A DNA stretch of 64,000 nt from Ruminococcus flavefaciens. GTDB taxonomy: Bacteria; Bacillota; Clostridia; Oscillospirales; Ruminococcaceae. The first letter of the stretch is position 1, and the number at the start of each line of letters is the position of its first letter. Both the position numbers and the translations under genes were made by a program. Shown piece after piece: positions 1 to 64,000 of the stretch. Below the pieces are notes generated by a model that had not been told where the DNA came from, searched no databases, and was given only the letters and a program-made list of their open reading frames with translations. The DNA is taken from NCBI GenBank assembly GCA_002373775.1, contig DFJW01000061.1, positions 39,769 through 103,768 of the forward strand, read 5' to 3'.

Positions 1-836
1 TGACGCTCAAGCTCTGCCTGCCTTGCGATCTCTGCAAGCTCTGCTTCCTTCTGATCCAGCAGTGCATTATTTTCTTTCAGCTTCTCTGCATCACCCGCAA
101 GCATATCCTGCTCACGCTGGATACGTTCGATCTCTTCGGTGGTCTGACGCATCTTCTCATTGAATTCTTCGAGTTCCTTGTCCTTTTCCTCCTTGCGCAT
201 CTCCTGATCTCTCTTCTTCATTTCAAGAGTCAGTTTTTCCTGCTCAAGTTCGCTTTTGGTGTTCTCAAGGTCATCGATATCCGAAAGAATATCATCAATA
301 AGCTCTTCGTCATATGTTGCCATTCTGTTTGCCATTTCAACACGGGAAAGTATGTCGTAGAAACTGGATGAACCAAGCACTACTGATGCAAGATTCTCAT
401 TTCCGGATACATACATCGCACAGAGGCGCTCTTTGAAGAGTTCGATGCTCTGGTCGATAGCTTCCTGCTGAGCTACGATGGATTCGTCCATCTGCTCGAT
501 GCGGGACTCAGTTTCCTCGATATCCTTTTTTATGGAATCAAGCTCTGTATTCAGTAATGTAATGTTTTCCTTCAGCAGTGCGATCTGCTCATTGAGAACG
601 GACTGATACTGCTCTTCACTTTCCTTGCTGCCTTCAAGAGAATTTATCTGATTCTGATATTCCTCTATCTTTGCCTGATTTGCTTCTCTCTCCTGCTGTA
701 TCTCATCGATCGTTATGGCAGATGCCGTTCTGCTGCCGCTGTTATCATTTGCAGGATATACAGCCGCAGCTGCCAGTGCTATCACTGAACATGTCATGAT
801 CGACAGGATCTTTTTTACTGCTTTTAATTTGTACAT
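1..836 (-). CDS. Coiled-coil peptidoglycan hydrolase N-terminus (PcsB/EnvC-like), partial
   Basis: The gene runs off the left edge, so only about 278 N-terminal residues are visible. They show a short basic N-terminus, a hydrophobic signal segment (about residues 8-25), then long Glu/Gln/Lys-rich coiled coil interrupted by a segment around SVVLGSSSFYDILSRVE. That pattern is typical of the regulatory coiled coil of PcsB, CwlO and EnvC-type wall hydrolases. The catalytic domain (M23, CHAP or NlpC) would lie outside the window. It follows ftsE-ftsX by 65 nt, the usual partner arrangement in which FtsEX activates the hydrolase across the membrane. The ATG at 836 has no close Shine-Dalgarno; the only good one (AAAGGAG, near 875) is over 30 nt upstream. 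Confidence 0.8.
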   Translation of the reverse strand, partial: MYKLKAVKKILSIMTCSVIALAAAAVYPANDNSGSRTASAITIDEIQQEREANQAKIEEYQNQINSLEGSKESEEQYQSVLNEQIALLKENITLLNTELDSIKKDIEETESRIEQMDESIVAQQEAIDQSIELFKERLCAMYVSGNENLASVVLGSSSFYDILSRVEMANRMATYDEELIDDILSDIDDLENTKSELEQEKLTLEMKKRDQEMRKEEKDKELEEFNEKMRQTTEEIERIQREQDMLAGDAEKLKENNALLDQKEAELAEIARQAELER

Positions 837-901
837 TACAGATGCAGTGATATACCGTAACTCACCGCACACTCCTTTCAATTAGATTGCATATCATGCG
901 A

Positions 902-1813
902 TCAGACGTCGATATGCTTTCTTGTGCTGACAACGCTGCCCATTGCTCCTATAAAGGATCCGGCAACTATGTAGGCTATAAGTACAACAAGTCTTATATC
1001 GCCAAACGGTATTATGCTTCCCAGTCCGAACGCTTTCATCAGTGTCGCCTTTTCAATGATGACGTTGTAAGCTGAACGATAAACGCCCCATGTTATGAAG
1101 AAGGCACCTATTCCGGCAAAAAGTCCGGTTATCATTCCTTCAACAAAGAACGGGAAACGAATGAAGGTGTTGGTCGCACCAACATACTTCATGATCTGTA
1201 TCTCCTCGCGGCGTGCAAATACGCTCGCCTTCGTGGTGTTTGAGATCATTATCATGGATACGACCGCAAGAGCTATTATTACTGCTCCTGCTATAAGAGT
1301 AACGACGCTTCTCAGTTCTCTCAGGAACTCCGCTACCTGCGGAGATGAAGCCGCATTGCTTACATGCTCTATCTTGGCAATCTCAGCTGTTGTATCGGTT
1401 ATTTTATCATTGTCCGATACCGTTACGCTGAATCCGTCCGGCATGAAGCTGGCATCGTCACCTATATACTCACTGAAGATCTTCTCAGCTTTCGGGATAT
1501 CTGCTCTCTGGCGCTTGAGTGCTTCCTCTTTTGAAATGAACTCGACCGCCGAAACATTATCAAGAGCACGGATAGCTTCTTCAGCTTTGTCGATATCCTC
1601 CTGTCCTGCACCTACTTCCATATGCACAACTATCTCATTCTGATCGCTCAGTCCGAGGATCATGGAATTGATGTTGATATAGAACAGGCACGACATTCCG
1701 ACCAGCAGCAGAGATATAAGAAGCACACAGAATGTGGCAAATGCCATCATCTTATTCTTCCAGATATTCTCTACGCCCTGATCTGCAAGATATTTTATAC
1801 CGCTGAGTTTCAT
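902..1813 (-). CDS. ftsX: Cell-division ABC transporter permease FtsX
   Basis: This 303-residue protein has the FtsX layout: a cytoplasmic N-terminus, TM1 (about 22-44), an extracytoplasmic domain (about 45-175), then three more membrane spans near 176-196, 228-250 and 273-295. The segment between TM2 and TM3 contains the conserved FtsX stretch around FARREEIQIMKYVGA, which contacts the ATPase. FtsX with FtsE senses the cytoplasmic state and activates a wall hydrolase outside. Its ATG overlaps the ftsE stop by one base (TGATG), with GGGAGG just upstream, so the two are translationally coupled. Confidence 0.95.
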   Translation of the reverse strand: MKLSGIKYLADQGVENIWKNKMMAFATFCVLLISLLLVGMSCLFYININSMILGLSDQNEIVVHMEVGAGQEDIDKAEEAIRALDNVSAVEFISKEEALKRQRADIPKAEKIFSEYIGDDASFMPDGFSVTVSDNDKITDTTAEIAKIEHVSNAASSPQVAEFLRELRSVVTLIAGAVIIALAVVSMIMISNTTKASVFARREEIQIMKYVGATNTFIRFPFFVEGMITGLFAGIGAFFITWGVYRSAYNVIIEKATLMKAFGLGSIIPFGDIRLVVLIAYIVAGSFIGAMGSVVSTRKHIDV

Positions 1814-2721
1814 CAGACACCTCCCGATCTTTCATCACCGGTGATCGCTGCTATAACGTCATCGGGAGTCATATCGTCTATAGACATGTCGATGTCTTCG
1901 CCGGAACTGAGGAGTGCTGCTTCTTCGCCTTGACTCAGTCCGCTGACAAATCCGCTGCCTGTGTCTGACGGGACTTCATTCACTGTTTTTTCTTCGACCG
2001 ACGTTTCTATGCTCATATCCGGAATGGTCTCTGCTGCAAGCTCATCGCTCGTGCCTAAGATGACTTCATCGAATACGATCTCGCCGTCTGTTATGTTGAT
2101 TATACGTCCTCCGAAGTGACGTACAAGGTCGTGCTCATGTGTTACCATGAGTATCGTAGTGCCCTGATCGTTGATGCCCTTGAGCAGTTCAACTATTTCA
2201 TATGAAAGCTCGGGATCAATATTTCCGGTGGGCTCGTCCGCGATGATGAGCTGCGGATCGTTTACCAGTGCTCTTGCAATGGCAACTCTCTGCTTTTCAC
2301 CGCCGGAAAGCTCGTCCGGATAAGAGTTGGTCTTTGCGTGAAGACCTACAAGGCTGATAACATATGGTACGCGCTTTCTGATATACTTTATCGGCGCGTC
2401 GATAACACGAAGCACGAATGCTATATTCTCATACACCGTCATGGACGGTATGAGACGGAAATCCTGGAACACGAATCCGAGTGTCCTGCGGAATTCCGGT
2501 ATCTTTCTTTTTTTCAGCTTGCTGAGATTGTAGCCGTTTACTGTGACTACTCCGCTGGTCGCGTCTATCTCTTTGAGCAAGAGCTTTATCATGGTACTTT
2601 TTCCCGCACCAGATGATCCGACAACGAATGCAAAATCACCGTCGTTTATCCTGAGGCTGACGTTGTTCAGAGCGTCCACTCCACTGGAATAGGTCACTGA
2701 TACGTTTTTAAGTTCTACCAA
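1813..2721 (-). CDS. ftsE: Cell-division ATP-binding protein FtsE with C-terminal extension
   Basis: This ABC ATPase has Walker A GSSGAGKST at residues 35-43, signature LSGGEKQR (about 138-145) and Walker B IIADEPTG followed by NIDPE. Typical FtsE ends near residue 225-230. This one continues for about 75 acidic residues rich in Glu, Asp and Ser, probably disordered. The start is TTG (2721), placed seven bases after AGGTG; no in-frame ATG fits as well. It is first in the ftsE-ftsX-hydrolase operon. Function and partner are firmly known for the family; the role of the tail is unknown. Confidence 0.94.
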   Translation of the reverse strand: MVELKNVSVTYSSGVDALNNVSLRINDGDFAFVVGSSGAGKSTMIKLLLKEIDATSGVVTVNGYNLSKLKKRKIPEFRRTLGFVFQDFRLIPSMTVYENIAFVLRVIDAPIKYIRKRVPYVISLVGLHAKTNSYPDELSGGEKQRVAIARALVNDPQLIIADEPTGNIDPELSYEIVELLKGINDQGTTILMVTHEHDLVRHFGGRIINITDGEIVFDEVILGTSDELAAETIPDMSIETSVEEKTVNEVPSDTGSGFVSGLSQGEEAALLSSGEDIDMSIDDMTPDDVIAAITGDERSGGV

Positions 2722-2749
2722 AGATCTACACCTACCTTAAATTTCGGCA

Positions 2750-2803
2750 AAGTTCTGAGATCACAGTTTACGCTGTGTTTATCCGCCTAAGCGATCAGAA
2801 CTT
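2750..2803 (-). other. Nested stem-loop between the regulator gene and ftsE
   Basis: The outer arms AAGTTCTGA and TCAGAACTT (2750-2758 and 2795-2803) are perfectly complementary. They enclose an inner hairpin CACAG/CTGTG (2762-2777). It overlaps the last codons of the upstream regulator gene and is not followed by a clear U-run, so it may be a weak terminator, an attenuator or an RNA-stability element ahead of ftsE. Confidence 0.5.
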
Positions 2804-3880
2804 GACCGGATTGGCAGACAGATACTTCTTTACCATAAGTGCGATCTTGAATATGATAGCATGATCGAACTCACGGAGGTCAAGACCTGTCAGCTTCTTT
2901 ATCTTTTCAAGTCTGTATACCAGAGTATTTCTGTGTACGAAGAGCTTTCTTGAAGTCTCGGACACGTTCAGGTTGTTCTCGAAGAATTTCTGTATAGTGA
3001 ACAGTGTTTCATGATCGAGAGACTCTATGCTGCCCACTTTGAATACTTCGTGAAGGAATGTCTCGCAGAGTGTTGTGGGGAGATGATAGATGAGACGTGC
3101 GATACCAAGGTTGTCATAGCTTACGATGACCTTGTCTGTATCGAATACCTTTCCGACTTCAAGCGCCATCTGTGCTTCCTTGAAGGAACGTGCAAGGTCC
3201 TTTACGCCTACTACAGCAGTACCGATACCTACGTTTACACGGGTATAGAACTCACTGCTGAGAGTATCAGCGATAGAGCGTGCGAGTTTTTCAAGGTCCT
3301 TTGAATCAACAGCGCTCTTCAGTTCCTTGACAAGTACGATATCGGATTCTGTGATATTGAAAACGAAATCCTTGTTCTTGTCTGGGAAGAGGTTCTGTAT
3401 TACATCATATGCTGATATATCATTTGCAGAGATTATCCTTATGAGGAATACTGCACGGCTGATCTCGGCATTGAAATGGAGCTCACGAGCCTTGATAACT
3501 ATATCGCCGGGAAGTACATTATCGAGAATAACATTCTTGATGAAGTTGTTGCGGTCGTACTTCTCATCGTAGTACTGCTTGATATTTGAAAGAGTGATAG
3601 CGAGGATGCTTGCATACTTTGCTGCTGCATCGTCCACGCCTTCAACAAATACTGCATAGTCAGGCTTTACTCTTGAACCGAACGGCTTGTATGTGAAACC
3701 GTCGCGGATGAAGATATCATGTGAGTCGCTGAGGTCGAGTGAAACAAATTCATTTGTTGTACCAACGCGTGTCAGGTCGCTGCATGCGATGATAGTAGCT
3801 GTCTCGTCAACAACACCTATAGTAGCGTCGATAGTATCACGCATCTGATGAACTAAGCCCTGAAATAATCTGTTTGACAT
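2795..3880 (-). CDS. CdaR/PucR-type transcriptional regulator
   Basis: The 361-residue protein starts at MSNRLFQGLVHQM, nine bases after GAAAGGA; an in-frame upstream ATG at 3925 lacks a ribosome site. The N-terminal third resembles a small-molecule sensor and the middle resembles the GGDEF-like CdaR domain. The C-terminus (about 300-350) is the PucR-type helix-turn-helix around ETSRKLFVHRNTLVYRLEKI. Relatives control sugar-acid or purine catabolism, but nothing here fixes the ligand. It lies upstream of ftsE with about 70 nt between, including a stem-loop, and is probably transcribed separately from argS. Confidence 0.82.
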   Translation of the reverse strand: MSNRLFQGLVHQMRDTIDATIGVVDETATIIACSDLTRVGTTNEFVSLDLSDSHDIFIRDGFTYKPFGSRVKPDYAVFVEGVDDAAAKYASILAITLSNIKQYYDEKYDRNNFIKNVILDNVLPGDIVIKARELHFNAEISRAVFLIRIISANDISAYDVIQNLFPDKNKDFVFNITESDIVLVKELKSAVDSKDLEKLARSIADTLSSEFYTRVNVGIGTAVVGVKDLARSFKEAQMALEVGKVFDTDKVIVSYDNLGIARLIYHLPTTLCETFLHEVFKVGSIESLDHETLFTIQKFFENNLNVSETSRKLFVHRNTLVYRLEKIKKLTGLDLREFDHAIIFKIALMVKKYLSANPVKF

Positions 3881-3940
3881 AAATAAAGTCCTTTCTCTGA
3901 AAAATTTATGTATAGTGAATTTCAAGGATCGCTTCTAACA

Positions 3941-3992
3941 TATTACAAATTGTAACATATTTCGAAGCCCTATTTGTTAACAAAGTGTTAAC
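3941..3992. promoter_or_regulatory. Inverted repeats upstream of the CdaR-type gene
   Basis: Two dyads lie in the AT-rich 229-nt gap between argS and the regulator gene. TTACAAATTGTAA (about 3943-3955) sits inside a wider symmetric run, and GTTAAC-N5-GTTAAC occupies 3976-3992. Both sit where a promoter for the minus-strand regulator gene would be, so autoregulation is plausible. No well-spaced -35/-10 pair could be chosen with confidence. Confidence 0.4.
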
Positions 3993-4109
3993 TTTTATCC
4001 CCAAATTCGCATTTGCACCAAAAAATCATATTATTTTTTGTCCGTTATCACCAATCTGTCACATTCGCTTGTAACCATTTTGTAACTTCCAATTGCAAAA
4101 ATGTAATTT

Positions 4110-5876
4110 TTACATCTTCTCCGGCTGAGTTACATTAAGGATAGTGAGAACGTTCCTGAGCGTCTGGCGTACTGCTATGCAAAGCAGAAGACGCGCTTTC
4201 ATGAGCTCTTCATTCTCCGCATTCTTTACGCTGCACACATCGTAGAAACGATGGAACAGTGTCGCAAGATCAACGGCATATTTCGTTATCTTTGCCGGAT
4301 CGTAGCTCTTCGCCGCAAGATCTATCTCCTTTGGAAGAGATGCGATGTGGCGTATGAGTTCTATCTCACGGGGATCAGAAAGGAGCGAGAGATCTGCCGT
4401 CTCGGGGATCTCAGTCCCCTCTTCCTTCATCGTCCTGAGAAGGCTGCATATTCTTGCGTGTGCATACTGAACATAGTATACAGGGTTCTGTGAGGACTTC
4501 TCGACCGCAAGATCAAGGTCAAATTCAAACTGTGAATTAGCTTCACGGAGATTGAAATAGAACCTTGCCGCATCTATCGGGATCTCATCAAGAAGTGTTA
4601 CAAGTGTTATAGCCTTGCCGCTTCTCTTAGAAAGCTTTACAACTTCTCCTCCGCGTACAAGACGTACCATCTGCATGAGAACTACATCAAGCTTTCCGGC
4701 ATCTACGCCAAGTGCTGTAAGTGCCGCTTTCAGTCTCGGTACATAGCCGTGGTGGTCTGCGCCGAGTACATTTATGGCTTTATCAAAGTTTCTTGTGACC
4801 AGCTTGTCATAGTGGTATGCTATGTCAGGCACGATATATGTGTAGAGTCCGTTGCTTCTCCTGAGGACGAAGTCCTTGTCAAGTCCGTACTCAGTTGCCT
4901 TGAACCATACTGCACCGTCCTGCTCGTAGGCGTGTCCTGTCTCAAGGAGCTTGTCCACTACCTGCTTTGTCTCATTGCGCTCATGGATAGTGCTCTCTCT
5001 GAACCAGTTATCGTAAACTATGCGGTACTTCTTCAGGTCACGCTCCAGTCCTGCGATATTGAGCGGAAGTGCATACTCAACGAGTGCCTTGCGGCGGTCT
5101 TCTTCAGAAAGGTCCTTCAGCGCAAAGATATGCTCGCGGTAGTAATTTGCAGCGTGTTCGATTATGTCTGTACCGAGGTAAACATCCTCAGGCATCTCGA
5201 ACTCCTGTCCCTCTCCGCTCTGGGCGTATATCTCAGCGCAGAGCTTTTCGGTATCATCTCTGTATTCATATATGAGCTGCTGTCCTTTTTCTGAACAGAG
5301 CTGCATGTACCTCAGCGAAAGTGACTTGCCAAACTTCTCTATCTGATTGCCGGCATCGTTTACATAGAATTCTCTTTCGGCATGGTAGCCTGCCCAGTTG
5401 AGAACGCTTGCCAGACAGTCACCTATCGCGCCGCCTCGCGCATTGCCGATGTGCATAGGTCCGGTAGGATTCGCTGAAACGAATTCTACAAGCACTCTTT
5501 TTCCTGCTCCGAGCTGAGTCCTGCCATAGTTCTCCTTCTCGTCAAGTACATTCTCAAGCACGTCCGAGAACCACTTCCTGCCAAGGAAAAGATTGATGAA
5601 TCCGGGACCTGCCACTTCTGCCCTTTCGAACATCGTTCCCGAAAAACTGAGCTTTTCGCATATGAGCTCAGCTATCTTCCTCGGAGGCATCCTGAATGCC
5701 TTCGCACATACCATTGCGACATTCGCGGCAAAATCGCCGTGCGATTTGTCAGCCGGTATCTCGACAGTGAATGCCGGAAGCGGAACTGCCGGCACAGCTT
5801 CTTCTGCTGTCAGCATTCCAAGGGCATCCATTATCATCTCCCTGAGCTGCATTGATGCTTTGTTAATAAGATCCAT
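4110..5876 (-). CDS. argS: Arginyl-tRNA synthetase
   Basis: This 588-residue class I aminoacyl-tRNA synthetase charges tRNA-Arg. Visible features are the N-terminal ArgRS additional domain, the HIGH-like motif in PTGPMHIGNARGG (about 130), the KMSKS-equivalent VKLSKRSG (about 390) and an anticodon-binding DALR domain at the C-terminus, whose final residues are NVTQPEKM. Length is normal. RBS GAAAGGA lies ten bases before ATG. It is the last gene of a ddl-like/ywiB-like/argS operon; the ywiB-argS adjacency is the one seen in Bacillus subtilis. Confidence 0.97.
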   Translation of the reverse strand: MDLINKASMQLREMIMDALGMLTAEEAVPAVPLPAFTVEIPADKSHGDFAANVAMVCAKAFRMPPRKIAELICEKLSFSGTMFERAEVAGPGFINLFLGRKWFSDVLENVLDEKENYGRTQLGAGKRVLVEFVSANPTGPMHIGNARGGAIGDCLASVLNWAGYHAEREFYVNDAGNQIEKFGKSLSLRYMQLCSEKGQQLIYEYRDDTEKLCAEIYAQSGEGQEFEMPEDVYLGTDIIEHAANYYREHIFALKDLSEEDRRKALVEYALPLNIAGLERDLKKYRIVYDNWFRESTIHERNETKQVVDKLLETGHAYEQDGAVWFKATEYGLDKDFVLRRSNGLYTYIVPDIAYHYDKLVTRNFDKAINVLGADHHGYVPRLKAALTALGVDAGKLDVVLMQMVRLVRGGEVVKLSKRSGKAITLVTLLDEIPIDAARFYFNLREANSQFEFDLDLAVEKSSQNPVYYVQYAHARICSLLRTMKEEGTEIPETADLSLLSDPREIELIRHIASLPKEIDLAAKSYDPAKITKYAVDLATLFHRFYDVCSVKNAENEELMKARLLLCIAVRQTLRNVLTILNVTQPEKM

Positions 5877-5892
5877 TTTTATTTATCCTTTC

Positions 5893-6318
5893 TTATTGCT
5901 GATTCTGTACAGTCATTATTATCTCATTATCTGAAAGATATGAGGAATTAAGGTCAAGTGTATATTTCAGATACAGTCTGCCGTCCTTGTCAAGCGTATT
6001 CGCGATAGCGTGTGTATAAACGCCTATCTGCATCACTCCGTAAGGAGTGCCGTACTGACAGAAATGCTTTCTGCCGGCCTCAAGCGACAGTACTGAATTA
6101 GCTGTGCCAACGCGGGTTATTGAGGCACTGCTGCCTTCGTCGTTGACTTTTATAGTGGTCACCGAGCCGTCAAAGCCGGTAGCCTCAGTGTCCTCATAGG
6201 AAAACACAGACCAGCCGCCGCCGTTCGTGTATTTTGCCTTTGTAAGGAGAGAGGTCTCGTTCTTCTCACTGTCCTGCCACTGAATGCTCGTCAATGATAT
6301 CAATACGTCTTTTTCCAA
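5893..6318 (-). CDS. DUF1934 (YwiB-like) beta-barrel protein
   Basis: This 141-residue protein of the DUF1934/YwiB family is predicted to be a small lipocalin-like beta barrel. Its biochemical role is unknown. I choose a TTG start at 6318, six bases after AGGAG, giving the N-terminus (M)EKDVLISLTSIQ, which matches where family members begin. An in-frame ATG at 6357 overlaps the preceding gene and has no ribosome site. Repeated G-K/S-V-S-like beta strands and the C-terminal LKYTLDLNSSYLSDNEI fit the family. Placement directly before argS supports the call. Confidence 0.8.
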   Translation of the reverse strand: MEKDVLISLTSIQWQDSEKNETSLLTKAKYTNGGGWSVFSYEDTEATGFDGSVTTIKVNDEGSSASITRVGTANSVLSLEAGRKHFCQYGTPYGVMQIGVYTHAIANTLDKDGRLYLKYTLDLNSSYLSDNEIIMTVQNQQ

Positions 6319-6340
6319 TCGTTTCTCCTTCCGGACAGGA

Positions 6341-7411
6341 TTACATCCTCTCCGCATTTTCTATAGCCTGCTCAAGCAGTTTGTCGATGAGATACTCCTG
6401 AGACATGCCCAGATGCTCCATGAGCTTAGGATAAACGCTGTTGTTCCTGAGTCCGGGCGAGGTGCCGATCTTATTCAGCAGCAATTCGCCTTCTTCTGTG
6501 AGGAAGAAATCTATCCGCGCCATTCCGCGGCATCCGAGCGCTTTATATGCTCTTATGGATATTTCTCTTATCTCAGTCTGCATCTCATCCGGTATATCTG
6601 CCGGAACTACCAGATCATCACCTGATCTTTTATTGACTTCCGTAGGATCATACGCCTTGTCGGCAGAAAGTATCTCACCTACATATGAAGCGAACGGTGC
6701 ATCATATCCGAAAACAGCAGTCTCCAGCTTGCGGCCTTTTACATATCTCTCCACAAGCACCTTCTTGTCATTAGAGAACGCTATCTTCACGCCTTTTTCA
6801 AGTGTCTCTTCATCTTCCGCGATCGTTGTGCCTGCGCTGCTTCCGCTGCTCGCCGGCTTTACTATGAGCGGGAATCCGAGTTTTTCCGCTATCTCATGGC
6901 ATCGCTCATCTATACGGTTGATATCTCTCTGCGTCATGAGTTTCCATTCCGCTGTCTTTACTCCGTAATCGTCGAGCACCATGTGCGTGTGGGATTTATC
7001 AATACATGACGCTGATGCAAGCACGCCGCTTCCGACATACGGGATGCCGGAAAGGTCGAGAAGTCCCTGGATATCACCGTCAGCACCATGCTGTCCCTGA
7101 AGCAGCGGAAATACTACATCTATCCTTCTCACAGTCGTCTCGCCGTTCTCTATGGTGAGTATTCCCCTGTGTATCGGATCGGGCGAGATTATAGCAGATG
7201 CACAGTCGGGATCAAGCTCCCACGCTCCTGTTTCGATATCCTCAGGATCCCCCGGGAAATAGAGCCATCTGCCTTTTTTTGTTATTCCGATGCATATCAC
7301 TTCATACTTATCCTTTGGGATACTTCTGATAACATCTGCTGCGGTCGCAAGTGAAAGTTTATGCTCCCGTGACATCCCGCCGAATATTACAGCTGCCTTG
7401 ATCTTTGCCAT
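6341..7411 (-). CDS. D-alanine-D-alanine ligase-like ATP-grasp protein with substituted active site
   Basis: This 356-residue protein aligns along its length with Ddl, which makes D-Ala-D-Ala for peptidoglycan. The start (MAKIKAAVIFGG) follows AAGGAG. The fold landmarks are present: the GG loop, IDK, KPASSGSSAG, VPADI and RIDFF. However, residues that E. coli DdlB uses for catalysis are changed by my alignment: Glu15 to Lys18, His63 to Gln105, Glu68 to Ala110, Glu148 to Ser189, Glu187 to Lys228, and the Mg ligands Glu270/Asn272 to Lys314/Gly316 (motif NKIGTSPG instead of the usual NEINTxPG). Asp301 and Arg299 remain. The reading frame is intact, so this is either a non-catalytic or repurposed paralogue, or an odd Ddl. 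First gene of an operon with the ywiB-like gene and argS. Confidence 0.8.
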   Translation of the reverse strand: MAKIKAAVIFGGMSREHKLSLATAADVIRSIPKDKYEVICIGITKKGRWLYFPGDPEDIETGAWELDPDCASAIISPDPIHRGILTIENGETTVRRIDVVFPLLQGQHGADGDIQGLLDLSGIPYVGSGVLASASCIDKSHTHMVLDDYGVKTAEWKLMTQRDINRIDERCHEIAEKLGFPLIVKPASSGSSAGTTIAEDEETLEKGVKIAFSNDKKVLVERYVKGRKLETAVFGYDAPFASYVGEILSADKAYDPTEVNKRSGDDLVVPADIPDEMQTEIREISIRAYKALGCRGMARIDFFLTEEGELLLNKIGTSPGLRNNSVYPKLMEHLGMSQEYLIDKLLEQAIENAERM

Positions 7412-7474
7412 AGCGTTCTCCTTATTTATAAAGTAGTAGTGAATTTGAGTATAGTCAATTTCAAGTATCAATAT

Positions 7475-7503
7475 ATTTTATCACATTTCACAAAAAACTG
7501 CAA
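7475..7503 (-). promoter_or_regulatory. Promoter of the ddl-like operon
   Basis: On the minus strand TTGCAG is followed after 17 nt by TAAAAT. The start site would fall near 7468, about 55 nt before the ATG at 7411. The leader contains a doubled AAATTSACTA motif that also occurs in the leader of the CdaR-type gene. Confidence 0.7.
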
Positions 7504-7722
7504 GTATTTTTCGCAAAAATGAATCAATGCACTGTGAAATTCGCAACAGAAGCGCATTACAAACAATTTTCAACCACAGAATTTGTGCATTTTAACAACA
7601 GTTTTTAAGTCTTCGCTGCTTTTCTGCTCTCCGTGCTTTGTTAATATTGACGAAGACAGACCTGCTTTATGATGCAATTCTCACGGATTTTTGTTAAATA
7701 TCGAAAAAATATCAGTGCTCTA
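7504..7722. other. AT-rich intergenic stretch without a recognised gene
   Basis: This is the rest of the 378-nt divergent gap between the ddl-like gene and the cohesin gene. It is AT-rich and has no convincing reading frame, tRNA or strong hairpin. I see only the two outward promoters at its edges. Confidence 0.5.
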
Positions 7723-7772
7723 TTGATTATGACTTTGTCGGTATGGTATAATTTATTGCGTGTGATAATCAC
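7723..7772 (+). promoter_or_regulatory. Promoter and near-palindrome for the cohesin-dockerin gene
   Basis: TTGATT (7723-7728) and TATAAT (7747-7752) are separated by 18 nt. Just downstream, near the expected start site, lies the near-palindrome GTGATAATCAC (7762-7772), a possible operator. The ribosome site CGGAGGG follows before the ATG at 7790. Confidence 0.6.
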
Positions 7773-7789
7773 AATCGGAGGGATATTAA

Positions 7790-8959
7790 ATGTTATTCAG
7801 AAAATTAGTTTCAGCAGCAAGCGCAGCTGTTCTGTTCGCTTCTGCTTTTTCTTCATCACTGCTGCTCAGCACGGCAGCAAGTGAGTCGGGCGGTTACAGT
7901 GCCAATGAGATAGCTCAATCCGCGGTAAAGCCTGTTATATCCATTTCTTCTGTGGAACTTGAATATGATGCGGCGATCTCTGAACCGATACAGACCATCG
8001 AGGTGACCGTATCCGGTGCTGAAGGGAAATATGCGGCTACCGGCATACATGTGTACTGGGATGCACGTCTCACTCTTGTCGAGAATCAGCGCGGTGTGTC
8101 TGTCACTCCCGGGAACGCCGTCAGTGACCTTTCATTCCACATCCGGAATACCGAAAACGGCTTCTTCGCGACCACTGCTTCTGAAAAGGATCTTGGCAGG
8201 GACGGCGTTATGTACACCTTCCAGCTAAAGCTGCCGGATGTGCTTTACGGCGGAGATGAATTCCCGATACGAGTTGCATATGAGGAGAACGAATACGTCT
8301 CTGACCTGTTCACCAACTCCGAGGATGACCGTAACGGACAGCTCATGCAGGCATGGCTCTTCACAAACGGTCTGCAAAGCGGCGGCATCAAGGTAAAGCC
8401 AAAACCTGTAATAACAACAACAACTACTACTACTACCACCACGACAACTACTACCACATCCACCACTACTTCAACAACTACTACAACTTCTACCACATCT
8501 ACCACGACTTCGACTACTTCTACCACAACTACTACTTCTACTACATCCACAACTACCTCCGATACTTCTACATCAACTTCAACAACATCTTCTGCTGCAA
8601 CCACAACTTCAACATCTACGACCACGTCCACTACAACGACTACGCTCGTTACTTCCACTTCTACAACAACATCACCCGAAATCGTCAATACTCTCGGTGA
8701 CCTGAACCGTGACAACGCGATCAACGGAAAGGACGCTTCTTACGCGCTTGCACTTTACGCCGATTCTTCTTCCGGATCTTCTTTCCCGGATGAGTATGAA
8801 GCAGAAGTCGGAGATGTTAATTTCGACGGAATGGTCGACGGCAGAGATGCTTCCACGATCCTTTCATATTACGCTGATCTCTCCTCCGGGCTCGATCAAA
8901 GATTCCCTCAATACCTCGCCGACAGGAGCATAAATGTCCCGGCTAAATATTTCAGATAA
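7790..8959 (+). CDS. Cohesin / Thr-rich linker / dockerin adaptor scaffoldin (ScaC type)
   Basis: This secreted 389-residue protein has a signal peptide (1-30). Next comes a single cohesin-like beta-sandwich (about 45-200; it opens ISISSVELEYD and contains GIHVYWDARLTLVE), then a Thr/Ser homopolymeric linker of about 85 residues. The C-terminal dockerin has two Ca-loop repeats (GDLNRDNAINGKDAS and GDVNFDGMVDGRDAS, about 305-375). One cohesin plus one dockerin is the layout of R. flavefaciens ScaC, an adaptor that binds a scaffold through its dockerin and presents a cohesin of different specificity. Unlike scaC it is not beside scaA; it is monocistronic here, with its own promoter and terminator. 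The exact scaffoldin type cannot be assigned from sequence alone. Confidence 0.85.
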   Translation: MLFRKLVSAASAAVLFASAFSSSLLLSTAASESGGYSANEIAQSAVKPVISISSVELEYDAAISEPIQTIEVTVSGAEGKYAATGIHVYWDARLTLVENQRGVSVTPGNAVSDLSFHIRNTENGFFATTASEKDLGRDGVMYTFQLKLPDVLYGGDEFPIRVAYEENEYVSDLFTNSEDDRNGQLMQAWLFTNGLQSGGIKVKPKPVITTTTTTTTTTTTTTTSTTTSTTTTTSTTSTTTSTTSTTTTTSTTSTTTSDTSTSTSTTSSAATTTSTSTTTSTTTTTLVTSTSTTTSPEIVNTLGDLNRDNAINGKDASYALALYADSSSGSSFPDEYEAEVGDVNFDGMVDGRDASTILSYYADLSSGLDQRFPQYLADRSINVPAKYFR

Positions 8960-8969
8960 CATAAGACCA

Positions 8970-9005
8970 AAGGCTGCCATACGCTAATGTATGGCAGCCT
9001 TTTTA
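8970..9005 (+). terminator. Rho-independent terminator of the scaffoldin gene
   Basis: The perfect 12-bp stem AGGCTGCCATAC / GTATGGCAGCCT has a 6-nt loop and is followed by TTTTAT. It lies 11 nt after the stop codon, and the facing gene on the minus strand ends just beyond it. Confidence 0.9.
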
Positions 9006-9009
9006 TCGT

Positions 9010-9966
9010 TTATTCCTGTTCTGTTCCTCTGAGGTCGTTCACTATATCAATGAAGACCTGAACGTCGCGGTCATATGCCTCCTGCATCTCAGACTCCTTG
9101 CTGTAGAGCAGCTTCTGCGGCTTTCTGATCGCTATATACAGATCATCCGGCACAAGTTCGGGATCGATCCCTATGCGTTCAGCAAAGGGCGTATCCTTCA
9201 GATAGAAGTAGTAGCCGAATATCTCAGGATCATCCGGGAATATCTCTCCGAGATCCATGAATATGCTCTCTGTATCCGCCATGGCTTTGAATTCGTTGCC
9301 GGCAAATACGATAAGCGAATCAGCTGACTGGAGCTGTGTGACCAGCTTTGTGTCAGAACCGGTAACATAATTAGAGTATCCGTCCTTATAGCGCTCGATA
9401 TAATACAGCGAGCACAGTTTCTTGCCGTTGCCGTTATTGTCAGGCGTGAAGCTCTCAACATATCGCTGAAGACCTTCAGATGTTCCTATAGACGCATCTG
9501 TTGCTATTACAAGCACTGTGATATCCGGACGGGGTTTTGTGATACAGCTGTGTATCAGATACGCGAATATCAGCACGATCACCAGACCTATGCCCAGCCA
9601 CCATTTGTTATGGTAGAAAAAGTTGGATATCTTTTTCCAGAATGAAAGCTTTATCGCTTCTTCGTGCTCTTCATGGATGGTCTCACTCTCTTCGATGAGT
9701 CCCTGTTTCAGACGTATTAGCTCCTTCTTCTCTTCAAGGATGCGCCGCTCATACGCTTCCTGTTTTTCCTTTTCACGCCGGGCAAGTTCCTTTTCAAGTT
9801 CTTCCTGTTTCCTCAGCTCTTCCTGACGCTGCTTTTCACGTTCTTCGCGCGATACCTGGAATACGCTTTTGGTCACTTTTACCCTGTCGTCGCTTCTGTT
9901 ATCATCACTTTCTGCTGACGATACCTTCTCTTCCACGTCGTTTCCTTCGTTTTTATTCTTCTTCAT
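9010..9966 (-). CDS. Membrane-anchored coiled-coil protein of unknown function
   Basis: I do not recognise a family. The 318-residue product has a highly charged, cytoplasmic coiled-coil N-terminus (about 35-100, runs of Glu/Arg/Lys/Gln), one membrane helix (about 118-140, WWLGIGLVIVLIFAYLIHS) and a roughly 175-residue outer domain starting PDITVLVIATDASIG. That domain resembles nothing I can name. The second of two close ATGs (9966) is chosen because it sits eight bases after AGGAG. It has its own promoter and ends facing the scaffoldin terminator. Confidence 0.7.
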   Translation of the reverse strand: MKKNKNEGNDVEEKVSSAESDDNRSDDRVKVTKSVFQVSREEREKQRQEELRKQEELEKELARREKEKQEAYERRILEEKKELIRLKQGLIEESETIHEEHEEAIKLSFWKKISNFFYHNKWWLGIGLVIVLIFAYLIHSCITKPRPDITVLVIATDASIGTSEGLQRYVESFTPDNNGNGKKLCSLYYIERYKDGYSNYVTGSDTKLVTQLQSADSLIVFAGNEFKAMADTESIFMDLGEIFPDDPEIFGYYFYLKDTPFAERIGIDPELVPDDLYIAIRKPQKLLYSKESEMQEAYDRDVQVFIDIVNDLRGTEQE

Positions 9967-9997
9967 TATCATTTCTCCTGCTGTTATAAGTGATTAA

Positions 9998-10026
9998 ATT
10001 ATAACACGTCTGCTGTTTTATGTCAA
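9998..10026 (-). promoter_or_regulatory. Promoter of the coiled-coil membrane protein gene
   Basis: TTGACA and TATAAT are separated by 17 nt on the minus strand. GCGTCTCTT lies directly upstream of the -35, similar to the CGCGTCTCTTGC stretch in the dispersed promoter repeat found elsewhere in this window. Confidence 0.8.
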
Positions 10027-10059
10027 GAAGAGACGCCCGTCAGCGGCGTGAACATGAGT

Positions 10060-10083
10060 AAAGCCCCTGTATAAAGGGGCTTT
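10060..10083 (-). terminator. Terminator after the isochorismatase-like gene
   Basis: The stem AAAGCCCC / GGGGCTTT with an 8-nt loop lies four bases beyond the stop codon of the minus-strand hydrolase gene. Confidence 0.75.
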
Positions 10084-10087
10084 GAGT

Positions 10088-10606
10088 TCATATGTATTTA
10101 ACGCCAAGTGCTTTTAGTGAACTGCGCATTTTATTGCGTTTGCTGTCACTGAAACGGCAGCCGGCACTTTCAGAGATCACGCTGACGGGTATACCTGCTT
10201 TTACTGCGCCCTTTGCAGTTGCTCCAAGGCAGCCGCATTCATCTATACCGCAGAGATACAGCTGTTCATAGCCTGCTTTTTCCACATGCTCCCTGAACGT
10301 CTTTGATGTGAAGGCATCCTTCAGATTCTTTTCGAAACACAGTCCGGATACATTTTTTATGCCGCTGTATATCTCTGCCCCTTCTGTGCCTTTTATGGAG
10401 AATCCGATGAACCACTTATTTGTGATGATATTCGGGAATACCTGAATGATGTATATCACATCGCAGCCTTCTGCACTGTATTTTTCTATGCTGTCATTCA
10501 CACTGCTTACAAGTTTTTCTGTATCATAGCTGAATTTTTTCATGCGCTTATCCCAGAGATAATCATTCTGCATATCTATAACTACTAATGCTTTTTTGTT
10601 TGACAT
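10088..10606 (-). CDS. Isochorismatase-family cysteine hydrolase
   Basis: The 172-residue protein opens with ALVVIDMQNDY, carrying the family catalytic Asp, and has the Cys motif CGIDECGCLGATAKGAVKAG near residue 125. Members hydrolyse amides or enol ethers (nicotinamidase, isochorismatase, N-carbamoyl hydrolases). The nicotinamidase metal motif DxH is not evident, so I leave the substrate open. The start at MSNKKALV follows GAGGTG. It lies 13 nt after a membrane-protein gene, probably in one transcript. Confidence 0.85.
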   Translation of the reverse strand: MSNKKALVVIDMQNDYLWDKRMKKFSYDTEKLVSSVNDSIEKYSAEGCDVIYIIQVFPNIITNKWFIGFSIKGTEGAEIYSGIKNVSGLCFEKNLKDAFTSKTFREHVEKAGYEQLYLCGIDECGCLGATAKGAVKAGIPVSVISESAGCRFSDSKRNKMRSSLKALGVKYI

Positions 10607-10619
10607 GATATCACCTCTT

Positions 10620-11336
10620 TCAATAATCCTCTTCACTGCCGTATTTCTTGTACACTGCCGTTCCGCCTATTGCTGCTGCCAGCAGGCAAAGCAGAAGGTT
10701 GACATAGAACTGCGTGCTGCGGTTCAGCAGATTAAGTGAATCTGTGAAGTTTGAAAAAAATTCACCGAACGTGCCCTCCGTGAAGCCGTATACTTCCATT
10801 GTCGCCTTATCCATCGCCTTATCCACCTGCTCATCTGTCATTGCGCTTGCTGCCTGTATTACGTCAACATACTGGTTGTTGCGCATCTCCTTTTTTGCAT
10901 CTGTGAAAAGATCCATAAGTTCCCAGCACCAGACTATCTTTGTACCGATGAACACGATAATCAATACGACTGCCGCCAGTATCATTATTCCGTACTTTTC
11001 GTCTATGAAGCACTTTTTCATTGCTGTCCTGCATCCTAAAACTGCTCCGCATGCTACGAATAGTGCGCCGACGATCGCGAAGAATCCTACCTTTCCGATA
11101 AGCAGCCATATTATGAATCCCGGAAGCGCTCCTGCGATCGACATTCCTGCAATACGGCATATATCCATTGCAACGGATCTGTCGCTCATTGAGTAAAGTT
11201 CACCTGCTGCCATAACATCTTCAGAACTGAACTCTCTTGCTTTAGGTGCAAATACCGAGCCTGTCGGCTTCTGTTCTTCCTTTTCCTTTTCGGATGTCTC
11301 CGTAGACAGGTCGTTCTCATTCAACATTTCATCCAT
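10620..11336 (-). CDS. Multi-pass membrane protein of unknown function
   Basis: The 238-residue protein has an acidic soluble N-terminus (1-55), three hydrophobic stretches between about 58 and 140, a soluble helical section (about 145-200) and a last membrane helix (about 205-228, NLLLCLLAAAIGGTAVYKKYG). No family is recognised. The ATG at 11336 is eight bases after GGAG; an in-frame TTG two codons upstream is too close to that site. It is cotranscribed with the hydrolase downstream. Confidence 0.7.
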   Translation of the reverse strand: MDEMLNENDLSTETSEKEKEEQKPTGSVFAPKAREFSSEDVMAAGELYSMSDRSVAMDICRIAGMSIAGALPGFIIWLLIGKVGFFAIVGALFVACGAVLGCRTAMKKCFIDEKYGIMILAAVVLIIVFIGTKIVWCWELMDLFTDAKKEMRNNQYVDVIQAASAMTDEQVDKAMDKATMEVYGFTEGTFGEFFSNFTDSLNLLNRSTQFYVNLLLCLLAAAIGGTAVYKKYGSEEDY

Positions 11337-11387
11337 TTTCAATACTCCATTCTATATCATTTTACGACATTCCCTGCCGCTTCTAAC

Positions 11388-11416
11388 ATAATAACATATT
11401 ATAACTTAAATTGCAA
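11388..11416 (-). promoter_or_regulatory. Promoter of the membrane protein/isochorismatase pair
   Basis: On the minus strand TTGCAA is followed after 17 nt by TATTAT. TCTC precedes the -35, as in several other promoters of this window. Confidence 0.65.
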
Positions 11417-11421
11417 GAGAA

Positions 11422-11452
11422 ACACGGCAGTCACATTACTGCACTGCCGTGT
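11422..11452 (-). terminator. Terminator of the GH43-GH30 operon
   Basis: The ten-base-pair stem ACACGGCAGT / ACTGCCGTGT with an 11-nt loop is followed on the minus strand by TTCTCTT. It lies 11 nt beyond the stop codon of the GH30 gene. Confidence 0.85.
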
Positions 11453-11463
11453 CCTTCATCTTA

Positions 11464-14058
11464 TCATGCGCTCATAAGTTTTTTTCTCAGGCTTACAAGA
11501 TCGAATGCGTCCACCATGCCGTCTGCATTGATGTCAGCAGCTTCCGCCTGCGATGACGTCAACGCTTTCCTGCGCAGTATGTGATTCTGGAGCAGCACAA
11601 GATCAGCTACATCTGCTTTTCCGCTGCCGTCTATGTCGCCTGCTGCTGATGCGAGCTTGGTCCCGTACAGCTCTATCTCTGATATGTTGCAGCAATATAC
11701 ATCATCTGCATTATAGCCATTGGAAGGCTTTCCTTCCGGAACTGTGTAGCGTATGTATCTTGCTCTGGCATCGCCGTCAAGACTGCGGACATACTCCATG
11801 CCGTAACCCGGTTTTGTATTTATAGTGTACACCGTCTTCCACTCATTTCCGTCAGTGGACACCTGGAAGTAACCGTCTGTCATGCGGTACTCGTATCCCT
11901 TTCTCGCACAGTAGCCTATTGCCTTTATGTCGTATAATGCGCCGAGATCAGCCTGTACCCAGCCCTGACCGGTACCGTCAAAATATGTTGAGATGTCGCC
12001 GTCGAAAGCCTTATCATAGCTTGTGGATGCTGTGCTGTGCCATGAATCCGAGCCTGAATATGCCGTCGGGATTATCCTGTCATACTCATTCTTTATGGAA
12101 GGAAGTCCGTAAAGCTCTATCTCTGCCACGTTGCAGCAATATGTGCTGTCCGTATTCACGCCGTTATCAGGCTTGCCTTCCGGCACTGAATAACGTATGT
12201 ACCTTGCAGTGCTGCCGCCGTTGAAATTAGTGACGTATCTCATTCCGGAAGGCTTATCCGGAACTGTATACGCTGTTGTCCAGTTCGTTCCGTCCTCAGA
12301 GAACTGGAATGAACCGTCTGTCATACGCTGCTCATAACCCGCTCTCGGGCAGAAGCCTATGGCTGAGATATCGTATGCCTTGCCGAGATCTACCTGTACC
12401 CAGCCGGCTGTAAGACCGTCAAAATATGTTGTTCTGCTGCCGTCAAATGCCTTCTCATAGTTTACGGACTGGTCGTTCTTCCATGACTCCGAACCGGAAA
12501 CCATATTATTGGTAACGTTTATCTTGTTCTGGAGAGAAGTGCTGCCCTTTACACCGTCTATCACAAATGTGGTGATAGAATTCGGCGCAAGCGAAGTCTT
12601 CAGCGTTCCGCCGCTTATAGCAGTATTGCCTATATCCTTCCAGTTTTCGGTATTGCTGGTGCGTATTCCCTTTGCAGAACTTCCGACTGCTGAAAAACCG
12701 GTAAGATCAAATGTGTAGTCGTTTGATGAAGATGATGTGTTGTACACTACGATAACAAGCTGTCCTGCGTCCGGATCGTAGGCTGCCATTGTTGTGTCAG
12801 GACAATTCAGCATTATCATGCCGGGACGTATGTATCTGGAGTACTGACCAAAAGCGTAGTACTTCTTTGTGAGTATCACCTCATTCTTGTCGTGGTCTGC
12901 TACTGCAAGTCCCCAGAATCCACCTGATGTATTGACCATTCCGCTGTCCTTGTTTCCGTTGTATCCTACAGATGAGATATGGTTGTCTATCGCCTGCCAG
13001 AGTATCCATGCTGTGGGATTGAGCTGGTTGCAGTCAAGAGCTATGCGCTGGGCAAGCCAGAGTGCAGAACCCATTTCTCCGGCATTGGTACCGGCTGTTC
13101 CGCTACCGTCAACTTCGCTCATCCAGAGGTTCTTTCCGGCTGATAACGCAAGGGATTTCAGCTCACTGCGCCTGCTTCCGCCGTAGGTATGAGTATCTAT
13201 ACGGCCTATAGCATTCTTGGCATCGGATGAAAGAGCATTATAACATTCGATCTGGGTGTCTATGGATGTTTCATCAGTACCGCTGAGTATCACGTCGCTC
13301 ATGCCTCTTTCCTTCATGGCACGCTGGAGCTCGGTGATGATCTTCGATTCTGAACTGCCCTTGTCGAAATGACAGCCCTCCTGCTTCTTTGAAAATGCTC
13401 CCCAGAAATTGGTATACGGCTCATTCATAGCCTCAACACTCTGGATATCCACTCCCCATACATTCTTGTAATGGTAGCAGACCTCAGCCATGTAATCCGC
13501 GAACTCTTCATACTGGTCATCCTTGAGGTTGTTCTTTCCCGCATCGGTGTTGCCGGTGCTGCATCCGCTCTTAGTCATGTAGTACGGCGGCGAATTGGAG
13601 AACATCTCAACTATCATATCATCTCCGGCTGCCTTGATACACTTCATAAGAACGTTTCTCTGGTTGTAGTCAGCATTCCAGTCGTATGTAACTGTGCCGT
13701 TGTTGTACACAGTATATCCCGGCATGTTCGAGTCTGTTCGGGTTATGTGATGATGTGTGGGATCATCACCGCCGCCGATATTGAATCGGGCTATATTCAT
13801 TTTCAGTCCGTTGTCTCCGAAGAAGAGATCGGCTGTCTTCTGTGCAAGAGTATCCGAATACCCTACACGGTTCGCCCACCAGCAGAGTGATGTGCCCCAG
13901 CCTTCGAATACGCCTCCGTTTATCTCATATGTACTGAGAGGAGATATCACAACTACAGTTGCCGCATCAGTATCGGTAGATATCATGCTCATGTCAGCGC
14001 CTGCCATTGCTACGCCAATTGCCAGCGCAGATGCTGTAAGCCTTTTAAGTAATCCCAT
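11464..14058 (-). CDS. Secreted GH30 glycosidase with two F5/8C-type modules and dockerin
   Basis: The 864-residue protein has a signal peptide (1-33). A GH30 catalytic domain (about 40-485) contains FEGWGTSLCWWANRVG, the acid/base in EAMNEPYTNFW and the nucleophile in LWMSEVDGSG. Two tandem, closely similar coagulation factor 5/8 C-type (CBM32-like) modules follow (about 500-645 and 650-790), then a C-terminal dockerin (GDIDGSGKADVADLVLL and DINADGMVDAFDLVSLR). The FEGWGTSLCWWA opening resembles the endo-beta-1,6-galactanase branch of GH30 (subfamily 5) rather than the xylanases, which would suit arabinogalactan side chains; this is inference. Its ATG (after AAGGAG) is 13 nt behind the GH43 gene. 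Confidence 0.88.
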   Translation of the reverse strand: MGLLKRLTASALAIGVAMAGADMSMISTDTDAATVVVISPLSTYEINGGVFEGWGTSLCWWANRVGYSDTLAQKTADLFFGDNGLKMNIARFNIGGGDDPTHHHITRTDSNMPGYTVYNNGTVTYDWNADYNQRNVLMKCIKAAGDDMIVEMFSNSPPYYMTKSGCSTGNTDAGKNNLKDDQYEEFADYMAEVCYHYKNVWGVDIQSVEAMNEPYTNFWGAFSKKQEGCHFDKGSSESKIITELQRAMKERGMSDVILSGTDETSIDTQIECYNALSSDAKNAIGRIDTHTYGGSRRSELKSLALSAGKNLWMSEVDGSGTAGTNAGEMGSALWLAQRIALDCNQLNPTAWILWQAIDNHISSVGYNGNKDSGMVNTSGGFWGLAVADHDKNEVILTKKYYAFGQYSRYIRPGMIMLNCPDTTMAAYDPDAGQLVIVVYNTSSSSNDYTFDLTGFSAVGSSAKGIRTSNTENWKDIGNTAISGGTLKTSLAPNSITTFVIDGVKGSTSLQNKINVTNNMVSGSESWKNDQSVNYEKAFDGSRTTYFDGLTAGWVQVDLGKAYDISAIGFCPRAGYEQRMTDGSFQFSEDGTNWTTAYTVPDKPSGMRYVTNFNGGSTARYIRYSVPEGKPDNGVNTDSTYCCNVAEIELYGLPSIKNEYDRIIPTAYSGSDSWHSTASTSYDKAFDGDISTYFDGTGQGWVQADLGALYDIKAIGYCARKGYEYRMTDGYFQVSTDGNEWKTVYTINTKPGYGMEYVRSLDGDARARYIRYTVPEGKPSNGYNADDVYCCNISEIELYGTKLASAAGDIDGSGKADVADLVLLQNHILRRKALTSSQAEAADINADGMVDAFDLVSLRKKLMSA

Positions 14059-14071
14059 AATTTCCAACTCC

Positions 14072-16963
14072 TTATCCAACTATAACAGTTGCAGTTATTC
14101 TTTTGAATCGTTCGGCAAGTTCTTCTTCGTCGCGCAGATTGATGACCGGATCTCCGTTGGCATCAAATATCACGCGCTTTATCCTTGTGTGCCGGCAAGG
14201 ATCATAGAGAGGATCTTTATTGTATGTACCGCATTTCTGCGACGCATGCTCAGCAGGTCTTGCATGGTAGACTATCAGCAGATTGCCGTACTCATCGGTC
14301 ACGAAACTGTTGTGTCCGGGACCGGAAGCACCGTCAAGGTCAGCCGTCGAGAGTACCGGATAACTGAGTTTCTTCCAGTTCTTCGTATCCATGAGGTCCG
14401 AGTTAATATCAGCTTCAAGTCTTCCCACACAGTATTCCGAACCTGTACCGGATGCAGAGAAGAATACATATACCTTTTTATCGGTCTTCAGTACAGCTGC
14501 GCCTTCGTTCACACGATTGTTCACCATTTCCCAGTCATATTCCGGCTTTGTGAGCATTATGGGCTTGGTAATGAGCTTCCACGGCGAAGAAGGATCTATC
14601 TCAGCCATGAAGAGTGAGGAATCTCCCTTTATCTCAGCCCATATCACATAATGATGACCGTTGTTCTCAAAATAGGTCATGTCAAGTGAGAAATTGGCGA
14701 ATGACTCTGTATCTCCGCTTGAAGGCTGCATCTGTCCGCATTCCGTCCAGTTTCCGGTATACGGATCGCCGTCGCATTTCAGCACATACGGACGTATCGC
14801 CCAGACATTGTCGCTTGAACCGGCTGCAAAGAATATGTACCAGTAACCGTTTATGCAGTGCATTTCGGGCGCCCAGATATGCTTTGCCATTATGCCGGAA
14901 GGATGTGCCTTCCAGATCACCTTTTCCTCTGCTTCCGCAAGGCCTTTGACAGTGCTGCTCCTCCTGAGTACTATGCGGTCATATCCGTTGTCCGCATTGC
15001 CTCTTGCCGGATATGAGGCTGTAAAATAGTAATAATCCCCCTGCACTATATACGGATCAGCTCTTTCTTCTATAAAAGGATCACTGTAAAGGTCTCTGCT
15101 TGAGAGCAGGGTTCCTTCAGCAGTGTAAGTTCCGGGCTTCATGGTGTTTATCCCGTATTTATCATCCCATTCCACATACATCTTCGCTTTGCTGCCGTCA
15201 CTGTATACCGCTGTAGCATAGGAAGGAAGGGAGGTCTTTTCTCCTATTCCTGCATGATATACCAGAGGCTCTGTGCCGGTATTTATGGGGTGCAGACCTT
15301 CCGACGGGAAAGCACTCACCAGTGCATCGTACTGGTCGCCGTTTATGGGGATAACATAGCCGTGACGCGGAGTGAAATCGAAGCTGTAGCTGCTTCTGTC
15401 CACTGTTTTGAAATTTTCAAGGTCAGTGGTCTCCTGCATCACATAATATCCGTTTCCGTAGGCGTCGGACATCATCACCCATTTGTCGGAATCGTTGAGC
15501 TTGTATATGTTCGGTCCTTCTACGCCGATATTGCCTTCTGATACCTGCTTTATCTCACGGTAAGGTCCGCTCGCATGCTCTGCTTCTGCAAGATAGATGC
15601 GCTTGTTCGTCTCGTTCTTGTAGTACATGTAGTACTTTCCGTTACGGAATATTATATCCGAGTCGATGGCATCGTTGCCGTTGGCAGGGGCAAACAGGAG
15701 AGCCGGTTCAGTGTCCAGCGTCTTCATGTCCCTGCTGTATGCGTAATACATTATGGTACGGTCGTCTCTTCCCGGGACTCTCGCTGCATAATATATCATA
15801 TATGCGCCCTTTTCGGGATCGTAGATCGCCTGCGGTGCCCATGCACGGTCCGCATTCATCATCAGCGGATATTTGCCGGATATCTCTATGAGCGTCTCGT
15901 CAAACCAGTGGACAAGGTCTGTGGATTTGGCGCTTATGAGATTGCGGTTGCTGTTCCAGCCCAGAGATGACTTCATATCCGTCGCCAGCATATAGTAAAG
16001 CCCGTCTTCACCTTTGAATATGTACGGATCGCGGAGGCATTCCGTCCCCACTCCGGATTTCCAGACCGCCCTTCCGCCGTTCAGCGCTTTGAAATGATAT
16101 CCGTCAGTACTTACGGCGTATGACAGTCTCTCCTGCTCTGGAGAATTGCCGAGAAAATACGCGAAAAGATATGCTGTATCCGGCTTTTCTGCCGGTATAT
16201 CACATCCGGCTTCCGTATATGTACCCCTGCCAAGTATATAATCCGAGAGGATACCGAGATCCTTGCCGTCTGTTATGCCGTCACAGTTCATATCTGCTAT
16301 CTTCATTCTTACATCGTCAAATCCGCTGCTAAGTCCGTTCTGCATGAGAGAACGGTCAAAAATGTCTATCACGCCGTCCATATTCAGATCTCCCCGCAAA
16401 AAACTGTATTCGCCGTCTGTCGGACGGATGTAGAACTTCTGACCTTCACCTCCCCAGTAGTCCCACTGGTCGATATTTGCTCCGTTTTCATGGCTTATGT
16501 CATAAACGTCCAGTGCCGCTTTTCCGGAGCATTCAGCCGTTATGTAATAAGCATCATCGACGCGGTGCAGTATGAAATGCTGAGAAGGAAGGTCTTCATA
16601 CCCGGAAAGGTATATGTTCCTTCCGTTGCCGTTGTCTCCGCCTTCTACCGTCATCGCAAGCCCGGGATCTGATGCAGACAGGATACAGCATTTTCCGTCG
16701 CCTGCGCTCTCTATCTTCCAGCACTGCGAAAGGTCTCCGAGTTTTTCCCACTGATGCACATTGCCGTCGGCAGAAGCTGTAACATACTTGCCGCTGAGTC
16801 TGACCATTATCGTATACTCGCATCCGCTTATAATGTCGCCTGAACTGTCGATACGTTCAGAACTCACGATACCGGATGCCCTGTCGATACTGCCCGGATA
16901 CGCAGTGCCGGCTATCACAAGTGCCGCCGCTGAAGCTGCAATGCGCCGCCTTTTTTTATTCAT
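14072..16963 (-). CDS. Multimodular enzyme: ricin-type CBM13, internal dockerin, GH43, Big_4-like, GH43
   Basis: The 963-residue secreted protein starts at MNKKRRRIAAS after GAGG. The order of modules is a signal peptide, a ricin-type lectin/CBM13 (about 35-170), then a dockerin (about 180-245; GDLNMDGVIDIFDRSLM and DMNCDGITDGKDLGIL). A first GH43 five-blade domain (about 255-555; LRDPYIF, WAPQAIYD, VEGPNIY) is followed by an Ig-like Big_4 module (LPSYATAVYSDGSKAKM) and a second GH43 (about 635-955; ERADPYI, HIWAPEM, NEGAAVL). Both GH43 domains keep the expected Asp/Asp/Glu motifs. An internal rather than terminal dockerin is unusual. Together with GH30 downstream, the likely targets are arabinose/galactose side chains; exact specificities are not determinable here. 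Confidence 0.87.
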   Translation of the reverse strand: MNKKRRRIAASAAALVIAGTAYPGSIDRASGIVSSERIDSSGDIISGCEYTIMVRLSGKYVTASADGNVHQWEKLGDLSQCWKIESAGDGKCCILSASDPGLAMTVEGGDNGNGRNIYLSGYEDLPSQHFILHRVDDAYYITAECSGKAALDVYDISHENGANIDQWDYWGGEGQKFYIRPTDGEYSFLRGDLNMDGVIDIFDRSLMQNGLSSGFDDVRMKIADMNCDGITDGKDLGILSDYILGRGTYTEAGCDIPAEKPDTAYLFAYFLGNSPEQERLSYAVSTDGYHFKALNGGRAVWKSGVGTECLRDPYIFKGEDGLYYMLATDMKSSLGWNSNRNLISAKSTDLVHWFDETLIEISGKYPLMMNADRAWAPQAIYDPEKGAYMIYYAARVPGRDDRTIMYYAYSRDMKTLDTEPALLFAPANGNDAIDSDIIFRNGKYYMYYKNETNKRIYLAEAEHASGPYREIKQVSEGNIGVEGPNIYKLNDSDKWVMMSDAYGNGYYVMQETTDLENFKTVDRSSYSFDFTPRHGYVIPINGDQYDALVSAFPSEGLHPINTGTEPLVYHAGIGEKTSLPSYATAVYSDGSKAKMYVEWDDKYGINTMKPGTYTAEGTLLSSRDLYSDPFIEERADPYIVQGDYYYFTASYPARGNADNGYDRIVLRRSSTVKGLAEAEEKVIWKAHPSGIMAKHIWAPEMHCINGYWYIFFAAGSSDNVWAIRPYVLKCDGDPYTGNWTECGQMQPSSGDTESFANFSLDMTYFENNGHHYVIWAEIKGDSSLFMAEIDPSSPWKLITKPIMLTKPEYDWEMVNNRVNEGAAVLKTDKKVYVFFSASGTGSEYCVGRLEADINSDLMDTKNWKKLSYPVLSTADLDGASGPGHNSFVTDEYGNLLIVYHARPAEHASQKCGTYNKDPLYDPCRHTRIKRVIFDANGDPVINLRDEEELAERFKRITATVIVG

Positions 16964-17012
16964 CGCCCAAAACCTCTTTTCTATGTATATATTGTCCGTA
17001 TTATACACTTTG

Positions 17013-17042
17013 ATTTTAGCACAATGCTATAACTTTTGTCAA
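17013..17042 (-). promoter_or_regulatory. Promoter of the GH43-GH30 operon
   Basis: TTGACA and TAAAAT are separated by 18 nt on the minus strand, about 45 nt upstream of the GH43 start codon. It does not share the upstream element seen at the xylanase promoter. Confidence 0.65.
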
Positions 17043-17139
17043 TATATTACAAAGCATTTGTCCGGATATTTTTGAGATTTTTTTAATATGCCGCATATTT
17101 TACTTATTTTTATGTGTTTATGAGTCTATTGGTTCACAA

Positions 17140-17185
17140 AACAGAAACTGCCGGACCTGAAAATACAGATCCGGCAGTTTCTGTT
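17140..17185 (-). terminator. Terminator after the deacetylase gene
   Basis: A perfect 16-bp stem (AACAGAAACTGCCGGA and its complement, loop 14 nt) lies beyond the stop of the minus-strand PIG-L gene and is followed by TTG. It could also work in the other orientation. Confidence 0.8.
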
Positions 17186-17208
17186 GATGTATGCTGACGT
17201 GAAAGCTC

Positions 17209-17928
17209 TTATTCTTCAAAGCAGGTCCATTCTTCATAGCAGTTCATATGCTCGAACATATCAATGGTCCTTGACTGCGATCTATAGTATCCTTCAAGTC
17301 TTTCTTTGTATTCAAGCTGTTCCGGGGTTATCTTTGTCATTCCGCTTTCGTGATCCCCGATCGTCTTTTTGGTATAATACTTCCCGAAATAATATAATTT
17401 ACAGTTTCCTCTGTCAATTTTGTCTTTGTAAACATCAGTAACGATACTGCTCGTCATTTTGTGGTGGATGTGTCCGTACTCACCGTCAGGATTATGGGTG
17501 GCTATCAGTTTCCAGTCCTTGTACGTCATTACTTTTTCAACATCCTTGATTATGCCCGACTTGTTCTTGTTCCAGCTGTCCTTGTGGAAAAACGCCTTGT
17601 CCGGATAGCAAAGTATGATGCCGTCGTTCCCTGATTCCCGGATGACCTTCTCAAATTCCTTTCTGCGGACGCAGTTGTTGCCGTTGGTTATCACGACCAC
17701 AAAGTAACCGCCAGCCATAAGATGAGCACCGCCCCACAGTACCTCATCATCCGGATGTGCAACTATCATCAGCTTATCTGCACCGTCGATCCCGTGTTTC
17801 CTGAGTTCCTCATCCGTAAGCCTGCACACATGATAGGTGCTGTAGACGTAGGATACCACAACGCTGCACAGAATAAACAGGATCGAGATCAGCGCAACGA
17901 CAGTTCTCTTATGTATAAGTATTTTCAT
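17209..17928 (-). CDS. Membrane-anchored PIG-L/LmbE-type deacetylase
   Basis: This 239-residue protein has one N-terminal membrane helix (about 8-30) and then the PIG-L domain. The zinc/catalytic motif AHPDDE appears at about 58-63 and the third zinc His in GEYGHIHH near 155. Family members de-N-acetylate GlcNAc-containing substrates. The N-terminal anchor suggests it acts outside the membrane on a cell-surface glycan, which is inference. The start at MKILIHK follows GGGGGAAC. The gene appears monocistronic, between its own terminator and an AT-rich leader. Confidence 0.85.
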   Translation of the reverse strand: MKILIHKRTVVALISILFILCSVVVSYVYSTYHVCRLTDEELRKHGIDGADKLMIVAHPDDEVLWGGAHLMAGGYFVVVITNGNNCVRRKEFEKVIRESGNDGIILCYPDKAFFHKDSWNKNKSGIIKDVEKVMTYKDWKLIATHNPDGEYGHIHHKMTSSIVTDVYKDKIDRGNCKLYYFGKYYTKKTIGDHESGMTKITPEQLEYKERLEGYYRSQSRTIDMFEHMNCYEEWTCFEE

Positions 17929-18071
17929 AGTTCCCCCAAAAGATGATTCTTTATCCCTATATGTCATTATGTCTTCTTGCAAACAGTCAACTGCACGCTT
18001 AACTATACAATTATTCTACCACAAGTATACGTTTTTGTCAATAATCATCTCGCATTATGTCGAAAATGCTG

Positions 18072-18842
18072 TCATATATGTACCGGCTGCATTATCTGGA
18101 AGCTGAATTCCTCGTTTGCAAGCACGATCTTGTCACCGTCTATGATATGTGTCTGTTCAAGCGGCGAAAGTTCATGTCCGTTTACGTATGTCTTGTTCGT
18201 AGAACCCATGTCGCGTATGTAGTACATCCCGTCTCTGTTGATTATCTCGGCATGGCGGCGGCTGACTGTGCTGTTGTCCGGAATGCAGATGTCAGAATTG
18301 GTCTTGTCTTTGCCTATCCTTGTGACACTGCGGTCCAGCAGCATTCGCTCTCCGGTGGATACCCTTGTGATGTAAGCTCTCGGCAGTTCTTTCTCAAATA
18401 CCGGTTCAGGCTCATGTGCAAACGGGACTGCTTCCGACTTCTGCTGCGGTTCTTCACCCTGATATGCACCGCATCCGGTACAGTAAATCTGTCCGTCTTC
18501 AAGTATCTCCCCACACCGACGGCATACCGGCTTTACAGCCGGCTTCACTTCCGGCTCGGGTATCTGATGCACAGCAGGCTCTCCGTTCAGCTTTCCGAAA
18601 GGAGTACCGCACTGCTCGCAGAATCCGGTTCCTGCGAATCTCGGTGCTCCACATACCGGACAGCTGCCGACAGTTACCGGCTGCGGCTGTACTGCTGCAA
18701 ACTGAGGTGCAGCCTGCGGTATCACTCCGGTCTCAGAGCCGCATTTCGGACAGGATACAGCTCCCGGACGCAGCGGACGTCCGCAGCTCAGACACATTGT
18801 CCTCTGCATATATTTCCTGTACAGATTATCACTCAAATCCAT
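18072..18842 (-). CDS. Triple zinc-ribbon / FHA domain protein
   Basis: The 256-residue cytoplasmic protein carries three CxxC...CxxC zinc ribbons (CLSCGRPLRPGAVSCPKC; CPVCGAPRFAGTGFCEQC; CRRCGEILEDGQIYCTGC) within residues 15-130. A C-terminal FHA domain (about 160-250) has RIGKDKTNSDI, SRRHAEI and GSTNKTYVNG, the phosphothreonine-binding residues. It probably reads a Ser/Thr kinase signal. The predicted start site from its promoter lies near 18868, so the in-frame GTG at 18884 is excluded and ATG 18842 is chosen, although GGAG is unusually close to it. The TTG two codons later has better spacing and remains possible. Confidence 0.85.
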   Translation of the reverse strand: MDLSDNLYRKYMQRTMCLSCGRPLRPGAVSCPKCGSETGVIPQAAPQFAAVQPQPVTVGSCPVCGAPRFAGTGFCEQCGTPFGKLNGEPAVHQIPEPEVKPAVKPVCRRCGEILEDGQIYCTGCGAYQGEEPQQKSEAVPFAHEPEPVFEKELPRAYITRVSTGERMLLDRSVTRIGKDKTNSDICIPDNSTVSRRHAEIINRDGMYYIRDMGSTNKTYVNGHELSPLEQTHIIDGDKIVLANEEFSFQIMQPVHI

Positions 18843-18874
18843 CACTCCACTCAGAGTCTTCTCGTCTTTTCTAT

Positions 18875-18903
18875 ATTCTATCACAATACCACAGCAATGT
18901 CAA
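18875..18903 (-). promoter_or_regulatory. Promoter of the zinc-ribbon/FHA gene
   Basis: TTGACA and TAGAAT are separated by 17 nt on the minus strand. The predicted start site gives a leader of only about 25 nt. Confidence 0.75.
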
Positions 18904-18939
18904 TGTTATGACCTGCTATTCGACACTTTGTGATATGGC

Positions 18940-19032
18940 ATCGTGACGCTGCATCCCTGATCGCAGCATAGTTCTATAAATGATAAGTTTTTTTGCGCGT
19001 CTATTGCTCTTTCCGTAATTATTTGTTATAAT
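18940..19032 (+). repeat. Promoter-bearing dispersed repeat, copy A
   Basis: This ~93-bp element opens with TCGTGACGCTGC, contains AAGTTTTTTTGCGCGTC and ends with TTGCTC-N17-TATAAT (19004-19032). It aligns almost without gaps with a copy at 60385-60478 (reverse strand) and with the tandem copies at 60595-60828. Here it supplies the promoter of the metallophosphoesterase gene (start 19059). Confidence 0.8.
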
Positions 19033-19058
19033 TATAAAAAAACGAAAGGATAACTGTT

Positions 19059-20156
19059 ATGATGTGGATAATTATACTGGTGCTCGTGCTGATCGCGGCT
19101 ATAGGCGGACTTATCTATCTTATACGCGGATTCAGGCGATTCAGCTTCATCAAAGAACTCGGAAACAGGAGCAAACCGCTTTCTTGGGCGGTAACTCTGC
19201 TGCCGTTCGCAGGCATTGCCTGCTTTGCTTTCATCAATGTATGGTCGGTGATGATAGTACTCATTCATCTTTTCTTCTTCTGGCTGGCTGCCGATCTGAT
19301 AGGCAAACTTATCCGCAGATGTCTGAAAAAAGAACGCAGACGCAACATCGAAGGCTGTATAGCTATCGTTTTTACTGCCGCATATCTCGGAATCGGCTGG
19401 TACATGGCGCATCATGTGTTCCGCACTGAATACTCGTTCACAACTTCTAAGGATATAGGAGGAGACTCCCTCAGGATAGTGGAGATAGCTGATCTGCATC
19501 TCGGCATTACTCTCGACGGTGATCAGTTCGAGGAACAGTGCAGGCGCATAGACAGCGAATCGCCTGACGTGGTCATAGTTGCCGGCGATTTCGTGGATGA
19601 TGAGTCAGAAAAAGATGATATGATAACTGCATGCAGTGCCCTCGGAAATATAGATACAGATTACGGCGTGTACTTCATATTCGGCAATCACGATAAGGGT
19701 TACTACAACAGCCGCGATTTTTCAGCTGACGATCTCCGCGCTGAACTCGAAAAAAACGGCGTCATCATTCTTGAAGACGAGTGTGTGCTTGTGAACGATT
19801 CCTTCTACATAATCGGCAGACAGGACAAGTCCGAAGACGAACGTGCTCCGATGTCTGAACTCATAAAAGATACAGACGATTCAAAGTATGTCATCGTTGC
19901 AGATCATCAGCCTAACGACTACGCAAATGAAGCTGATGCAGGAGCTGACCTTGTTCTCTCAGGTCATACCCATGGCGGTCACGTTTTCCCTGCCGGTCAG
20001 ATCGGTCTGCTGATCGGTGCAAATGACCGCATCTACGGAACCGAGACTCGCGGCAGCACAGATTTCGTCGTGACATCCGGCATATCCGGGTGGGCTATCC
20101 CCTTCAAGACCGGCACATTCTCAGAATATGTAGTTATTGACATAAAAAAAGAATGA
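19059..20156 (+). CDS. Membrane metallophosphoesterase (YkuE-like)
   Basis: The 365-residue protein has three N-terminal membrane helices (about 2-22, 45-65 and 68-88; another near 105-125 is possible). It then has a calcineurin-type phosphoesterase domain with EIADLHLG, VIVAGDFVDD, FGNHDKGYY, VADHQP and SGHTHGGH, all five metal/phosphate motifs. Relatives act on phospholipid or UDP-diacylglucosamine-type substrates at the membrane; the substrate here is unknown. RBS AAAGGA precedes the first ATG. Its stop codon abuts the stop of the convergent SDR gene with no gap and no terminator. Confidence 0.88.
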   Translation: MMWIIILVLVLIAAIGGLIYLIRGFRRFSFIKELGNRSKPLSWAVTLLPFAGIACFAFINVWSVMIVLIHLFFFWLAADLIGKLIRRCLKKERRRNIEGCIAIVFTAAYLGIGWYMAHHVFRTEYSFTTSKDIGGDSLRIVEIADLHLGITLDGDQFEEQCRRIDSESPDVVIVAGDFVDDESEKDDMITACSALGNIDTDYGVYFIFGNHDKGYYNSRDFSADDLRAELEKNGVIILEDECVLVNDSFYIIGRQDKSEDERAPMSELIKDTDDSKYVIVADHQPNDYANEADAGADLVLSGHTHGGHVFPAGQIGLLIGANDRIYGTETRGSTDFVVTSGISGWAIPFKTGTFSEYVVIDIKKE

Positions 20157-20948
20157 TTATTTTCCGTAGACCATGTACAGCAGCTTGTTCTTTGCTCCGC
20201 TCGGCAGGATACGGTCAAGCATGCAGGCAGCTTTGTATCCTAAACCCATGGTGTAAAGCGGCTTGACCTTCTTTTTGCCCACAAGCTTCATGATATATCC
20301 TGCAACTTCATCGGTGCTGTAGCCGTTCTGTTCATCATGCTCCATGACTGCAACAGAACGGCTTATTCTTCCGCCGTATTCTTCGTCGCCTTCTATCGAC
20401 TTGCTGCGCGCAGAGGTAAAGCCTGTTTTTGCGTCTCCAAGCATGACTGCACACACCTGTACGCCATAAGGTCTCAACTCGTTCGCGAGACCGCAGGTAT
20501 AGGAATTTATGCCCGCCTTCGTGACAGAATACCATATCTGGAACGGTATCGGCATTACTGCTGCAACGCTGCTGATATTTATTATCAGTCCCCTCTTATG
20601 CCTGCGCATATAAGGTGCAGCTGCTTTGCATACATTTGCCGTTCCCACAAGATTAACGTCAAGCTGCCGCATTACTTCGTCGTGCTCTGTGAACTCAGCC
20701 GCTCCCGAAATACCGAATCCGGCACAGTTCACTACAAGATCAATATGCTGTTCTTTATCGTATATCTCAGACATGAGCTTTATGATACCTGCTTCGTCCG
20801 TTACGTCGGCTTTGCAGTGTATGATCCCTTCTGCACTGCTGTCACGTCTTGAAAGCTCATACACCTTCCATCCGGATTTTCTGAGTTGTTTCGTAAGAGC
20901 AAGTCCTATGCCGCTGCTTCCGCCTGTTACTACTGCTGTCCTTTTCAT
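20157..20948 (-). CDS. Short-chain dehydrogenase/reductase
   Basis: This is a 263-residue Rossmann enzyme of the classical SDR family. It has the nucleotide-binding motif TGGSSGIG (residues 8-15), NCAGFG, the catalytic Ser of INISSVAA, and YSVTKAG with the Tyr-x3-Lys pair. Charged Arg after the second strand (YELSRRD) suggests NADP(H). The substrate is not predictable. The start at MKRTAVVTGG lies eight bases after GGAG. It has its own promoter (21009-21037) and ends tail-to-tail with the phosphoesterase gene. Confidence 0.88.
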   Translation of the reverse strand: MKRTAVVTGGSSGIGLALTKQLRKSGWKVYELSRRDSSAEGIIHCKADVTDEAGIIKLMSEIYDKEQHIDLVVNCAGFGISGAAEFTEHDEVMRQLDVNLVGTANVCKAAAPYMRRHKRGLIINISSVAAVMPIPFQIWYSVTKAGINSYTCGLANELRPYGVQVCAVMLGDAKTGFTSARSKSIEGDEEYGGRISRSVAVMEHDEQNGYSTDEVAGYIMKLVGKKKVKPLYTMGLGYKAACMLDRILPSGAKNKLLYMVYGK

Positions 20949-21008
20949 ATTTATCACTCCGTATCACTGCCGGCACTGCTGTACAGTCCGGCGCATCATA
21001 ATAATACC

Positions 21009-21037
21009 ATTATACCATAAGCACCGAACCGCTGCAA
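21009..21037 (-). promoter_or_regulatory. Promoter of the SDR gene
   Basis: TTGCAG and TATAAT are separated by exactly 17 nt on the minus strand, about 60 nt ahead of the SDR start. This shows the SDR gene need not depend on the upstream small-RNA promoter. Confidence 0.75.
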
Positions 21038-21070
21038 TCTCTATGTTAGCCAAAGCTAATATTCGGATAC

Positions 21071-21181
21071 AAAAAAATCCGCCTGCGCGGTATTTCCTGC
21101 ATCTTTATTTAGAGACCGATACCGCTGAACACGCGGCACCGATCTCAATGAGAGGGCATAAATATAACAATTGTATATCCT
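21071..21181 (-). ncRNA. Candidate structured small RNA (~110 nt)
   Basis: This minus-strand unit lies in the gap between the decarboxylase operon and the SDR gene and has no convincing reading frame. It contains a continuous 14-bp helix (21112-21125 with 21133-21146; arms GAGACCGATACCGC and GCGGCACCGATCTC). The three non-Watson-Crick positions are all G-U wobbles, and the loop is 7 nt. A shorter 5' dyad around ACAATTGT precedes it, and it ends in a GC-rich hairpin (CCGC-GCAG-GCGG) followed by seven U residues. A promoter with 17-nt spacing lies directly upstream. I do not recognise it as a known RNA class. Confidence 0.6.
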
Positions 21182-21187
21182 ACAATT

Positions 21188-21249
21188 ATTTTACTATATT
21201 AAAATCATATCCACAACCCATAATCTGCATATAAGGTGGACAAAACGAA
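21188..21249 (-). promoter_or_regulatory. Small-RNA promoter with upstream element shared with the xylanase promoter
   Basis: On the minus strand TTGTGG is followed after 17 nt by TAAAAT. Positions 21189-21249 align without gaps with 45703-45763: by hand count 48 of 61 bases match, and 30 of 36 in the part upstream of the spacer. The -35 and -10 register is identical in both. This suggests a common activator site. Confidence 0.6.
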
Positions 21250-21266
21250 TATCATTTTGCATAAGT

Positions 21267-21300
21267 AAAGGCACCTCACTGAGGTGCCTTTGAGTTTTTT
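21267..21300 (-). terminator. Terminator of the oxaloacetate decarboxylase operon
   Basis: The 11-bp stem AAAGGCACCTC / GAGGTGCCTTT has a 3-nt loop. It lies just past the oadB stop codon. The better T-run (GAGTTTTTT) is on the plus-strand side, so it may act in both directions. Confidence 0.7.
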
Positions 21301-21301
21301 A

Positions 21302-22522
<1,221 letters not shown>

Positions 22523-22535
22523 TCTGCTGCCCTCC

Positions 22536-22937
22536 TTATGCGATAACGACCAGCGGTGCACCTGTGTCTACAACTGCGCCCTTGCTTGTTACCACCTGTG
22601 CAACAGTGCCGTCCTTGGGGGATACAATCTCGTTTTCCATTTTCATAGCTTCGAGGATAACAAGTATCTGTCCTGCCTTTACTGTATCGCCCTGCTTTAC
22701 GTCAACACGGATGATGTTGCCGGGCATAGGAGCTTCAACAGTCTCGCCGGCTGCAAGATTTACAGGAGCAGCAGGCGCAGGTGCAGCTGCCGGTGCTGCG
22801 GCAGCCGGTGCTGCTGCGGGTGCAGCTGCGGCAGCCGGTGCAGGTGCGAGTGCCTCATACTCATCAAGCAGAACAGCCTTGCCCTGCTCGACCTCTACTT
22901 CATATGTCTTACCGTTAAGAGTAACTTTATACTTCAT
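22536..22937 (-). CDS. Biotin carboxyl carrier subunit of the decarboxylase
   Basis: The 133-residue carrier has an N-terminal beta segment (KVTLNGKTYEVEVEQG), an Ala/Pro-rich flexible linker (about 33-62) and a biotinyl domain with the canonical EAMKMENE, whose Lys is biotinylated. It shuttles CO2 from the carboxyltransferase to the membrane beta subunit. In many OAD pumps this domain is fused to OadA; here it is a separate protein, as in methylmalonyl-CoA decarboxylase. RBS AAGGAGG; the gene starts three nt after the gamma-subunit gene. Confidence 0.93.
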   Translation of the reverse strand: MKYKVTLNGKTYEVEVEQGKAVLLDEYEALAPAPAAAAAPAAAPAAAAPAAAPAPAAPVNLAAGETVEAPMPGNIIRVDVKQGDTVKAGQILVILEAMKMENEIVSPKDGTVAQVVTSKGAVVDTGAPLVVIA

Positions 22938-22939
22938 TG

Positions 22940-23356
22940 TTATTTGACCTCCTTAATGGAAATAAAGTGCAGTTCATTCAGAGGCTTCTGCATCTTATCA
23001 GCTACTATAGCCATTATCATTGCAGCCTCCTTGTCCGGCACGTCAAAAAGCTTTACATGACCGGCTGAACCCGGTGCAAGCTTCTGTTCAGCGGGAGCTG
23101 GTGCGGAAGCTGCGGCCGGCAGCTGCTCTGCATTCTTCTTTTCAGCCTCAGCAGCAGCTTTTGCCTTGGCATCCTTTGACTTGAAATATGCGCCTGTGCA
23201 GTAAAGAACGCACATCAGTATAACAAGTCCGAAGAATACTACTGCATAGCCGAAGACAGCAGTTACTCCTGCTTCACCTATTGAAAGCTCCTTGGCAGCT
23301 TCGGTGGTCACCTCAGTGATCTCCTCGATGCTTTCGGTTAAAGTTGCGTCAATCAT
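22940..23356 (-). CDS. Decarboxylase gamma/delta (OadG-like) membrane subunit
   Basis: The 138-residue protein has one N-terminal membrane helix (about 30-52) and a charged, Ala/Pro-rich cytoplasmic tail, the usual layout of OadG/MmdD. The tail ends with MIMAIVADKMQKPLNELHFISIKEV. The subunit tethers the carboxyltransferase and carrier to the membrane beta subunit. RBS AAGGAGG lies seven bases before ATG. Operon position between oadA and the carrier gene supports the assignment over a generic membrane protein. Confidence 0.85.
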   Translation of the reverse strand: MIDATLTESIEEITEVTTEAAKELSIGEAGVTAVFGYAVVFFGLVILMCVLYCTGAYFKSKDAKAKAAAEAEKKNAEQLPAAASAPAPAEQKLAPGSAGHVKLFDVPDKEAAMIMAIVADKMQKPLNELHFISIKEVK

Positions 23357-23367
23357 ATGCTGCCTCC

Positions 23368-24765
23368 TTACATTTCCTCAATAGTGTAAACAGCCTCGTT
23401 TTCTTCCTTAGCCTTGCGGTCCTTGAGGAATTTAAGAGTCTGATCGGGATAGCAGATATAGCTCATTACATCCTCTTCACTGCGGCAGAGATCACCGAGT
23501 GCTTCTCTTGATGCTGCGAATTCTTCGCCTGTGCGCTTCTGATCCTCGATACGGCAGTCTACAGGCTGTGCATCACCGAGCACCTTCTTGCTGAGCTCAG
23601 CATCAATAGGTGCAGGTGCGATACCGTATTCGCCCTTGATATAGTTCTTTACTTCCTTGGAGATGTTCTTGTATCTCTCGCCGACAAGTACATTTGTTAC
23701 TGCCTGATTGCCTACCATCTGTGAAAGAGGTGTTACCAGCGGAGGATATCCGAGGTCAGCTCTTACCTTCGGGATCTCAGCAAGTGCAGCATCGAACTTG
23801 TCCATTGCGTGCATGTCTGTAAGGTTTGCGATCATGTTGGAGAGCATACCGCCGGGAACCTTGTATACAAGTGCCTGTGCATCTGTTGCAAGGCTCTTGG
23901 GATTGAGCTGACCGTTGTCGATATACTTCTGCTTGATAGGCTTGAAGTAGTCGTTTACCTTGTTGATGACTTCTTCATTCAGTCCGCAGTCGATGCCGTA
24001 CTGCTGAAGGGCATAGAACATCGTCTCTGTTGCAGGCTGTGATGTACCGCCTGAGAAGCATGATGTTGCTGTGTCGATAACATCAATGCCGGACTCTATA
24101 GCCTTTGTGAGTGTCATGTAAGCCATACCTGTTGTGCAGTGTGTATGGAGTATGAGTGTCATGTCACCGATAGCATCCTTGATGCCCTTGATGAGATGCT
24201 CTGCCTCATAGGGCGACATTGTACCTGCCATATCCTTCAGGCAGATAGTATCGAAGCCCATTGTCTTGAGTTCCTTGCACATCTCGATGTACTTCTCAAC
24301 TGTATGTACAGGGCTCTGGGTGTATGAGATACATCCGGAAGCGATAGTCTTTTCAGTTGCATACTTCTTAGTTGCGTTGAGAGCTGTCTCTATGTTGCGG
24401 AAGTCATTGAGCGCATCGAAGATACGGATAACGTCGATGCCGTTCTTGATAGAAAGCTCTATGAACTTCTCAACTACGTCGTCATGGTAGTGCTTGTATC
24501 CGAGAAGGTTCTGACCTCTCAGGAGCATCTGGAGACGGCTGTTGGGAAGGTGCTTTCTGAGTCCGCGGAGTCTCTCCCACGGATCTTCGCCAAGATATCT
24601 GAGGCAGGAATCAAATGTAGCTCCTCCCCAGCATTCGATAGAATAGTATCCAGCCTTGTCCATCTCATCGAGGATGCCCTCGTAATCTGAATAAGGCAGA
24701 CGTGTTGCCATGAGTGACTGGTTAGCGTCACGCAGGACAGTTTCTGTCAGTTGCACTTTTTTCAT
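23368..24765 (-). CDS. oadA: Oxaloacetate decarboxylase carboxyltransferase subunit
   Basis: The 465-residue cytoplasmic subunit transfers the carboxyl group of oxaloacetate to biotin, giving pyruvate. Motifs are TETVLRDANQSL (metal-binding Asp), the LLRGQN stretch, FDTICLKDMAG (the carboxylated Lys) and LHTHCTTG (the HxH metal ligands). The carboxyltransferase type points to oxaloacetate rather than methylmalonyl-CoA. Length is short because the biotinyl domain is encoded separately. The start at MKKVQLTETV follows AGGAGG. It heads the four-gene pump operon. Confidence 0.93.
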   Translation of the reverse strand: MKKVQLTETVLRDANQSLMATRLPYSDYEGILDEMDKAGYYSIECWGGATFDSCLRYLGEDPWERLRGLRKHLPNSRLQMLLRGQNLLGYKHYHDDVVEKFIELSIKNGIDVIRIFDALNDFRNIETALNATKKYATEKTIASGCISYTQSPVHTVEKYIEMCKELKTMGFDTICLKDMAGTMSPYEAEHLIKGIKDAIGDMTLILHTHCTTGMAYMTLTKAIESGIDVIDTATSCFSGGTSQPATETMFYALQQYGIDCGLNEEVINKVNDYFKPIKQKYIDNGQLNPKSLATDAQALVYKVPGGMLSNMIANLTDMHAMDKFDAALAEIPKVRADLGYPPLVTPLSQMVGNQAVTNVLVGERYKNISKEVKNYIKGEYGIAPAPIDAELSKKVLGDAQPVDCRIEDQKRTGEEFAASREALGDLCRSEEDVMSYICYPDQTLKFLKDRKAKEENEAVYTIEEM

Positions 24766-25025
24766 GTACAATCCTCCTAATAATAATCTGCATAGCAGAA
24801 AGAATACCAAATGGTCAGATTGCGTCTTTGCAAAAAAACCAATCAAAATTAATTATACCACAAACGAAATCAAATTTCCACTGTTTCGGGTGATTTTTTC
24901 ACCTGTTTTGATATGCACAATAATACTTATTTTCGAAGCAGGGCACAACACTATAGTGAACATCGCCCGATGTCACGTCAAAAATAATGTCTGACTGCAC
25001 AAAAAAATGCGAATATTAGTATACA
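24766..25025. promoter_or_regulatory. Divergent control region, oad operon / pectate lyase
   Basis: This AT-rich gap has a TATAAT (minus strand, 24857-24852) with an extended TGTGG but a poor -35 for the oad operon. It also has a perfect dyad ACATCG-CC-CGATGT (24960-24973), a possible operator between the two divergent units. No gene is visible. Confidence 0.45.
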
Positions 25026-25054
25026 TTGACCATTTAGCAAGCCTATGTTATAAT
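25026..25054 (+). promoter_or_regulatory. Promoter of the pectate lyase gene
   Basis: TTGACC and TATAAT are separated by 17 nt, followed by a leader of about 70 nt and the ribosome site AAGGGGGAA before the ATG at 25131. Confidence 0.8.
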
Positions 25055-25130
25055 AATTATGGTAAAATTATCGCTTATGTACTTAACATGCAAGATCACA
25101 TCTCATGTTCATGTAAGGGGGAATATTAAA

Positions 25131-28100
25131 ATGAAAAGGCGATCATTATTAAGGCGCACTGCCGCATCGCTCCTTGCGCTTTCAGTATGTGCCGGAACTG
25201 TCCTCTCTCAGTTCCCGGGAAAGCTGATAGCACCGGAATATGCAGCAGCCGTCTCCTCTAAGTCAAGAGTCCGTGTCGATATAAACAGGAACGACGGAAG
25301 GTCTGCTCTATATGCTCCTAATGCCGAAAACTGGATATTCGACGGCAGCGCTTTTACAACTTCTTCCGGCATCACAGTGAAAATAAGCAACGGAAGCAGC
25401 AGCGGTTCTGTGGACTGCACAAACAACAAAAAGCTCCAGAAATATGACGGCACCACTCCATATCTGATAGCTGACGGCTTGTTCAACAAAGACAACGACA
25501 CCAGCGGCGCTCTGAAGATCGAGATATCCGGTCTGTCGAACGGAACTCATTCTTTTTCCGGCTGGCATGCCTGCGGATACGGCAATGTCGATCCCAGCAC
25601 TCTCAAGATATCGGTGAACGGTTCTGTCAGGCAGACAGGCATAAAGTGTCCCACCAACATCACCAGCGACAATGATGCCGGCAGGTCTTATGTTGAATTC
25701 ACCGGCTCATCAGTCACTATTCTGATACAGGGTGAGGGAAACAAAAGCTACAGCAACGCATGGCTCAACGCTTTCGAAATAGACGGCGCAAGTCCCTTCG
25801 ACTCTATATCGAAAATATCCCCGGAAGACAAGTACAGACATCAGGATATCGGTGACGGTCTCAGCTGGACTGCCGGCAGCGGTGCTTCGTCTCACGATGT
25901 TTATATCGGCACAGATCCGGACAGTGTGTTCAACGCAACAAAGGCTTCGCCAGAATACAAAGGCACTGTTACAAAACCACATTTTGACCTTGACAGCAGC
26001 TACTCTTCAATCCCCACCTACTACTGGAGAGTCGATGAGGTCAGCGCATCCGGCACGGTCAAGGGCGCTGTTTACTCGTTCCAGCTCAACCGCCTTGCAT
26101 TCCCGACAGCTGAAGGCTACGGACGCTGGGCAAGAGGCGGAAGAGGAGGTTCCGTTTACCATGTCACCAACCTCAATGACTCCGGTGAAGGCTCTCTCAG
26201 ATACGGACTCGAAAACGTTACCGGTCCGAGGACTATCGTATTCGATGTCGGCGGCATTATCGAACTGAAAAGCAAGCTCACTGTGCCCAGCACCGGCGGT
26301 GACGTTTATGTTGCCGGTCAGACTGCTCCCGGAGACGGTATCACTCTCATCAACTGGGGATTCGGCATGCTGGGCTGCGATGACGTTATAATCCGCGATA
26401 TCCGCGTAAGGCCGGGCGATCGCGGTCTCACGGGAGTAAATGATGTATCGGACGGAATGGGACTTTCAAGTTCCAACCACTGCATCATCGACCACTGCTC
26501 AATGTCATGGGCTACCGATGAGGGATTCTCGTCCCGCTCAGCCTCAAATATCACGTTCCAGTGGAATATCATAGGTGAATCTCTCCATGATTCCATACAC
26601 TACAACGCCGATGACCGAACCAAGACAGAAACTCACGCTTTTGCAGGCTCCATAAGCGGAAATGTCGGAAGCTTCCACCACAACCTGCTGATAGACTGCA
26701 CCGGCCGCAACTGGTCTCTTGCCGGAGGTATGGAACAGGACGCTGTGACATACGGCGGCGCACTGGATATCTCCAACAACGTAGTCTATAACTGGCGCGA
26801 CCGTACAACTGACGGCGGCGTTCGCAGGCTCAATTTCGTGAACAACTACTATAAAGCCGGAGCATCAAGCAATACTTCGCTCCATGTCGTTTCTATCGAC
26901 GGAAACGAACTCAACACAAGCGACATGCAGAAGATGTATGTGTCTGGCAATATCATGACAGACACGAGCGGAAATCAGATACTCAAGGCTTCCGACGACG
27001 CATGGGCTAAGGGAAAGGCTGTCACAGCCGGAAAGAATGCTACTGTGAACGATGTCAGGAGCACATCCCCTTTCTTCCCCAATTATATAAACCTCGATAC
27101 CGCTGAAAATGCCTATAAGCGTGTCATCGACAACACTTCCGGTGCCGGTGCCAATGTCCCTGCGCTGGATTACATCGACAGCAGATACCACAAGGAAGTC
27201 ACTAACGGAACGTACACATATTCCGGCAGCAAACAGGGACTCAAGGGCATCATAGACAGTCAGAAGGATGTCGGAGGATATCCTACATCTGCTAATTTCA
27301 AGGGCGGAACTGCTCCGGCTGATACAGACCGCGACGGAATGCCGGATACATGGGAGACCGCTCACGGTCTTGATCCGAATAACGCCTCTGACGGACCGAT
27401 AGTCTCGCTTTCGGCTGACGACTATACTAACCTCGAAATGTACCTCAACGAACTCGCAGGTGATCCTGTGGAATTCAACGGCACTCCTGCACGCTCTGCT
27501 TTCGAAACTATAGAAGCGGAAGACTACAGCAGCGAATCCGGCACAAGGAATCAGGACCGCGAGGACGGTTCCGGCACTCATGTGGCTTACATTGAAAACG
27601 GCGACTATATCTCATTCAGAAATATCGACTTTGAAAACGGTGCAAAGAGCTTCAGCGCTCAGATCACAGGCAATGCTTCAGCTATTGAGATCTATGTTGA
27701 TTCCCTCAGCGGTGATCCTGCGGCAGTTGTGAACATAAACAGTACCGGAAGCTGGAACAACTGGGAAACTATTAAAGCGAATATCCCCGTGATCTCCGGA
27801 AAGCATGACCTCTATCTTGTTTTCAAGGGCGGCAGCGGATATCTCCTCAACATCGACAGCTTCGTATTCGGCAAAGAATACGTTCCTCTGGACGGAAAAC
27901 TGATAAAGAATATGACTGTATCTTCAGAAAATGCTTCCGGGTACAGGATAGTTTACGATGCCGGAACAGATTCTCCACTCTTCGGTGACCGTGCATTCAC
28001 TTTCACTTCACTCCCGGAACAGCTCAGCGGTGCTGAACAGCTGATAACTGCATGCAATGACAAGGCTCTTACAGGTGATGTCATTTCATTCACGGCAGGT

Positions 28101-28616
28101 GAGGATATCACCGTATACGTCGCTCTCGACTCACGGATGATCTCCGCTCAGAGCGTTCCGGACTGGCTGAGCGGCTATGAACAGACCGGCTTTGAGGCTT
28201 CGACTTCAAATGACCTGACTTTCGTATTCTACCGCAAAGATATCAGCAAGGGCGATACAGTTGTTATCGGCGGCAACGGATATGCCACAAATGTGGTGAA
28301 TTATACTGTTCTCGTGACCGAAAAAGCCGATGAACCGACTACGGACACAACCGCTCCTGAACTGAAAGCTGATCTCTGGGGAGATGCAAACTGCGATTCC
28401 GAAGTCAACATGGCTGACGCTGTAATTATAATGCAGTCGCTCTCTAATCCAGATACCTACGGCGTAGGGAAAGAAGACGGCATCACCCTCAAAGGACAGC
28501 TCAACGGAGATGTTTATGAGAACGGAAGCGGTCTTACAAATGCTGACGCCGGCTCAATACAGGCATACAAACTCGGACTTATAGATTCTCTTCCCGAGTC
28601 TTATCTCGGAAACTGA
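25131..28616 (+). CDS. Dockerin-bearing pectate lyase with CBM6-like module
   Basis: The 1161-residue secreted protein starts at MKRRSLLRRTA. After the signal peptide come an N-terminal beta domain (about 45-235), an FN3-like module ending near 345, and a PL1-type right-handed beta-helix (about 350-680). The helix contains GGRGGSVYHVTNLNDSGEGS, ITLINWGFG, IRDIRVRPGD and WATDEGFSSRS. A thrombospondin-3-like Ca repeat (DTDRDGMPDTWE), a CBM6-like module (about 790-925; IEAEDYS) and an unassigned beta domain follow. The C-terminal dockerin (about 1085-1155) has the loops GDANCDSEVNMADAVII and GDVYENGSGLTNADAGSI. It cleaves homogalacturonan by beta-elimination. It has its own promoter and terminator. 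Confidence 0.88.
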   Translation: MKRRSLLRRTAASLLALSVCAGTVLSQFPGKLIAPEYAAAVSSKSRVRVDINRNDGRSALYAPNAENWIFDGSAFTTSSGITVKISNGSSSGSVDCTNNKKLQKYDGTTPYLIADGLFNKDNDTSGALKIEISGLSNGTHSFSGWHACGYGNVDPSTLKISVNGSVRQTGIKCPTNITSDNDAGRSYVEFTGSSVTILIQGEGNKSYSNAWLNAFEIDGASPFDSISKISPEDKYRHQDIGDGLSWTAGSGASSHDVYIGTDPDSVFNATKASPEYKGTVTKPHFDLDSSYSSIPTYYWRVDEVSASGTVKGAVYSFQLNRLAFPTAEGYGRWARGGRGGSVYHVTNLNDSGEGSLRYGLENVTGPRTIVFDVGGIIELKSKLTVPSTGGDVYVAGQTAPGDGITLINWGFGMLGCDDVIIRDIRVRPGDRGLTGVNDVSDGMGLSSSNHCIIDHCSMSWATDEGFSSRSASNITFQWNIIGESLHDSIHYNADDRTKTETHAFAGSISGNVGSFHHNLLIDCTGRNWSLAGGMEQDAVTYGGALDISNNVVYNWRDRTTDGGVRRLNFVNNYYKAGASSNTSLHVVSIDGNELNTSDMQKMYVSGNIMTDTSGNQILKASDDAWAKGKAVTAGKNATVNDVRSTSPFFPNYINLDTAENAYKRVIDNTSGAGANVPALDYIDSRYHKEVTNGTYTYSGSKQGLKGIIDSQKDVGGYPTSANFKGGTAPADTDRDGMPDTWETAHGLDPNNASDGPIVSLSADDYTNLEMYLNELAGDPVEFNGTPARSAFETIEAEDYSSESGTRNQDREDGSGTHVAYIENGDYISFRNIDFENGAKSFSAQITGNASAIEIYVDSLSGDPAAVVNINSTGSWNNWETIKANIPVISGKHDLYLVFKGGSGYLLNIDSFVFGKEYVPLDGKLIKNMTVSSENASGYRIVYDAGTDSPLFGDRAFTFTSLPEQLSGAEQLITACNDKALTGDVISFTAGEDITVYVALDSRMISAQSVPDWLSGYEQTGFEASTSNDLTFVFYRKDISKGDTVVIGGNGYATNVVNYTVLVTEKADEPTTDTTAPELKADLWGDANCDSEVNMADAVIIMQSLSNPDTYGVGKEDGITLKGQLNGDVYENGSGLTNADAGSIQAYKLGLIDSLPESYLGN

Positions 28617-28661
28617 CATTTCACTGCGGTATAATACCCTCTCTATACCATGCAGTACACT

Positions 28662-28700
28662 AAAACAGAGCTTTCAGGCGGAAGCTCTGTTTTTTCTTTT
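28662..28700 (+). terminator. Terminator of the pectate lyase gene
   Basis: The stem AAAACAGAGCTT / AAGCTCTGTTTT has an 8-nt loop and runs directly into TTTTTTCTTTT, about 45 nt past the stop codon. Confidence 0.92.
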
Positions 28701-28704
28701 GAAT

Positions 28705-28835
28705 CCCGGCGGCGGAATGCCGCCCCTATATTCTGCTCGTTACTCCGTATCCCCGGGCGGTGAAACGCCGTCCCTACATTCTGCTCGTTACTCCGTATCC
28801 CCGGGCGGCGAAACGCCGCCCCTACATTCTGCTCG
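28705..28835. repeat. Three tandem ~47-bp GC-rich palindromic repeats
   Basis: The units at 28705-28750, 28751-28798 and 28799-28835 (third incomplete) each have a GGGCGGCG-AAA-CGCCGCCC-like palindrome followed by CTACATTCTGCTCGTTACTC. Differences between units preserve the stem (GGCGGTG with CGCCGTC). They resemble REP/BIME-type intergenic palindromes. CTACTTACTACTTACTACTT follows as a short simple repeat. Confidence 0.85.
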
Positions 28836-28860
28836 CTCTTCACTACTTACTACTTACTAC

Positions 28861-28919
28861 TTGCTATTTTCATAATTATGTGATATAATAATTTTGAGTT
28901 TGTTTTTGCTAACTCAAAA
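28861..28919 (+). promoter_or_regulatory. Promoter and leader inverted repeat of ABC exporter 1
   Basis: TTGCTA (28861-28866) and TATAAT (28884-28889) are 17 nt apart. Immediately downstream lies a 9-bp inverted repeat, TTTTGAGTT / AACTCAAAA (28892-28900 and 28911-28919). It covers the expected start site and ends just before the ribosome site AGGAGG. It could be an operator or a 5' RNA hairpin. Confidence 0.7.
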
Positions 28920-28940
28920 GGATAAATAGGAGGAATAAGA

Positions 28941-29642
28941 ATGTCAGCTGTAGAATTCAAGGATGTTGTAAAAGTCTACGGAAAAGGCGAAGGTATGCAG
29001 GTCGCTGTGGATCATGTGAGTTTCACCATTGAAAAAGGTGAATTCGTAGTTATACTCGGTCAGTCAGGTGCCGGAAAATCCACTGTGCTGAACATGCTCG
29101 GAGGTATGGATATCCCCACCGAAGGCAAGGTCATCGTTGACGGGAAAGAGATCTCGTCTTATAATGATAAACAGCTTTCGGAGTACCGTGCTGATACTAT
29201 CGGTTTCATTTTCCAGTTCTATAATCTCCTGCCGGGACTTACGGCATACGAAAATGTGGCTCTGGTGAAGGATATCAAGCGATCCGCACTCAGCGCTGAC
29301 GATATGCTGGAGCGCGTAGGTCTTGCAGATCAGAAAAACAAATTTCCTGCACAGATGTCAGGAGGTCAGCAGCAGAGAGTATCTATCGCAAGAGCTCTTG
29401 CTAAGGATCCGAAAATCATTCTCGGTGACGAGCCGACCGGTGCACTGGACTCCGAAACCGGCAAACTGGTCATAGACCTTTTGCAGAAACTCTCGACCGA
29501 GCACGGCAATACCGTCATACTCGTTACACATAACGCGGATATCGCAAAATGTGCGAACAGGATAATACATATGCGCAACGGCAGGATAAAATCCATTAAG
29601 ACAAACGATCAGCCGCTGTCTGTCAACGACATCGAATGGTGA
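28941..29642 (+). CDS. ABC exporter ATPase (LolD/MacB-type), exporter 1
   Basis: The 233-residue ATPase has Walker A GQSGAGKST, a Q-loop followed by FYNLLPGLTAYENV, signature MSGGQQQR, Walker [13 protein letters not shown] and the switch His of LVTHN. This class works with FtsX-type permeases in peptide, lipoprotein or bacitracin-type export and sensing. It ends in DIEW, as does the ATPase of the second exporter (37611-38315), which suggests the two systems are paralogous. RBS AGGAGG; the permease gene starts eight nt after its stop. Confidence 0.93.
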   Translation: MSAVEFKDVVKVYGKGEGMQVAVDHVSFTIEKGEFVVILGQSGAGKSTVLNMLGGMDIPTEGKVIVDGKEISSYNDKQLSEYRADTIGFIFQFYNLLPGLTAYENVALVKDIKRSALSADDMLERVGLADQKNKFPAQMSGGQQQRVSIARALAKDPKIILGDEPTGALDSETGKLVIDLLQKLSTEHGNTVILVTHNADIAKCANRIIHMRNGRIKSIKTNDQPLSVNDIEW

Positions 29643-29650
29643 GGTGCGCA

Positions 29651-31945
29651 ATGCTCAGAAGGAAAATGCTCCGCGACATCAAGGCAAACTTTGCACAATT
29701 TTTCTCTATCCTGCTGCTTTCGCTGATCGCCATGTGGTGCTATACCGGTTTTCAGGCAAACGTTATCGGCGGAAACAAAGCAAGGAGCGAATACGAAAAC
29801 AGTACCAATTTTGCGGACGGCTGGATATTCGGTGCTGCTTTCAGTGATGAACAGGCTGCTGAAGTTGCAGGTGTCAGCGGTATCAATGATGTACAGCTGA
29901 GAAGAGAATCTCTCGGCAAGGCTGACGAAGAATTCAACACGGCAGAGATGTACTGCTATTTTCAGAGAGATAACTCCGTGACGATACCAAAGACGATCGA
30001 AGGCGAAGACTTCGATCCCGAGGACACTGATGGTGTCTGGCTGTTCAGCAGATTCGCCGAAACTTGGGATATAAGTGTGGGCGACAGCTTTACGGTGCAC
30101 GTCATGGGACTTGACATCACCAAAGAGATAAAAGGTCTTGTCGTAACTCCGGAATACGAATTCGCCTGCGCTTCAACGGATACCGATTCGGATTTTCATA
30201 ATATCGGCTTCGTTTACCTCTCTCCGGATGTTCTTCCGGAAGATATGCGCGTCAGCAATGAGATAATTTTCACCTGCGAAGGTGACGCCCTCGACTATGA
30301 GGACGGTATTGCGGAAGCCCTGAATAACGAGTACGCATATCTGGCTGACAGGAACAGCATCAGAGGCTGGTATCAGCTTTCGGATGAACTTTCTCAGCAC
30401 GACAGCTTTTCGTATATCTTTTCATTCGTATTCGTCGCTATCGCACTTCTTGTGATAATCACCACTATGAAGCGAATGATAACTCAGCAGAGAACTCAGA
30501 TCGGTACTCTCAATGCGCTGGGAATGAAGAAGCGGAAAATACTTCTCCACTACCTCAGCTACAGTTTCATTCTCTCTCTGACAGGCTGCATTATCGGTAT
30601 CATACTCGGCGTCCTGACATTCGGAAAGCTCATGGTGAACATGTTCAGCCGGTTCTACACTCTTCCCGGCTGGAAACCCGGATACAGCTACAAGAGCTTT
30701 ATAGTTGCTGCGCTGCTCATACTCATCTGCACCGGTACTTCCTATCTCAGCTGCCGTCAGATACTGAAGATACATCCTTCAGAAGCTCTCAGACCGGCTG
30801 CTTCCAAAACGGCAAAGCCCTGCATTTTCGAAAAGCTTCCCTTCTGGAACAAGCTCAGTTTCAATACAAGATACAATCTGCGCGATATATCAAGGTCTAA
30901 AATGAGAGCATTCATGGGCGTATTCGGAACATGTATGGGAATGATGCTCATGAATATCGGTCTCGGAGCTTTCGATACGGTGGACTATGTCCGCGACTGG
31001 TATTTCCATGACATACAGAATTATGAATATCAGGTCATACTGAATGACAGCTGCACAATTGAACAGGCTGAGGAACTGAAAATCGAAACGGGCGGCGAAC
31101 TCGTGGCAATGGAGGCTATATCCATTGCTGCTTCAGACCGTCCTAACTCGGACTCTATTATAAGCTGCAAACTGGCTGTTACTGAGGGTGAACAGCTCTA
31201 CTGTGTCTCAGATGAGGACCTCAATACAAGACCTATACCTGAGGGAACTGTTGCTCTTACTATGAAGCAGGCTGATAAACTCGGACTTTCGGAAGGCGAC
31301 AATGTATACTGGAAGACCGCTTCTGATGTCGAATGGCACGAAAACAGGATAGGTCTCATATCCCGTCATCCCAATATTACCGGAATAACTATGCTGCGCG
31401 ATGACTATGAAGCCGGCGGGATGACGTTCAGCCCGAATATGCTCGTTTCAAAGAATGATTGCAGCAGTGCCGCAGACAAGGAATACGTTTCAGCTGTCCA
31501 CAGCATGAAAGACCTCATCGAAGCTTTTGACAAGATGATGGAGATAATGGACCTGCTCGTTTACTTCATGGTGATATTCTCGGCACTTATGATAATCATC
31601 GTGCTCTACAACTCCGGAAATCTCTCTTTCAACGAACGCGAAAAGGAATTCGCTACGCTCAAAGTACTCGGATTCAAGAGCAGTGCGATACGCCGCCTTC
31701 TCTCAACTCAGAATCTGTGGCTCTCTATGCTCGGCGTCATCTGCGGACTTCCTCTCGGACGCATACCGCTTCAGGCAATGATGGATTCAAACGGCGATGC
31801 GATCGACTGGCCGTGCTTTATTTCACCGTTTTCCTACGTCATAGCTGCGGTATTCGTAATGACAGTTTCGGTACTCGTAAGCTTCATGTTCTCACGGAGG
31901 ATAAAGAAAATAGATATGGTCGAAGTACTGAAGGGCATGGAATAA
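29651..31945 (+). CDS. FtsX-type ABC permease, exporter 1
   Basis: The 764-residue permease has one N-terminal membrane helix (about 15-35), a large outer domain, and three helices around 250-370. An inner boundary helix near 425-445 precedes a second outer domain and three C-terminal helices (about 625-760). The tandem FtsX domains include MITQQRTQIGTLNALGMKKRK and EREKEFATLKVLGFKSS coupling motifs. The start at MLRRKML follows GAGGTG. Its substrate is unknown; three paralogous lipoproteins are encoded just downstream under a separate promoter. Confidence 0.88.
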   Translation: MLRRKMLRDIKANFAQFFSILLLSLIAMWCYTGFQANVIGGNKARSEYENSTNFADGWIFGAAFSDEQAAEVAGVSGINDVQLRRESLGKADEEFNTAEMYCYFQRDNSVTIPKTIEGEDFDPEDTDGVWLFSRFAETWDISVGDSFTVHVMGLDITKEIKGLVVTPEYEFACASTDTDSDFHNIGFVYLSPDVLPEDMRVSNEIIFTCEGDALDYEDGIAEALNNEYAYLADRNSIRGWYQLSDELSQHDSFSYIFSFVFVAIALLVIITTMKRMITQQRTQIGTLNALGMKKRKILLHYLSYSFILSLTGCIIGIILGVLTFGKLMVNMFSRFYTLPGWKPGYSYKSFIVAALLILICTGTSYLSCRQILKIHPSEALRPAASKTAKPCIFEKLPFWNKLSFNTRYNLRDISRSKMRAFMGVFGTCMGMMLMNIGLGAFDTVDYVRDWYFHDIQNYEYQVILNDSCTIEQAEELKIETGGELVAMEAISIAASDRPNSDSIISCKLAVTEGEQLYCVSDEDLNTRPIPEGTVALTMKQADKLGLSEGDNVYWKTASDVEWHENRIGLISRHPNITGITMLRDDYEAGGMTFSPNMLVSKNDCSSAADKEYVSAVHSMKDLIEAFDKMMEIMDLLVYFMVIFSALMIIIVLYNSGNLSFNEREKEFATLKVLGFKSSAIRRLLSTQNLWLSMLGVICGLPLGRIPLQAMMDSNGDAIDWPCFISPFSYVIAAVFVMTVSVLVSFMFSRRIKKIDMVEVLKGME

Positions 31946-32055
31946 TATAATCTGATATGCAGGATACGTCCTTTTTATTTAAAATCCGACAATACTTTGT
32001 CGATTTATATAAAAATAAGCATTTGTGCAAGCGATAAATTTTTATACATCTACCA

Positions 32056-32084
32056 TTGAATAAGGCATCAAAAAATGTTATAAT
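32056..32084 (+). promoter_or_regulatory. Promoter of the lipoprotein array
   Basis: TTGAAT and TATAAT are separated by 17 nt, about 50 nt upstream of the first lipoprotein ATG. No strong terminator separates the permease gene from it, so read-through is also possible. Confidence 0.75.
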
Positions 32085-32133
32085 AACGTATACGATTTTT
32101 TCGTAAATAATCGAATTATAGGAGAATGTGATT

Positions 32134-32646
32134 ATGAAGAAGATCATTGCCGGCATTATGGCAGTTACTATGACAACATGTATGTTTGCATCCTGCGGAG
32201 ACAAGGACGACAGCGAAAGCAGCTCAAAGGGCTATGAGAAGGTCGTTACTGATTTCGTCAAGGCTGCAAACGACAAGGATGCAGACGCTCTTTTAAAGAG
32301 CATGATGCCCAGCAAGGTAATAGACGGATACAAGACTATGCTCGAAGATTCCGGTGAGGACTGGGATGATACCAAGGATGAGTTCGCTGATATGATCAGC
32401 GGAGGTCTCGAAGACAGCGGCAAGTTATCTGTTAAGATCAACGAATCCAAGAAACTCGATGATCTGAGCGAGGTACAGGAGTACGTTGACGATATGTATG
32501 ACAGCTTTGATATCGAAGACGATCACGAAGTAAGCGAAGCTTATGAGCTTGATGTCGTATTATCCGCTGAGAACGAAGATGAGGATAATGAGGAAACTAT
32601 CTGCTCATACAAGCTCGACGGTGACTGGTATCTCATGCTTGACTGA
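32134..32646 (+). CDS. Tandem lipoprotein 1 (NTF2-like fold suspected)
   Basis: The 170-residue protein has a lipoprotein signal (lipobox MFASC, acylated Cys near residue 20), a Ser/Asp-rich tether, and a small alpha+beta domain. The domain opens YEKVVTDFVKAANDKDADALL and ends YKLDGDWYLMLD. That outline resembles NTF2-like/DUF4878 lipoproteins, in which a helix is followed by a curved sheet ending in a W-Y motif; I hold this loosely. It is strongly acidic. It starts at MKKIIAG after GGAGAATG and is the first of three paralogues. Confidence 0.8.
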   Translation: MKKIIAGIMAVTMTTCMFASCGDKDDSESSSKGYEKVVTDFVKAANDKDADALLKSMMPSKVIDGYKTMLEDSGEDWDDTKDEFADMISGGLEDSGKLSVKINESKKLDDLSEVQEYVDDMYDSFDIEDDHEVSEAYELDVVLSAENEDEDNEETICSYKLDGDWYLMLD

Positions 32647-32700
32647 TAAGCACAGCACTCAAACTATAATTGATAACTAAATAATCAGGAGGATAATATT

Positions 32701-33213
32701 ATGAAGAAGATCATTGCTGGAATAATGGCAATTACTATGACAACATGCGTTTTCGCAGGATGTGGAGACAAGGACGACAGCGGCAGCAGCTCAAAGGGCT
32801 ATGAGAAGGTCGTTACTGACCTCGTTAAGGCTGCAAATGACAAGGATGCAGACGCCCTCATCAAGTGCATCATGCCTGACGCCGTAGTAGACGGATACAA
32901 GGATATGCTCAAGGATGCAGGTATGGACTGGGATGATATGAAGGAAGAATTCGTATCAGACTTTGAAGACGAAGTAGGCGAAAGCGGCAAGGTCTCTGTT
33001 GATATCAAGAGCAGCAAGAAGGTCGATGATCTCAGCGATGTCCAGGAGTACGTTGATGATATGTACGACAGCCTTGGAGCTGATGACGATCACGAAGTAA
33101 GCGAGGCTTACGAAATTGAAGCTGTATTCTCTGCTTCCGAGGAAGAGGAAGACGAAGAGCAGACTCTCTACTCCTACAAGCTTGATGGTGACTGGTACAT
33201 CATGATGGACTGA
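32701..33213 (+). CDS. Tandem lipoprotein 2, close paralogue of lipoprotein 1
   Basis: At 170 residues, this is collinear with lipoprotein 1 and clearly a duplicate. The signal (MKKIIAGIMAITMTTC) and the mature start GDKDDSGSSSKGYEKVVTD are nearly identical, while the middle differs more (VVDGYKDMLKDAGMDWDDM). Lipobox VFAGC. RBS AGGAGG seven bases before ATG. Conserved ends with a divergent middle suggest a shared anchor and a variable binding face. No function can be named from sequence. Confidence 0.82.
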   Translation: MKKIIAGIMAITMTTCVFAGCGDKDDSGSSSKGYEKVVTDLVKAANDKDADALIKCIMPDAVVDGYKDMLKDAGMDWDDMKEEFVSDFEDEVGESGKVSVDIKSSKKVDDLSDVQEYVDDMYDSLGADDDHEVSEAYEIEAVFSASEEEEDEEQTLYSYKLDGDWYIMMD

Positions 33214-33238
33214 TCCGGCACTGACACGGTAAGTACCA

Positions 33239-33727
33239 ATGAAAAGATTGATCGCAGGCATAATGGCTGCTTCAATGTCCGTTTGTGTTTTCGCATCATG
33301 CGGAAAAAAGGACAGCAGTTCTGAGCCTTATGAAAAAGCGGTAACAGATCTCGTTGATGCCATCAACGACAAGGATCCTGATGCTACATTGGCATGCTGC
33401 ATGCCCGGCCCTGTACTTGATAAGTATAAATCGGTTATGGGTGACAGCTGGGATGAGATGAAAGGTTCTTTCTCTGACAGTATTGAAGCTGAATTCGGCA
33501 GAGGTGTAAAGGTCACTGTTGACATAAAGAGTTCCAAAAAACTCGATGATCTCAGCGAAGTACAGAGCTATGTTGACAATCTCTATGATTCTTTCAGTAT
33601 AGATGAGGAGCACACTGTCAAGGAAGCTTATTCAGTCGATTTCGAAACTAAAGCCGGAAACGATGAAGCTGAGAGATCAGTGTATGTATACAGTCTTGAT
33701 GATAAATGGTACGTTGATCTGAACTGA
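33239..33727 (+). CDS. Tandem lipoprotein 3, diverged paralogue
   Basis: The 162-residue paralogue has lipobox VFASC and a shorter tether (GKKDSSSEPYEKAVTDLVDA). It is less like the other two but shares SSKKLDDLSEVQSYVDNLYDSF near residue 100 and the final DDKWYVDL. It begins 25 nt after the previous stop and lacks a convincing Shine-Dalgarno (only GGTAAG), so it may rely on translation from upstream. A strong terminator follows it, closing the three-gene unit. Confidence 0.8.
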   Translation: MKRLIAGIMAASMSVCVFASCGKKDSSSEPYEKAVTDLVDAINDKDPDATLACCMPGPVLDKYKSVMGDSWDEMKGSFSDSIEAEFGRGVKVTVDIKSSKKLDDLSEVQSYVDNLYDSFSIDEEHTVKEAYSVDFETKAGNDEAERSVYVYSLDDKWYVDLN

Positions 33728-33744
33728 AATTAATACTAAAAACC

Positions 33745-33780
33745 AACAGGCAGATACATTTTGTATCTGCCTGTTTTTCT
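33745..33780 (+). terminator. Bidirectional terminator between the lipoprotein array and nadE
   Basis: A 13-bp stem AACAGGCAGATAC with its complement and a short loop is followed by TTTTTCT on the plus strand. On the minus strand the same stem is followed by GGTTTTTAG, so it can also stop the convergent nadE transcript. Confidence 0.9.
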
Positions 33781-33792
33781 GCCTTTTTATTA

Positions 33793-34545
33793 TCAGACGT
33801 TCTGCTCGTATTTGGGCATCAGTCTCAGCTTATGAAGATTTGCTGCGTGAAGGCGGTCTATCTTCGCCTTTATTTCCGGATAGCCCGAAAGATCATCTTC
33901 CCCTCTGATGTACTTATCCAGCATCGCATATGTGAATCCGAGGTTCTCTTCATCGGTCTTTCCGCAGAGACCGTCAGTCGGCACTTTATGTACCAGTTCG
34001 TGAGGAAGCCCTATTTCGTCGCCTATTGCCAGCACCTCTGTTACTGTGAGGTCGGAAAGCGGTGAGAAATCGCCGGCACTGTCTCCGTATTTTGTGGAAT
34101 AGCCTACCCAGTCCTCTGAGAGATTGCAGGTGTTCACAACTCTTCCGTTCACACATGCTGCTACTGCGTAAAGAGTAGTCATGCGTATACGGGCAGGTGT
34201 GTTCACAACTGCCTGATTTGTGGGCTCTATATGCTTGGAAAGCTCGTTCATGAACGTAGATACTGTATCCCCTATATTTATGGTATAACTCTTTATGCCG
34301 AGGTCATCGACCAGCATCTGGCTGTAGTTGATATCGGACTGCTCTCCCTGCGGCATGAGCACTCCTATAACTCTGTCCTTGCCAAGGGCTTTTACACATA
34401 CAGCTGCCGCAACTGAACTGTCCTTTCCTCCGGAGATGCCAATGACTGCTTTTGTCTCGGGTGAAGCATTGTTCTCAAAGTATGTCCTTACCCAGTTCAC
34501 AACTTCGCCGAGCACTTTCTTTGCGTCAAAAACTTTTCCGCTCAT
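33793..34545 (-). CDS. nadE: NAD+ synthetase, ammonia-type
   Basis: The 250-residue enzyme amidates deamido-NAD to NAD using ammonia and ATP. It has the PP-loop GISGGKDSSVAAAV (about 40-53), the NTPARIRMTTLYAVA substrate segment, TCNLSEDWVGYSTKYGD and LTVTEV..GDEIGLP. It lacks a glutaminase domain. The start at MSGKVFDAKK follows GGAGG; an ATG six codons earlier would put that site inside the gene. It is cotranscribed with pncA, 14 nt upstream, making a compact nicotinamide-salvage unit. Confidence 0.93.
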   Translation of the reverse strand: MSGKVFDAKKVLGEVVNWVRTYFENNASPETKAVIGISGGKDSSVAAAVCVKALGKDRVIGVLMPQGEQSDINYSQMLVDDLGIKSYTINIGDTVSTFMNELSKHIEPTNQAVVNTPARIRMTTLYAVAACVNGRVVNTCNLSEDWVGYSTKYGDSAGDFSPLSDLTVTEVLAIGDEIGLPHELVHKVPTDGLCGKTDEENLGFTYAMLDKYIRGEDDLSGYPEIKAKIDRLHAANLHKLRLMPKYEQNV

Positions 34546-34559
34546 ATGTATTCCTCCAT

Positions 34560-35090
34560 TCATTCATCTATTATTACCTGACATGCCTGCATAGCTCTCA
34601 GCGCTGTTTCATGGCTCTGCGGAGAAACTCCCGCACAGCATGACGCGATCACTCTTACAGGGACTTCAGGAAATGCTGCTTTGAGTATCATTACATTAGA
34701 GATAACGCATATATCCGTACATACGCCTGCTACTATGAACTCCTCGATCTGCTCGTCCCTTCCGACTGCAAGCGGAAGATCAACAGCACCAAAAGTCACC
34801 TTTTCAAGCTTCAGGCACTCATCTCCGAGAGCCTTTTCGATCTCCGGCACAAGCTGCCAGCCTTCGGTCCCGCGTATACAGTGGATAACGGGCAGGTTCT
34901 TTCCTTCCTGTGTGTCAAGGTAGTTCTCAGCATGGGTATCAAGAGTAGCAATGACCTTACCGTCAGGTTCGGCAGCTCTGAAATCATTTATGAGCTTTAC
35001 GACATTTTCAACTGCCGCCGCTGTCTCCGGATTTCCGAGTACTCCTGTGGTAAAATCGTTCTGCATGTCGATTATGACCAGCACCTTCAT
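34560..35090 (-). CDS. pncA: Nicotinamidase
   Basis: The 176-residue cysteine amidohydrolase converts nicotinamide to nicotinic acid. It has VLVIIDMQNDF (catalytic Asp), TLDTHAENY with the metal DxH pair, a third His in LPVIHCIRGTEGW, the catalytic Lys in KVTFGAVDL, and the nucleophile in GVCTDICVISN. The metal site distinguishes it from the isochorismatase-like protein at 10088-10606. RBS AAGGAGG; the start is MKVLVIID. Pairing with nadE supports the NAD-salvage role. Confidence 0.9.
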   Translation of the reverse strand: MKVLVIIDMQNDFTTGVLGNPETAAAVENVVKLINDFRAAEPDGKVIATLDTHAENYLDTQEGKNLPVIHCIRGTEGWQLVPEIEKALGDECLKLEKVTFGAVDLPLAVGRDEQIEEFIVAGVCTDICVISNVMILKAAFPEVPVRVIASCCAGVSPQSHETALRAMQACQVIIDE

Positions 35091-35128
35091 ATATGTTCCT
35101 CCTTTTTCATCATACTGATGATAAATCA

Positions 35129-35157
35129 ATTATACCAATACCGCAGCGATTTGTCAA
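35129..35157 (-). promoter_or_regulatory. Promoter of pncA-nadE
   Basis: TTGACA and TATAAT are separated by 17 nt on the minus strand. The -35 abuts the stop codon of the upstream permease gene (35158), so pncA-nadE can be expressed independently. Confidence 0.82.
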
Positions 35158-37605
35158 TCACTCCACAGATTTAAGTGACTCTGCCATATTTATAGCTTCA
35201 AGCTTTCTCTCCATGAAAAGGTCAACTATGAAGTTGAAGGCAAATGTGAGAAGTATGCTCCAGAGGAAGCTCAGGGGTGAGATATGTATTCTGAAGGATA
35301 CAAGATCCACCACTATCTGTTCCATGACAAATCTGTGGAGCAGCACTCCCAGTCCGAGACCTGCTGCCGTGCCGAATGCAGTCAGCGCAAGATTCTCGCG
35401 AAGGACATATGCTGATGTCTCACTCCTGAAGAAACCCAGCACCTTTATGGTCGCTATCTCACGAATCCTTTCGGTTATGTTTATATTTGTGAGGTTGTAG
35501 ATGACTATGAATGCAAGTCCCGCTGCACTCAGTATCACCACAAGGACTATGTAATTCAGACTGTTCATCATCTTCGACATCCTCGTTTTAAGTTCACTGA
35601 AAAGCACCAGCGACACTACGTTCCTGTCCTTCGCTATGGCGGCTGAAAGCACATGTTCGTCCGATCCGTCAGGAAAATTCAGATATGCGCCGTTAAACGG
35701 AATATCTGTGCCGAGCTGTGAGTTCAGAGTATCATGGGAGATGAAGATGTAGTTGTATACATGGTTCTCGAATACTCCTGTGACTGTCAGCCGGAGTTCA
35801 CGCATCTCATCATCTCTGAGCGTGATCGTATCCCCTGCCGACACATCGTACCTGTCACGGATGCTGTTGCTCACCACAGCCTCTCCTTCCGCCGGATACT
35901 CCAATGCATCGCCATTGACTGTATGGAAATTCATAAAATCTTCTATGCCATCATAGCTTTCAGGAGCCACCAGCGTTATGCCTTTGACTTTTTCTCCGTA
36001 CAGCAGATCCCATGAGCCCTGATAGAGCCTGACGCTGCCGGATGTGTTCTCAGCTATAAGATCTGAAAGTTTTTCCGGTATCTCTCCGTTATCTTCTGCC
36101 CTGAACGAAAGCTGGGCATCGGCTGTCTGTATCTCATCGTACTGCATATCCGCAAAACCGGCTATTGAATCCTTCAGTCCGAATCCGGTCAGCAGCAGCG
36201 CTGTACATCCGCTTATGCCAACTATCATCATAAAAAAGCGCTTTTTGTATCTGAATATGTTCCTGACGGATACTTTGTGCAGGAATTTCATCCTCTTCCA
36301 TATGAATGGTATATTCTCCAGCAGTACACGCTTGCCTGCCTTTGGTGCCTTTGGACGCATGAGTCCGGCTGCTGTTTCTGAGAGTTCATGCCGGCAGGCA
36401 GCCCATGTGGTACCGACTGAACATAAAAGCGATACCGCAACAGCCGTCAATGCGAGCCTTAGATCAAACACATACCTCATGGGAAGACTGATATACATCA
36501 GCTTATATGTCATCCATATTACACCCGGGAAAAGCACTATGCCGATACAGTATCCGAGGATACATCCGGTGACTGCCGCACTTCCGGAATAGAACATGAA
36601 ACGTCCCATTATGGAGGCGTCGGAATAGCCGAGTGCTTTGAATACGCCGATCTGCGTCCGCTGCTCTTCCACCATTCTGCTCATAGTCGTCATGCAGACC
36701 AGTGCCGCTACAAGTATGAAGAACACCGGGAAAACACGCGCTACCTGAGCCACTATCTCCGAGTCATTTTCAAAACATGCGTAACCGATATTGGTTTCCC
36801 TGCCGAGCACATATGCCTCCGGACTAAGCATCGCTGCCTTGTCTCCGTACAAGCGTTCACAGCGTTCACGCGCTCTTTCTGATGCAAGAGAGTTCCATTC
36901 TTCGGTTCTCGGTTTCATATAGTCCCGGTAGTCATCGGAATAGATCTCGTGGTCCTGATCGAATCGGACGAAGATCTCGCTGTAGCTTTCAGACAGAAAT
37001 GCTTCGGGCAGCAGATAAATGAATCCGGCTACATCTCCGTTTCCTATAGAAGTCGAACCGCGCTCAAAGTTGACATAGCATGGCGAGTATACTGCACCGA
37101 CAACGGTGTATTCCCTGTATGCAAGGCTGCTGAAAGTGCCTTCGCCATTCTCCGAAGACATCTTGACTTTGCTGCCGATCTCGGGATAGCCCCTTTTGGC
37201 TGCATCGACCACACATTCGTCCGGTGACGACGGCATGCGGCCTTCAACGACTTCCAGCTCATTCACTGCTCTGGTGACAGAATGGGTTTTCAGCACATTC
37301 TCCCTGCCGCCGTTGTAATTGAATATGACATCCATGCTATATGCACCTTCGGCAGCTCTGACATCCGGCTGACTGCCGAAATATTCAGCATCTTCCTCAT
37401 CCCAGCCGACTGTTGACAGCAGTCTGTAGTCATAGAACTGATGCTCATCAAGAAAGCCGTCTACGGTGTGTACCATTGCCTTTGTTGTTATCCTGACGCC
37501 CGAGAAGAAGCCCACTCCCAGTGCTATTATCGCCATTATCGCGAAATATCTGCCGAATGTGCTCCTTATCTCACGGAAGGCAGAACGCTTCATCATTGAT
37601 CTCAT
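35158..37605 (-). CDS. FtsX-type ABC permease, exporter 2
   Basis: The 815-residue permease has the same plan as exporter 1: an N-terminal helix, an outer domain, a three-helix FtsX block (about 285-395) with MVEEQRTQIGVFKALGYSDAS, and an inner helix near 450. A second outer domain and a C-terminal FtsX block (about 680-800) with ERIREIATIKVLGFFRSE follow. The start at MRSMMKRS overlaps the end of the ATPase gene and has GGTGAC upstream. Substrate unknown; no lipoprotein or peptide gene is adjacent in the same unit. Confidence 0.88.
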   Translation of the reverse strand: MRSMMKRSAFREIRSTFGRYFAIMAIIALGVGFFSGVRITTKAMVHTVDGFLDEHQFYDYRLLSTVGWDEEDAEYFGSQPDVRAAEGAYSMDVIFNYNGGRENVLKTHSVTRAVNELEVVEGRMPSSPDECVVDAAKRGYPEIGSKVKMSSENGEGTFSSLAYREYTVVGAVYSPCYVNFERGSTSIGNGDVAGFIYLLPEAFLSESYSEIFVRFDQDHEIYSDDYRDYMKPRTEEWNSLASERARERCERLYGDKAAMLSPEAYVLGRETNIGYACFENDSEIVAQVARVFPVFFILVAALVCMTTMSRMVEEQRTQIGVFKALGYSDASIMGRFMFYSGSAAVTGCILGYCIGIVLFPGVIWMTYKLMYISLPMRYVFDLRLALTAVAVSLLCSVGTTWAACRHELSETAAGLMRPKAPKAGKRVLLENIPFIWKRMKFLHKVSVRNIFRYKKRFFMMIVGISGCTALLLTGFGLKDSIAGFADMQYDEIQTADAQLSFRAEDNGEIPEKLSDLIAENTSGSVRLYQGSWDLLYGEKVKGITLVAPESYDGIEDFMNFHTVNGDALEYPAEGEAVVSNSIRDRYDVSAGDTITLRDDEMRELRLTVTGVFENHVYNYIFISHDTLNSQLGTDIPFNGAYLNFPDGSDEHVLSAAIAKDRNVVSLVLFSELKTRMSKMMNSLNYIVLVVILSAAGLAFIVIYNLTNINITERIREIATIKVLGFFRSETSAYVLRENLALTAFGTAAGLGLGVLLHRFVMEQIVVDLVSFRIHISPLSFLWSILLTFAFNFIVDLFMERKLEAINMAESLKSVE

Positions 37606-37610
37606 GGACG

Positions 37611-38315
37611 TCACCACTCTATATCTTCGATGTCGGCAACTCTGTCATTCATGCGCATATCTGCCACTTTACCGCTCTTTATGGTTATTACTCTGTCTGC
37701 CATGGCTGAAAGAGCCTGATTGTGCGTTATGACGACCACGGTCTTTCCCATGTTCCGGCATGTGTCCTGAAGCAGTCTCAGCACTGCCTTGCCGGTAAGA
37801 TAATCCAGTGCGCCGGTAGGTTCATCACAGAGCAGAAGCTTCGGATTCTTGGCAAGCGCACGAGCTATCGCTACTCTCTGCTGCTCGCCTCCTGAGAGCT
37901 GTGCCGGGAAGTTGTTCATACGCTCTCCGAGTCCGACCTGATGCAGCACTTCTGCTGCATCAAGCGGCTCTTTGCATATCTGTGCAGCAAGTTCCACATT
38001 TTCAAGTGCTGTGAGGTTCTGCACCAGATTATAGAACTGGAAAACGAATCCGACGTCGTATCTTCTGTAGGCTGTCAGTGCTTTCTTCCTGAGTGAGGAT
38101 ATCTCCGTGCCGTCCAGCCATGCACTTCCGGAAGTGAGAGTGTCCATACCGCCGAGTATATTCAGTATGGTGGTCTTTCCGGCTCCTGATGCTCCGACGA
38201 TCACGCAGAACTCGCCCTTCTCTATCTCAAAATCCACGCCGCTAAGCGCGCTTATGTCTATCTCTCCGGTACGGTACACTTTATGTACGTCCCTGAATTC
38301 CACATATGCACTCAT
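37611..38315 (-). CDS. ABC exporter ATPase, exporter 2
   Basis: The 234-residue ATPase has Walker [10 protein letters not shown], signature LSGGEQQR, Walker [13 protein letters not shown] and the switch His in VVITHNQ. It is closely related to the exporter 1 ATPase, down to the C-terminal DIEW, which precedes the permease start by only a few bases in both systems. It is the first gene of its operon, with the promoter at 38346-38374. Confidence 0.93.
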
Positions 38316-38345
38316 TGTTCTTTCCTTTCAGTTTTATATACCCCT

Positions 38346-38374
38346 ATTTTATCATAAATGCAGCTGTTTGTAAA
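38346..38374 (-). promoter_or_regulatory. Promoter of ABC exporter 2
   Basis: TTTACA and TAAAAT are separated by 17 nt on the minus strand, about 25 nt upstream of the ATPase start. Confidence 0.72.
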
Positions 38375-38399
38375 GTGAACGGAATGGTGCGGAAAGCCG

Positions 38400-38429
38400 A
38401 AAAAAAGGAGGACCTTTCAGTCCTCCTTT
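38400..38429 (-). terminator. Terminator of the xylan operon
   Basis: The stem AAAGGAGGAC / GTCCTCCTTT has a 6-nt loop and is followed on the minus strand by a run of T residues. It lies 23 nt past the stop codon of the GH30-esterase gene. Confidence 0.92.
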
Positions 38430-38452
38430 AATTATACCATTGTATCAGTTTA

Positions 38453-41400
38453 TCACTTGATGAGACCTATGCCCCAGATAGTGAAAGTACCGTTTCCGCT
38501 GATAGAAACATTGAGTTCACCGGATTCATCCTGATAGTAACCGAGTTCAGCATCAGGACCGCCCCATGTGTACTGCTTGTTTCCGTTTACCTTAGTAGTT
38601 TTTCCATTTACTGTTACGTCAACGCTTCCCATACCGGAACTGTTAGCCTTGAATACGATAACAAGGCCCTTTCCTGTGGTCTTGAATGTCATGGGTGAAC
38701 CGCCACCGTTGTATGTGTAACCGTACGGGAGCTTGCCGTATCCGCTGCCCTTTGTGAAAGAGCCGGCGTTGAAGTTTGTAAATGTGCTGGGATCTGCATT
38801 TGCACATGTTGAATACTCTGAACCGTAAACCTTTGTTGTAGGGATAGAGTATGAAGCTGAACGATTCTCAGTTCTCATAGCCTGACGGAAGTAATATGCG
38901 AGACAATCGGATATGAGCTTTCCGCCCTTGTCATGGGGATGATATTCATCTGTGAAGTAATCATCTGCTGTGAGAAGTCCGCTGCTGAATGCCTTGGTAA
39001 GCGCATCATTCATGCTGATGACCGGAACATTGAAGTTCTTTCCTATTGCTGCCATCTGCTCCTGACTGTTGAAGCCGCCCTTTGCGCGGTTGATGAGTAT
39101 GATGACTGCCGGATCATTAGGCTGATTGAGACACTTCTTTACAAGGCTCTCAAAGGACTTCTTGTACATAATGTCCTCATGGTCGTTTACTGAGAATTCA
39201 AGGAATATGATGTCGGGATTCTGGCTGAGCACTTCATTGTCACAGCGTACAAGTCCGACTACTGAAGATGTTCCGGAAAGTCCGGCGTTTACTTCTTTGA
39301 AGCTGCCTTTTGCAAAGGTCTTCTGTACATAGCTTGAAAACGGAGTGCTGTACTTTTTGCCTTCTGTGATAGAACCTCCGAGATATGCAAGTGTGAGAGA
39401 CTTTCCGTTCTCAGCATCTGAAAGCTTTGAAGCGAGTCTGTAGGTGTTGCCCATGTTGCAGATAGAGTTCTTGTAGAAAGTGATCCATTCTGAAGATGCA
39501 GTTTCTATATAGTCGTCCCATGCGTTATCCGGCTTTACAGGCTCTGGCCAATTATTATTTTTTTTTAGTACGAAGTTCTGGATGAGTACCACATCTGCGA
39601 TCTCAGCCTTGCCGCTGCCGTCTACATCGGCTGCTTTTTCTGCCATAGCATCGCTGAATCCGTTGATGATACCGCGGCGTGCTGCTGCAATGTCAAATGA
39701 ATCTACAAAACCGTCGAAGTTTACATCGCCCTTTATAACTGTACGGACTTCAGGCTGACCTGCGCCCTTGATGTCAGTTCCTCCGGGAGCTCCAATGGCT
39801 TCATCAATGTAGAAGTTGATATTGTCAGCTCCCTCCGGTTCAACTACTTCAACGTAGAGCACAAGATTGGAAGCGCCTTCAGGTATCTTGTAATTCTGGT
39901 TCGCAAGCTGTACCCACTTTCCGTTTTCTACTGTTGCAGTCGCCACATCACTGTAATGCGGATCGCCGTCAGAACCTGTATACTGAAGAGTGAGTTTGAA
40001 ATCTGCTGTTGCGTCGCCGTCAAGGAACATCGCGTTCACGCTGAAACTGTATTCCTGACCTGGCTTGAATGTTGATGTGCTTAGTGATTTCTGAGCTCCG
40101 TTCCATGAAGCGGTTCTTTCCTGAGCAAGAAGAGCTTCGCTTCCTGCATAAGCTGTTCTTCCGCTTGTGAGAACTGATGCGTTTCCTCTGCCTTCCCATC
40201 CGTTTACGCTTCCTTCGAAAGTATCGTGGAAATAGTAACCGTCTTCATCAACGACCGGCTCGGGTTCCTTATTGGGATCAAAATTCGGATCGTATCCGTC
40301 AAGTGTGATAACAAATGTAGATACGCTGTTTGCAGGGAGCTGTGCCCAGAAGCTGGTTCCTGAGTTATCCATGTTCACTGTCTTGGCAAGATTCTCATTT
40401 GCTGATGTTCTGTAACGGTCAACATTTTTGATCTTATCGCCCTTAGCGAGCTGGAACTGCTGTGATATGCTATTGCTGCTCATATTTACTGCAACTACAG
40501 CTACCTGACTGTTGCTGTTCTTGTAAGCGGATACATAAACACCGCTCTCAGGCTGCTCAGTTGCGTCTATACGGACATCTCCGGGACGAACGAACTTTGA
40601 GTACTGAGCCATGCAGTATCCGCGCTTACTGATCTGACCGTTTTCCTTGAGCGGTCCGTAGCTTCTTCTGATGTACCACCATACATATGCGTTCAGGTTG
40701 CCGACAACGAGACCGTTGTGCATGTTCTCAGATACCTTTAATGCCTTCGGCCATTCATCAGCGTCGGAGTTGCTGTCCGGTACATATACCTCTGTCATCC
40801 AGATCTCCTTGCCGCTGTTCTCAAGGGCTGCGAAATCCATCTGACTGCGCTGTGTTCCGTAGAAATGGGTACCGAAAAGATCACAGTTAGCCATTGCCTT
40901 GGAATTATTGAGTATCTTGGTGTAGTAATCCTTGTTGGTATACTGGAATGTCTCGGGTGACATTACACGGCAGTCGATCTTATCAGCATAGTTTGCAAGG
41001 AAATTCGTAGTCTCGTCAGATGACCAGGCTGTCCAATCCTGTGAGTAGTCCGGCTCATTCTGAACAGATATCGAATACAGATCAATGCCCTGATTCTTGA
41101 TGTAATGTACGAAGTTATTAAGGTGCTGTACATATTCAGCATATTTATCGGTCCTCAGATGATACTTGCCTCCTCTGATACCGCCGGAACCATTTTCACG
41201 GATGGCTGCCGGAGGATTCCACGGAGTCGCAAATACTGTAGCACCGAGTGCCTGAGCACGCTTTGCTGTGGGTACTGCTCTGCTCCACGCATTTGAATCA
41301 TCACTGCAATAGATACGCAGTATAGTAAATCCGAGTTCGTCTTCACCGTTTCCGAACGCCTTCTGTACCTGAGCGTCTGTCATATCGCCCTGGCTGATCC

Positions 41401-41587
41401 ACTCGGGAAGGTTGATACCGCCGAAACCGCGGATAGTCTGATATGTCTTTGATGTGTCGATCGAGCATACAGAAGCTGCATATGCCTCTATTTCTCTTTC
41501 TTTCGGAACACCCGGTACAACTGTGGCGAGCATGGCTGCCGCAGCTGCCGCAGAAACCAATCTGCATGTTTTTGTTCTTATACTCAT
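38453..41587 (-). CDS. GH30 xylanase / CBM22 / dockerin / SGNH esterase
   Basis: The 1044-residue secreted bifunctional enzyme starts at MSIRTKTCRLV after AAGGAG. Its modules are a signal peptide and a GH30 domain of the glucuronoxylanase type (about 40-440; GFGGINLPEW, acid/base in SVQNEPDY, nucleophile in WMTEVYV, YVWWYIRRSYG). Then come a CBM22 (about 455-620), an internal dockerin (about 630-690; GDVNFDGFVDSFDIAAARRG and DVDGSGKAEIADVVLI) and an SGNH-fold esterase (about 715-900; LAYLGGSITEG, FLEFSVNDHE, DEYHPHDKGG). A C-terminal beta domain closes it. Backbone cleavage plus side-group deesterification in one chain suits substituted xylan. It is the second gene of the operon after the GH10-GH43 gene. 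Confidence 0.9.
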   Translation of the reverse strand: MSIRTKTCRLVSAAAAAAMLATVVPGVPKEREIEAYAASVCSIDTSKTYQTIRGFGGINLPEWISQGDMTDAQVQKAFGNGEDELGFTILRIYCSDDSNAWSRAVPTAKRAQALGATVFATPWNPPAAIRENGSGGIRGGKYHLRTDKYAEYVQHLNNFVHYIKNQGIDLYSISVQNEPDYSQDWTAWSSDETTNFLANYADKIDCRVMSPETFQYTNKDYYTKILNNSKAMANCDLFGTHFYGTQRSQMDFAALENSGKEIWMTEVYVPDSNSDADEWPKALKVSENMHNGLVVGNLNAYVWWYIRRSYGPLKENGQISKRGYCMAQYSKFVRPGDVRIDATEQPESGVYVSAYKNSNSQVAVVAVNMSSNSISQQFQLAKGDKIKNVDRYRTSANENLAKTVNMDNSGTSFWAQLPANSVSTFVITLDGYDPNFDPNKEPEPVVDEDGYYFHDTFEGSVNGWEGRGNASVLTSGRTAYAGSEALLAQERTASWNGAQKSLSTSTFKPGQEYSFSVNAMFLDGDATADFKLTLQYTGSDGDPHYSDVATATVENGKWVQLANQNYKIPEGASNLVLYVEVVEPEGADNINFYIDEAIGAPGGTDIKGAGQPEVRTVIKGDVNFDGFVDSFDIAAARRGIINGFSDAMAEKAADVDGSGKAEIADVVLIQNFVLKKNNNWPEPVKPDNAWDDYIETASSEWITFYKNSICNMGNTYRLASKLSDAENGKSLTLAYLGGSITEGKKYSTPFSSYVQKTFAKGSFKEVNAGLSGTSSVVGLVRCDNEVLSQNPDIIFLEFSVNDHEDIMYKKSFESLVKKCLNQPNDPAVIILINRAKGGFNSQEQMAAIGKNFNVPVISMNDALTKAFSSGLLTADDYFTDEYHPHDKGGKLISDCLAYYFRQAMRTENRSASYSIPTTKVYGSEYSTCANADPSTFTNFNAGSFTKGSGYGKLPYGYTYNGGGSPMTFKTTGKGLVIVFKANSSGMGSVDVTVNGKTTKVNGNKQYTWGGPDAELGYYQDESGELNVSISGNGTFTIWGIGLIK

Positions 41588-41640
41588 ACTTTCACTCCTT
41601 TTAATAATAGCCCCTTTATAACGGATCACTGTAACGGCAA

Positions 41641-41669
41641 CAGCCATACCTTTTCTAAAAGTATGGCTG
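41641..41669 (-). other. Intercistronic hairpin in the xylan operon
   Basis: The arms CAGCCATAC / GTATGGCTG, extended by TTTT/AAAA, form a long stem between the two xylan enzyme genes. There is no U-run after it. It is better read as a processing or mRNA-stability element than as a terminator, so the downstream gene would still be transcribed from the upstream promoter. Confidence 0.6.
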
Positions 41670-41707
41670 CAGCGCACTATGTCACTTATGATATACTATT
41701 GTACTCT

Positions 41708-44700
41708 TCATGAAAAGCTCCATGAATCAAATGTTATATCACCGCTGAATACGAAGTAGAGATCTGTGCTTCCGCTGAGGTCTGATATTGTGGGAACTGT
41801 GATCTCTGACATGCTTCCGCCTGCAGGTATTTCAACATATGCTACAGCGTCGCTCTTTGTACGGTCTGTGCAGACCTTGATAGCGCATCCGTTAGCTGAA
41901 GAAGCCTTTACTGTGAGCTTGTTTGCACCCTTTGAGAACTTAGCGCCTGTAACCTTTGTCCATTCGCCCTTAGAAGCCTTTACTGTTGTATCCATGAGTC
42001 CGTCTATTGATACGTTCTTTGACTGATTAGACATTGTTTCAGCCTGAACTACCTGATACGGATTGAGATCTTCGATCTGTGAGCAGCCTTTCATATTTCC
42101 TGAGCAAGAGAGCTTGCCATTTGAGAATGAGCACTCGTTGATCTGAGTTGAACGGTAGTTACCGTCCTTGTTATCCCTGCTGCGGTCATTCGGGTGACTG
42201 CCATCAATAAATGTGTTACCCATACGGAGAGACTGCTGACGTGAATGATATGCTACATAATACTTGCCCTTGAAGTAGATTATAGAGTGGTGGTTGTTAC
42301 CGCCGTTGTCTATTCTCTGTGTGGCTGTATTCTTGAAAACGTTGCCTGCAAAATTGCTTGAATTCCATGAGAGCGGATCCTTTGATGTCATGTAAACGAT
42401 GTCCGCACTTCCGAAGTTTACGCCGTTGATAGTCTGGTTTCCTACATCCCAGTTGGAGCAGTATGAATAGTACCATGTATCACCGATCTTGATAACACTT
42501 GAATCCTCGAAGAGGTAAGGAATATCCATCTTTACAGGGTTGCCTGCCAGTGAGATCATGTCCTTGCCGAGCTTTACAACTCTGCCGGTGCCGGGAGTTG
42601 CAGCAGGTATGCCATTCTTTCTGCCGCCGCCGAAGAACAGATAAGCTTCATCTGTTTTCTCATCGTAGTATACGCCGGGATCGAACATCCACTCAACATC
42701 TGAGCAGTTAGGTGTGCCATGTGTAAGAAGAGCATGACCAAGAGGATCTGTCCATGGACCTGTCGGGCTGTCAGCTGTGAGTACGCCGATACCGCCGCCG
42801 CTGTTTGCAAAGTAGAGGAAGAACTTAGGCTTGCCGTTTATCATCTTCCATGCTGCATCAGGAGCCCATGCTGCACTTGCCCATGAAGCTACACCGTTCT
42901 TTGTTCTGCCGTTTCTTCCAGCTACCGGGATAGCGCCGTGGTCTGTCCAGTTTACCATATCCGCTGTTGATACACAGTTGATCGTTCCTGAATTGTATGT
43001 GTTGATCTGGAGTCTTCCGTCCTGATAGTACTCAAATGCGTCATTTGTTGTGTAGATGTAAAGTCTGCCGTCATATACCATCCAGCCGGGATCAGCACCG
43101 AAGCGCTGTGTTGTCATGGGGTTGTTCTCCCCGTCATACTTCCAGCTTGAATTAACACTTATGCCTGAAAAGAGCTGCTGCATCTTTTCGATCTCTACTG
43201 CCTGCTCAGCTACAGGGAATTCGTTTATACGGCGAAGGATGTAATCCTGAAGAAGTACAACGTCTGCTATCTCGAACTTGCCGCTCTTGTCAACGTCTGC
43301 TGCCTTCTTTGTCTGAGCATCTGATATGCCGTTGATTATGCCCTTACGAGCTGCTGCCATATCGAATGCATCGACCATGCCGTCGAAATTGATATCGCCG
43401 GGTAAAACTTTCACTACCTTAGGCTGACCAGCTCCAGCAATCACTTTGCCGGCAACAGCGCCGCATGCGTCATCAATGTAGAAATTCTCTGTTGTGCCGT
43501 CGGTCGTCTCAACATAGATGCTTACATCAGTTGCATCAGCAGGGATCTTGAAATTAGTGTTTGCAAGCTGCAGCCACTGTCCCTGAACGCCTGTGCCTGA
43601 AGCGATCTCTTCATAATGAGCCTCTCCGTCAGAACCTGTGTACTGAAGTGAGAACTTGAACTCTGTAGTCTCAGCGCCGTCAAAATATGTTACATTTACT
43701 GAGAAGCTGTACTCTTCGCCGGGCTTGAATGCTGCTGTGTTGAGTGAACGCTTTGCACCGTCATATGCAGCTGTTCTTTCCTCTACGCGCAGAGCTTCCT
43801 TGCCCTCGTATGCAACTCTTCCGCTTGTTGCAACACCAGCTCCGAATCTGCCTTCCCAGCTGTCTGTGTTGCCTTCAAAATCACTGCGGAAATAGAATCC
43901 GTTTTCATCGGGCTCTATTACCGGAGGTTTATAGTCTCCGCTTCCGGGACCTGTATAAGGCATACCAGAAGTCCACTGGCTGTCCGGAACTACAGCTGCG
44001 ATAGAATTATACGCTGTCTTTCTTTGATGATTCTCGTCAAATATCAGAGGATAGTTCTTGTTGCCGCTCTTATCTTTAGCTACCCATGAATTGGCATCAT
44101 TAGGTCCCCAGAGCTGAACGAGCGTTACGCTCGGTCCGTCCGGATGAGCAATGTTCCAGTCCATAGCTGCCTTGAATATTGCAGCATACTTCTTAGCCTG
44201 GTCTGCATCTGATATAGAACCGCCTTCGCGTGATATATCAAGCTCTGTTATCTGTACATCACAACCGTTGTTGAGGTACATCTTCATCGCATTCGTGTAT
44301 GCGTCATAACCTGAGAAACCGTTCCAGTTCGCATTGATGTGGGACTGCATTCCTACACCGTCAAGAACACCTTTCTCCTTGAGTTTCTTGGTCATGTCAG
44401 CTATGCAGTTTCTCTTGTGATCCCAGTACTCATTATAGTCATTGTAATAGAGTTTGCAGTACTTGGGGGCATACTTTCTTGCATATGTGAATGCCTGCTC
44501 AACGAAGCTGTTGTCGCCGTATACCTGTACCCACGGAGATTTGCCGTCATATATACCGGGCACTCTTGCTCCGCCGTTGTTTGCTGTACGGTTTGAATCA
44601 TCTGATACGCACTCGTTGCAGACGTCATATGCGTACAGTATAAGTGAAGGATACTGTGTAGCGTAAGCATTGAACATATTAGCTATGTAGCTTTCCATAC

Positions 44701-45613
44701 GCTGATTCATCACGCTCTTGCTTACCCAGTTTCCGCCGTTCTGGAAGTTGTCCTTGAAGAACCACTCCGGTGTCTGGCTGTGCCATACGAATGTATGACC
44801 TCTGAATCCGAGTCCGTGGGTTGCAGCAAATTCACATATAGCTGCACAACTGTTGAGTGATACTCTGATGTTTGTGTTTGAAGAACCGCTCTGAACGAGA
44901 GTAGCATCGGGCTTTGTCTCATTCTCGCACTCTACTGCATTGTAGTCAAGAAGGAACTCTGCTGTGATAGTAGAATTCTTTACTGTTCCTCCGTTGAGGA
45001 TATTACCTACACGGAAGTAAGCACCAAACTCATCCTTGAGGCCTTTTCCGGAAGGCTGAGCGGATGCGTATCCGACAGGTCTCTCTTCAGTGATGAGAAC
45101 ATCGTCGAACGAGAAGTCATTGGTGCTGTCAGTTGTTATAGTGATCTTGAACTCGTAATCTCCGTCAGGAGCTGTGTACTTAGCAGAAAGCTCTGTCCAC
45201 TCTCCGCCGCTGACATCCTGAGAAATGATCTCTTTTACTGTTTCTGCTTCAGTCTCCATGTCCTTAGTAAGAACTGTAACATGGAATGTCTCATCTGTCT
45301 CGCTGTATACCTTGAAGCTGTAGTTATACTCCTTGCCGCCGTCGAGATAGAAGCCCTTTGATGAACAAGCGCCCTCTTCGGGTGATGTACGTCCGAATAT
45401 CTTCATACCTCTTGTCTCGCCGTAACCGCCGCCGGGAACTGCTACCAGCTCAGCAATATCGCTGTCTGCATACCAGCCGTCGTAGTTCACTTCGAAACCA
45501 TTGTTTACCAATTCTGCCGCATACGTCTTAGTCAGTTTCTCCGGACCGATGCTTATCATGCTTGCAACAAATGCAGCGGTCAGAGCGCATGACACGACTC
45601 TTTGTTTCCTCAT
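41708..45613 (-). CDS. CBM22 / GH10 xylanase / CBM22 / dockerin / GH43 / CBM6-like
   Basis: The 1301-residue secreted enzyme starts at MRKQRVVSCAL after AGGAGGG. Module order: a signal peptide, CBM22 (about 35-180), then GH10 (about 190-520) with GHTFVWHSQTPEWF, acid/base in YDVCNECVSDD and nucleophile in VQITELDISREG. A second CBM22 (about 550-710) leads to a dockerin (about 725-790; GDINFDGMVDAFDMAAARKG and DVDKSGKFEIADVVLLQ). GH43 follows (about 815-1130; FGADPGWMVYDG, WAPDAAWK, FEDSSVIK), then a C-terminal CBM6-like module (VVQAETMSNQS). An endo-xylanase joined to an arabinofuranosidase/xylosidase would cut arabinoxylan cooperatively. The second CBM22-dockerin segment is nearly the same as that in the downstream gene. 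Confidence 0.92.
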   Translation of the reverse strand: MRKQRVVSCALTAAFVASMISIGPEKLTKTYAAELVNNGFEVNYDGWYADSDIAELVAVPGGGYGETRGMKIFGRTSPEEGACSSKGFYLDGGKEYNYSFKVYSETDETFHVTVLTKDMETEAETVKEIISQDVSGGEWTELSAKYTAPDGDYEFKITITTDSTNDFSFDDVLITEERPVGYASAQPSGKGLKDEFGAYFRVGNILNGGTVKNSTITAEFLLDYNAVECENETKPDATLVQSGSSNTNIRVSLNSCAAICEFAATHGLGFRGHTFVWHSQTPEWFFKDNFQNGGNWVSKSVMNQRMESYIANMFNAYATQYPSLILYAYDVCNECVSDDSNRTANNGGARVPGIYDGKSPWVQVYGDNSFVEQAFTYARKYAPKYCKLYYNDYNEYWDHKRNCIADMTKKLKEKGVLDGVGMQSHINANWNGFSGYDAYTNAMKMYLNNGCDVQITELDISREGGSISDADQAKKYAAIFKAAMDWNIAHPDGPSVTLVQLWGPNDANSWVAKDKSGNKNYPLIFDENHQRKTAYNSIAAVVPDSQWTSGMPYTGPGSGDYKPPVIEPDENGFYFRSDFEGNTDSWEGRFGAGVATSGRVAYEGKEALRVEERTAAYDGAKRSLNTAAFKPGEEYSFSVNVTYFDGAETTEFKFSLQYTGSDGEAHYEEIASGTGVQGQWLQLANTNFKIPADATDVSIYVETTDGTTENFYIDDACGAVAGKVIAGAGQPKVVKVLPGDINFDGMVDAFDMAAARKGIINGISDAQTKKAADVDKSGKFEIADVVLLQDYILRRINEFPVAEQAVEIEKMQQLFSGISVNSSWKYDGENNPMTTQRFGADPGWMVYDGRLYIYTTNDAFEYYQDGRLQINTYNSGTINCVSTADMVNWTDHGAIPVAGRNGRTKNGVASWASAAWAPDAAWKMINGKPKFFLYFANSGGGIGVLTADSPTGPWTDPLGHALLTHGTPNCSDVEWMFDPGVYYDEKTDEAYLFFGGGRKNGIPAATPGTGRVVKLGKDMISLAGNPVKMDIPYLFEDSSVIKIGDTWYYSYCSNWDVGNQTINGVNFGSADIVYMTSKDPLSWNSSNFAGNVFKNTATQRIDNGGNNHHSIIYFKGKYYVAYHSRQQSLRMGNTFIDGSHPNDRSRDNKDGNYRSTQINECSFSNGKLSCSGNMKGCSQIEDLNPYQVVQAETMSNQSKNVSIDGLMDTTVKASKGEWTKVTGAKFSKGANKLTVKASSANGCAIKVCTDRTKSDAVAYVEIPAGGSMSEITVPTISDLSGSTDLYFVFSGDITFDSWSFS

Positions 45614-45701
45614 GCTAATACCCTCCTGATTTATTAATATTATTTTATTCGGTTCAGGCGGTGAATACATATTTTCACTCTCCGCCATAATTATTACTTA
45701 T
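45614..45701 (-). other. 5' leader of the xylan operon
   Basis: This is the minus-strand leader of about 80 nt from the predicted start site to the ATG, AT-rich, with AGGAGGG near its end. An in-frame upstream ATG (45688) lies within it but has no ribosome site. No hairpin or riboswitch-like fold is evident. Confidence 0.5.
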
Positions 45702-45765
45702 ATTTTACAATATTAATAATTTATACGCAACCCATTATTTGCAGATATGGTGGATAAAATGAAAC
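45702..45765 (-). promoter_or_regulatory. Promoter and upstream element of the xylan operon
   Basis: On the minus strand TTGCGT and TAAAAT are separated by 17 nt. The stretch above the -35 (45731-45763) contains a loose dyad (CCAT...ATGG). The whole segment 45703-45763 aligns gap-free with the small-RNA promoter at 21189-21249. The AraC-type regulator encoded divergently is the obvious candidate to bind here; this is inference. Confidence 0.65.
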
Positions 45766-45922
45766 AAATCTGTCACATCAGACAAAATTCTTTTAAGGTG
45801 AGAAAACAAAAGATATATTACAACAGTAAAGCTCAAAGCTTCGATTATATTTTACAATATTTTGTGCAATTTGTCAAGATGATATCACGAAATTTCCGGT
45901 ATCACTTTTGTGCAAAAAACTG
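45766..45922. other. AT-rich divergent spacer
   Basis: This is the remainder of the 373-nt gap between the xylan operon and the AraC gene. Apart from the promoters on either side, I see no gene, tRNA or strong hairpin in it. Confidence 0.5.
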
Positions 45923-45951
45923 TTGACATCTGCTGATAATTATGGTATTAT
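45923..45951 (+). promoter_or_regulatory. Promoter of the AraC regulator gene
   Basis: TTGACA and TATTAT are separated by 17 nt. The spacer reads ATCTGCTGATAATTATGG-like, resembling the ATCTGCAAATAATGG of the xylan promoter element, so autoregulation is possible. Confidence 0.75.
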
Positions 45952-45986
45952 GAGGTTAACGCCAATATACAAGGAGTGCTGAAAAC

Positions 45987-46784
45987 ATGAACATGGATGA
46001 GATAGGCTATAACCACCGGCATGAAAGAGAATTTCACGTTGAACGGCCGGAAGGCACCGGCGACTGGCTAATGCTGATAATAAAATCCCCTGTGATACTG
46101 CGTGTAGGTGAGGAGGAGATAAAATCTCCGGCAGGTACGCTCATGATCTATCAGCCAGGTGTCCCGCAGTTCTACAGACCTGACTGCGATGAATATTTCG
46201 ACGACTGGATACACTTCCTGCCGGACGATACTGATATCGCTCTTATACACGAACTCGGGCTGCCGCTTAATACTCCGGCTAAACTTACAGAATACACTGA
46301 AGTCTCTTCTATAGTCGACCGGATGTGCTATGAGCAGTACTCCGCAAACGCCTACAGGAAGGAGACTGTCCAACTGTATTTCAGACTTCTGCTGTACAAA
46401 CTCAGCGAGAAGATAAACCGTGGGAACGTTCCCGGCGGCGATCACCCGAAAGCTTATGTCGAGAAGCTGCACTGGATAAGAGAATCCATTTACCGCTGGC
46501 CAAGCAGAGAGTATACAGTTGACGATATGGCAAAGGACCTCTCGCTCAGCCGTTCCAGATTCCAGCATCTGTACAGCGAGACGTTCGACACGAGCGTTTC
46601 AAAGGACATCATAAACAGTCGCTTATCCAGAACAGCTGAGCTGCTCACTACGACTGATCTGCCGGTAAAAGACATCGCTCTTCTCGTCGGTTACGGCAAT
46701 AATTCATCTTATCTTGTCAGGCTGTTCAAGTCAATTTACGGCATTTCTCCCGGACAGTACCGCAAGACAAATACCCAAAAATGA
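45987..46784 (+). CDS. AraC-family transcriptional regulator
   Basis: The 265-residue protein has an N-terminal cupin sensor domain (about 5-150; HEREFHVERP, AGTLMIYQPGVPQFY) and a C-terminal double helix-turn-helix. The latter reads YTVDDMAKDLSLSRSRFQHLY and then LPVKDIALLVGYGNNSSYLVRLFK, ending in the conserved SPGQYR. Such proteins activate sugar-utilisation genes when bound to a mono- or oligosaccharide. It is divergent from the xylan operon, so control of that operon by xylan breakdown products is the natural inference. RBS AAGGAG; a second in-frame ATG two codons on is possible. Confidence 0.92.
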   Translation: MNMDEIGYNHRHEREFHVERPEGTGDWLMLIIKSPVILRVGEEEIKSPAGTLMIYQPGVPQFYRPDCDEYFDDWIHFLPDDTDIALIHELGLPLNTPAKLTEYTEVSSIVDRMCYEQYSANAYRKETVQLYFRLLLYKLSEKINRGNVPGGDHPKAYVEKLHWIRESIYRWPSREYTVDDMAKDLSLSRSRFQHLYSETFDTSVSKDIINSRLSRTAELLTTTDLPVKDIALLVGYGNNSSYLVRLFKSIYGISPGQYRKTNTQK

Positions 46785-46820
46785 CAGTGACAGAACCATT
46801 GTGTTCCTATAAATAATAGC

Positions 46821-46861
46821 AGCCCCGGAGCAGTTCACATAACAGCTCCGGGGCTTCGTTT
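46821..46861 (+). terminator. Terminator of the AraC gene
   Basis: The perfect 11-bp stem AGCCCCGGAGC / GCTCCGGGGCT with a 13-nt loop is followed by TCGTTTAT, about 35 nt past the stop. Confidence 0.85.
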
Positions 46862-46879
46862 ATAGTATCACCAAGCAAA

Positions 46880-46925
46880 GAAAAAAGCCGCAGAGAGACT
46901 GAAATGAATCCAGCAATTCTGCGGC
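46880..46925 (-). terminator. Terminator of the DUF1858 gene
   Basis: On the minus strand the stem GCCGCAGA / TCTGCGGC, with a 23-nt loop, is followed by TTTTTTCTTTG. It lies about 50 nt past the gene's stop codon. Confidence 0.8.
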
Positions 46926-46975
46926 TCGGCAGTTCATTTATCGCTGTCCCTTAATAAAAGGAACATATGATACTA

Positions 46976-47188
46976 TCAGGCATTTGCCTCTTCGATCTTC
47001 TTATTGAGAGCATTTACCAGCTCGTCTGCATCAACACCGTGAACAGCTGCTGCTTCCTCGATAGTCTCCATCTGAGATGCAGGACATCCGAGGCAGTGCA
47101 TGCCTATGCTGAAAAGTACCGGTGCCACATCTGCGCTGATACCGAGAAGTTCGCCTATTTTTGTATCCTTTGTAACCTGAGTTGCCAT
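46976..47188 (-). CDS. DUF1858 redox-disulfide domain protein
   Basis: This 70-residue DUF1858 protein consists of a short alpha-helical domain with the paired cysteines CLGC in GMHCLGCPASQMETIEEA (about 30-37). The family is often fused to or beside hybrid-cluster or nitrite-reductase-type proteins and is thought to bind metal or act in redox chemistry. Function here is unproven. It starts at MATQVTKDTK after AGGAGG. It is divergently transcribed from a TetR-type regulator through overlapping promoters, which suggests that regulator controls it. Confidence 0.88.
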   Translation of the reverse strand: MATQVTKDTKIGELLGISADVAPVLFSIGMHCLGCPASQMETIEEAAAVHGVDADELVNALNKKIEEANA

Positions 47189-47237
47189 AATTATCCTCCT
47201 GAACTTTATTACAGACTTCGCGCCTGTATCATCAACC

Positions 47238-47293
47238 TTGACATATGTCATACGTTATGATATAATAATAACATAAGCCTTTACATTTGTCAA
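47238..47293. promoter_or_regulatory. Overlapping divergent promoters with palindromic operator
   Basis: Plus strand: TTGACA (47238-47243), 17 nt, TATAAT (47261-47266), serving the TetR gene. Minus strand: TTGACA (47293-47288), 17 nt, TATTAT (47270-47265), serving DUF1858. The two -10 boxes overlap by two bases, so polymerase cannot occupy both. The perfect palindrome TGACATATGTCA (47239-47250) covers the plus-strand -35, and a related half-site TTTGTCA sits at the minus-strand -35. Confidence 0.82.
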
Positions 47294-47333
47294 GTGTTAA
47301 GCAATAAATTATACAAAAGGAGGTGTTTTGTCA

Positions 47334-47879
47334 ATGTATAACGGCAGCAATAAAGCGGCTCTGCTCTCTCAGAAAATGATATCCGACGCCCTTCTGCGCC
47401 TGCTCGAATCACGTGCATACAGCGACATCACTATCAGCGACCTCTGCAAAGAGGCGCAGGTCTCACGTCAGACATTCTATTCCGCATTCGGAACAAAAGA
47501 AAACGTGATAACCCATGAACTGAAAAACAATTGCAGCTTCGTTCCGCAGAATGTCCGGAAGCATTGCAAATCCGCTGTGTTCCGTGAATTTTGCAGCAGC
47601 TACAGCAATTACATAATCGACAAGAGCCACATCCTCGGACTTCTTGTGCGCAATGATATGATGCACTTTCTCTATGAAGTCCAGTACCGTTCATTCATGG
47701 AGTGTGAACACTTCTTCCCCGATGTCACAGGCGACGACCGCGTGTACCTTATAGATTTCATTACAAGCGGTATGAACAGCATCGCCAAGAATTATATAAT
47801 GACCGGCTGCACAGCTGATAAAGCCTTTCTCGAAAAGCTTATGTTCAGGCTGTACGGAGGAATGTATTTCACTGAATGA
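47334..47879 (+). CDS. TetR-family regulator
   Basis: The 181-residue protein has an N-terminal TetR DNA-binding domain (about 10-60; SDALLRLLESRAYSDITISDLCKEAQ and VSRQTFYSAFGTKENVITHEL) and an all-helical C-terminal ligand domain of unknown specificity. ATG 47334 is ten bases after AGGAGG; a TTG two codons earlier is also possible. It is probably autoregulated through the palindrome in its own promoter. Its stop lies six bases before the stop of the convergent YdcF-like gene. Confidence 0.88.
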   Translation: MYNGSNKAALLSQKMISDALLRLLESRAYSDITISDLCKEAQVSRQTFYSAFGTKENVITHELKNNCSFVPQNVRKHCKSAVFREFCSSYSNYIIDKSHILGLLVRNDMMHFLYEVQYRSFMECEHFFPDVTGDDRVYLIDFITSGMNSIAKNYIMTGCTADKAFLEKLMFRLYGGMYFTE

Positions 47880-47884
47880 CCGGA

Positions 47885-48664
47885 TCATCTCACCGCATAA
47901 TACGCTATGCCCATCCATTCACGGACATAGTATGTCGGGATGAGCCACCAGAGCGTATCTGCCGAGACTGCATAGGGCTTTATGCCTATTTCCTTTGCCA
48001 GCATGGATGCGCGGTACTGGTGGAAGCCGTCGGTGATAAGGGTGATATTTCTGCTCAGACCTTCCCGTTCTATTATCTCCTTTGAGAAAATAAGGTTCTC
48101 CCTTGTATCTGTGGACTTGTCCTCAATGTAGAGCCTTTCGGGAGAAATACCTCTGCCGCAGAGATAATCGTACATGCACTGTGCTTCGCTTATGGTCTCG
48201 TCATCGCCTTTGCCTCCGGAAACGACAGCATAAGCTTCCGGATTATCGGCGAGGAAATCATACGCCGCATCAAGACGGCAGCGAAGCATACGGCTCGGTC
48301 TGCCGTCCTTTACTTTGCATCCGAGGACTATTACGGTTGTATCTCCGGAAGGCGGCGCATTAGACGCCGCTTTGTTCATCAGTATGCTCATTACGGCTGC
48401 ACATATAACTGATGCGACGATCAGCACGGCGGCTGCCGCAAGTACTATCTTTCCGGGAACGCTCCTGTACAGTGAAGTTATTATGCCGCAGAATCTTTCA
48501 TAAAATACACATATCATCAGCAGTGCTGCTGACAGTGCGATGCCGGCTGCGTTTCCGGCATTGAATATGTCCCGTGTTATAGGATAAATAAACAGCGCCA
48601 GCATTGCAGCTGATGCGATACCGAGCGCTGTTCTGATTATTATCGAAATCGAAAAATGATCCAT
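47885..48664 (-). CDS. YdcF-like DUF218 membrane protein
   Basis: The 259-residue protein has four N-terminal membrane helices within about residues 1-115, followed by a DUF218/YdcF domain. That domain has VIVLGCKVKDGRPSRML, VVSGGKGDDETISEA, IEDKSTDTRENL and ITDGFHQYRA. Family members (SanA, ElyC) affect envelope integrity and vancomycin tolerance; the enzymatic reaction is not established. Two adjacent ATGs follow AAGGAG; the second is chosen for spacing. It probably shares a transcript with the PHP gene 35 nt upstream. Confidence 0.85.
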   Translation of the reverse strand: MDHFSISIIIRTALGIASAAMLALFIYPITRDIFNAGNAAGIALSAALLMICVFYERFCGIITSLYRSVPGKIVLAAAAVLIVASVICAAVMSILMNKAASNAPPSGDTTVIVLGCKVKDGRPSRMLRCRLDAAYDFLADNPEAYAVVSGGKGDDETISEAQCMYDYLCGRGISPERLYIEDKSTDTRENLIFSKEIIEREGLSRNITLITDGFHQYRASMLAKEIGIKPYAVSADTLWWLIPTYYVREWMGIAYYAVR

Positions 48665-48699
48665 CATTTCTCCTTGGTTCCGCACTTTTCAGCTGCGGA

Positions 48700-49533
48700 T
48701 CATTTTTTTGCTGCCAGTTTCCTGATACGTTCAAGATTCTCGAAAGTAGTTGTCTCACTTCCGAGATGTGTCGGTACACTATTGTAAAGTCCGTGGAAAT
48801 CCGAACCGCCTGTCTCGATGAGCTCATAACGAGAAGCGATAGCACGAAGTTCTTTCCTGTAATTCTCATCCGCTGAATAGTGACCTATCTCTACGCCGTC
48901 GATCTTACCGCTGCGTGCAAGTTCTTCCAGAAGTTCGATATTGTCATACTGTGCCGGATGCGCCATAACTGCAACGCCTTTGGCAGTATGTATAAGGTCG
49001 ATAACGAAATGAACGTCCGGGTACTCACGCTCTACATAGCAGCTGCCGTTCACAGGATTGAACAGTTCCCTGTCCAGATCGCCGTAAAATTCAAGCGCAT
49101 ATCCGTAATCTATCAGCGCACGCATGATATGCTGTTTGAAAATGCTCTTGGACGCTGTTGTGTGCTTCAGCACACTTTCAAGGGTGATCGGATACTTCTC
49201 CATCACCTTTTCTATCATCTCTTTTGAGCATTCCTTTCTTATCTCGCAGGATTTCAGACACAGACCTTCAAGCCTGTCAGGCTTCTGAGGGGCATAGCAC
49301 AGTATGTGGACTTTGCTGCTGCGTTCCTTATCCCATGCAGAAAGTTCAACTCCGTGAAGTATATTTATACCGGCACGTTCAGCCAGAACATCAGCTCTTG
49401 AAAAAGATGCCATAGTATCATGGTCTGTTATCGACAGCCAGTCGATCCCTGTTCTCCGGGCCTGTAGTATTATGTCCTCTATGCCAAGTGATCCGTCGGA
49501 AAGCTTGGTATGACAATGCAGATCGCAGATCAT
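48700..49533 (-). CDS. PHP-domain phosphoesterase (RNase AM/YciV-like)
   Basis: The 277-residue metal-dependent phosphoesterase has the PHP motifs MICDLHCHTKLSDGS (HxH), ITDHDTM, HGVELSAWD, AHPAQYDNIELLEEL and GSDFHGLYN. This subgroup hydrolyses 3',5'-nucleoside bisphosphates or short RNA 5' ends (RNase AM). It is assigned by motif pattern only. It starts at MICDLHCH after GGAGG. A 6-4-6 palindrome (ACTGTT...AACAGT, 49547-49562) lies directly before the ribosome site. Confidence 0.85.
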   Translation of the reverse strand: MICDLHCHTKLSDGSLGIEDIILQARRTGIDWLSITDHDTMASFSRADVLAERAGINILHGVELSAWDKERSSKVHILCYAPQKPDRLEGLCLKSCEIRKECSKEMIEKVMEKYPITLESVLKHTTASKSIFKQHIMRALIDYGYALEFYGDLDRELFNPVNGSCYVEREYPDVHFVIDLIHTAKGVAVMAHPAQYDNIELLEELARSGKIDGVEIGHYSADENYRKELRAIASRYELIETGGSDFHGLYNSVPTHLGSETTTFENLERIRKLAAKK

Positions 49534-49723
49534 ATGATCCTCCTCCACTGTTCGGAAACAGTGTATAATATCAATTAGGTTTAGCGGTTATGTGAAAGGA
49601 TATACAAAACCGACAATAATTATACCATATCCCGCGAAAGATTTCAAGTATTTTAACGATTTTTTATCATTTTATCACAATTCGGCTTAATATTGCTCTT
49701 CATTTTCCTGTTCAAATACTAAA

Positions 49724-49750
49724 ACGGAGGCACATCCGATGTACCTCCGC
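49724..49750 (-). terminator. Terminator of the signalling operon
   Basis: The stem CGGAGG..ACAT-CCG-ATGT..CCTCCG is followed on the minus strand by TTTTAG. It lies just after the stop codon of the response regulator gene. Confidence 0.87.
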
Positions 49751-49760
49751 TTTGATTATA

Positions 49761-50396
49761 TCAGTATTTTGGCAGCACAAGCCTTTTCTCAACTACGTCC
49801 GCAACGAGCTGAAGAGTGTTCTTGTAACCGGTCTTCGCCATTATGCTCTTGATGTGGAACTTGACCGTATTCTCGGATATGCTGAGTTCCAGCGCGATAT
49901 CGCTGTATTTGCATCCGCTTGCCAGCAGCCTTATGACTTCAAGTTCACGTTCGGTAAAGTCCTTGCTGCTGACTTCGCCTATCCTCAGCGCCGGTGTATC
50001 CTCCGGAAATACAGACTCACCTTCCATTGTGCGCAGGCAGACTTCCGTAAGATCCATGTCACCGTACTCCTTGTACCAGAAACTGTCACAGCCTATCTCC
50101 CTTGCTTTCCTGATAAACGAATGCTCCGGCATGGACGTCATCATGATTATCCTGATCTGCGGATAATGCTGTTTTATACGCTTTGCTGCTTTGAGTCCGG
50201 ATTCGTTGTCAGATGTGCAGATATCCATAAGGATAAGGTCAATATTTCCTTTCATGCAGGCGATCTCTGCATTCGCCGCATTCTCTATCGACAGCAGCAC
50301 ATTGAATCCGTCCAGCTCCCTGAGCTGACGCTCGATAGATTTCCTTGTTATCCGGGAATCCTCAACTATCAGAACATTTGTCATCTCATCCACCAC
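49761..50396 (-). CDS. NarL/LuxR-type response regulator
   Basis: The 211-residue protein has an N-terminal receiver domain (EDSRITRKS, phosphoacceptor Asp in IDLILMDICTSD, MTSMP, Lys in FWYKEYGD) and a C-terminal LuxR helix-turn-helix (FTERELEVIRLLASGCKYSD and LSISENTVKFHIKSIMAKTG). It is translated right after the kinase gene (one base between stop and start) and is the output of the three-gene system. Target genes are unknown. Confidence 0.93.
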   Translation of the reverse strand: MVDEMTNVLIVEDSRITRKSIERQLRELDGFNVLLSIENAANAEIACMKGNIDLILMDICTSDNESGLKAAKRIKQHYPQIRIIMMTSMPEHSFIRKAREIGCDSFWYKEYGDMDLTEVCLRTMEGESVFPEDTPALRIGEVSSKDFTERELEVIRLLASGCKYSDIALELSISENTVKFHIKSIMAKTGYKNTLQLVADVVEKRLVLPKY

Positions 50397-50397
50397 C

Positions 50398-51408
50398 TCA
50401 GTTAAGTTCCGGGATATCGACCACTACGGACACGCTTCCGCCAAAGGTATATCCCAGCGAAGCTCCGTTCTGTTCAAGGAGCTTCCTCAGACTTTTAAGT
50501 CCGCCCGTCTCTCTGATCTCCGTCACATCCGACGCCCCGTTGCTGCTTATCACAGCATGATACATGCCGCCGGACGCAGACATCGTGACCGTCAGGCAGG
50601 AAGCAGAAGCATGGCGTACAGAATTAGTCAGCGCTTCACGGATCGCTGAGTAGAGCAGAAGAAGCGAGCGCCTGTGCACAGGCTGCTGACCGACAAAACA
50701 CAGCTTGCAGCCGATCATATCCGCGACTTTCCTGAGTTCCTTTTCCGGCGAAGTGACAGTCCCCTGAAACGAAACATTCTCCATATTCCGTATGGCTTCC
50801 TTCCAGCTGTCCATGAGCTCTCTGTATCCGCCATGATCTATGGTGCCGTGACCGAGGATGTTCTTAGTCGCAACTATGCACCTGCCAAGTTCATCGTGGA
50901 TCCGCATTTTCGCCGAAAGCAGTTCTCTGTCACGGTTTATCTGTACGATATTGGAAAGCAGTGCTATCTGCCGGCGTTTTACTCCTTCAAGGCGCTGATT
51001 GTTCCGGTAGAGTTCTTCACTCATATGATACAGTTTCGTTATATCTGCCGTCTCAACCTGGATAGTGCTTATCTCCCTGTCAGTCAGCAGCTGTTTCCTG
51101 AAAAGCCATATTTTTTCATCAGGATAGCTGAATATTATGCTGCTTCCGTCTCCTCCGAATATATCCGGACGCAGCCACGGACCGTCAAGGCGAATACAGC
51201 CGTTCTGTTCCCGTATCACCAGCAATTCCTGCCATGCGATGTTCACGTTTATCAGAGTATGACCTGTGAGTATCTCGATCAGCTTGTTCATCTGCTGGTT
51301 CACAAGTATCAGCTTGCCGTCACAGTTTGCAAAAACAAGTCCGCCGGGATATGAATCTATGGCTTCTCTTATTGCCTTTTTTTCAGCCAGTCTTCTGGTC
51401 ATCAGCAT
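50398..51408 (-). CDS. Soluble sensor histidine kinase (HisKA_3 type)
   Basis: The 336-residue protein has no membrane helix. It has a PAS-like N-terminus (about 12-125; YPGGLVFANCDGKLILVNQQM) and a dimerisation/phosphotransfer region with His in AKMRIHDELGRCIVATKNIL (about 185). The C-terminal HATPase keeps the N-box (REALTNSVRHAS) and a G-box (TGGLKSLRKLLEQNG). This matches NarX/DesK-type kinases paired with LuxR regulators. It lies between a 7TM protein and the response regulator, and probably depends on the 7TM protein for its signal. Confidence 0.88.
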   Translation of the reverse strand: MLMTRRLAEKKAIREAIDSYPGGLVFANCDGKLILVNQQMNKLIEILTGHTLINVNIAWQELLVIREQNGCIRLDGPWLRPDIFGGDGSSIIFSYPDEKIWLFRKQLLTDREISTIQVETADITKLYHMSEELYRNNQRLEGVKRRQIALLSNIVQINRDRELLSAKMRIHDELGRCIVATKNILGHGTIDHGGYRELMDSWKEAIRNMENVSFQGTVTSPEKELRKVADMIGCKLCFVGQQPVHRRSLLLLYSAIREALTNSVRHASASCLTVTMSASGGMYHAVISSNGASDVTEIRETGGLKSLRKLLEQNGASLGYTFGGSVSVVVDIPELN

Positions 51409-51422
51409 AGATATCCCTCTTT

Positions 51423-52991
51423 TCAGTCTTTGCTCTTTCGCACTTCATGCGCAACTTCTCCGCCTTCGCCGCAGATGTGTATCTCTGCCTTTTCTCCTAT
51501 CCGTATCACCATGGAACTTAGCCTGAAAGCAGCCTTTTCTATCTCCTCTTCCACAGAATCGAATACACGGATGCAGTACTCAGAAGTATAAGCTGTGGAA
51601 GGCTCCCAGATGAGTTCAGCGGATACGCCTGTCCGACCAAGACAGCGCACTATATCATTCAGTGAAAGGTATAGTTCATTCATGTCTATCGTGCCGTTTT
51701 CCTGCTCGATCAGTCTCAGATTGCATCTGCGCTTCACATAAGTTCCGATGAGAGTCAGTTTTTTCAGCACGCTCTCTCTGCTGTCATCATCAGCCTCATC
51801 TATCAGTTCTTCCATAAGTGAAAGCTGACTTCCAACTTCAGAAGACAGCCGGTCGTATATCTGGTTCTGTGCCACTACAGCCGCTTCCTCCGAACGTGTA
51901 CGGAGTTCACGCTGTATCAGCGTCCCCTCTTCTTCCAGTTCCTTTGTAATAGTCTTCAGCTCTGAGATCGTTGAATACAGCGCGGATACGTCTTTCTGAT
52001 AGACCAGCGAACCGCTGTGCAGAGGATACAGATACATTTCCGTGCCCGATTCGTCTGCCACCATTTTCTCCTCTTTGAGCCTGAGGAACAGTTCATGGTC
52101 AAAGCTCTTTGCACGGTCTGATTTTATTATGGTCTCGCCGTTGTCGTCAATTATCCTCATGCCCGCTGTAGAACGCTTGAATACCATGCCGTACTGTGTG
52201 TTCACAGGAACTAATCCCAGCAGGATGCAGCATTCCCACGACATCACTTCGAGAAAATACAGCTTGGCAGTCAGCTCGATCAGCTCGTGTCTTGCTACGA
52301 AACCATTCACGAAATATGGCAGAACTTCCAGCGGCATTCCTATGCCGATGAGCAGTGGAAGCAGCTTTATATGCCGCTTTCCTTTTATCTGATGTGTTCG
52401 CTGATAGATTATAAGCATACGGAAGACTATCAGCATAGTCGCCAAGATCAGTATCAGGATTATCCCCACATTGGCATGAAAATAGAGATTTTCCCCCTCG
52501 CCCGGGAGTATCCGGAAGACGAAATGGTGATACTCATTGGTGAGCATGAGCAGAAGGAGCATCAGATCCGGTATCAGCAGGAGATACCATTTTTTCGATA
52601 TCCTGTACTGCTCTCCGCGGCTGAGTCCGAACGCAGCATACATACCGAACAGTGTGCTCAGCAGCAGCGGAAAACCTATGAAATAGCCCGTTATACGCAT
52701 GGAATGTACATTTTCGTACAGGAACGCCTCCTGGAACATCCTCACAGTCAGCCAGAACATCATCACATAACATTCAAGCCTCAGATACATTGTCATGCTC
52801 TTCTGAGTGATCCGGCTTTGCAGCGAATACAGCCAGCCGCTCATCAGCAGCATGTACACCGAATATACAACGAAAGGTCTTACCTGATCTCCAGGTAAAT
52901 AGGCGATACTGAGTTTTCTGTAAAGTGATACGGCACAGAGGAGGAGAAAAGCTCCGGCTATGCACAAATTGGTCTTCCTGTTCTCACTCAT
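51423..52991 (-). CDS. Seven-TM sensor protein with degenerate kinase-like C-terminus
   Basis: The 522-residue protein has about seven membrane helices in residues 5-255, of the kind found in 7TM histidine-kinase N-terminal sensors. A PAS-like segment (about 260-335; YGMVFKRSTAGMRIIDDNGE), a coiled coil (about 340-400) and a dimerisation-like helix (VAQNQIYDRLSSEVGSQLS) follow. The final 100 residues resemble an ATPase domain but lack a recognisable N-box Asn and G-box. It may therefore signal by pairing with the soluble kinase encoded next. RBS AAGGTG; 36 nt downstream of rsmI. Confidence 0.82.
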   Translation of the reverse strand: MSENRKTNLCIAGAFLLLCAVSLYRKLSIAYLPGDQVRPFVVYSVYMLLMSGWLYSLQSRITQKSMTMYLRLECYVMMFWLTVRMFQEAFLYENVHSMRITGYFIGFPLLLSTLFGMYAAFGLSRGEQYRISKKWYLLLIPDLMLLLLMLTNEYHHFVFRILPGEGENLYFHANVGIILILILATMLIVFRMLIIYQRTHQIKGKRHIKLLPLLIGIGMPLEVLPYFVNGFVARHELIELTAKLYFLEVMSWECCILLGLVPVNTQYGMVFKRSTAGMRIIDDNGETIIKSDRAKSFDHELFLRLKEEKMVADESGTEMYLYPLHSGSLVYQKDVSALYSTISELKTITKELEEEGTLIQRELRTRSEEAAVVAQNQIYDRLSSEVGSQLSLMEELIDEADDDSRESVLKKLTLIGTYVKRRCNLRLIEQENGTIDMNELYLSLNDIVRCLGRTGVSAELIWEPSTAYTSEYCIRVFDSVEEEIEKAAFRLSSMVIRIGEKAEIHICGEGGEVAHEVRKSKD

Positions 52992-53027
52992 AACACCTTC
53001 TCACTCCCCTATCTGTACTGATGCCGC

Positions 53028-53867
53028 TCAGCGTTCCTGACTGCCGCAGTACGCCGAATAGAGTTCACTCTTTCTGTATCCCGTTTCCTTAGCCACTTCA
53101 CGGCAGGCATCTGTCGGCTTTTCGCCCATGTCCACCAGCTGTCTCACCTGTGCAAGTGCTTCTTCTATCGTCAGTTTTTCGTCACTTTCGCCCGTTCTGC
53201 CTTCCACTACAAGGACATATTCGCCGCGCGGTTCATTGACGGAATAGTATTCCGCTGCTTCATCAAGCGTCATTCTCAGCACGTCTTCATGTATCTTGGT
53301 AAGTTCACGGCAGAGCGATATCCTTCTGTCTCCGCCGAAAGCTGAGCGCAGGTCGGCAAGCGTATTTTTCAGTTTATGCGGTGCTTCGTAGAATATCATC
53401 ACCGCAGTCTCATTGTGCAGCAGGTCAAGGCGCTCTTTCCGCTCTTTTTTCTGTACCGGAAGGAAGCCTTCAAATGTGAATCTGCGCACACTCAGTCCCG
53501 AAACTGCTGCCGCTGAAACTACGGCGCTCGGTCCGGGAACGACGCGAACTTCGATATCGTTCTCTGCACACAGCTTCACAAGAACCTCTCCCGGATCAGA
53601 TATACAGGGCATTCCTGCGTCAGTAACTATCCCGCAGCTCTCTCCTGCCATGAGCCTGTCTATTATCCTCTGTGCATCGGCAGAGGAACTGTGCTCATGA
53701 AAGCTCACGAGCTGCTTCTTTATCTCGTAATGGTTAAGCAGCTTCAGTGTTACGCGCGTGTCTTCCGCACAGATGAAATCCACTTCCTCCAGCATCCTGA
53801 GCTGTCTGAGAGTGATGTCTTCAAGATTTCCTATGGGTGTGCCAATTATATAAAGAGTACCGCTCAT
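53028..53867 (-). CDS. rsmI: 16S rRNA (cytidine1402-2'-O)-methyltransferase
   Basis: The 279-residue tetrapyrrole-methylase-fold enzyme 2'-O-methylates C1402 of 16S rRNA using SAM. Diagnostic motifs are GTLYIIGTPIGNLEDIT, CAEDTRVTLKLLNHY, SDAGMPCISDPG (SAM loop) and VPGPSAVVSAAAVSGL, with a C-terminal helical tail. It is the normal length. The ATG overlaps the upstream methyltransferase stop (ATGA), so the two are coupled. It closes the mnmA-led RNA-modification operon. Confidence 0.95.
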   Translation of the reverse strand: MSGTLYIIGTPIGNLEDITLRQLRMLEEVDFICAEDTRVTLKLLNHYEIKKQLVSFHEHSSSADAQRIIDRLMAGESCGIVTDAGMPCISDPGEVLVKLCAENDIEVRVVPGPSAVVSAAAVSGLSVRRFTFEGFLPVQKKERKERLDLLHNETAVMIFYEAPHKLKNTLADLRSAFGGDRRISLCRELTKIHEDVLRMTLDEAAEYYSVNEPRGEYVLVVEGRTGESDEKLTIEEALAQVRQLVDMGEKPTDACREVAKETGYRKSELYSAYCGSQER

Positions 53868-54586
53868 CCCTGCTCCTTTCCGGTATCGTATATCCTTTGC
53901 AGCTCAGGAGAGAATCCGTCACCACTGCGTATATACAGCTGAGGTTCAACTTTCATGAACGGCTTCGATCCCTTCTTTCCTTCGATAAGGAACAGCCACG
54001 GTGCTTCATCCGGGCATTTCGATACCATTCTCAGCCTTTTCGGTTCGATATCATGTTTCTTCATTGCAAATATCACGTCGCTCAGACGCTCAGGACGGTT
54101 GCAGACACAGAGTCTGCCTCCGTATTTCAGCAGTTTCTGAGCTGCCGCACATACGTCGTCTATGGTACACATTATCTCATGCCTTGCGATCTTCTGCGCT
54201 GTGATGACACTCTGGAATCCTGCGTTGTTCACCTTGTACGGCGGATTGCAGGTCACCAGATCAAGCTGTCCGAGCGGTGCGTCTTCCCAGAGTTCCTTCA
54301 GATCTGCACATACCGGGACTATGCCTGTGGTCTCACTGCGTTCAAGTCCCATTTTAAGCTGCTCTATCGCGCCTTCCTGTATATCCACGGCATATGTCAC
54401 CTTCGGCGGCATCTTCTTCTGCATGATGAGCGGGATTATACCGCATCCTGTGCCAAGATCGCATGCCTTGTCCTTCGCACGATACTGGCAGAAGTCCGCC
54501 AGCAGGAACGCATCCGTGCCGAATCTGTGGTCAGAGCTGGCACAGACATATATCTTATCTGTGAGTTTTTCGTATTTGTATTCCAT
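53864..54586 (-). CDS. TrmN6/YfiC-like N6-adenine methyltransferase
   Basis: The 240-residue Rossmann methyltransferase has the SAM loop CDLGTGCGIIPLIM (about 37-50), AVDIQEGA and the catalytic NPPY in LVTCNPPYK. This is the tRNA1(Val)-(adenine37-N6)-methyltransferase group, usually followed by rsmI in Firmicutes, exactly as here (4-nt overlap). The start at MEYKYEKLTD follows AAGGAAG. The target nucleotide is inferred from family and context. Confidence 0.9.
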   Translation of the reverse strand: MEYKYEKLTDKIYVCASSDHRFGTDAFLLADFCQYRAKDKACDLGTGCGIIPLIMQKKMPPKVTYAVDIQEGAIEQLKMGLERSETTGIVPVCADLKELWEDAPLGQLDLVTCNPPYKVNNAGFQSVITAQKIARHEIMCTIDDVCAAAQKLLKYGGRLCVCNRPERLSDVIFAMKKHDIEPKRLRMVSKCPDEAPWLFLIEGKKGSKPFMKVEPQLYIRSGDGFSPELQRIYDTGKEQG

Positions 54587-54595
54587 GTTACTTCC

Positions 54596-54940
54596 TTATC
54601 CACCTGAAAATGTGCGTATCACACTTATCGTTCCTATTATATGACTGTTGAAAATATCAAGTTCATCAGCCGGTATCCACAGTTCCTGATGATAGCTCCT
54701 GCCGACTGTCCTGACCTCGAACTTCGAGACATATCCGTCATCCACTTCAAACCTTGTCACAAAGCCTTTGCAGTCAGGAGCTGAGCTGACATTCCACCTC
54801 TCAGCTATCTCGGCAGCATACCTTTCGTTCAGCACCGGGTAGAATACAGGCTGCTCCGGCAATCTCGGAGGGAACTCCTTATATCCACTTTTTCTTATAA
54901 GGTCAAGCTCGGCGCTGCCAACAGGTCTGAACAGTATCAT
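54596..54940 (-). CDS. Small conserved protein (annotated elsewhere as ADP-ribosylation/crystallin J1)
   Basis: This 114-residue protein has a conserved pattern: ILFRPVGSAELDLIRKSGY, then FPPRLPEQPVFYPVLNERYA, then FVTRFEVDDGY, and HQELWIPADELDIFN near the end. I recall similar small proteins labelled ADP-ribosylation/crystallin J1 in clostridial genomes. That label is weak and no catalytic residues can be named. It overlaps the mnmA stop by four bases and precedes the methyltransferase by nine, so it belongs to the RNA-modification operon by position. Confidence 0.75.
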   Translation of the reverse strand: MILFRPVGSAELDLIRKSGYKEFPPRLPEQPVFYPVLNERYAAEIAERWNVSSAPDCKGFVTRFEVDDGYVSKFEVRTVGRSYHQELWIPADELDIFNSHIIGTISVIRTFSGG

Positions 54941-56013
54941 ACTATCGTACCTCCGCCCACAACTATATCGCCGTCATACAGCACAACTGCCTGTCCACTG
55001 GTGACCGCCCTCTGGGGTTCGTCGAATTCCACCATGTATTCGCCGTTTCCCAGATATGAGACCACAGCCGGCTGTTCCTTCTGACTGTATCGTGTCTTCG
55101 CTGTCACACGCATCGGTGCATCCAGCTTTTCAACTGATATGAGGTTGAAATCATCAGTGACAAGGCTTTTCGTATAAAGATCACTCTCTTCACCCAGCAC
55201 AACTGTATTCGCGTCCATATCCTTCCTTACTACATAAAGAGGATGTCCTACCGCCACTCCAAGTCCTTTTCTCTGTCCTATGGTGTAGTTAATGATGCCT
55301 TTGTGTCTGCCAAGTACTTTTCCGTCCGTGCTCACAAAATCCCCCTGCGGCGGTTCTTCACCGGAAAAACGCCTGATGAAAGCGGCGTAGTCTCCGTCCG
55401 GGACAAAGCATATATCCTGACTGTCGGGCTTGTCCGAATTGACCAGACCTGCCTTTTCCGCAAGTTCACGGACCTGCGTCTTGTTAAGTCCGCCAAGAGG
55501 GAACAACGTATGCGAAAGCTGCTCCTGTGTAAGCGAATACAGCACATATGTCTGGTCCTTGCTCCTGTCAGCGGGACGTTTCAGCAGCCAGCGTCCCCGG
55601 TCAGCATCATATTCACAGACCGCATAATGTCCGGTGGCTATCTTGTCGTATCCAAGTTCAAGAGCGCGTCTCAGCATCTTATCGAACTTGACGTGGCGAT
55701 TGCACTCTATACACGGATTAGGCGTCCTTCCGCTCAGATAGCTGTCCGCAAAATCCTGCATCACATGCTCGCGGAAGCAGTCTTTGAAATTGAAAACAAG
55801 ATGCTCGAATCCGAGCCTGTATGCCACGCTCCTTGCGTCCATGACATCCGAGAGCGCACAGCAGGTCTTTCCCTCTTTCTGTGCCTCATCTATATCCTCA
55901 TCTGAAAAGAGCTTCAGTGTCACTCCCATGACCTCAAACCCCTGATCCCTCAGAAGCATTGCTGCTACAGAGCTGTCAACTCCTCCGCTCATTCCAACCA
56001 TCACTTTTTCCAT
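54937..56013 (-). CDS. mnmA: tRNA 2-thiouridylase MnmA
   Basis: The 358-residue enzyme thiolates U34 of tRNA Lys, Glu and Gln. It has the PP-loop MSGGVDSSVAAMLL (about 8-21), the first catalytic Cys in TPNPCIECNRHVKFD, the second Cys in DSQDICFVPDGDYA, and the C-terminal beta barrel. The start at MEKVMVGMSGG follows AAGGGAACGGG. An in-frame ATG 20 codons earlier would add an extension not usual for MnmA. It heads the operon with the small protein, the methyltransferase and rsmI. Confidence 0.94.
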   Translation of the reverse strand: MEKVMVGMSGGVDSSVAAMLLRDQGFEVMGVTLKLFSDEDIDEAQKEGKTCCALSDVMDARSVAYRLGFEHLVFNFKDCFREHVMQDFADSYLSGRTPNPCIECNRHVKFDKMLRRALELGYDKIATGHYAVCEYDADRGRWLLKRPADRSKDQTYVLYSLTQEQLSHTLFPLGGLNKTQVRELAEKAGLVNSDKPDSQDICFVPDGDYAAFIRRFSGEEPPQGDFVSTDGKVLGRHKGIINYTIGQRKGLGVAVGHPLYVVRKDMDANTVVLGEESDLYTKSLVTDDFNLISVEKLDAPMRVTAKTRYSQKEQPAVVSYLGNGEYMVEFDEPQRAVTSGQAVVLYDGDIVVGGGTIV

Positions 56014-56089
56014 ATCCCGTTCCCTTTTCCTGTTTATTTCCGCTTGTGTCCGCGGTCTGTCAGCATTATCCATTTTTGTCTCAATAATT

Positions 56090-56113
56090 AAGGGCGGTCA
56101 TTGTCCGCCCTTA
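56090..56113 (-). terminator. Hairpin at the end of the HAD gene
   Basis: The stem AAGGGCGG / CCGCCCTT with a 7-nt loop overlaps the HAD stop codon. On the minus strand it is followed by AATTATTG rather than a T-run. It is a weak terminator or partial attenuator before mnmA. Confidence 0.5.
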
Positions 56114-56758
56114 CATGAAGTTGAACATCTCATCAAGAGACATTATATATTTGTCCGCAGCTTTCTCAATCTGACTGCGCTCAGGTGCAGAGTAATCGTC
56201 AAAGATACCGACTGTGAAGAAACCGGCAGCAGAAGCAGTTTCGATACAGTGCAGCGAATCTTCGACTACCATTGTCTCATCAGGAGCACATCCCATACGT
56301 CCGGCGCATCCGAGGAAAATATCCGGGCACATCTTTCCGCTGGGATACTCAGCATCTGTGGCGATAAAGCGGAACCTGTCAAATATACCGCAGCGTTTCA
56401 GCACTGCTTCCGCAAGTCCGCGGTATGTAGCTGTCGCGACACAATACGGTATGCCAAGCCCGTCAAGACGGTCAAGCGTCTCGTGAACATGCGGTTTGAG
56501 CTGTATATTATGCTCGTATTCGTCCCGTACAAGCTCTTCTATGCGGCCGATGACATACTCTTTTGTGTGAGGCATCCTGAATTCGCTGATGAAATACTGC
56601 GCAGCTTCATCAACTGTCAGCTTCCGCATTATATCCGATATGTCGGCTGGAGGCTCTTTCACTCCGTTTTCAAGCAGGAACTTCCTGTCTATGCTGCTCC
56701 ATATGCTCATAGAATCAATGAGCGTTCCGTCCAGATCAAAGATCACGCTTCTTATCAT
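56111..56758 (-). CDS. HAD-superfamily phosphatase (beta-phosphoglucomutase-like)
   Basis: The 215-residue subfamily IA HAD protein has motif I DLDGTLIDSM, an alpha-helical cap (about 15-85), motif II VATATYRG, and a Lys in YPSGKMCPDIFLG. Motif IV is VVEDSLHCIETASAAGF. It resembles beta-phosphoglucomutase and sugar-phosphate phosphatases, but substrate cannot be fixed. The start overlaps the upstream peptidase gene by four bases (ATGA). Confidence 0.9.
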   Translation of the reverse strand: MIRSVIFDLDGTLIDSMSIWSSIDRKFLLENGVKEPPADISDIMRKLTVDEAAQYFISEFRMPHTKEYVIGRIEELVRDEYEHNIQLKPHVHETLDRLDGLGIPYCVATATYRGLAEAVLKRCGIFDRFRFIATDAEYPSGKMCPDIFLGCAGRMGCAPDETMVVEDSLHCIETASAAGFFTVGIFDDYSAPERSQIEKAADKYIMSLDEMFNFM

Positions 56759-57768
56759 CGTTCTTCTTCCGGTACCGGAGCTTCTTCATACACATATATT
56801 TCATCCGTGACATCTTCCACTGCCACCTGTTCTTTTTCCTTCTGCTCATTATAGCTGAGACATGTTATGCTTTTTTCAGCTTCCGTGGTGATGTGATGCC
56901 CTTCAGTGGAAGCATCTCCGCATATCACGACTGCCTGCTTGCCAAGAACATCGTACATGCGGTTGAACTGAGAGAGCGAGTATGTCACATTGCCATTCAG
57001 AGGATCTGCTGCGTACACTGTATCTTCCGCCTTGTCGTATCCGTATATGACCATGCAGTGCTGCCACCAGTCAAAATAGAAGTCCTCTCCGTTTCCGGCT
57101 GTCCATACAAGCTCCGGATAGGATTCGTGAAGATCTATAGTGGTCCACACCAAAACAGGTCTGCCCTCTGATATCTGCCAGAAAAGATCACTGAACTCCG
57201 TACCTGTCAGGTCAACTCCGTAGCATGGCGAATCGACTGATGCAAAGTACTTGTCCGCTGTCTGCACTATGACGTTGGCATTGCATCCGAAACCGTCGTA
57301 TCTCGGATCTCCGATATATGCCTCATCCATCAGTGTATATCCTGCAAGATCTATGGGCATGAAATCAAATGCCATAGTCATTTTATCAACATCGAATCCA
57401 AGATAATTCAGTGTCTCTGTAAGAGAAGTTATCTCACATCCTGACGGGAGTTCCGGTTCCTGAAGTACGGTCTCAAAACCTTCTATGACGTATTTATCGG
57501 GGATGCTGTATCCTTCCGGAGTGATGACATCCATTGAAAACGGCTCTGTTTCAGGCTCTGTTGCAATAGTTGTCGTATTCTCTTCCGGTGCTCCGGTCAC
57601 AGACAGTCTTCCTGTATCAGCCTGTGGAGCTGAAGCAGTATTGCCGCCCTGTGTATACGCAGAAGCATCTTCAGACTGTGGATGTGCTGATTCCACAGTG
57701 CTTCCGCATGATGCCAGTGAAACGCTCATCAGTAGCGATGCTGCAAATCCGGCAAGTTTCCTATTCAT
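56755..57768 (-). CDS. Lipoprotein with C39-like cysteine peptidase domain
   Basis: The 337-residue lipoprotein (lipobox SLASC, Cys21) has a low-complexity linker (about 25-100) and a papain-fold peptidase C39-like domain (about 120-310). Catalytic Cys is in LPSGCEITSLTETLNYLG, His in WWQHCMVIYGYD and Asp in AADPLNGNVTYS. Family 2 members are surface proteins of unknown substrate, distinct from bacteriocin-exporter peptidases. The start is nine bases after GGAG. It lies six bases after tmcAL and overlaps the HAD gene. Confidence 0.87.
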   Translation of the reverse strand: MNRKLAGFAASLLMSVSLASCGSTVESAHPQSEDASAYTQGGNTASAPQADTGRLSVTGAPEENTTTIATEPETEPFSMDVITPEGYSIPDKYVIEGFETVLQEPELPSGCEITSLTETLNYLGFDVDKMTMAFDFMPIDLAGYTLMDEAYIGDPRYDGFGCNANVIVQTADKYFASVDSPCYGVDLTGTEFSDLFWQISEGRPVLVWTTIDLHESYPELVWTAGNGEDFYFDWWQHCMVIYGYDKAEDTVYAADPLNGNVTYSLSQFNRMYDVLGKQAVVICGDASTEGHHITTEAEKSITCLSYNEQKEKEQVAVEDVTDEIYVYEEAPVPEEER

Positions 57769-57774
57769 TCAGTA

Positions 57775-58977
57775 TTACTCCATATCTATCATTATTTTGG
57801 CTCTGTAATCCTTTTGTGCGGACGTTACCGTTTCCAGTGCAAGGCCATAGACATCAGAAGCTCTTATCTCAAGTTCAGCAAAACGCTCGGCGGTCTCATT
57901 TATCTGAGAAAGCTTTGCTATGGAAGCAGCATAGGGTATCTTTGCAACTCCCTTTGCCTGTGCAAGTATCTCCTTGCCGCGCTCGTTGAATGCAAGTATC
58001 CTTCCGTAAGGAGGAAGCGACTTCATATCTTCCTTGGTGATGCCTATTAGCAGCGCCAGCATTATGCGGCGTATGCGTGCCATAGTATATCTCTTTGTCT
58101 TTACTGTAAACAGCAGTTCGTCCAGTGAACCAGACATACGAGCTCCGTATATCCTGTGTTCAAGCCCCTGTCCGACATCGCTTATGGATGCTATCTCGTC
58201 AGCAGAAGTGCTTCTCAGCTTGTAAAGCAGCACTCTCTCAAGTCTGCTCAGTGAAGCGAGTTCGCCTTTCCTGCCTGCCTCGGCTATCGCCTCAGCCCAT
58301 ATGTCAGTTGTATAAGCACTTATGGCAGATGCGCTTTTCTCCGTCGCCAGCTTCTCGCGTATAAACGATGCACTTGCATACCCGCCTTCCGCTATGCCGC
58401 TGTCATGGGCTGTGCTCACCCTTTTCACAGTGAATGGCGCCATGCCGGATGTGAACTTCTTCAGTGCGCGCATGTATTCAATAGCCAGAAGATTATTAGG
58501 CTCCGAGATTATCTCGGCTGCCTCGGGATCAATGCCGTTTATCACAGAGCTCAGAGCCCTCGGATAAGTATAGCCCTTCTCCATAATGCTGCGTATCTCA
58601 TCTGCATGCGTCATTGCTGTTATCTCGACTGTATCCATTGCCTTTGTCAGCTTATCAGCATCTCCGCATTCGCTGCCGAACGACAGCTCCTCCACTACTC
58701 CGAGTGAATCCAGCAGATATACTGCACCGCTGGCAAAATTCTCGGCGGACGACAGACAGTACTGCACCGGCAGCTCTATCACAAGATCTGCTCCCGAACG
58801 CACTGCAAGTCTCGCCCTCTCCAGCTTATCCATAACAGCTGTGTCGCCGCGCTGCACAAAATTGCCGCTCATTACCGCAACTATATGCGTAGCGCCGTTT
58901 TTTCTCGTCTGTTCTATGTGGTAAAGATGTCCGTTATGGAACGGATTGTATTCACAGATGATACCGCTGATTTTCAT
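57775..58977 (-). CDS. tmcAL: tRNA(Met) cytidine acetate ligase
   Basis: The 400-residue enzyme uses acetate and ATP to make N4-acetylcytidine at the wobble position of elongator tRNA-Met. The nucleotidyltransferase-type N-terminus shows IICEYNPFHNGHLYHIEQTR and VMSGNFVQRGDTAVMDK, then GADLVIELPVQYCLSSAE. The RNA-binding C-terminus contains RIRRIMLALLIGI. The start MKISGIICEYNP follows GAGGTAG. It is divergent from ackA; the acetate link between the two products is noteworthy, though adjacency is common in Firmicutes. Confidence 0.92.
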   Translation of the reverse strand: MKISGIICEYNPFHNGHLYHIEQTRKNGATHIVAVMSGNFVQRGDTAVMDKLERARLAVRSGADLVIELPVQYCLSSAENFASGAVYLLDSLGVVEELSFGSECGDADKLTKAMDTVEITAMTHADEIRSIMEKGYTYPRALSSVINGIDPEAAEIISEPNNLLAIEYMRALKKFTSGMAPFTVKRVSTAHDSGIAEGGYASASFIREKLATEKSASAISAYTTDIWAEAIAEAGRKGELASLSRLERVLLYKLRSTSADEIASISDVGQGLEHRIYGARMSGSLDELLFTVKTKRYTMARIRRIMLALLIGITKEDMKSLPPYGRILAFNERGKEILAQAKGVAKIPYAASIAKLSQINETAERFAELEIRASDVYGLALETVTSAQKDYRAKIMIDME

Positions 58978-59116
58978 TTTACTACCTCTTTTCATAAAAT
59001 TCAATGGTTTTTTATAAAAATTCATTTATTGCACATCTAATTTGTCAAATCCGGTAATAATCTGCCTGTTTTGCGCATTTTTTTAGGATGTATTGAGACA
59101 AATTTGCGAAAAGGAC

Positions 59117-59144
59117 TTGCAATTTCCCGAAAATGGTATATAAT
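59117..59144 (+). promoter_or_regulatory. Promoter of ackA
   Basis: TTGCAA and TATAAT are 16 nt apart, about 30 nt ahead of the ribosome site GAAAGGA. Confidence 0.78.
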
Positions 59145-59180
59145 AGTAAATGCAAAATATATTTGAAAGGAATTAGATAT

Positions 59181-60380
59181 ATGATAATCTTAGTTGTTAA
59201 TGCAGGAAGCTCATCCCTCAAGTATCAGCTCATCGACATGAAGGACGAGAGCGTTATCGCAAAGGGCAACTGCGACCGTATCGGTATCGACGGTCACATC
59301 GCTCACAAGACAAGCGACGGCAGAACATATGATGCTGACTGCTCATTCCCCACTCATACAGAAGCTTTCATGAAGCTCGTTGAGACTCTCACATCAGGCG
59401 ATGCAAAGGTGATCGACAGCATGGACGAGATCTCAGCAGTAGGTCACAGAATAGTACAGGGTGCTGATGTGTTCGACAAGTCTGTTCTCGTTACTGACGA
59501 GATAATCGACAAGATCGACGAGCTCCGCGAACTCGCTCCCGTACACAACCATGCTCACGCACTGGCTCTCCGTGCATGCAAGAGCGTTATCCCCGCAAGT
59601 GTTCCTCAGGTCGTTGTATTCGATACAGCATTCCACCAGACAATGCCTCCCAAGGCTTATATGTTCGGTCTCCCCTATGATGACTATGAGACTCTCCATG
59701 TAAGAAAGTACGGTTTCCACGGCACATCACACAGATTCGTTTCCAAGGCTCTCGCTGAGGCTATGGGCAAGGATGTCAAGGACCTCAAGATCGTTTCATG
59801 TCACCTCGGCAACGGTTCTTCTATCACTGCTGTTGACGGCGGAAAGTCCGTTGATACATCTATGGGATTCACTCCCCTCGACGGTGTAGTTATGGGTACA
59901 AGAACAGGTGCAGTTGATCCTTCAGCTGTTACTTTCGTTGCTGACAAGCACCACTTCACACCTTCCGAGATGAGCGAGTACATGAACAAGAAGTCCGGCT
60001 TCCTCGGAGTTTCCGGCGTTGGTTCAGACAACCGTGACGTTCAGGCTGCTGCTAACGAGGGCAACTCAAGAGCTCAGCTCGTTTCCGACATGCTCACATA
60101 TGAGATCAAGAAGTACATCGGTTCATATGCTGCTGCTATGAACGGTCTTGATGCTATCCTCTTCACTGGCGGTATTGGTGAAAACTCATGGGAAGTAAGA
60201 GAAGGCGTTTGTGAGGATATGGACTACTTCGGAATCAAGATCGACAAGGAACTCAACAAGTCCGTAAGAGGAAAGCTCACTAAGCTCTCAACTCCTGATT
60301 CAAAGGTCGAAGTATGGATCGTTCCTACAAATGAGGAACTCCTCATCGCAAGAGATACACTTGAGCTCATCTCCAAGTAA
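59181..60380 (+). CDS. ackA: Acetate kinase
   Basis: The 399-residue ASKHA-fold kinase interconverts acetyl phosphate + ADP and acetate + ATP. It shows ILVVNAGSSSLKYQLID (phosphate 1), VGHRIVQGAD, FDTAFHQTMPPKAYMFGLP, KYGFHGTSHRFVS, CHLGNGSSITAV and DAILFTGGIGENS. The start MIILVVNAGSS follows GAAAGGAA. Codon usage is strongly biased (many CTC, AAG, GGT), consistent with high expression in a fermenter. No pta lies beside it. Confidence 0.97.
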   Translation: MIILVVNAGSSSLKYQLIDMKDESVIAKGNCDRIGIDGHIAHKTSDGRTYDADCSFPTHTEAFMKLVETLTSGDAKVIDSMDEISAVGHRIVQGADVFDKSVLVTDEIIDKIDELRELAPVHNHAHALALRACKSVIPASVPQVVVFDTAFHQTMPPKAYMFGLPYDDYETLHVRKYGFHGTSHRFVSKALAEAMGKDVKDLKIVSCHLGNGSSITAVDGGKSVDTSMGFTPLDGVVMGTRTGAVDPSAVTFVADKHHFTPSEMSEYMNKKSGFLGVSGVGSDNRDVQAAANEGNSRAQLVSDMLTYEIKKYIGSYAAAMNGLDAILFTGGIGENSWEVREGVCEDMDYFGIKIDKELNKSVRGKLTKLSTPDSKVEVWIVPTNEELLIARDTLELISK

Positions 60381-60384
60381 TATC

Positions 60385-60478
60385 ATTATATCATAGAATT
60401 ACGAAAATAGCAAGAGACGCAGAAAAAAACTTGCCGTCCATAAAGCTGTTCCGTGATAAATGATGCAGCGTCACGCTG
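60385..60478 (-). repeat. Promoter-bearing dispersed repeat, copy B (points into ackA)
   Basis: Read on the minus strand it begins AGCGTGACGCTGC, contains AAGTTTTTTTCTGCGTCTC and ends TTGCTA-N17-TATAAT. It matches copy A nearly end to end. The -10 lies five bases past the ackA stop, so any transcript would run antisense through ackA. Confidence 0.78.
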
Positions 60479-60486
60479 GTTATATC

Positions 60487-60516
60487 CGGCTGTCCTTAAC
60501 TGGGCAGCCGTTTTTT
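60487..60516 (+). terminator. Terminator of ackA
   Basis: The stem CGGCTG..CC / GG..CAGCCG is followed by TTTTTT, about 105 nt past the ackA stop and just beyond repeat copy B. Confidence 0.85.
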
Positions 60517-60594
60517 ATGTTACATTCCGGCTTTCTGACATGAATATTATTATATGACGGCAATTACAGTTCGCGGCATAGTTACGCAAACCAC

Positions 60595-60828
60595 AAGTTT
60601 TTTCACGCGTCTCTTGCCATTTTCTTCACTATATGTTATAAGCAGCGTGACGCTGCCCCCTTGATCGCGGCGGAGTTTCATGAGCGGCAATTATTTCACG
60701 CGTCTCTTGCCATTTTCTTCACTATATGTTATAAGCAGCGTGACGCTGCACCCTTGATCGCGGCGGAGTTTCATGAGCGGCAATTATTTCGCGCGTCGCT
60801 TGCTATTTCCTGAAATGTATGTTATAAT
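60595..60828 (+). repeat. Tandem 93-bp promoter repeat, copies C0-C2
   Basis: One partial and two full units have a 93-bp period (GCGTGACGCTGC at 60645 and 60738). Each ends in a promoter with 17-nt spacing: TTGCCA/TATAAG (60614-60642), TTGCCA/TATAAG (60707-60735) and TTGCTA/TATAAT (60800-60828). C0 and C1 are almost identical, implying recent duplication; the last unit, nearest the FHA-FtsW-PBP operon, has the better -10. Each unit also holds the palindrome GCAGCGTGACGCTGC. Confidence 0.82.
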
Positions 60829-60888
60829 AATTAAGCCTGCATTTTGGCAGGGACTTAAAAATCAGCCCTGACGGAGGGACTTTATGAT

Positions 60889-61305
60889 ATGGATTCACTG
60901 AAAGTAATCATTGCCGCTGTTTCTGCGGCAGCTATAGATATCTGCGCACTCGTGCTAATCATGTCGGCTTACTCTGAAAAAAAGACCGGCAAGTACCGCT
61001 GGATGCGAATGTCTTCATGTATGGAACTCGCTGAAGGCGGCAAGGTCTATCCGCTTGAAGGAGACGAGATACTCCTGGGAAGACATGCTTCTGCCGATAT
61101 ACGGCTGCCGGATATATCCGTTTCACGCTATCACGCTGTCCTGACCGTAGCTAACGGCATCTGGACTATTACAGACATCGGTTCAAAGTCCGGCACTTAT
61201 GTGAACGGCATGCTGATACAGAGCTGCCAGCTGCATGAGAACGATATGATAACCCTCGGCAGCAGACGTCTCATTTTCAGAAGGAAGGTGTACAAGCATG
61301 CTTGA
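60889..61305 (+). CDS. Membrane-anchored FHA protein
   Basis: The 138-residue protein has one N-terminal membrane helix (about 5-25) and a cytoplasmic FHA domain (about 55-135). The domain has LLGRHASADIRLPD, VSRYHAVL and GSKSGTYVNGML, with the Arg, Ser and His of phosphothreonine binding. It overlaps the FtsW-like gene by eight bases. The FHA / FtsW-RodA / PBP order echoes actinobacterial fhaB-rodA-pbpA loci, where FHA links Ser/Thr kinase signalling to wall synthesis. RBS GGAGGG. The kinase would be outside this window. Confidence 0.88.
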   Translation: MDSLKVIIAAVSAAAIDICALVLIMSAYSEKKTGKYRWMRMSSCMELAEGGKVYPLEGDEILLGRHASADIRLPDISVSRYHAVLTVANGIWTITDIGSKSGTYVNGMLIQSCQLHENDMITLGSRRLIFRRKVYKHA

Positions 61306-62587
61306 GAATCCGCTTTCTTACTTCTTCTCATGTATATTCGTACTGCTCGCACACGGTGCGATGCTGGTAAATGTGTTCATAAACGGCAACTACGAAAGCA
61401 GCAGCAATGTCATTATCCTCGCAGCTGCTGTTCTCGGTCTTGATTTGCTGTATTTCATAATAATGCCGTTCTTCAGGCAGATGACATACACCATAGATTT
61501 CCTGCTACTGCTGGTACTCAATATGAGTGTCATTTTCCAGTCATGCTTCGGCGGAGTCGAACTGAATGTGAAGCACATGATAACTTGCGTCACCGCTCTT
61601 ATCGGATGCCGTGCAGGACATATAGTATGCCGCGATCACAGATGGCTCGCACAGCAGAAAAAGCTGGTTTACATAGGCATAGCCATTCTCATGGTGGTAA
61701 TAGTGACTCTCACCGGAAGCCGCAGCATGTGGATATCCCTCGGGCCTATAACCATACAGCCTTCGGAATTCATAAAGCCGCTGTTCATCATAGCGTGCGC
61801 TACATCAGTGACAGAACAGCAGCAGAAGCACAAGGTACTGTTTTTCAATGTGGTATACGAAAATGTATTCCTGTTCGGCATAATGTGTGCTATATGCCTG
61901 CTCCAGTGGTGGTGCCGTGACCTCGGAAGCCTCCCGACTTTCATGGGCATCTATGCCGCAGGTTTCCTGCTGAGGATATGCTATCCCAAAGCAAAATTCT
62001 CCAAAAAGACGCTTATCGGTGCAGGTATCGCTCTGGCAGCCGTTGCTGTAGTCGCAGTGAAATTTGCTCCGGAATACGTTCAGGAACGTCTGCATGTCGA
62101 TATCTGGAGCGATAAGGACGGAAGCGGATATCAGCAGTCTCAGGCTCTCATCGGTATCGCCCGCGGCGGCTGGTTCGGCAGCGGCCCCGGTTACGGTTAC
62201 CTCTGCAACGTATTCGCACATGAAAACGACATCGTTTTCTCCACTATAAGTGAAGAATGGGGACTTTTATTCGCACTGATGACTATCTGTATGCTGCTTC
62301 TCATGGTGGCGATACCGATGATAAATCCTCCGCGTTCTTACTTCCACGGCACTCTCTGTGCCGGAGTTTGTGCTGCGTTCACAGTACAGATGGCGCTCAA
62401 TATATTCGGTTCATGCAATATGATCCCGTTCACCGGAGTAACTATCCCGTTCATCTCAGTCGGAGGAAGCTCAATGATGACGAGCGGTTTCATGATAGGT
62501 ATGCTCACCGCCTCACAGTCTCCTGTATTCCGCATACGCAGACCGGGAAGCGGGATATTGCCCGGCGTAAGGAGGCAGACTATATGA
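61298..62587 (+). CDS. SEDS-family FtsW/RodA/SpoVE glycosyltransferase
   Basis: The 429-residue polytopic protein has about ten membrane helices and the SEDS signatures SRSMWISLGPITIQPSEFIKP, ARGGWFGSGPGYG, EEWGLLFALM and IPFTGVTIPFISVGGSSMM. SEDS proteins polymerise lipid II glycan chains together with a class B PBP, encoded next (4-nt ATGA overlap). The division, elongation or sporulation branch cannot be settled from sequence alone, so no symbol is given. Confidence 0.93.
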   Translation: MLENPLSYFFSCIFVLLAHGAMLVNVFINGNYESSSNVIILAAAVLGLDLLYFIIMPFFRQMTYTIDFLLLLVLNMSVIFQSCFGGVELNVKHMITCVTALIGCRAGHIVCRDHRWLAQQKKLVYIGIAILMVVIVTLTGSRSMWISLGPITIQPSEFIKPLFIIACATSVTEQQQKHKVLFFNVVYENVFLFGIMCAICLLQWWCRDLGSLPTFMGIYAAGFLLRICYPKAKFSKKTLIGAGIALAAVAVVAVKFAPEYVQERLHVDIWSDKDGSGYQQSQALIGIARGGWFGSGPGYGYLCNVFAHENDIVFSTISEEWGLLFALMTICMLLLMVAIPMINPPRSYFHGTLCAGVCAAFTVQMALNIFGSCNMIPFTGVTIPFISVGGSSMMTSGFMIGMLTASQSPVFRIRRPGSGILPGVRRQTI

Positions 62588-63966
62588 AAAGCGTAAAACG
62601 CTGTATCCACATTATGAGCCTTTTCATGCTCCTGTTCATCGCAGGCATGGCTGGACTTGTATGGAAAATACAGAAAGAATCCTCATTCTATATAATGAAC
62701 TCGTCCAAATACGAACTTGGCAAGGTCTATGACCGCAACGGCGAGATACTCTTCAACGGAGTTTCCGCAGCTGAAGACGAAAGCGATGAGACAGGATATC
62801 CCGACAACTACCTCATAGATGTAGGAAACCTCATAGGTGATGACGGCGGTCAGATGTCCAATACCCTTGTTGCAAGAAATCTGGAAAAGCTGAATAACTA
62901 CGACTTTTCCGCAGGCCTCATCCGTGAAGGTGGAAAGGCTGCTATCTATACCACCCTCGACCACAAAGCCAACAGGACAGTATATGACACTTTTGCCGGA
63001 TGTGACGGCTGTGCAGTCGCTTATAACTATCTCACAGGTGAGATACTCGTCTGCACAAGCCTGCCTAACCTTGACGTCACCAAGGGATACGATGATATAG
63101 AGAACTTCAGACCGGGCACTCTTATCTCAAAGGTGCTCTGCGGTACTGTTCCCGGCTCTACGCAGAAAGTCTCCACTGTCATCGCAGCACTGGAGATCAT
63201 GGGAAAAGACAAACTGTTTTCGAAATCCTATTCATGCAGCGGCGTGTATACCAATAAATCAGGCGGAGAGATAGACTGCCATGAGCTTTACGGTCACGGC
63301 ACTCTCAACATCCAGCAGGCTGTTGAAAAAAGCTGCAACCCATTCTTCGCACAGCTGGTGGAAGATCCGGATATGCCGCTCAGCAAGATAAAGCGTGTGT
63401 ATTCCAAGCTTGGATACGCTATCAACGACGAAGAGACCGGTTACTTCCGCATAAACGGCATACTCTGCGAAAAGGCTTCCACCACTCTTACAGATCCCTA
63501 CGATTTCACTACTCAGTGGGGCTGTATCGGTCAGGGCGATACTCTTGTAAGCCCGATGCAGCTGATGATGTGGCAGAGCGCTATCGCAAACGGCACCGGC
63601 AAAATGACCATGCCCTATCTCATCGACCACGTTACCGACGTTTACGGCGATGTCAAAGAAAAAGCTTCTGTCGAATACAGCGACCAGCTCTTCTCCGCGG
63701 ATACCGCAAAAACTACACGTCAGATACTTCTGACCAACGGTGCTAACAATTACGCATGGTCTGTCAGCGGATACAACATCGGCGTCAAGAGCGGTACAGC
63801 TCAGGTCGAAGAGGGCTATACCGAGAACTCGCTCCTCGTCGGATTCGTGGATGATACCGATTTTCCCATTGCCTTCTGCGTCATGCTCGAAGACAAGAAC
63901 AATACATATCTTACCGCCGAGTATATAGTAAAAACTATGCTCGACGCACTCCACGAGGATTTGTGA
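62584..63966 (+). CDS. Class B penicillin-binding protein (PbpA/PBP2-like)
   Basis: The 460-residue transpeptidase has one N-terminal membrane anchor (about 8-30), a short pedestal domain (GKVYDRNGEILFNG, ARNLEKLNN) and a transpeptidase domain. The three active-site motifs are SxxK (GSTQKVS, about 195-200), SxN (KSCNPFFAQL) and KSGT (VKSGTAQVEEG). It crosslinks peptidoglycan made by the preceding SEDS protein. ATG 62584 follows AAGGAGG; the frame is open much further upstream but only as overlap with the SEDS gene. Its size matches the compact actinobacterial PbpA type. Confidence 0.93.
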   Translation: MKSVKRCIHIMSLFMLLFIAGMAGLVWKIQKESSFYIMNSSKYELGKVYDRNGEILFNGVSAAEDESDETGYPDNYLIDVGNLIGDDGGQMSNTLVARNLEKLNNYDFSAGLIREGGKAAIYTTLDHKANRTVYDTFAGCDGCAVAYNYLTGEILVCTSLPNLDVTKGYDDIENFRPGTLISKVLCGTVPGSTQKVSTVIAALEIMGKDKLFSKSYSCSGVYTNKSGGEIDCHELYGHGTLNIQQAVEKSCNPFFAQLVEDPDMPLSKIKRVYSKLGYAINDEETGYFRINGILCEKASTTLTDPYDFTTQWGCIGQGDTLVSPMQLMMWQSAIANGTGKMTMPYLIDHVTDVYGDVKEKASVEYSDQLFSADTAKTTRQILLTNGANNYAWSVSGYNIGVKSGTAQVEEGYTENSLLVGFVDDTDFPIAFCVMLEDKNNTYLTAEYIVKTMLDALHEDL

Positions 63967-64000
63967 TAATGTACAAATAGTCAGCGAATGTTTGTGCAGT

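Follow-up and report, generated by a model that had tools for sequence, protein, structure and literature searches.

What is encoded by a short minus-strand unit of Ruminococcus flavefaciens with a predicted promoter and terminator of its own, and to which regulon does it belong? Such bacteria rank among the main degraders of plant cell walls. The unit was studied within the window, the whole 64,000-nt stretch of DNA that was analysed. It is bounded upstream by an oadB-type gene for the beta subunit of a Na+-transporting decarboxylase (21302..22561, minus strand, Pfam), which lies outside the unit and also served as a control, and downstream by a short-chain dehydrogenase gene (20157..20945, minus strand, Pfam). 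The preliminary description had proposed a structured RNA gene at this place, and its elements are present in the minus-strand sequence. The core promoter TTGTGG-N17-TAAAAT (21188..21216) consists of the -35 TTGTGG (21211-21216) and the -10 TAAAAT (21188-21193), separated by a 17-nt spacer. Behind it lies the predicted small RNA of ~111 nt (21071..21181), with the start deduced from the -10 and the fold computed. The RNA contains a C/U-rich segment, AUGCCCUCUCAUU (21147..21159), which is the proposed pairing region, a 14-bp helix with a 7-nt loop and three G-U pairs (21112..21146; arms 21133-21146 and 21112-21125), and a proposed intrinsic terminator (21071..21091), composed of a short GC hairpin (21080-21091) and U7 (21071-21077). 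Generic scans of the window listed neither the promoter, which is under their threshold, nor the terminator, because the -35 agrees with TTGACA at 3/6 positions and no more than 4 GC pairs follow one another without interruption in the terminator. A 120-nt stretch of the unit, including a 5' hairpin partly upstream of the likely start at ~21181, folds at -43.7 kcal/mol versus a shuffle mean of -26.2 (z -5.3), and none of 200 shuffles folded as well. For the 111-nt transcript the value is -37.6 kcal/mol and for its complement -25.3, consistent with the polarity of the G-U pairs, which keep the helix on the minus strand only. The reported absence of a plausible reading frame was confirmed for the RNA, whose AUGs lack a ribosome-binding site and start frames of 4 codons or of 18 codons that run through the terminator. 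We infer that the unit is transcribed and functions as a small RNA.

The promoter region connects the unit to other genes. The claimed gap-free match between the blocks 21189-21249 and 45703-45763, the latter upstream of a xylanase gene, was reproduced with 48/61 identical positions; the runner-up place in the window reaches 33. Of the many short matches that BLAST of the unit found in 60 relatives, the best were to the block upstream of the -10. The view that one promoter is a copy of the other had to be given up, since both blocks are instances of a genus-wide box and not a private copy. The consensus of this box in the genus is TTTTGTCCACC-N16-GGGTTG, followed by the -10. At the RNA, it is the 35-mer CGTTTTGTCCACCTTATATGCAGATTATGGGTTGT (21213..21247, minus strand), which overlaps the -35 and stands one spacer ahead of the -10 TAAAAT, as in the box regulon; the second box (45727..45761, minus strand) precedes the GH10-GH43 gene. 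In a scan with a matrix of 84 distinct sites, all from other genomes, the RNA box is the top place of the window (47.6 bits), followed by the xylanase box (41.8 bits) and the next place at 10.2 bits, whereas reversed and complemented matrices stay below 0. Two of the 91 training rows are loci of an RNA family described below (family A) with spurious ORFs; when they are dropped, the three scores become 47.6, 41.3 and 9.8 bits. The pattern TTKTCCACC-N16-RGTT occurs at 177 places, versus 20 when read backwards, in 70 of 100 genus genomes. A -10 with at least 5/6 matches lies in the expected stretch of 145 of the 155 distinct sites, compared with 77 of 673 control positions of the same fetched loci. 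Among 149 fetched-locus sites with a -10 of at least 4/6, an ORF led by a ribosome-binding site follows within 150 nt in 93 and is absent in 56; the fetched loci are no random sample, as they were chosen for the box, the regulator or the RNAs.

The genes behind the box identify the regulon. Hemicellulase-type Pfam domains (GH10, GH43, GH30-type, GH127, GH141, CBM_4_9, CBM_6, esterase) are found in 26 of the 28 proteins encoded behind distinct boxes with a called ORF (loci L093-L132). The remaining two, L107 and L121, are both short proteins in which no such domain was detected. Boxes of the own genome lead GH10-GH43 (in the window), GH43 with esterase, GH2, GH43 with CBM6 and GH127 genes, and one further weak box is present on C20. 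The gene in the window encodes a secreted GH10-CBM-dockerin-GH43-CBM6 enzyme (41708..45688, minus strand, Pfam), the start of which was set mechanically and may truly lie inside the ORF. The earlier suggestion that this gene and the RNA unit have a control element in common is borne out by the one box found at both, which marks a hemicellulase regulon throughout the genus. Membership of the window RNA in the box regulon of hemicellulase genes is well supported.

A box in front of the unit could also act on the next gene. The main rival to a separate RNA gene is that the unit represents an attenuated 5' leader of the dehydrogenase gene, in which the box recruits the gene and the hairpins control read-through. 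The dehydrogenase is on the same strand with only ~125 nt from the U-run to its start codon, the terminator of the unit is short, and some boxes in relatives are located 150-390 nt ahead of a gene. However, a possible promoter of the dehydrogenase gene itself, TTGCAG-N17-TATAAT (21009-21037, minus strand), is readable between the RNA and this gene, though the promoter scan omits it, and inspection by eye of the sequence ahead of the gene in 4 of 32 dehydrogenase relatives revealed no such RNA unit. We regard the leader as unlikely and return to a stand-alone RNA gene in what follows.

Two proteins come into question as activators of the box. The AraC-type regulator encoded at 45987..46784 (plus strand, Pfam) was the candidate of the preliminary description. 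This protein carries an AraC helix-turn-helix and its gene is divergent from the box-bearing xylanase gene, but within the fetched loci it has no homologue in any locus other than its own. The other candidate is encoded on contig 74 of the own genome, between two boxes. It is 729 aa long and joins LacI-type periplasmic-binding domains to an AraC helix-turn-helix (Pfam); we named it XylR-like from a presumed resemblance. Escherichia coli XylR, which acts in pentose use, combines a periplasmic-binding-protein-like sensor with an AraC helix-turn-helix; the genus regulator differs from it in being a 729-aa protein linked to secreted polysaccharide enzymes. Relatives of the XylR-like regulator are found in 105 of 125 genomes, frequently as several paralogues. 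The comparison used the best 30 of the matches in the 105 genomes, not a random draw: 18 of these loci have a box at most 400 bp ahead of the regulator start and 6 have one immediately after its end, 21 loci in all. By contrast, oadB control loci have a box upstream in 0/30 and behind the end in 1/30, the one being the window itself. Conservation of the locus as such was rejected, because no box stands beside oadB in the 29 relatives. The box also co-occurs with the regulator. The 51 genomes with an orthologue-like regulator contain 144 box matches versus 6 backward, the 34 genomes with only weaker regulator matches 28 versus 9, and the 15 genomes without a regulator match 5 versus 5; these groups of 100 genomes depend on an E-value cut set by us, and the statistics ignore kinship. 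Judged from sequence comparisons, the XylR-like regulator on another contig appears the likelier activator, given its linkage to and co-occurrence with the box. For the AraC protein of 45987-46784, given the lack of homologues among the other fetched loci, the role of activator is highly doubtful.

Is the window RNA the only small RNA behind the box? One box of genome G035 is followed not by a gene but by an RNA of ~140 nt that has a terminator, the first member of what we call family A. The sequence downstream of this box has BLAST homologues at E <1e-18 in 20 of 125 genomes, each preceded by the box; the same search at E 0.1 lists 54/125 genomes, in which matches beyond the 20 are short and were left uncounted. 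A core model, R2, adds members in G064, G132, G024, G126, G137, G017 and G069 (E 5e-10 to 0.002). The own-genome member (L394, contig 103, RNA near 59056-59122, minus strand) is a weak R2 match (E 0.44) and was accepted because the box (35.1 bits), the -10, the seed AAUCAUCCUCAU and the terminator are all present. In total, family A is found in 28 of 125 genomes, the own included, with the box directly in front in 28/28. Weak R2 matches in G003, G060, G062, G090, G097 and G108 have a box at 0/7 loci, the best score being -10.0 bits. The helices of family A covary: 9 of 16 pairs changed on both sides, compared with 3.6 in shuffles (0/500 as high), and 96.5% of the alignment cells pair versus at most 52.1% when slid. 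The covariation alignment (A5) includes one spurious antisense row (L182) and omits the own L394, which is below the cut-off. The family has a conserved seed, AAAUCAUCyUCA, directly before the terminator hairpin.

Family B consists of a box followed by a ~190-nt RNA directly behind the XylR-like gene. In the own genome it is located at C74:79545-79774 (L093:4546-4775, minus strand), and further loci are L043, L278, L280, L290, L291 and L302. This arrangement, next to the regulator and preceded by a box, is seen in the own genome and in G024, G001, G137, G121, G012 and G126. In G018, a glycosidase gene is followed by a related element (compare L122, where no box stands directly in front). AUCUGCAC is invariant among the RNAs and mostly located in a hairpin loop of the predicted fold; they also have in common a conserved block, GUAAGGGnCAnAUCAG, and a terminator. 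This family was followed within the fetched loci, and the 8 strong matches to its model, R3, are the sequences from which the model was built. Rfam gave no match at the gathering score for either family (5 family A loci, 7 family B loci and the own contig 74 stretch); in L278, the family B terminator is overlapped by a sub-threshold miRNA match (E 0.55). Contig 74 also holds tandem boxes ahead of the GH43-esterase gene (C74:82117-82259; L093:7118-7260, plus strand). Behind the first is a mini-RNA of ~70 nt that has a terminator of its own, with UUCCUCCC, an anti-Shine-Dalgarno sequence, in the terminator loop; the second leads the GH43-esterase gene.

The descent of the window RNA is a separate matter. 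BLAST of its body against 125 genus genomes produced no convincing homologue, only the own copy and 8 short matches, with a best E of 0.007. This best match, in G099, reads like coding sequence and was rejected as a homologue. Consequently, no covariation backs its own helix, and the conserved covarying helix looked for in relatives was not found, whereas other small RNAs behind the box do pass the covariation test. Phage records contained no match at E 1e-5. The statement that the RNA belongs to no recognised family agrees with the Rfam scan of the window, which yielded 0 matches at gathering thresholds; the best sub-threshold match on the minus strand is isrK (E 0.97). Lack of conservation among the 125 genomes, along with some box sites in relatives that lead no recognisable ORF, would fit a non-functional unit, that is, a box and promoter with a chance hairpin or the remnant of a lost enzyme gene. 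Such an origin is quite unlikely in view of the fold, with its z of -5.3 and three G-U pairs that preserve the helix on one strand, and of a box that is the best in the window. Could the window RNA instead be a diverged member of family A and not a separate RNA? Both are placed behind the same box, have a similar length and combine a C/U-rich segment beside a hairpin with a terminator. They differ in the segment itself, in the internal 14-bp helix and in the separate terminator of the window RNA. A local alignment with family A covers CUCAUUGA and a hairpin whose loop contains GUGUUC; its score of 27 is attained in 5 of 5000 shuffles, but also by 3 of 2242 window chunks, one of which may be the RNA itself. 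Model R1 gives 12.9 bits (E 0.0092 over 501 nt), whereas R2 gives 10.5 bits (E 9.7 over the window) and scores three other places higher. The family A seed, AAUCAUC, is missing, and the own genome already holds a family A member on contig 103. We did not assign the RNA to family A, as the R1 and R2 models fail to place it and the full AAAUCAUCyUCA seed is absent, and consider this descent very improbable. The family B model R3, with its AUCUGCAC and GUAAGGGACAAAUCAG blocks, has no match at 21071-21181; its sole match in the window (44224-44353, E 0.088) falls within a coding region. The window RNA is probably a separate, young small RNA of the regulon.

Possible targets were sought for the window RNA and for family A. 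The best predicted pairing of the window RNA, computed with 71 start regions only, was equalled by 29 of 60 shuffled seeds. For family A, the target pattern occurs, besides 20 sRNA genes, at 10 places in 24 genomes versus 3 for the backward control. One place recurs: in G019, G074 and G124 (G019:C2:323450; G124:C17:6938; G074:C17:738445), the leader of a secreted-protein gene has 22 nt that are 95% identical to the complement of the family A sRNA, at its seed region, and this leader is a possible target. Elsewhere, the pattern falls on start codons in G072 and in G062, a genome that lacks family A, or within coding frames. Taken by sequence, the target matches of family A are only hints.

The analysis computed the box, the gene content of the regulon, the statistical link to the regulator, the fold and the other box-led small RNAs; activation, the transcript with its ends, and pairing are inferred. 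The reading that we hold to be rather probable places the unit in the xylan/hemicellulose regulon as a stand-alone gene that is activated by the XylR-like protein and whose small RNA pairs with ribosome-binding sites. In this mechanism, the XylR-like activator, a LacI-type sugar sensor joined to an AraC helix-turn-helix, would bind the 35-bp box over the poor -35, so that the RNA would be switched on together with secreted hemicellulases; this first step is founded on the genus-wide statistics. The ~111-nt RNA would end at its own terminator, and AUGCCCUCUCAUU, ahead of the stable helix, would probably pair with ribosome-binding sites of targets, retuning their mRNAs on xylan. The window RNA is then best read as one of a set of small RNAs in the xylan regulon, and as specific to its species. 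A wider proposal seems to us evenly balanced, namely, that one XylR-like activator commands both hemicellulases and a small-RNA layer (family A, family B, the mini-RNA and the window RNA) that retunes translation on xylan, with A and B being undescribed families and the window RNA a young, species-specific element that acquired a box.

Among the matches listed in the open-licence literature, no paper dealt with small RNAs of Ruminococcus or with the present regulator or site. The main text of a 2024 review on the regulation of bacterial hemicellulases has no occurrence of Ruminococcus, sRNA or small RNA (PMC10766802). The nearest working analogue that we have seen appears to be GibS, a sugar-linked small RNA of the gut glycan degrader Bacteroides thetaiotaomicron (PMC7366714). 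GibS has an intrinsic terminator and a single-stranded seed, with which it base-pairs to the translation initiation regions of its targets; for the window RNA, a terminator and a pairing segment are proposed. GibS differs in phylum, sequence and promoter, is conserved in its genus, is induced by N-acetylglucosamine and has experimentally shown targets (PMC7366714). DonS-type RNAs of Bacteroides polysaccharide loci are likewise short and tied to polysaccharide use, but they are cis-antisense to a susC gene, whereas the window RNA is intergenic and antisense to no called gene (PMC7366714). If our reading is true, the combination of a defined operator with a candidate regulator and a number of predicted small RNAs makes RNA control of hemicellulose use testable, and the box-led small RNAs hint at an unstudied RNA layer in plant-fibre digestion.

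Some boxes deserve mention in their own right. In L101 (G072), a GH30-type gene is preceded by a box of the AATATTTATTTTATMGG type, and boxes of the same type are present without a long ORF called nearby in L011, L026, L058 and L344 (G023, G007, G065 and G006, respectively). Weak family B matches occur farther downstream in L011, L026, L058 and L101 (E 0.01-0.07). Possibly, the genes of L011, L026, L058 and L344 were lost while the leader and the 3' element were retained. In L335 (G106 C19), the stretch behind a box is non-coding, contains C-rich segments as well as a terminator, and is a further candidate small RNA.
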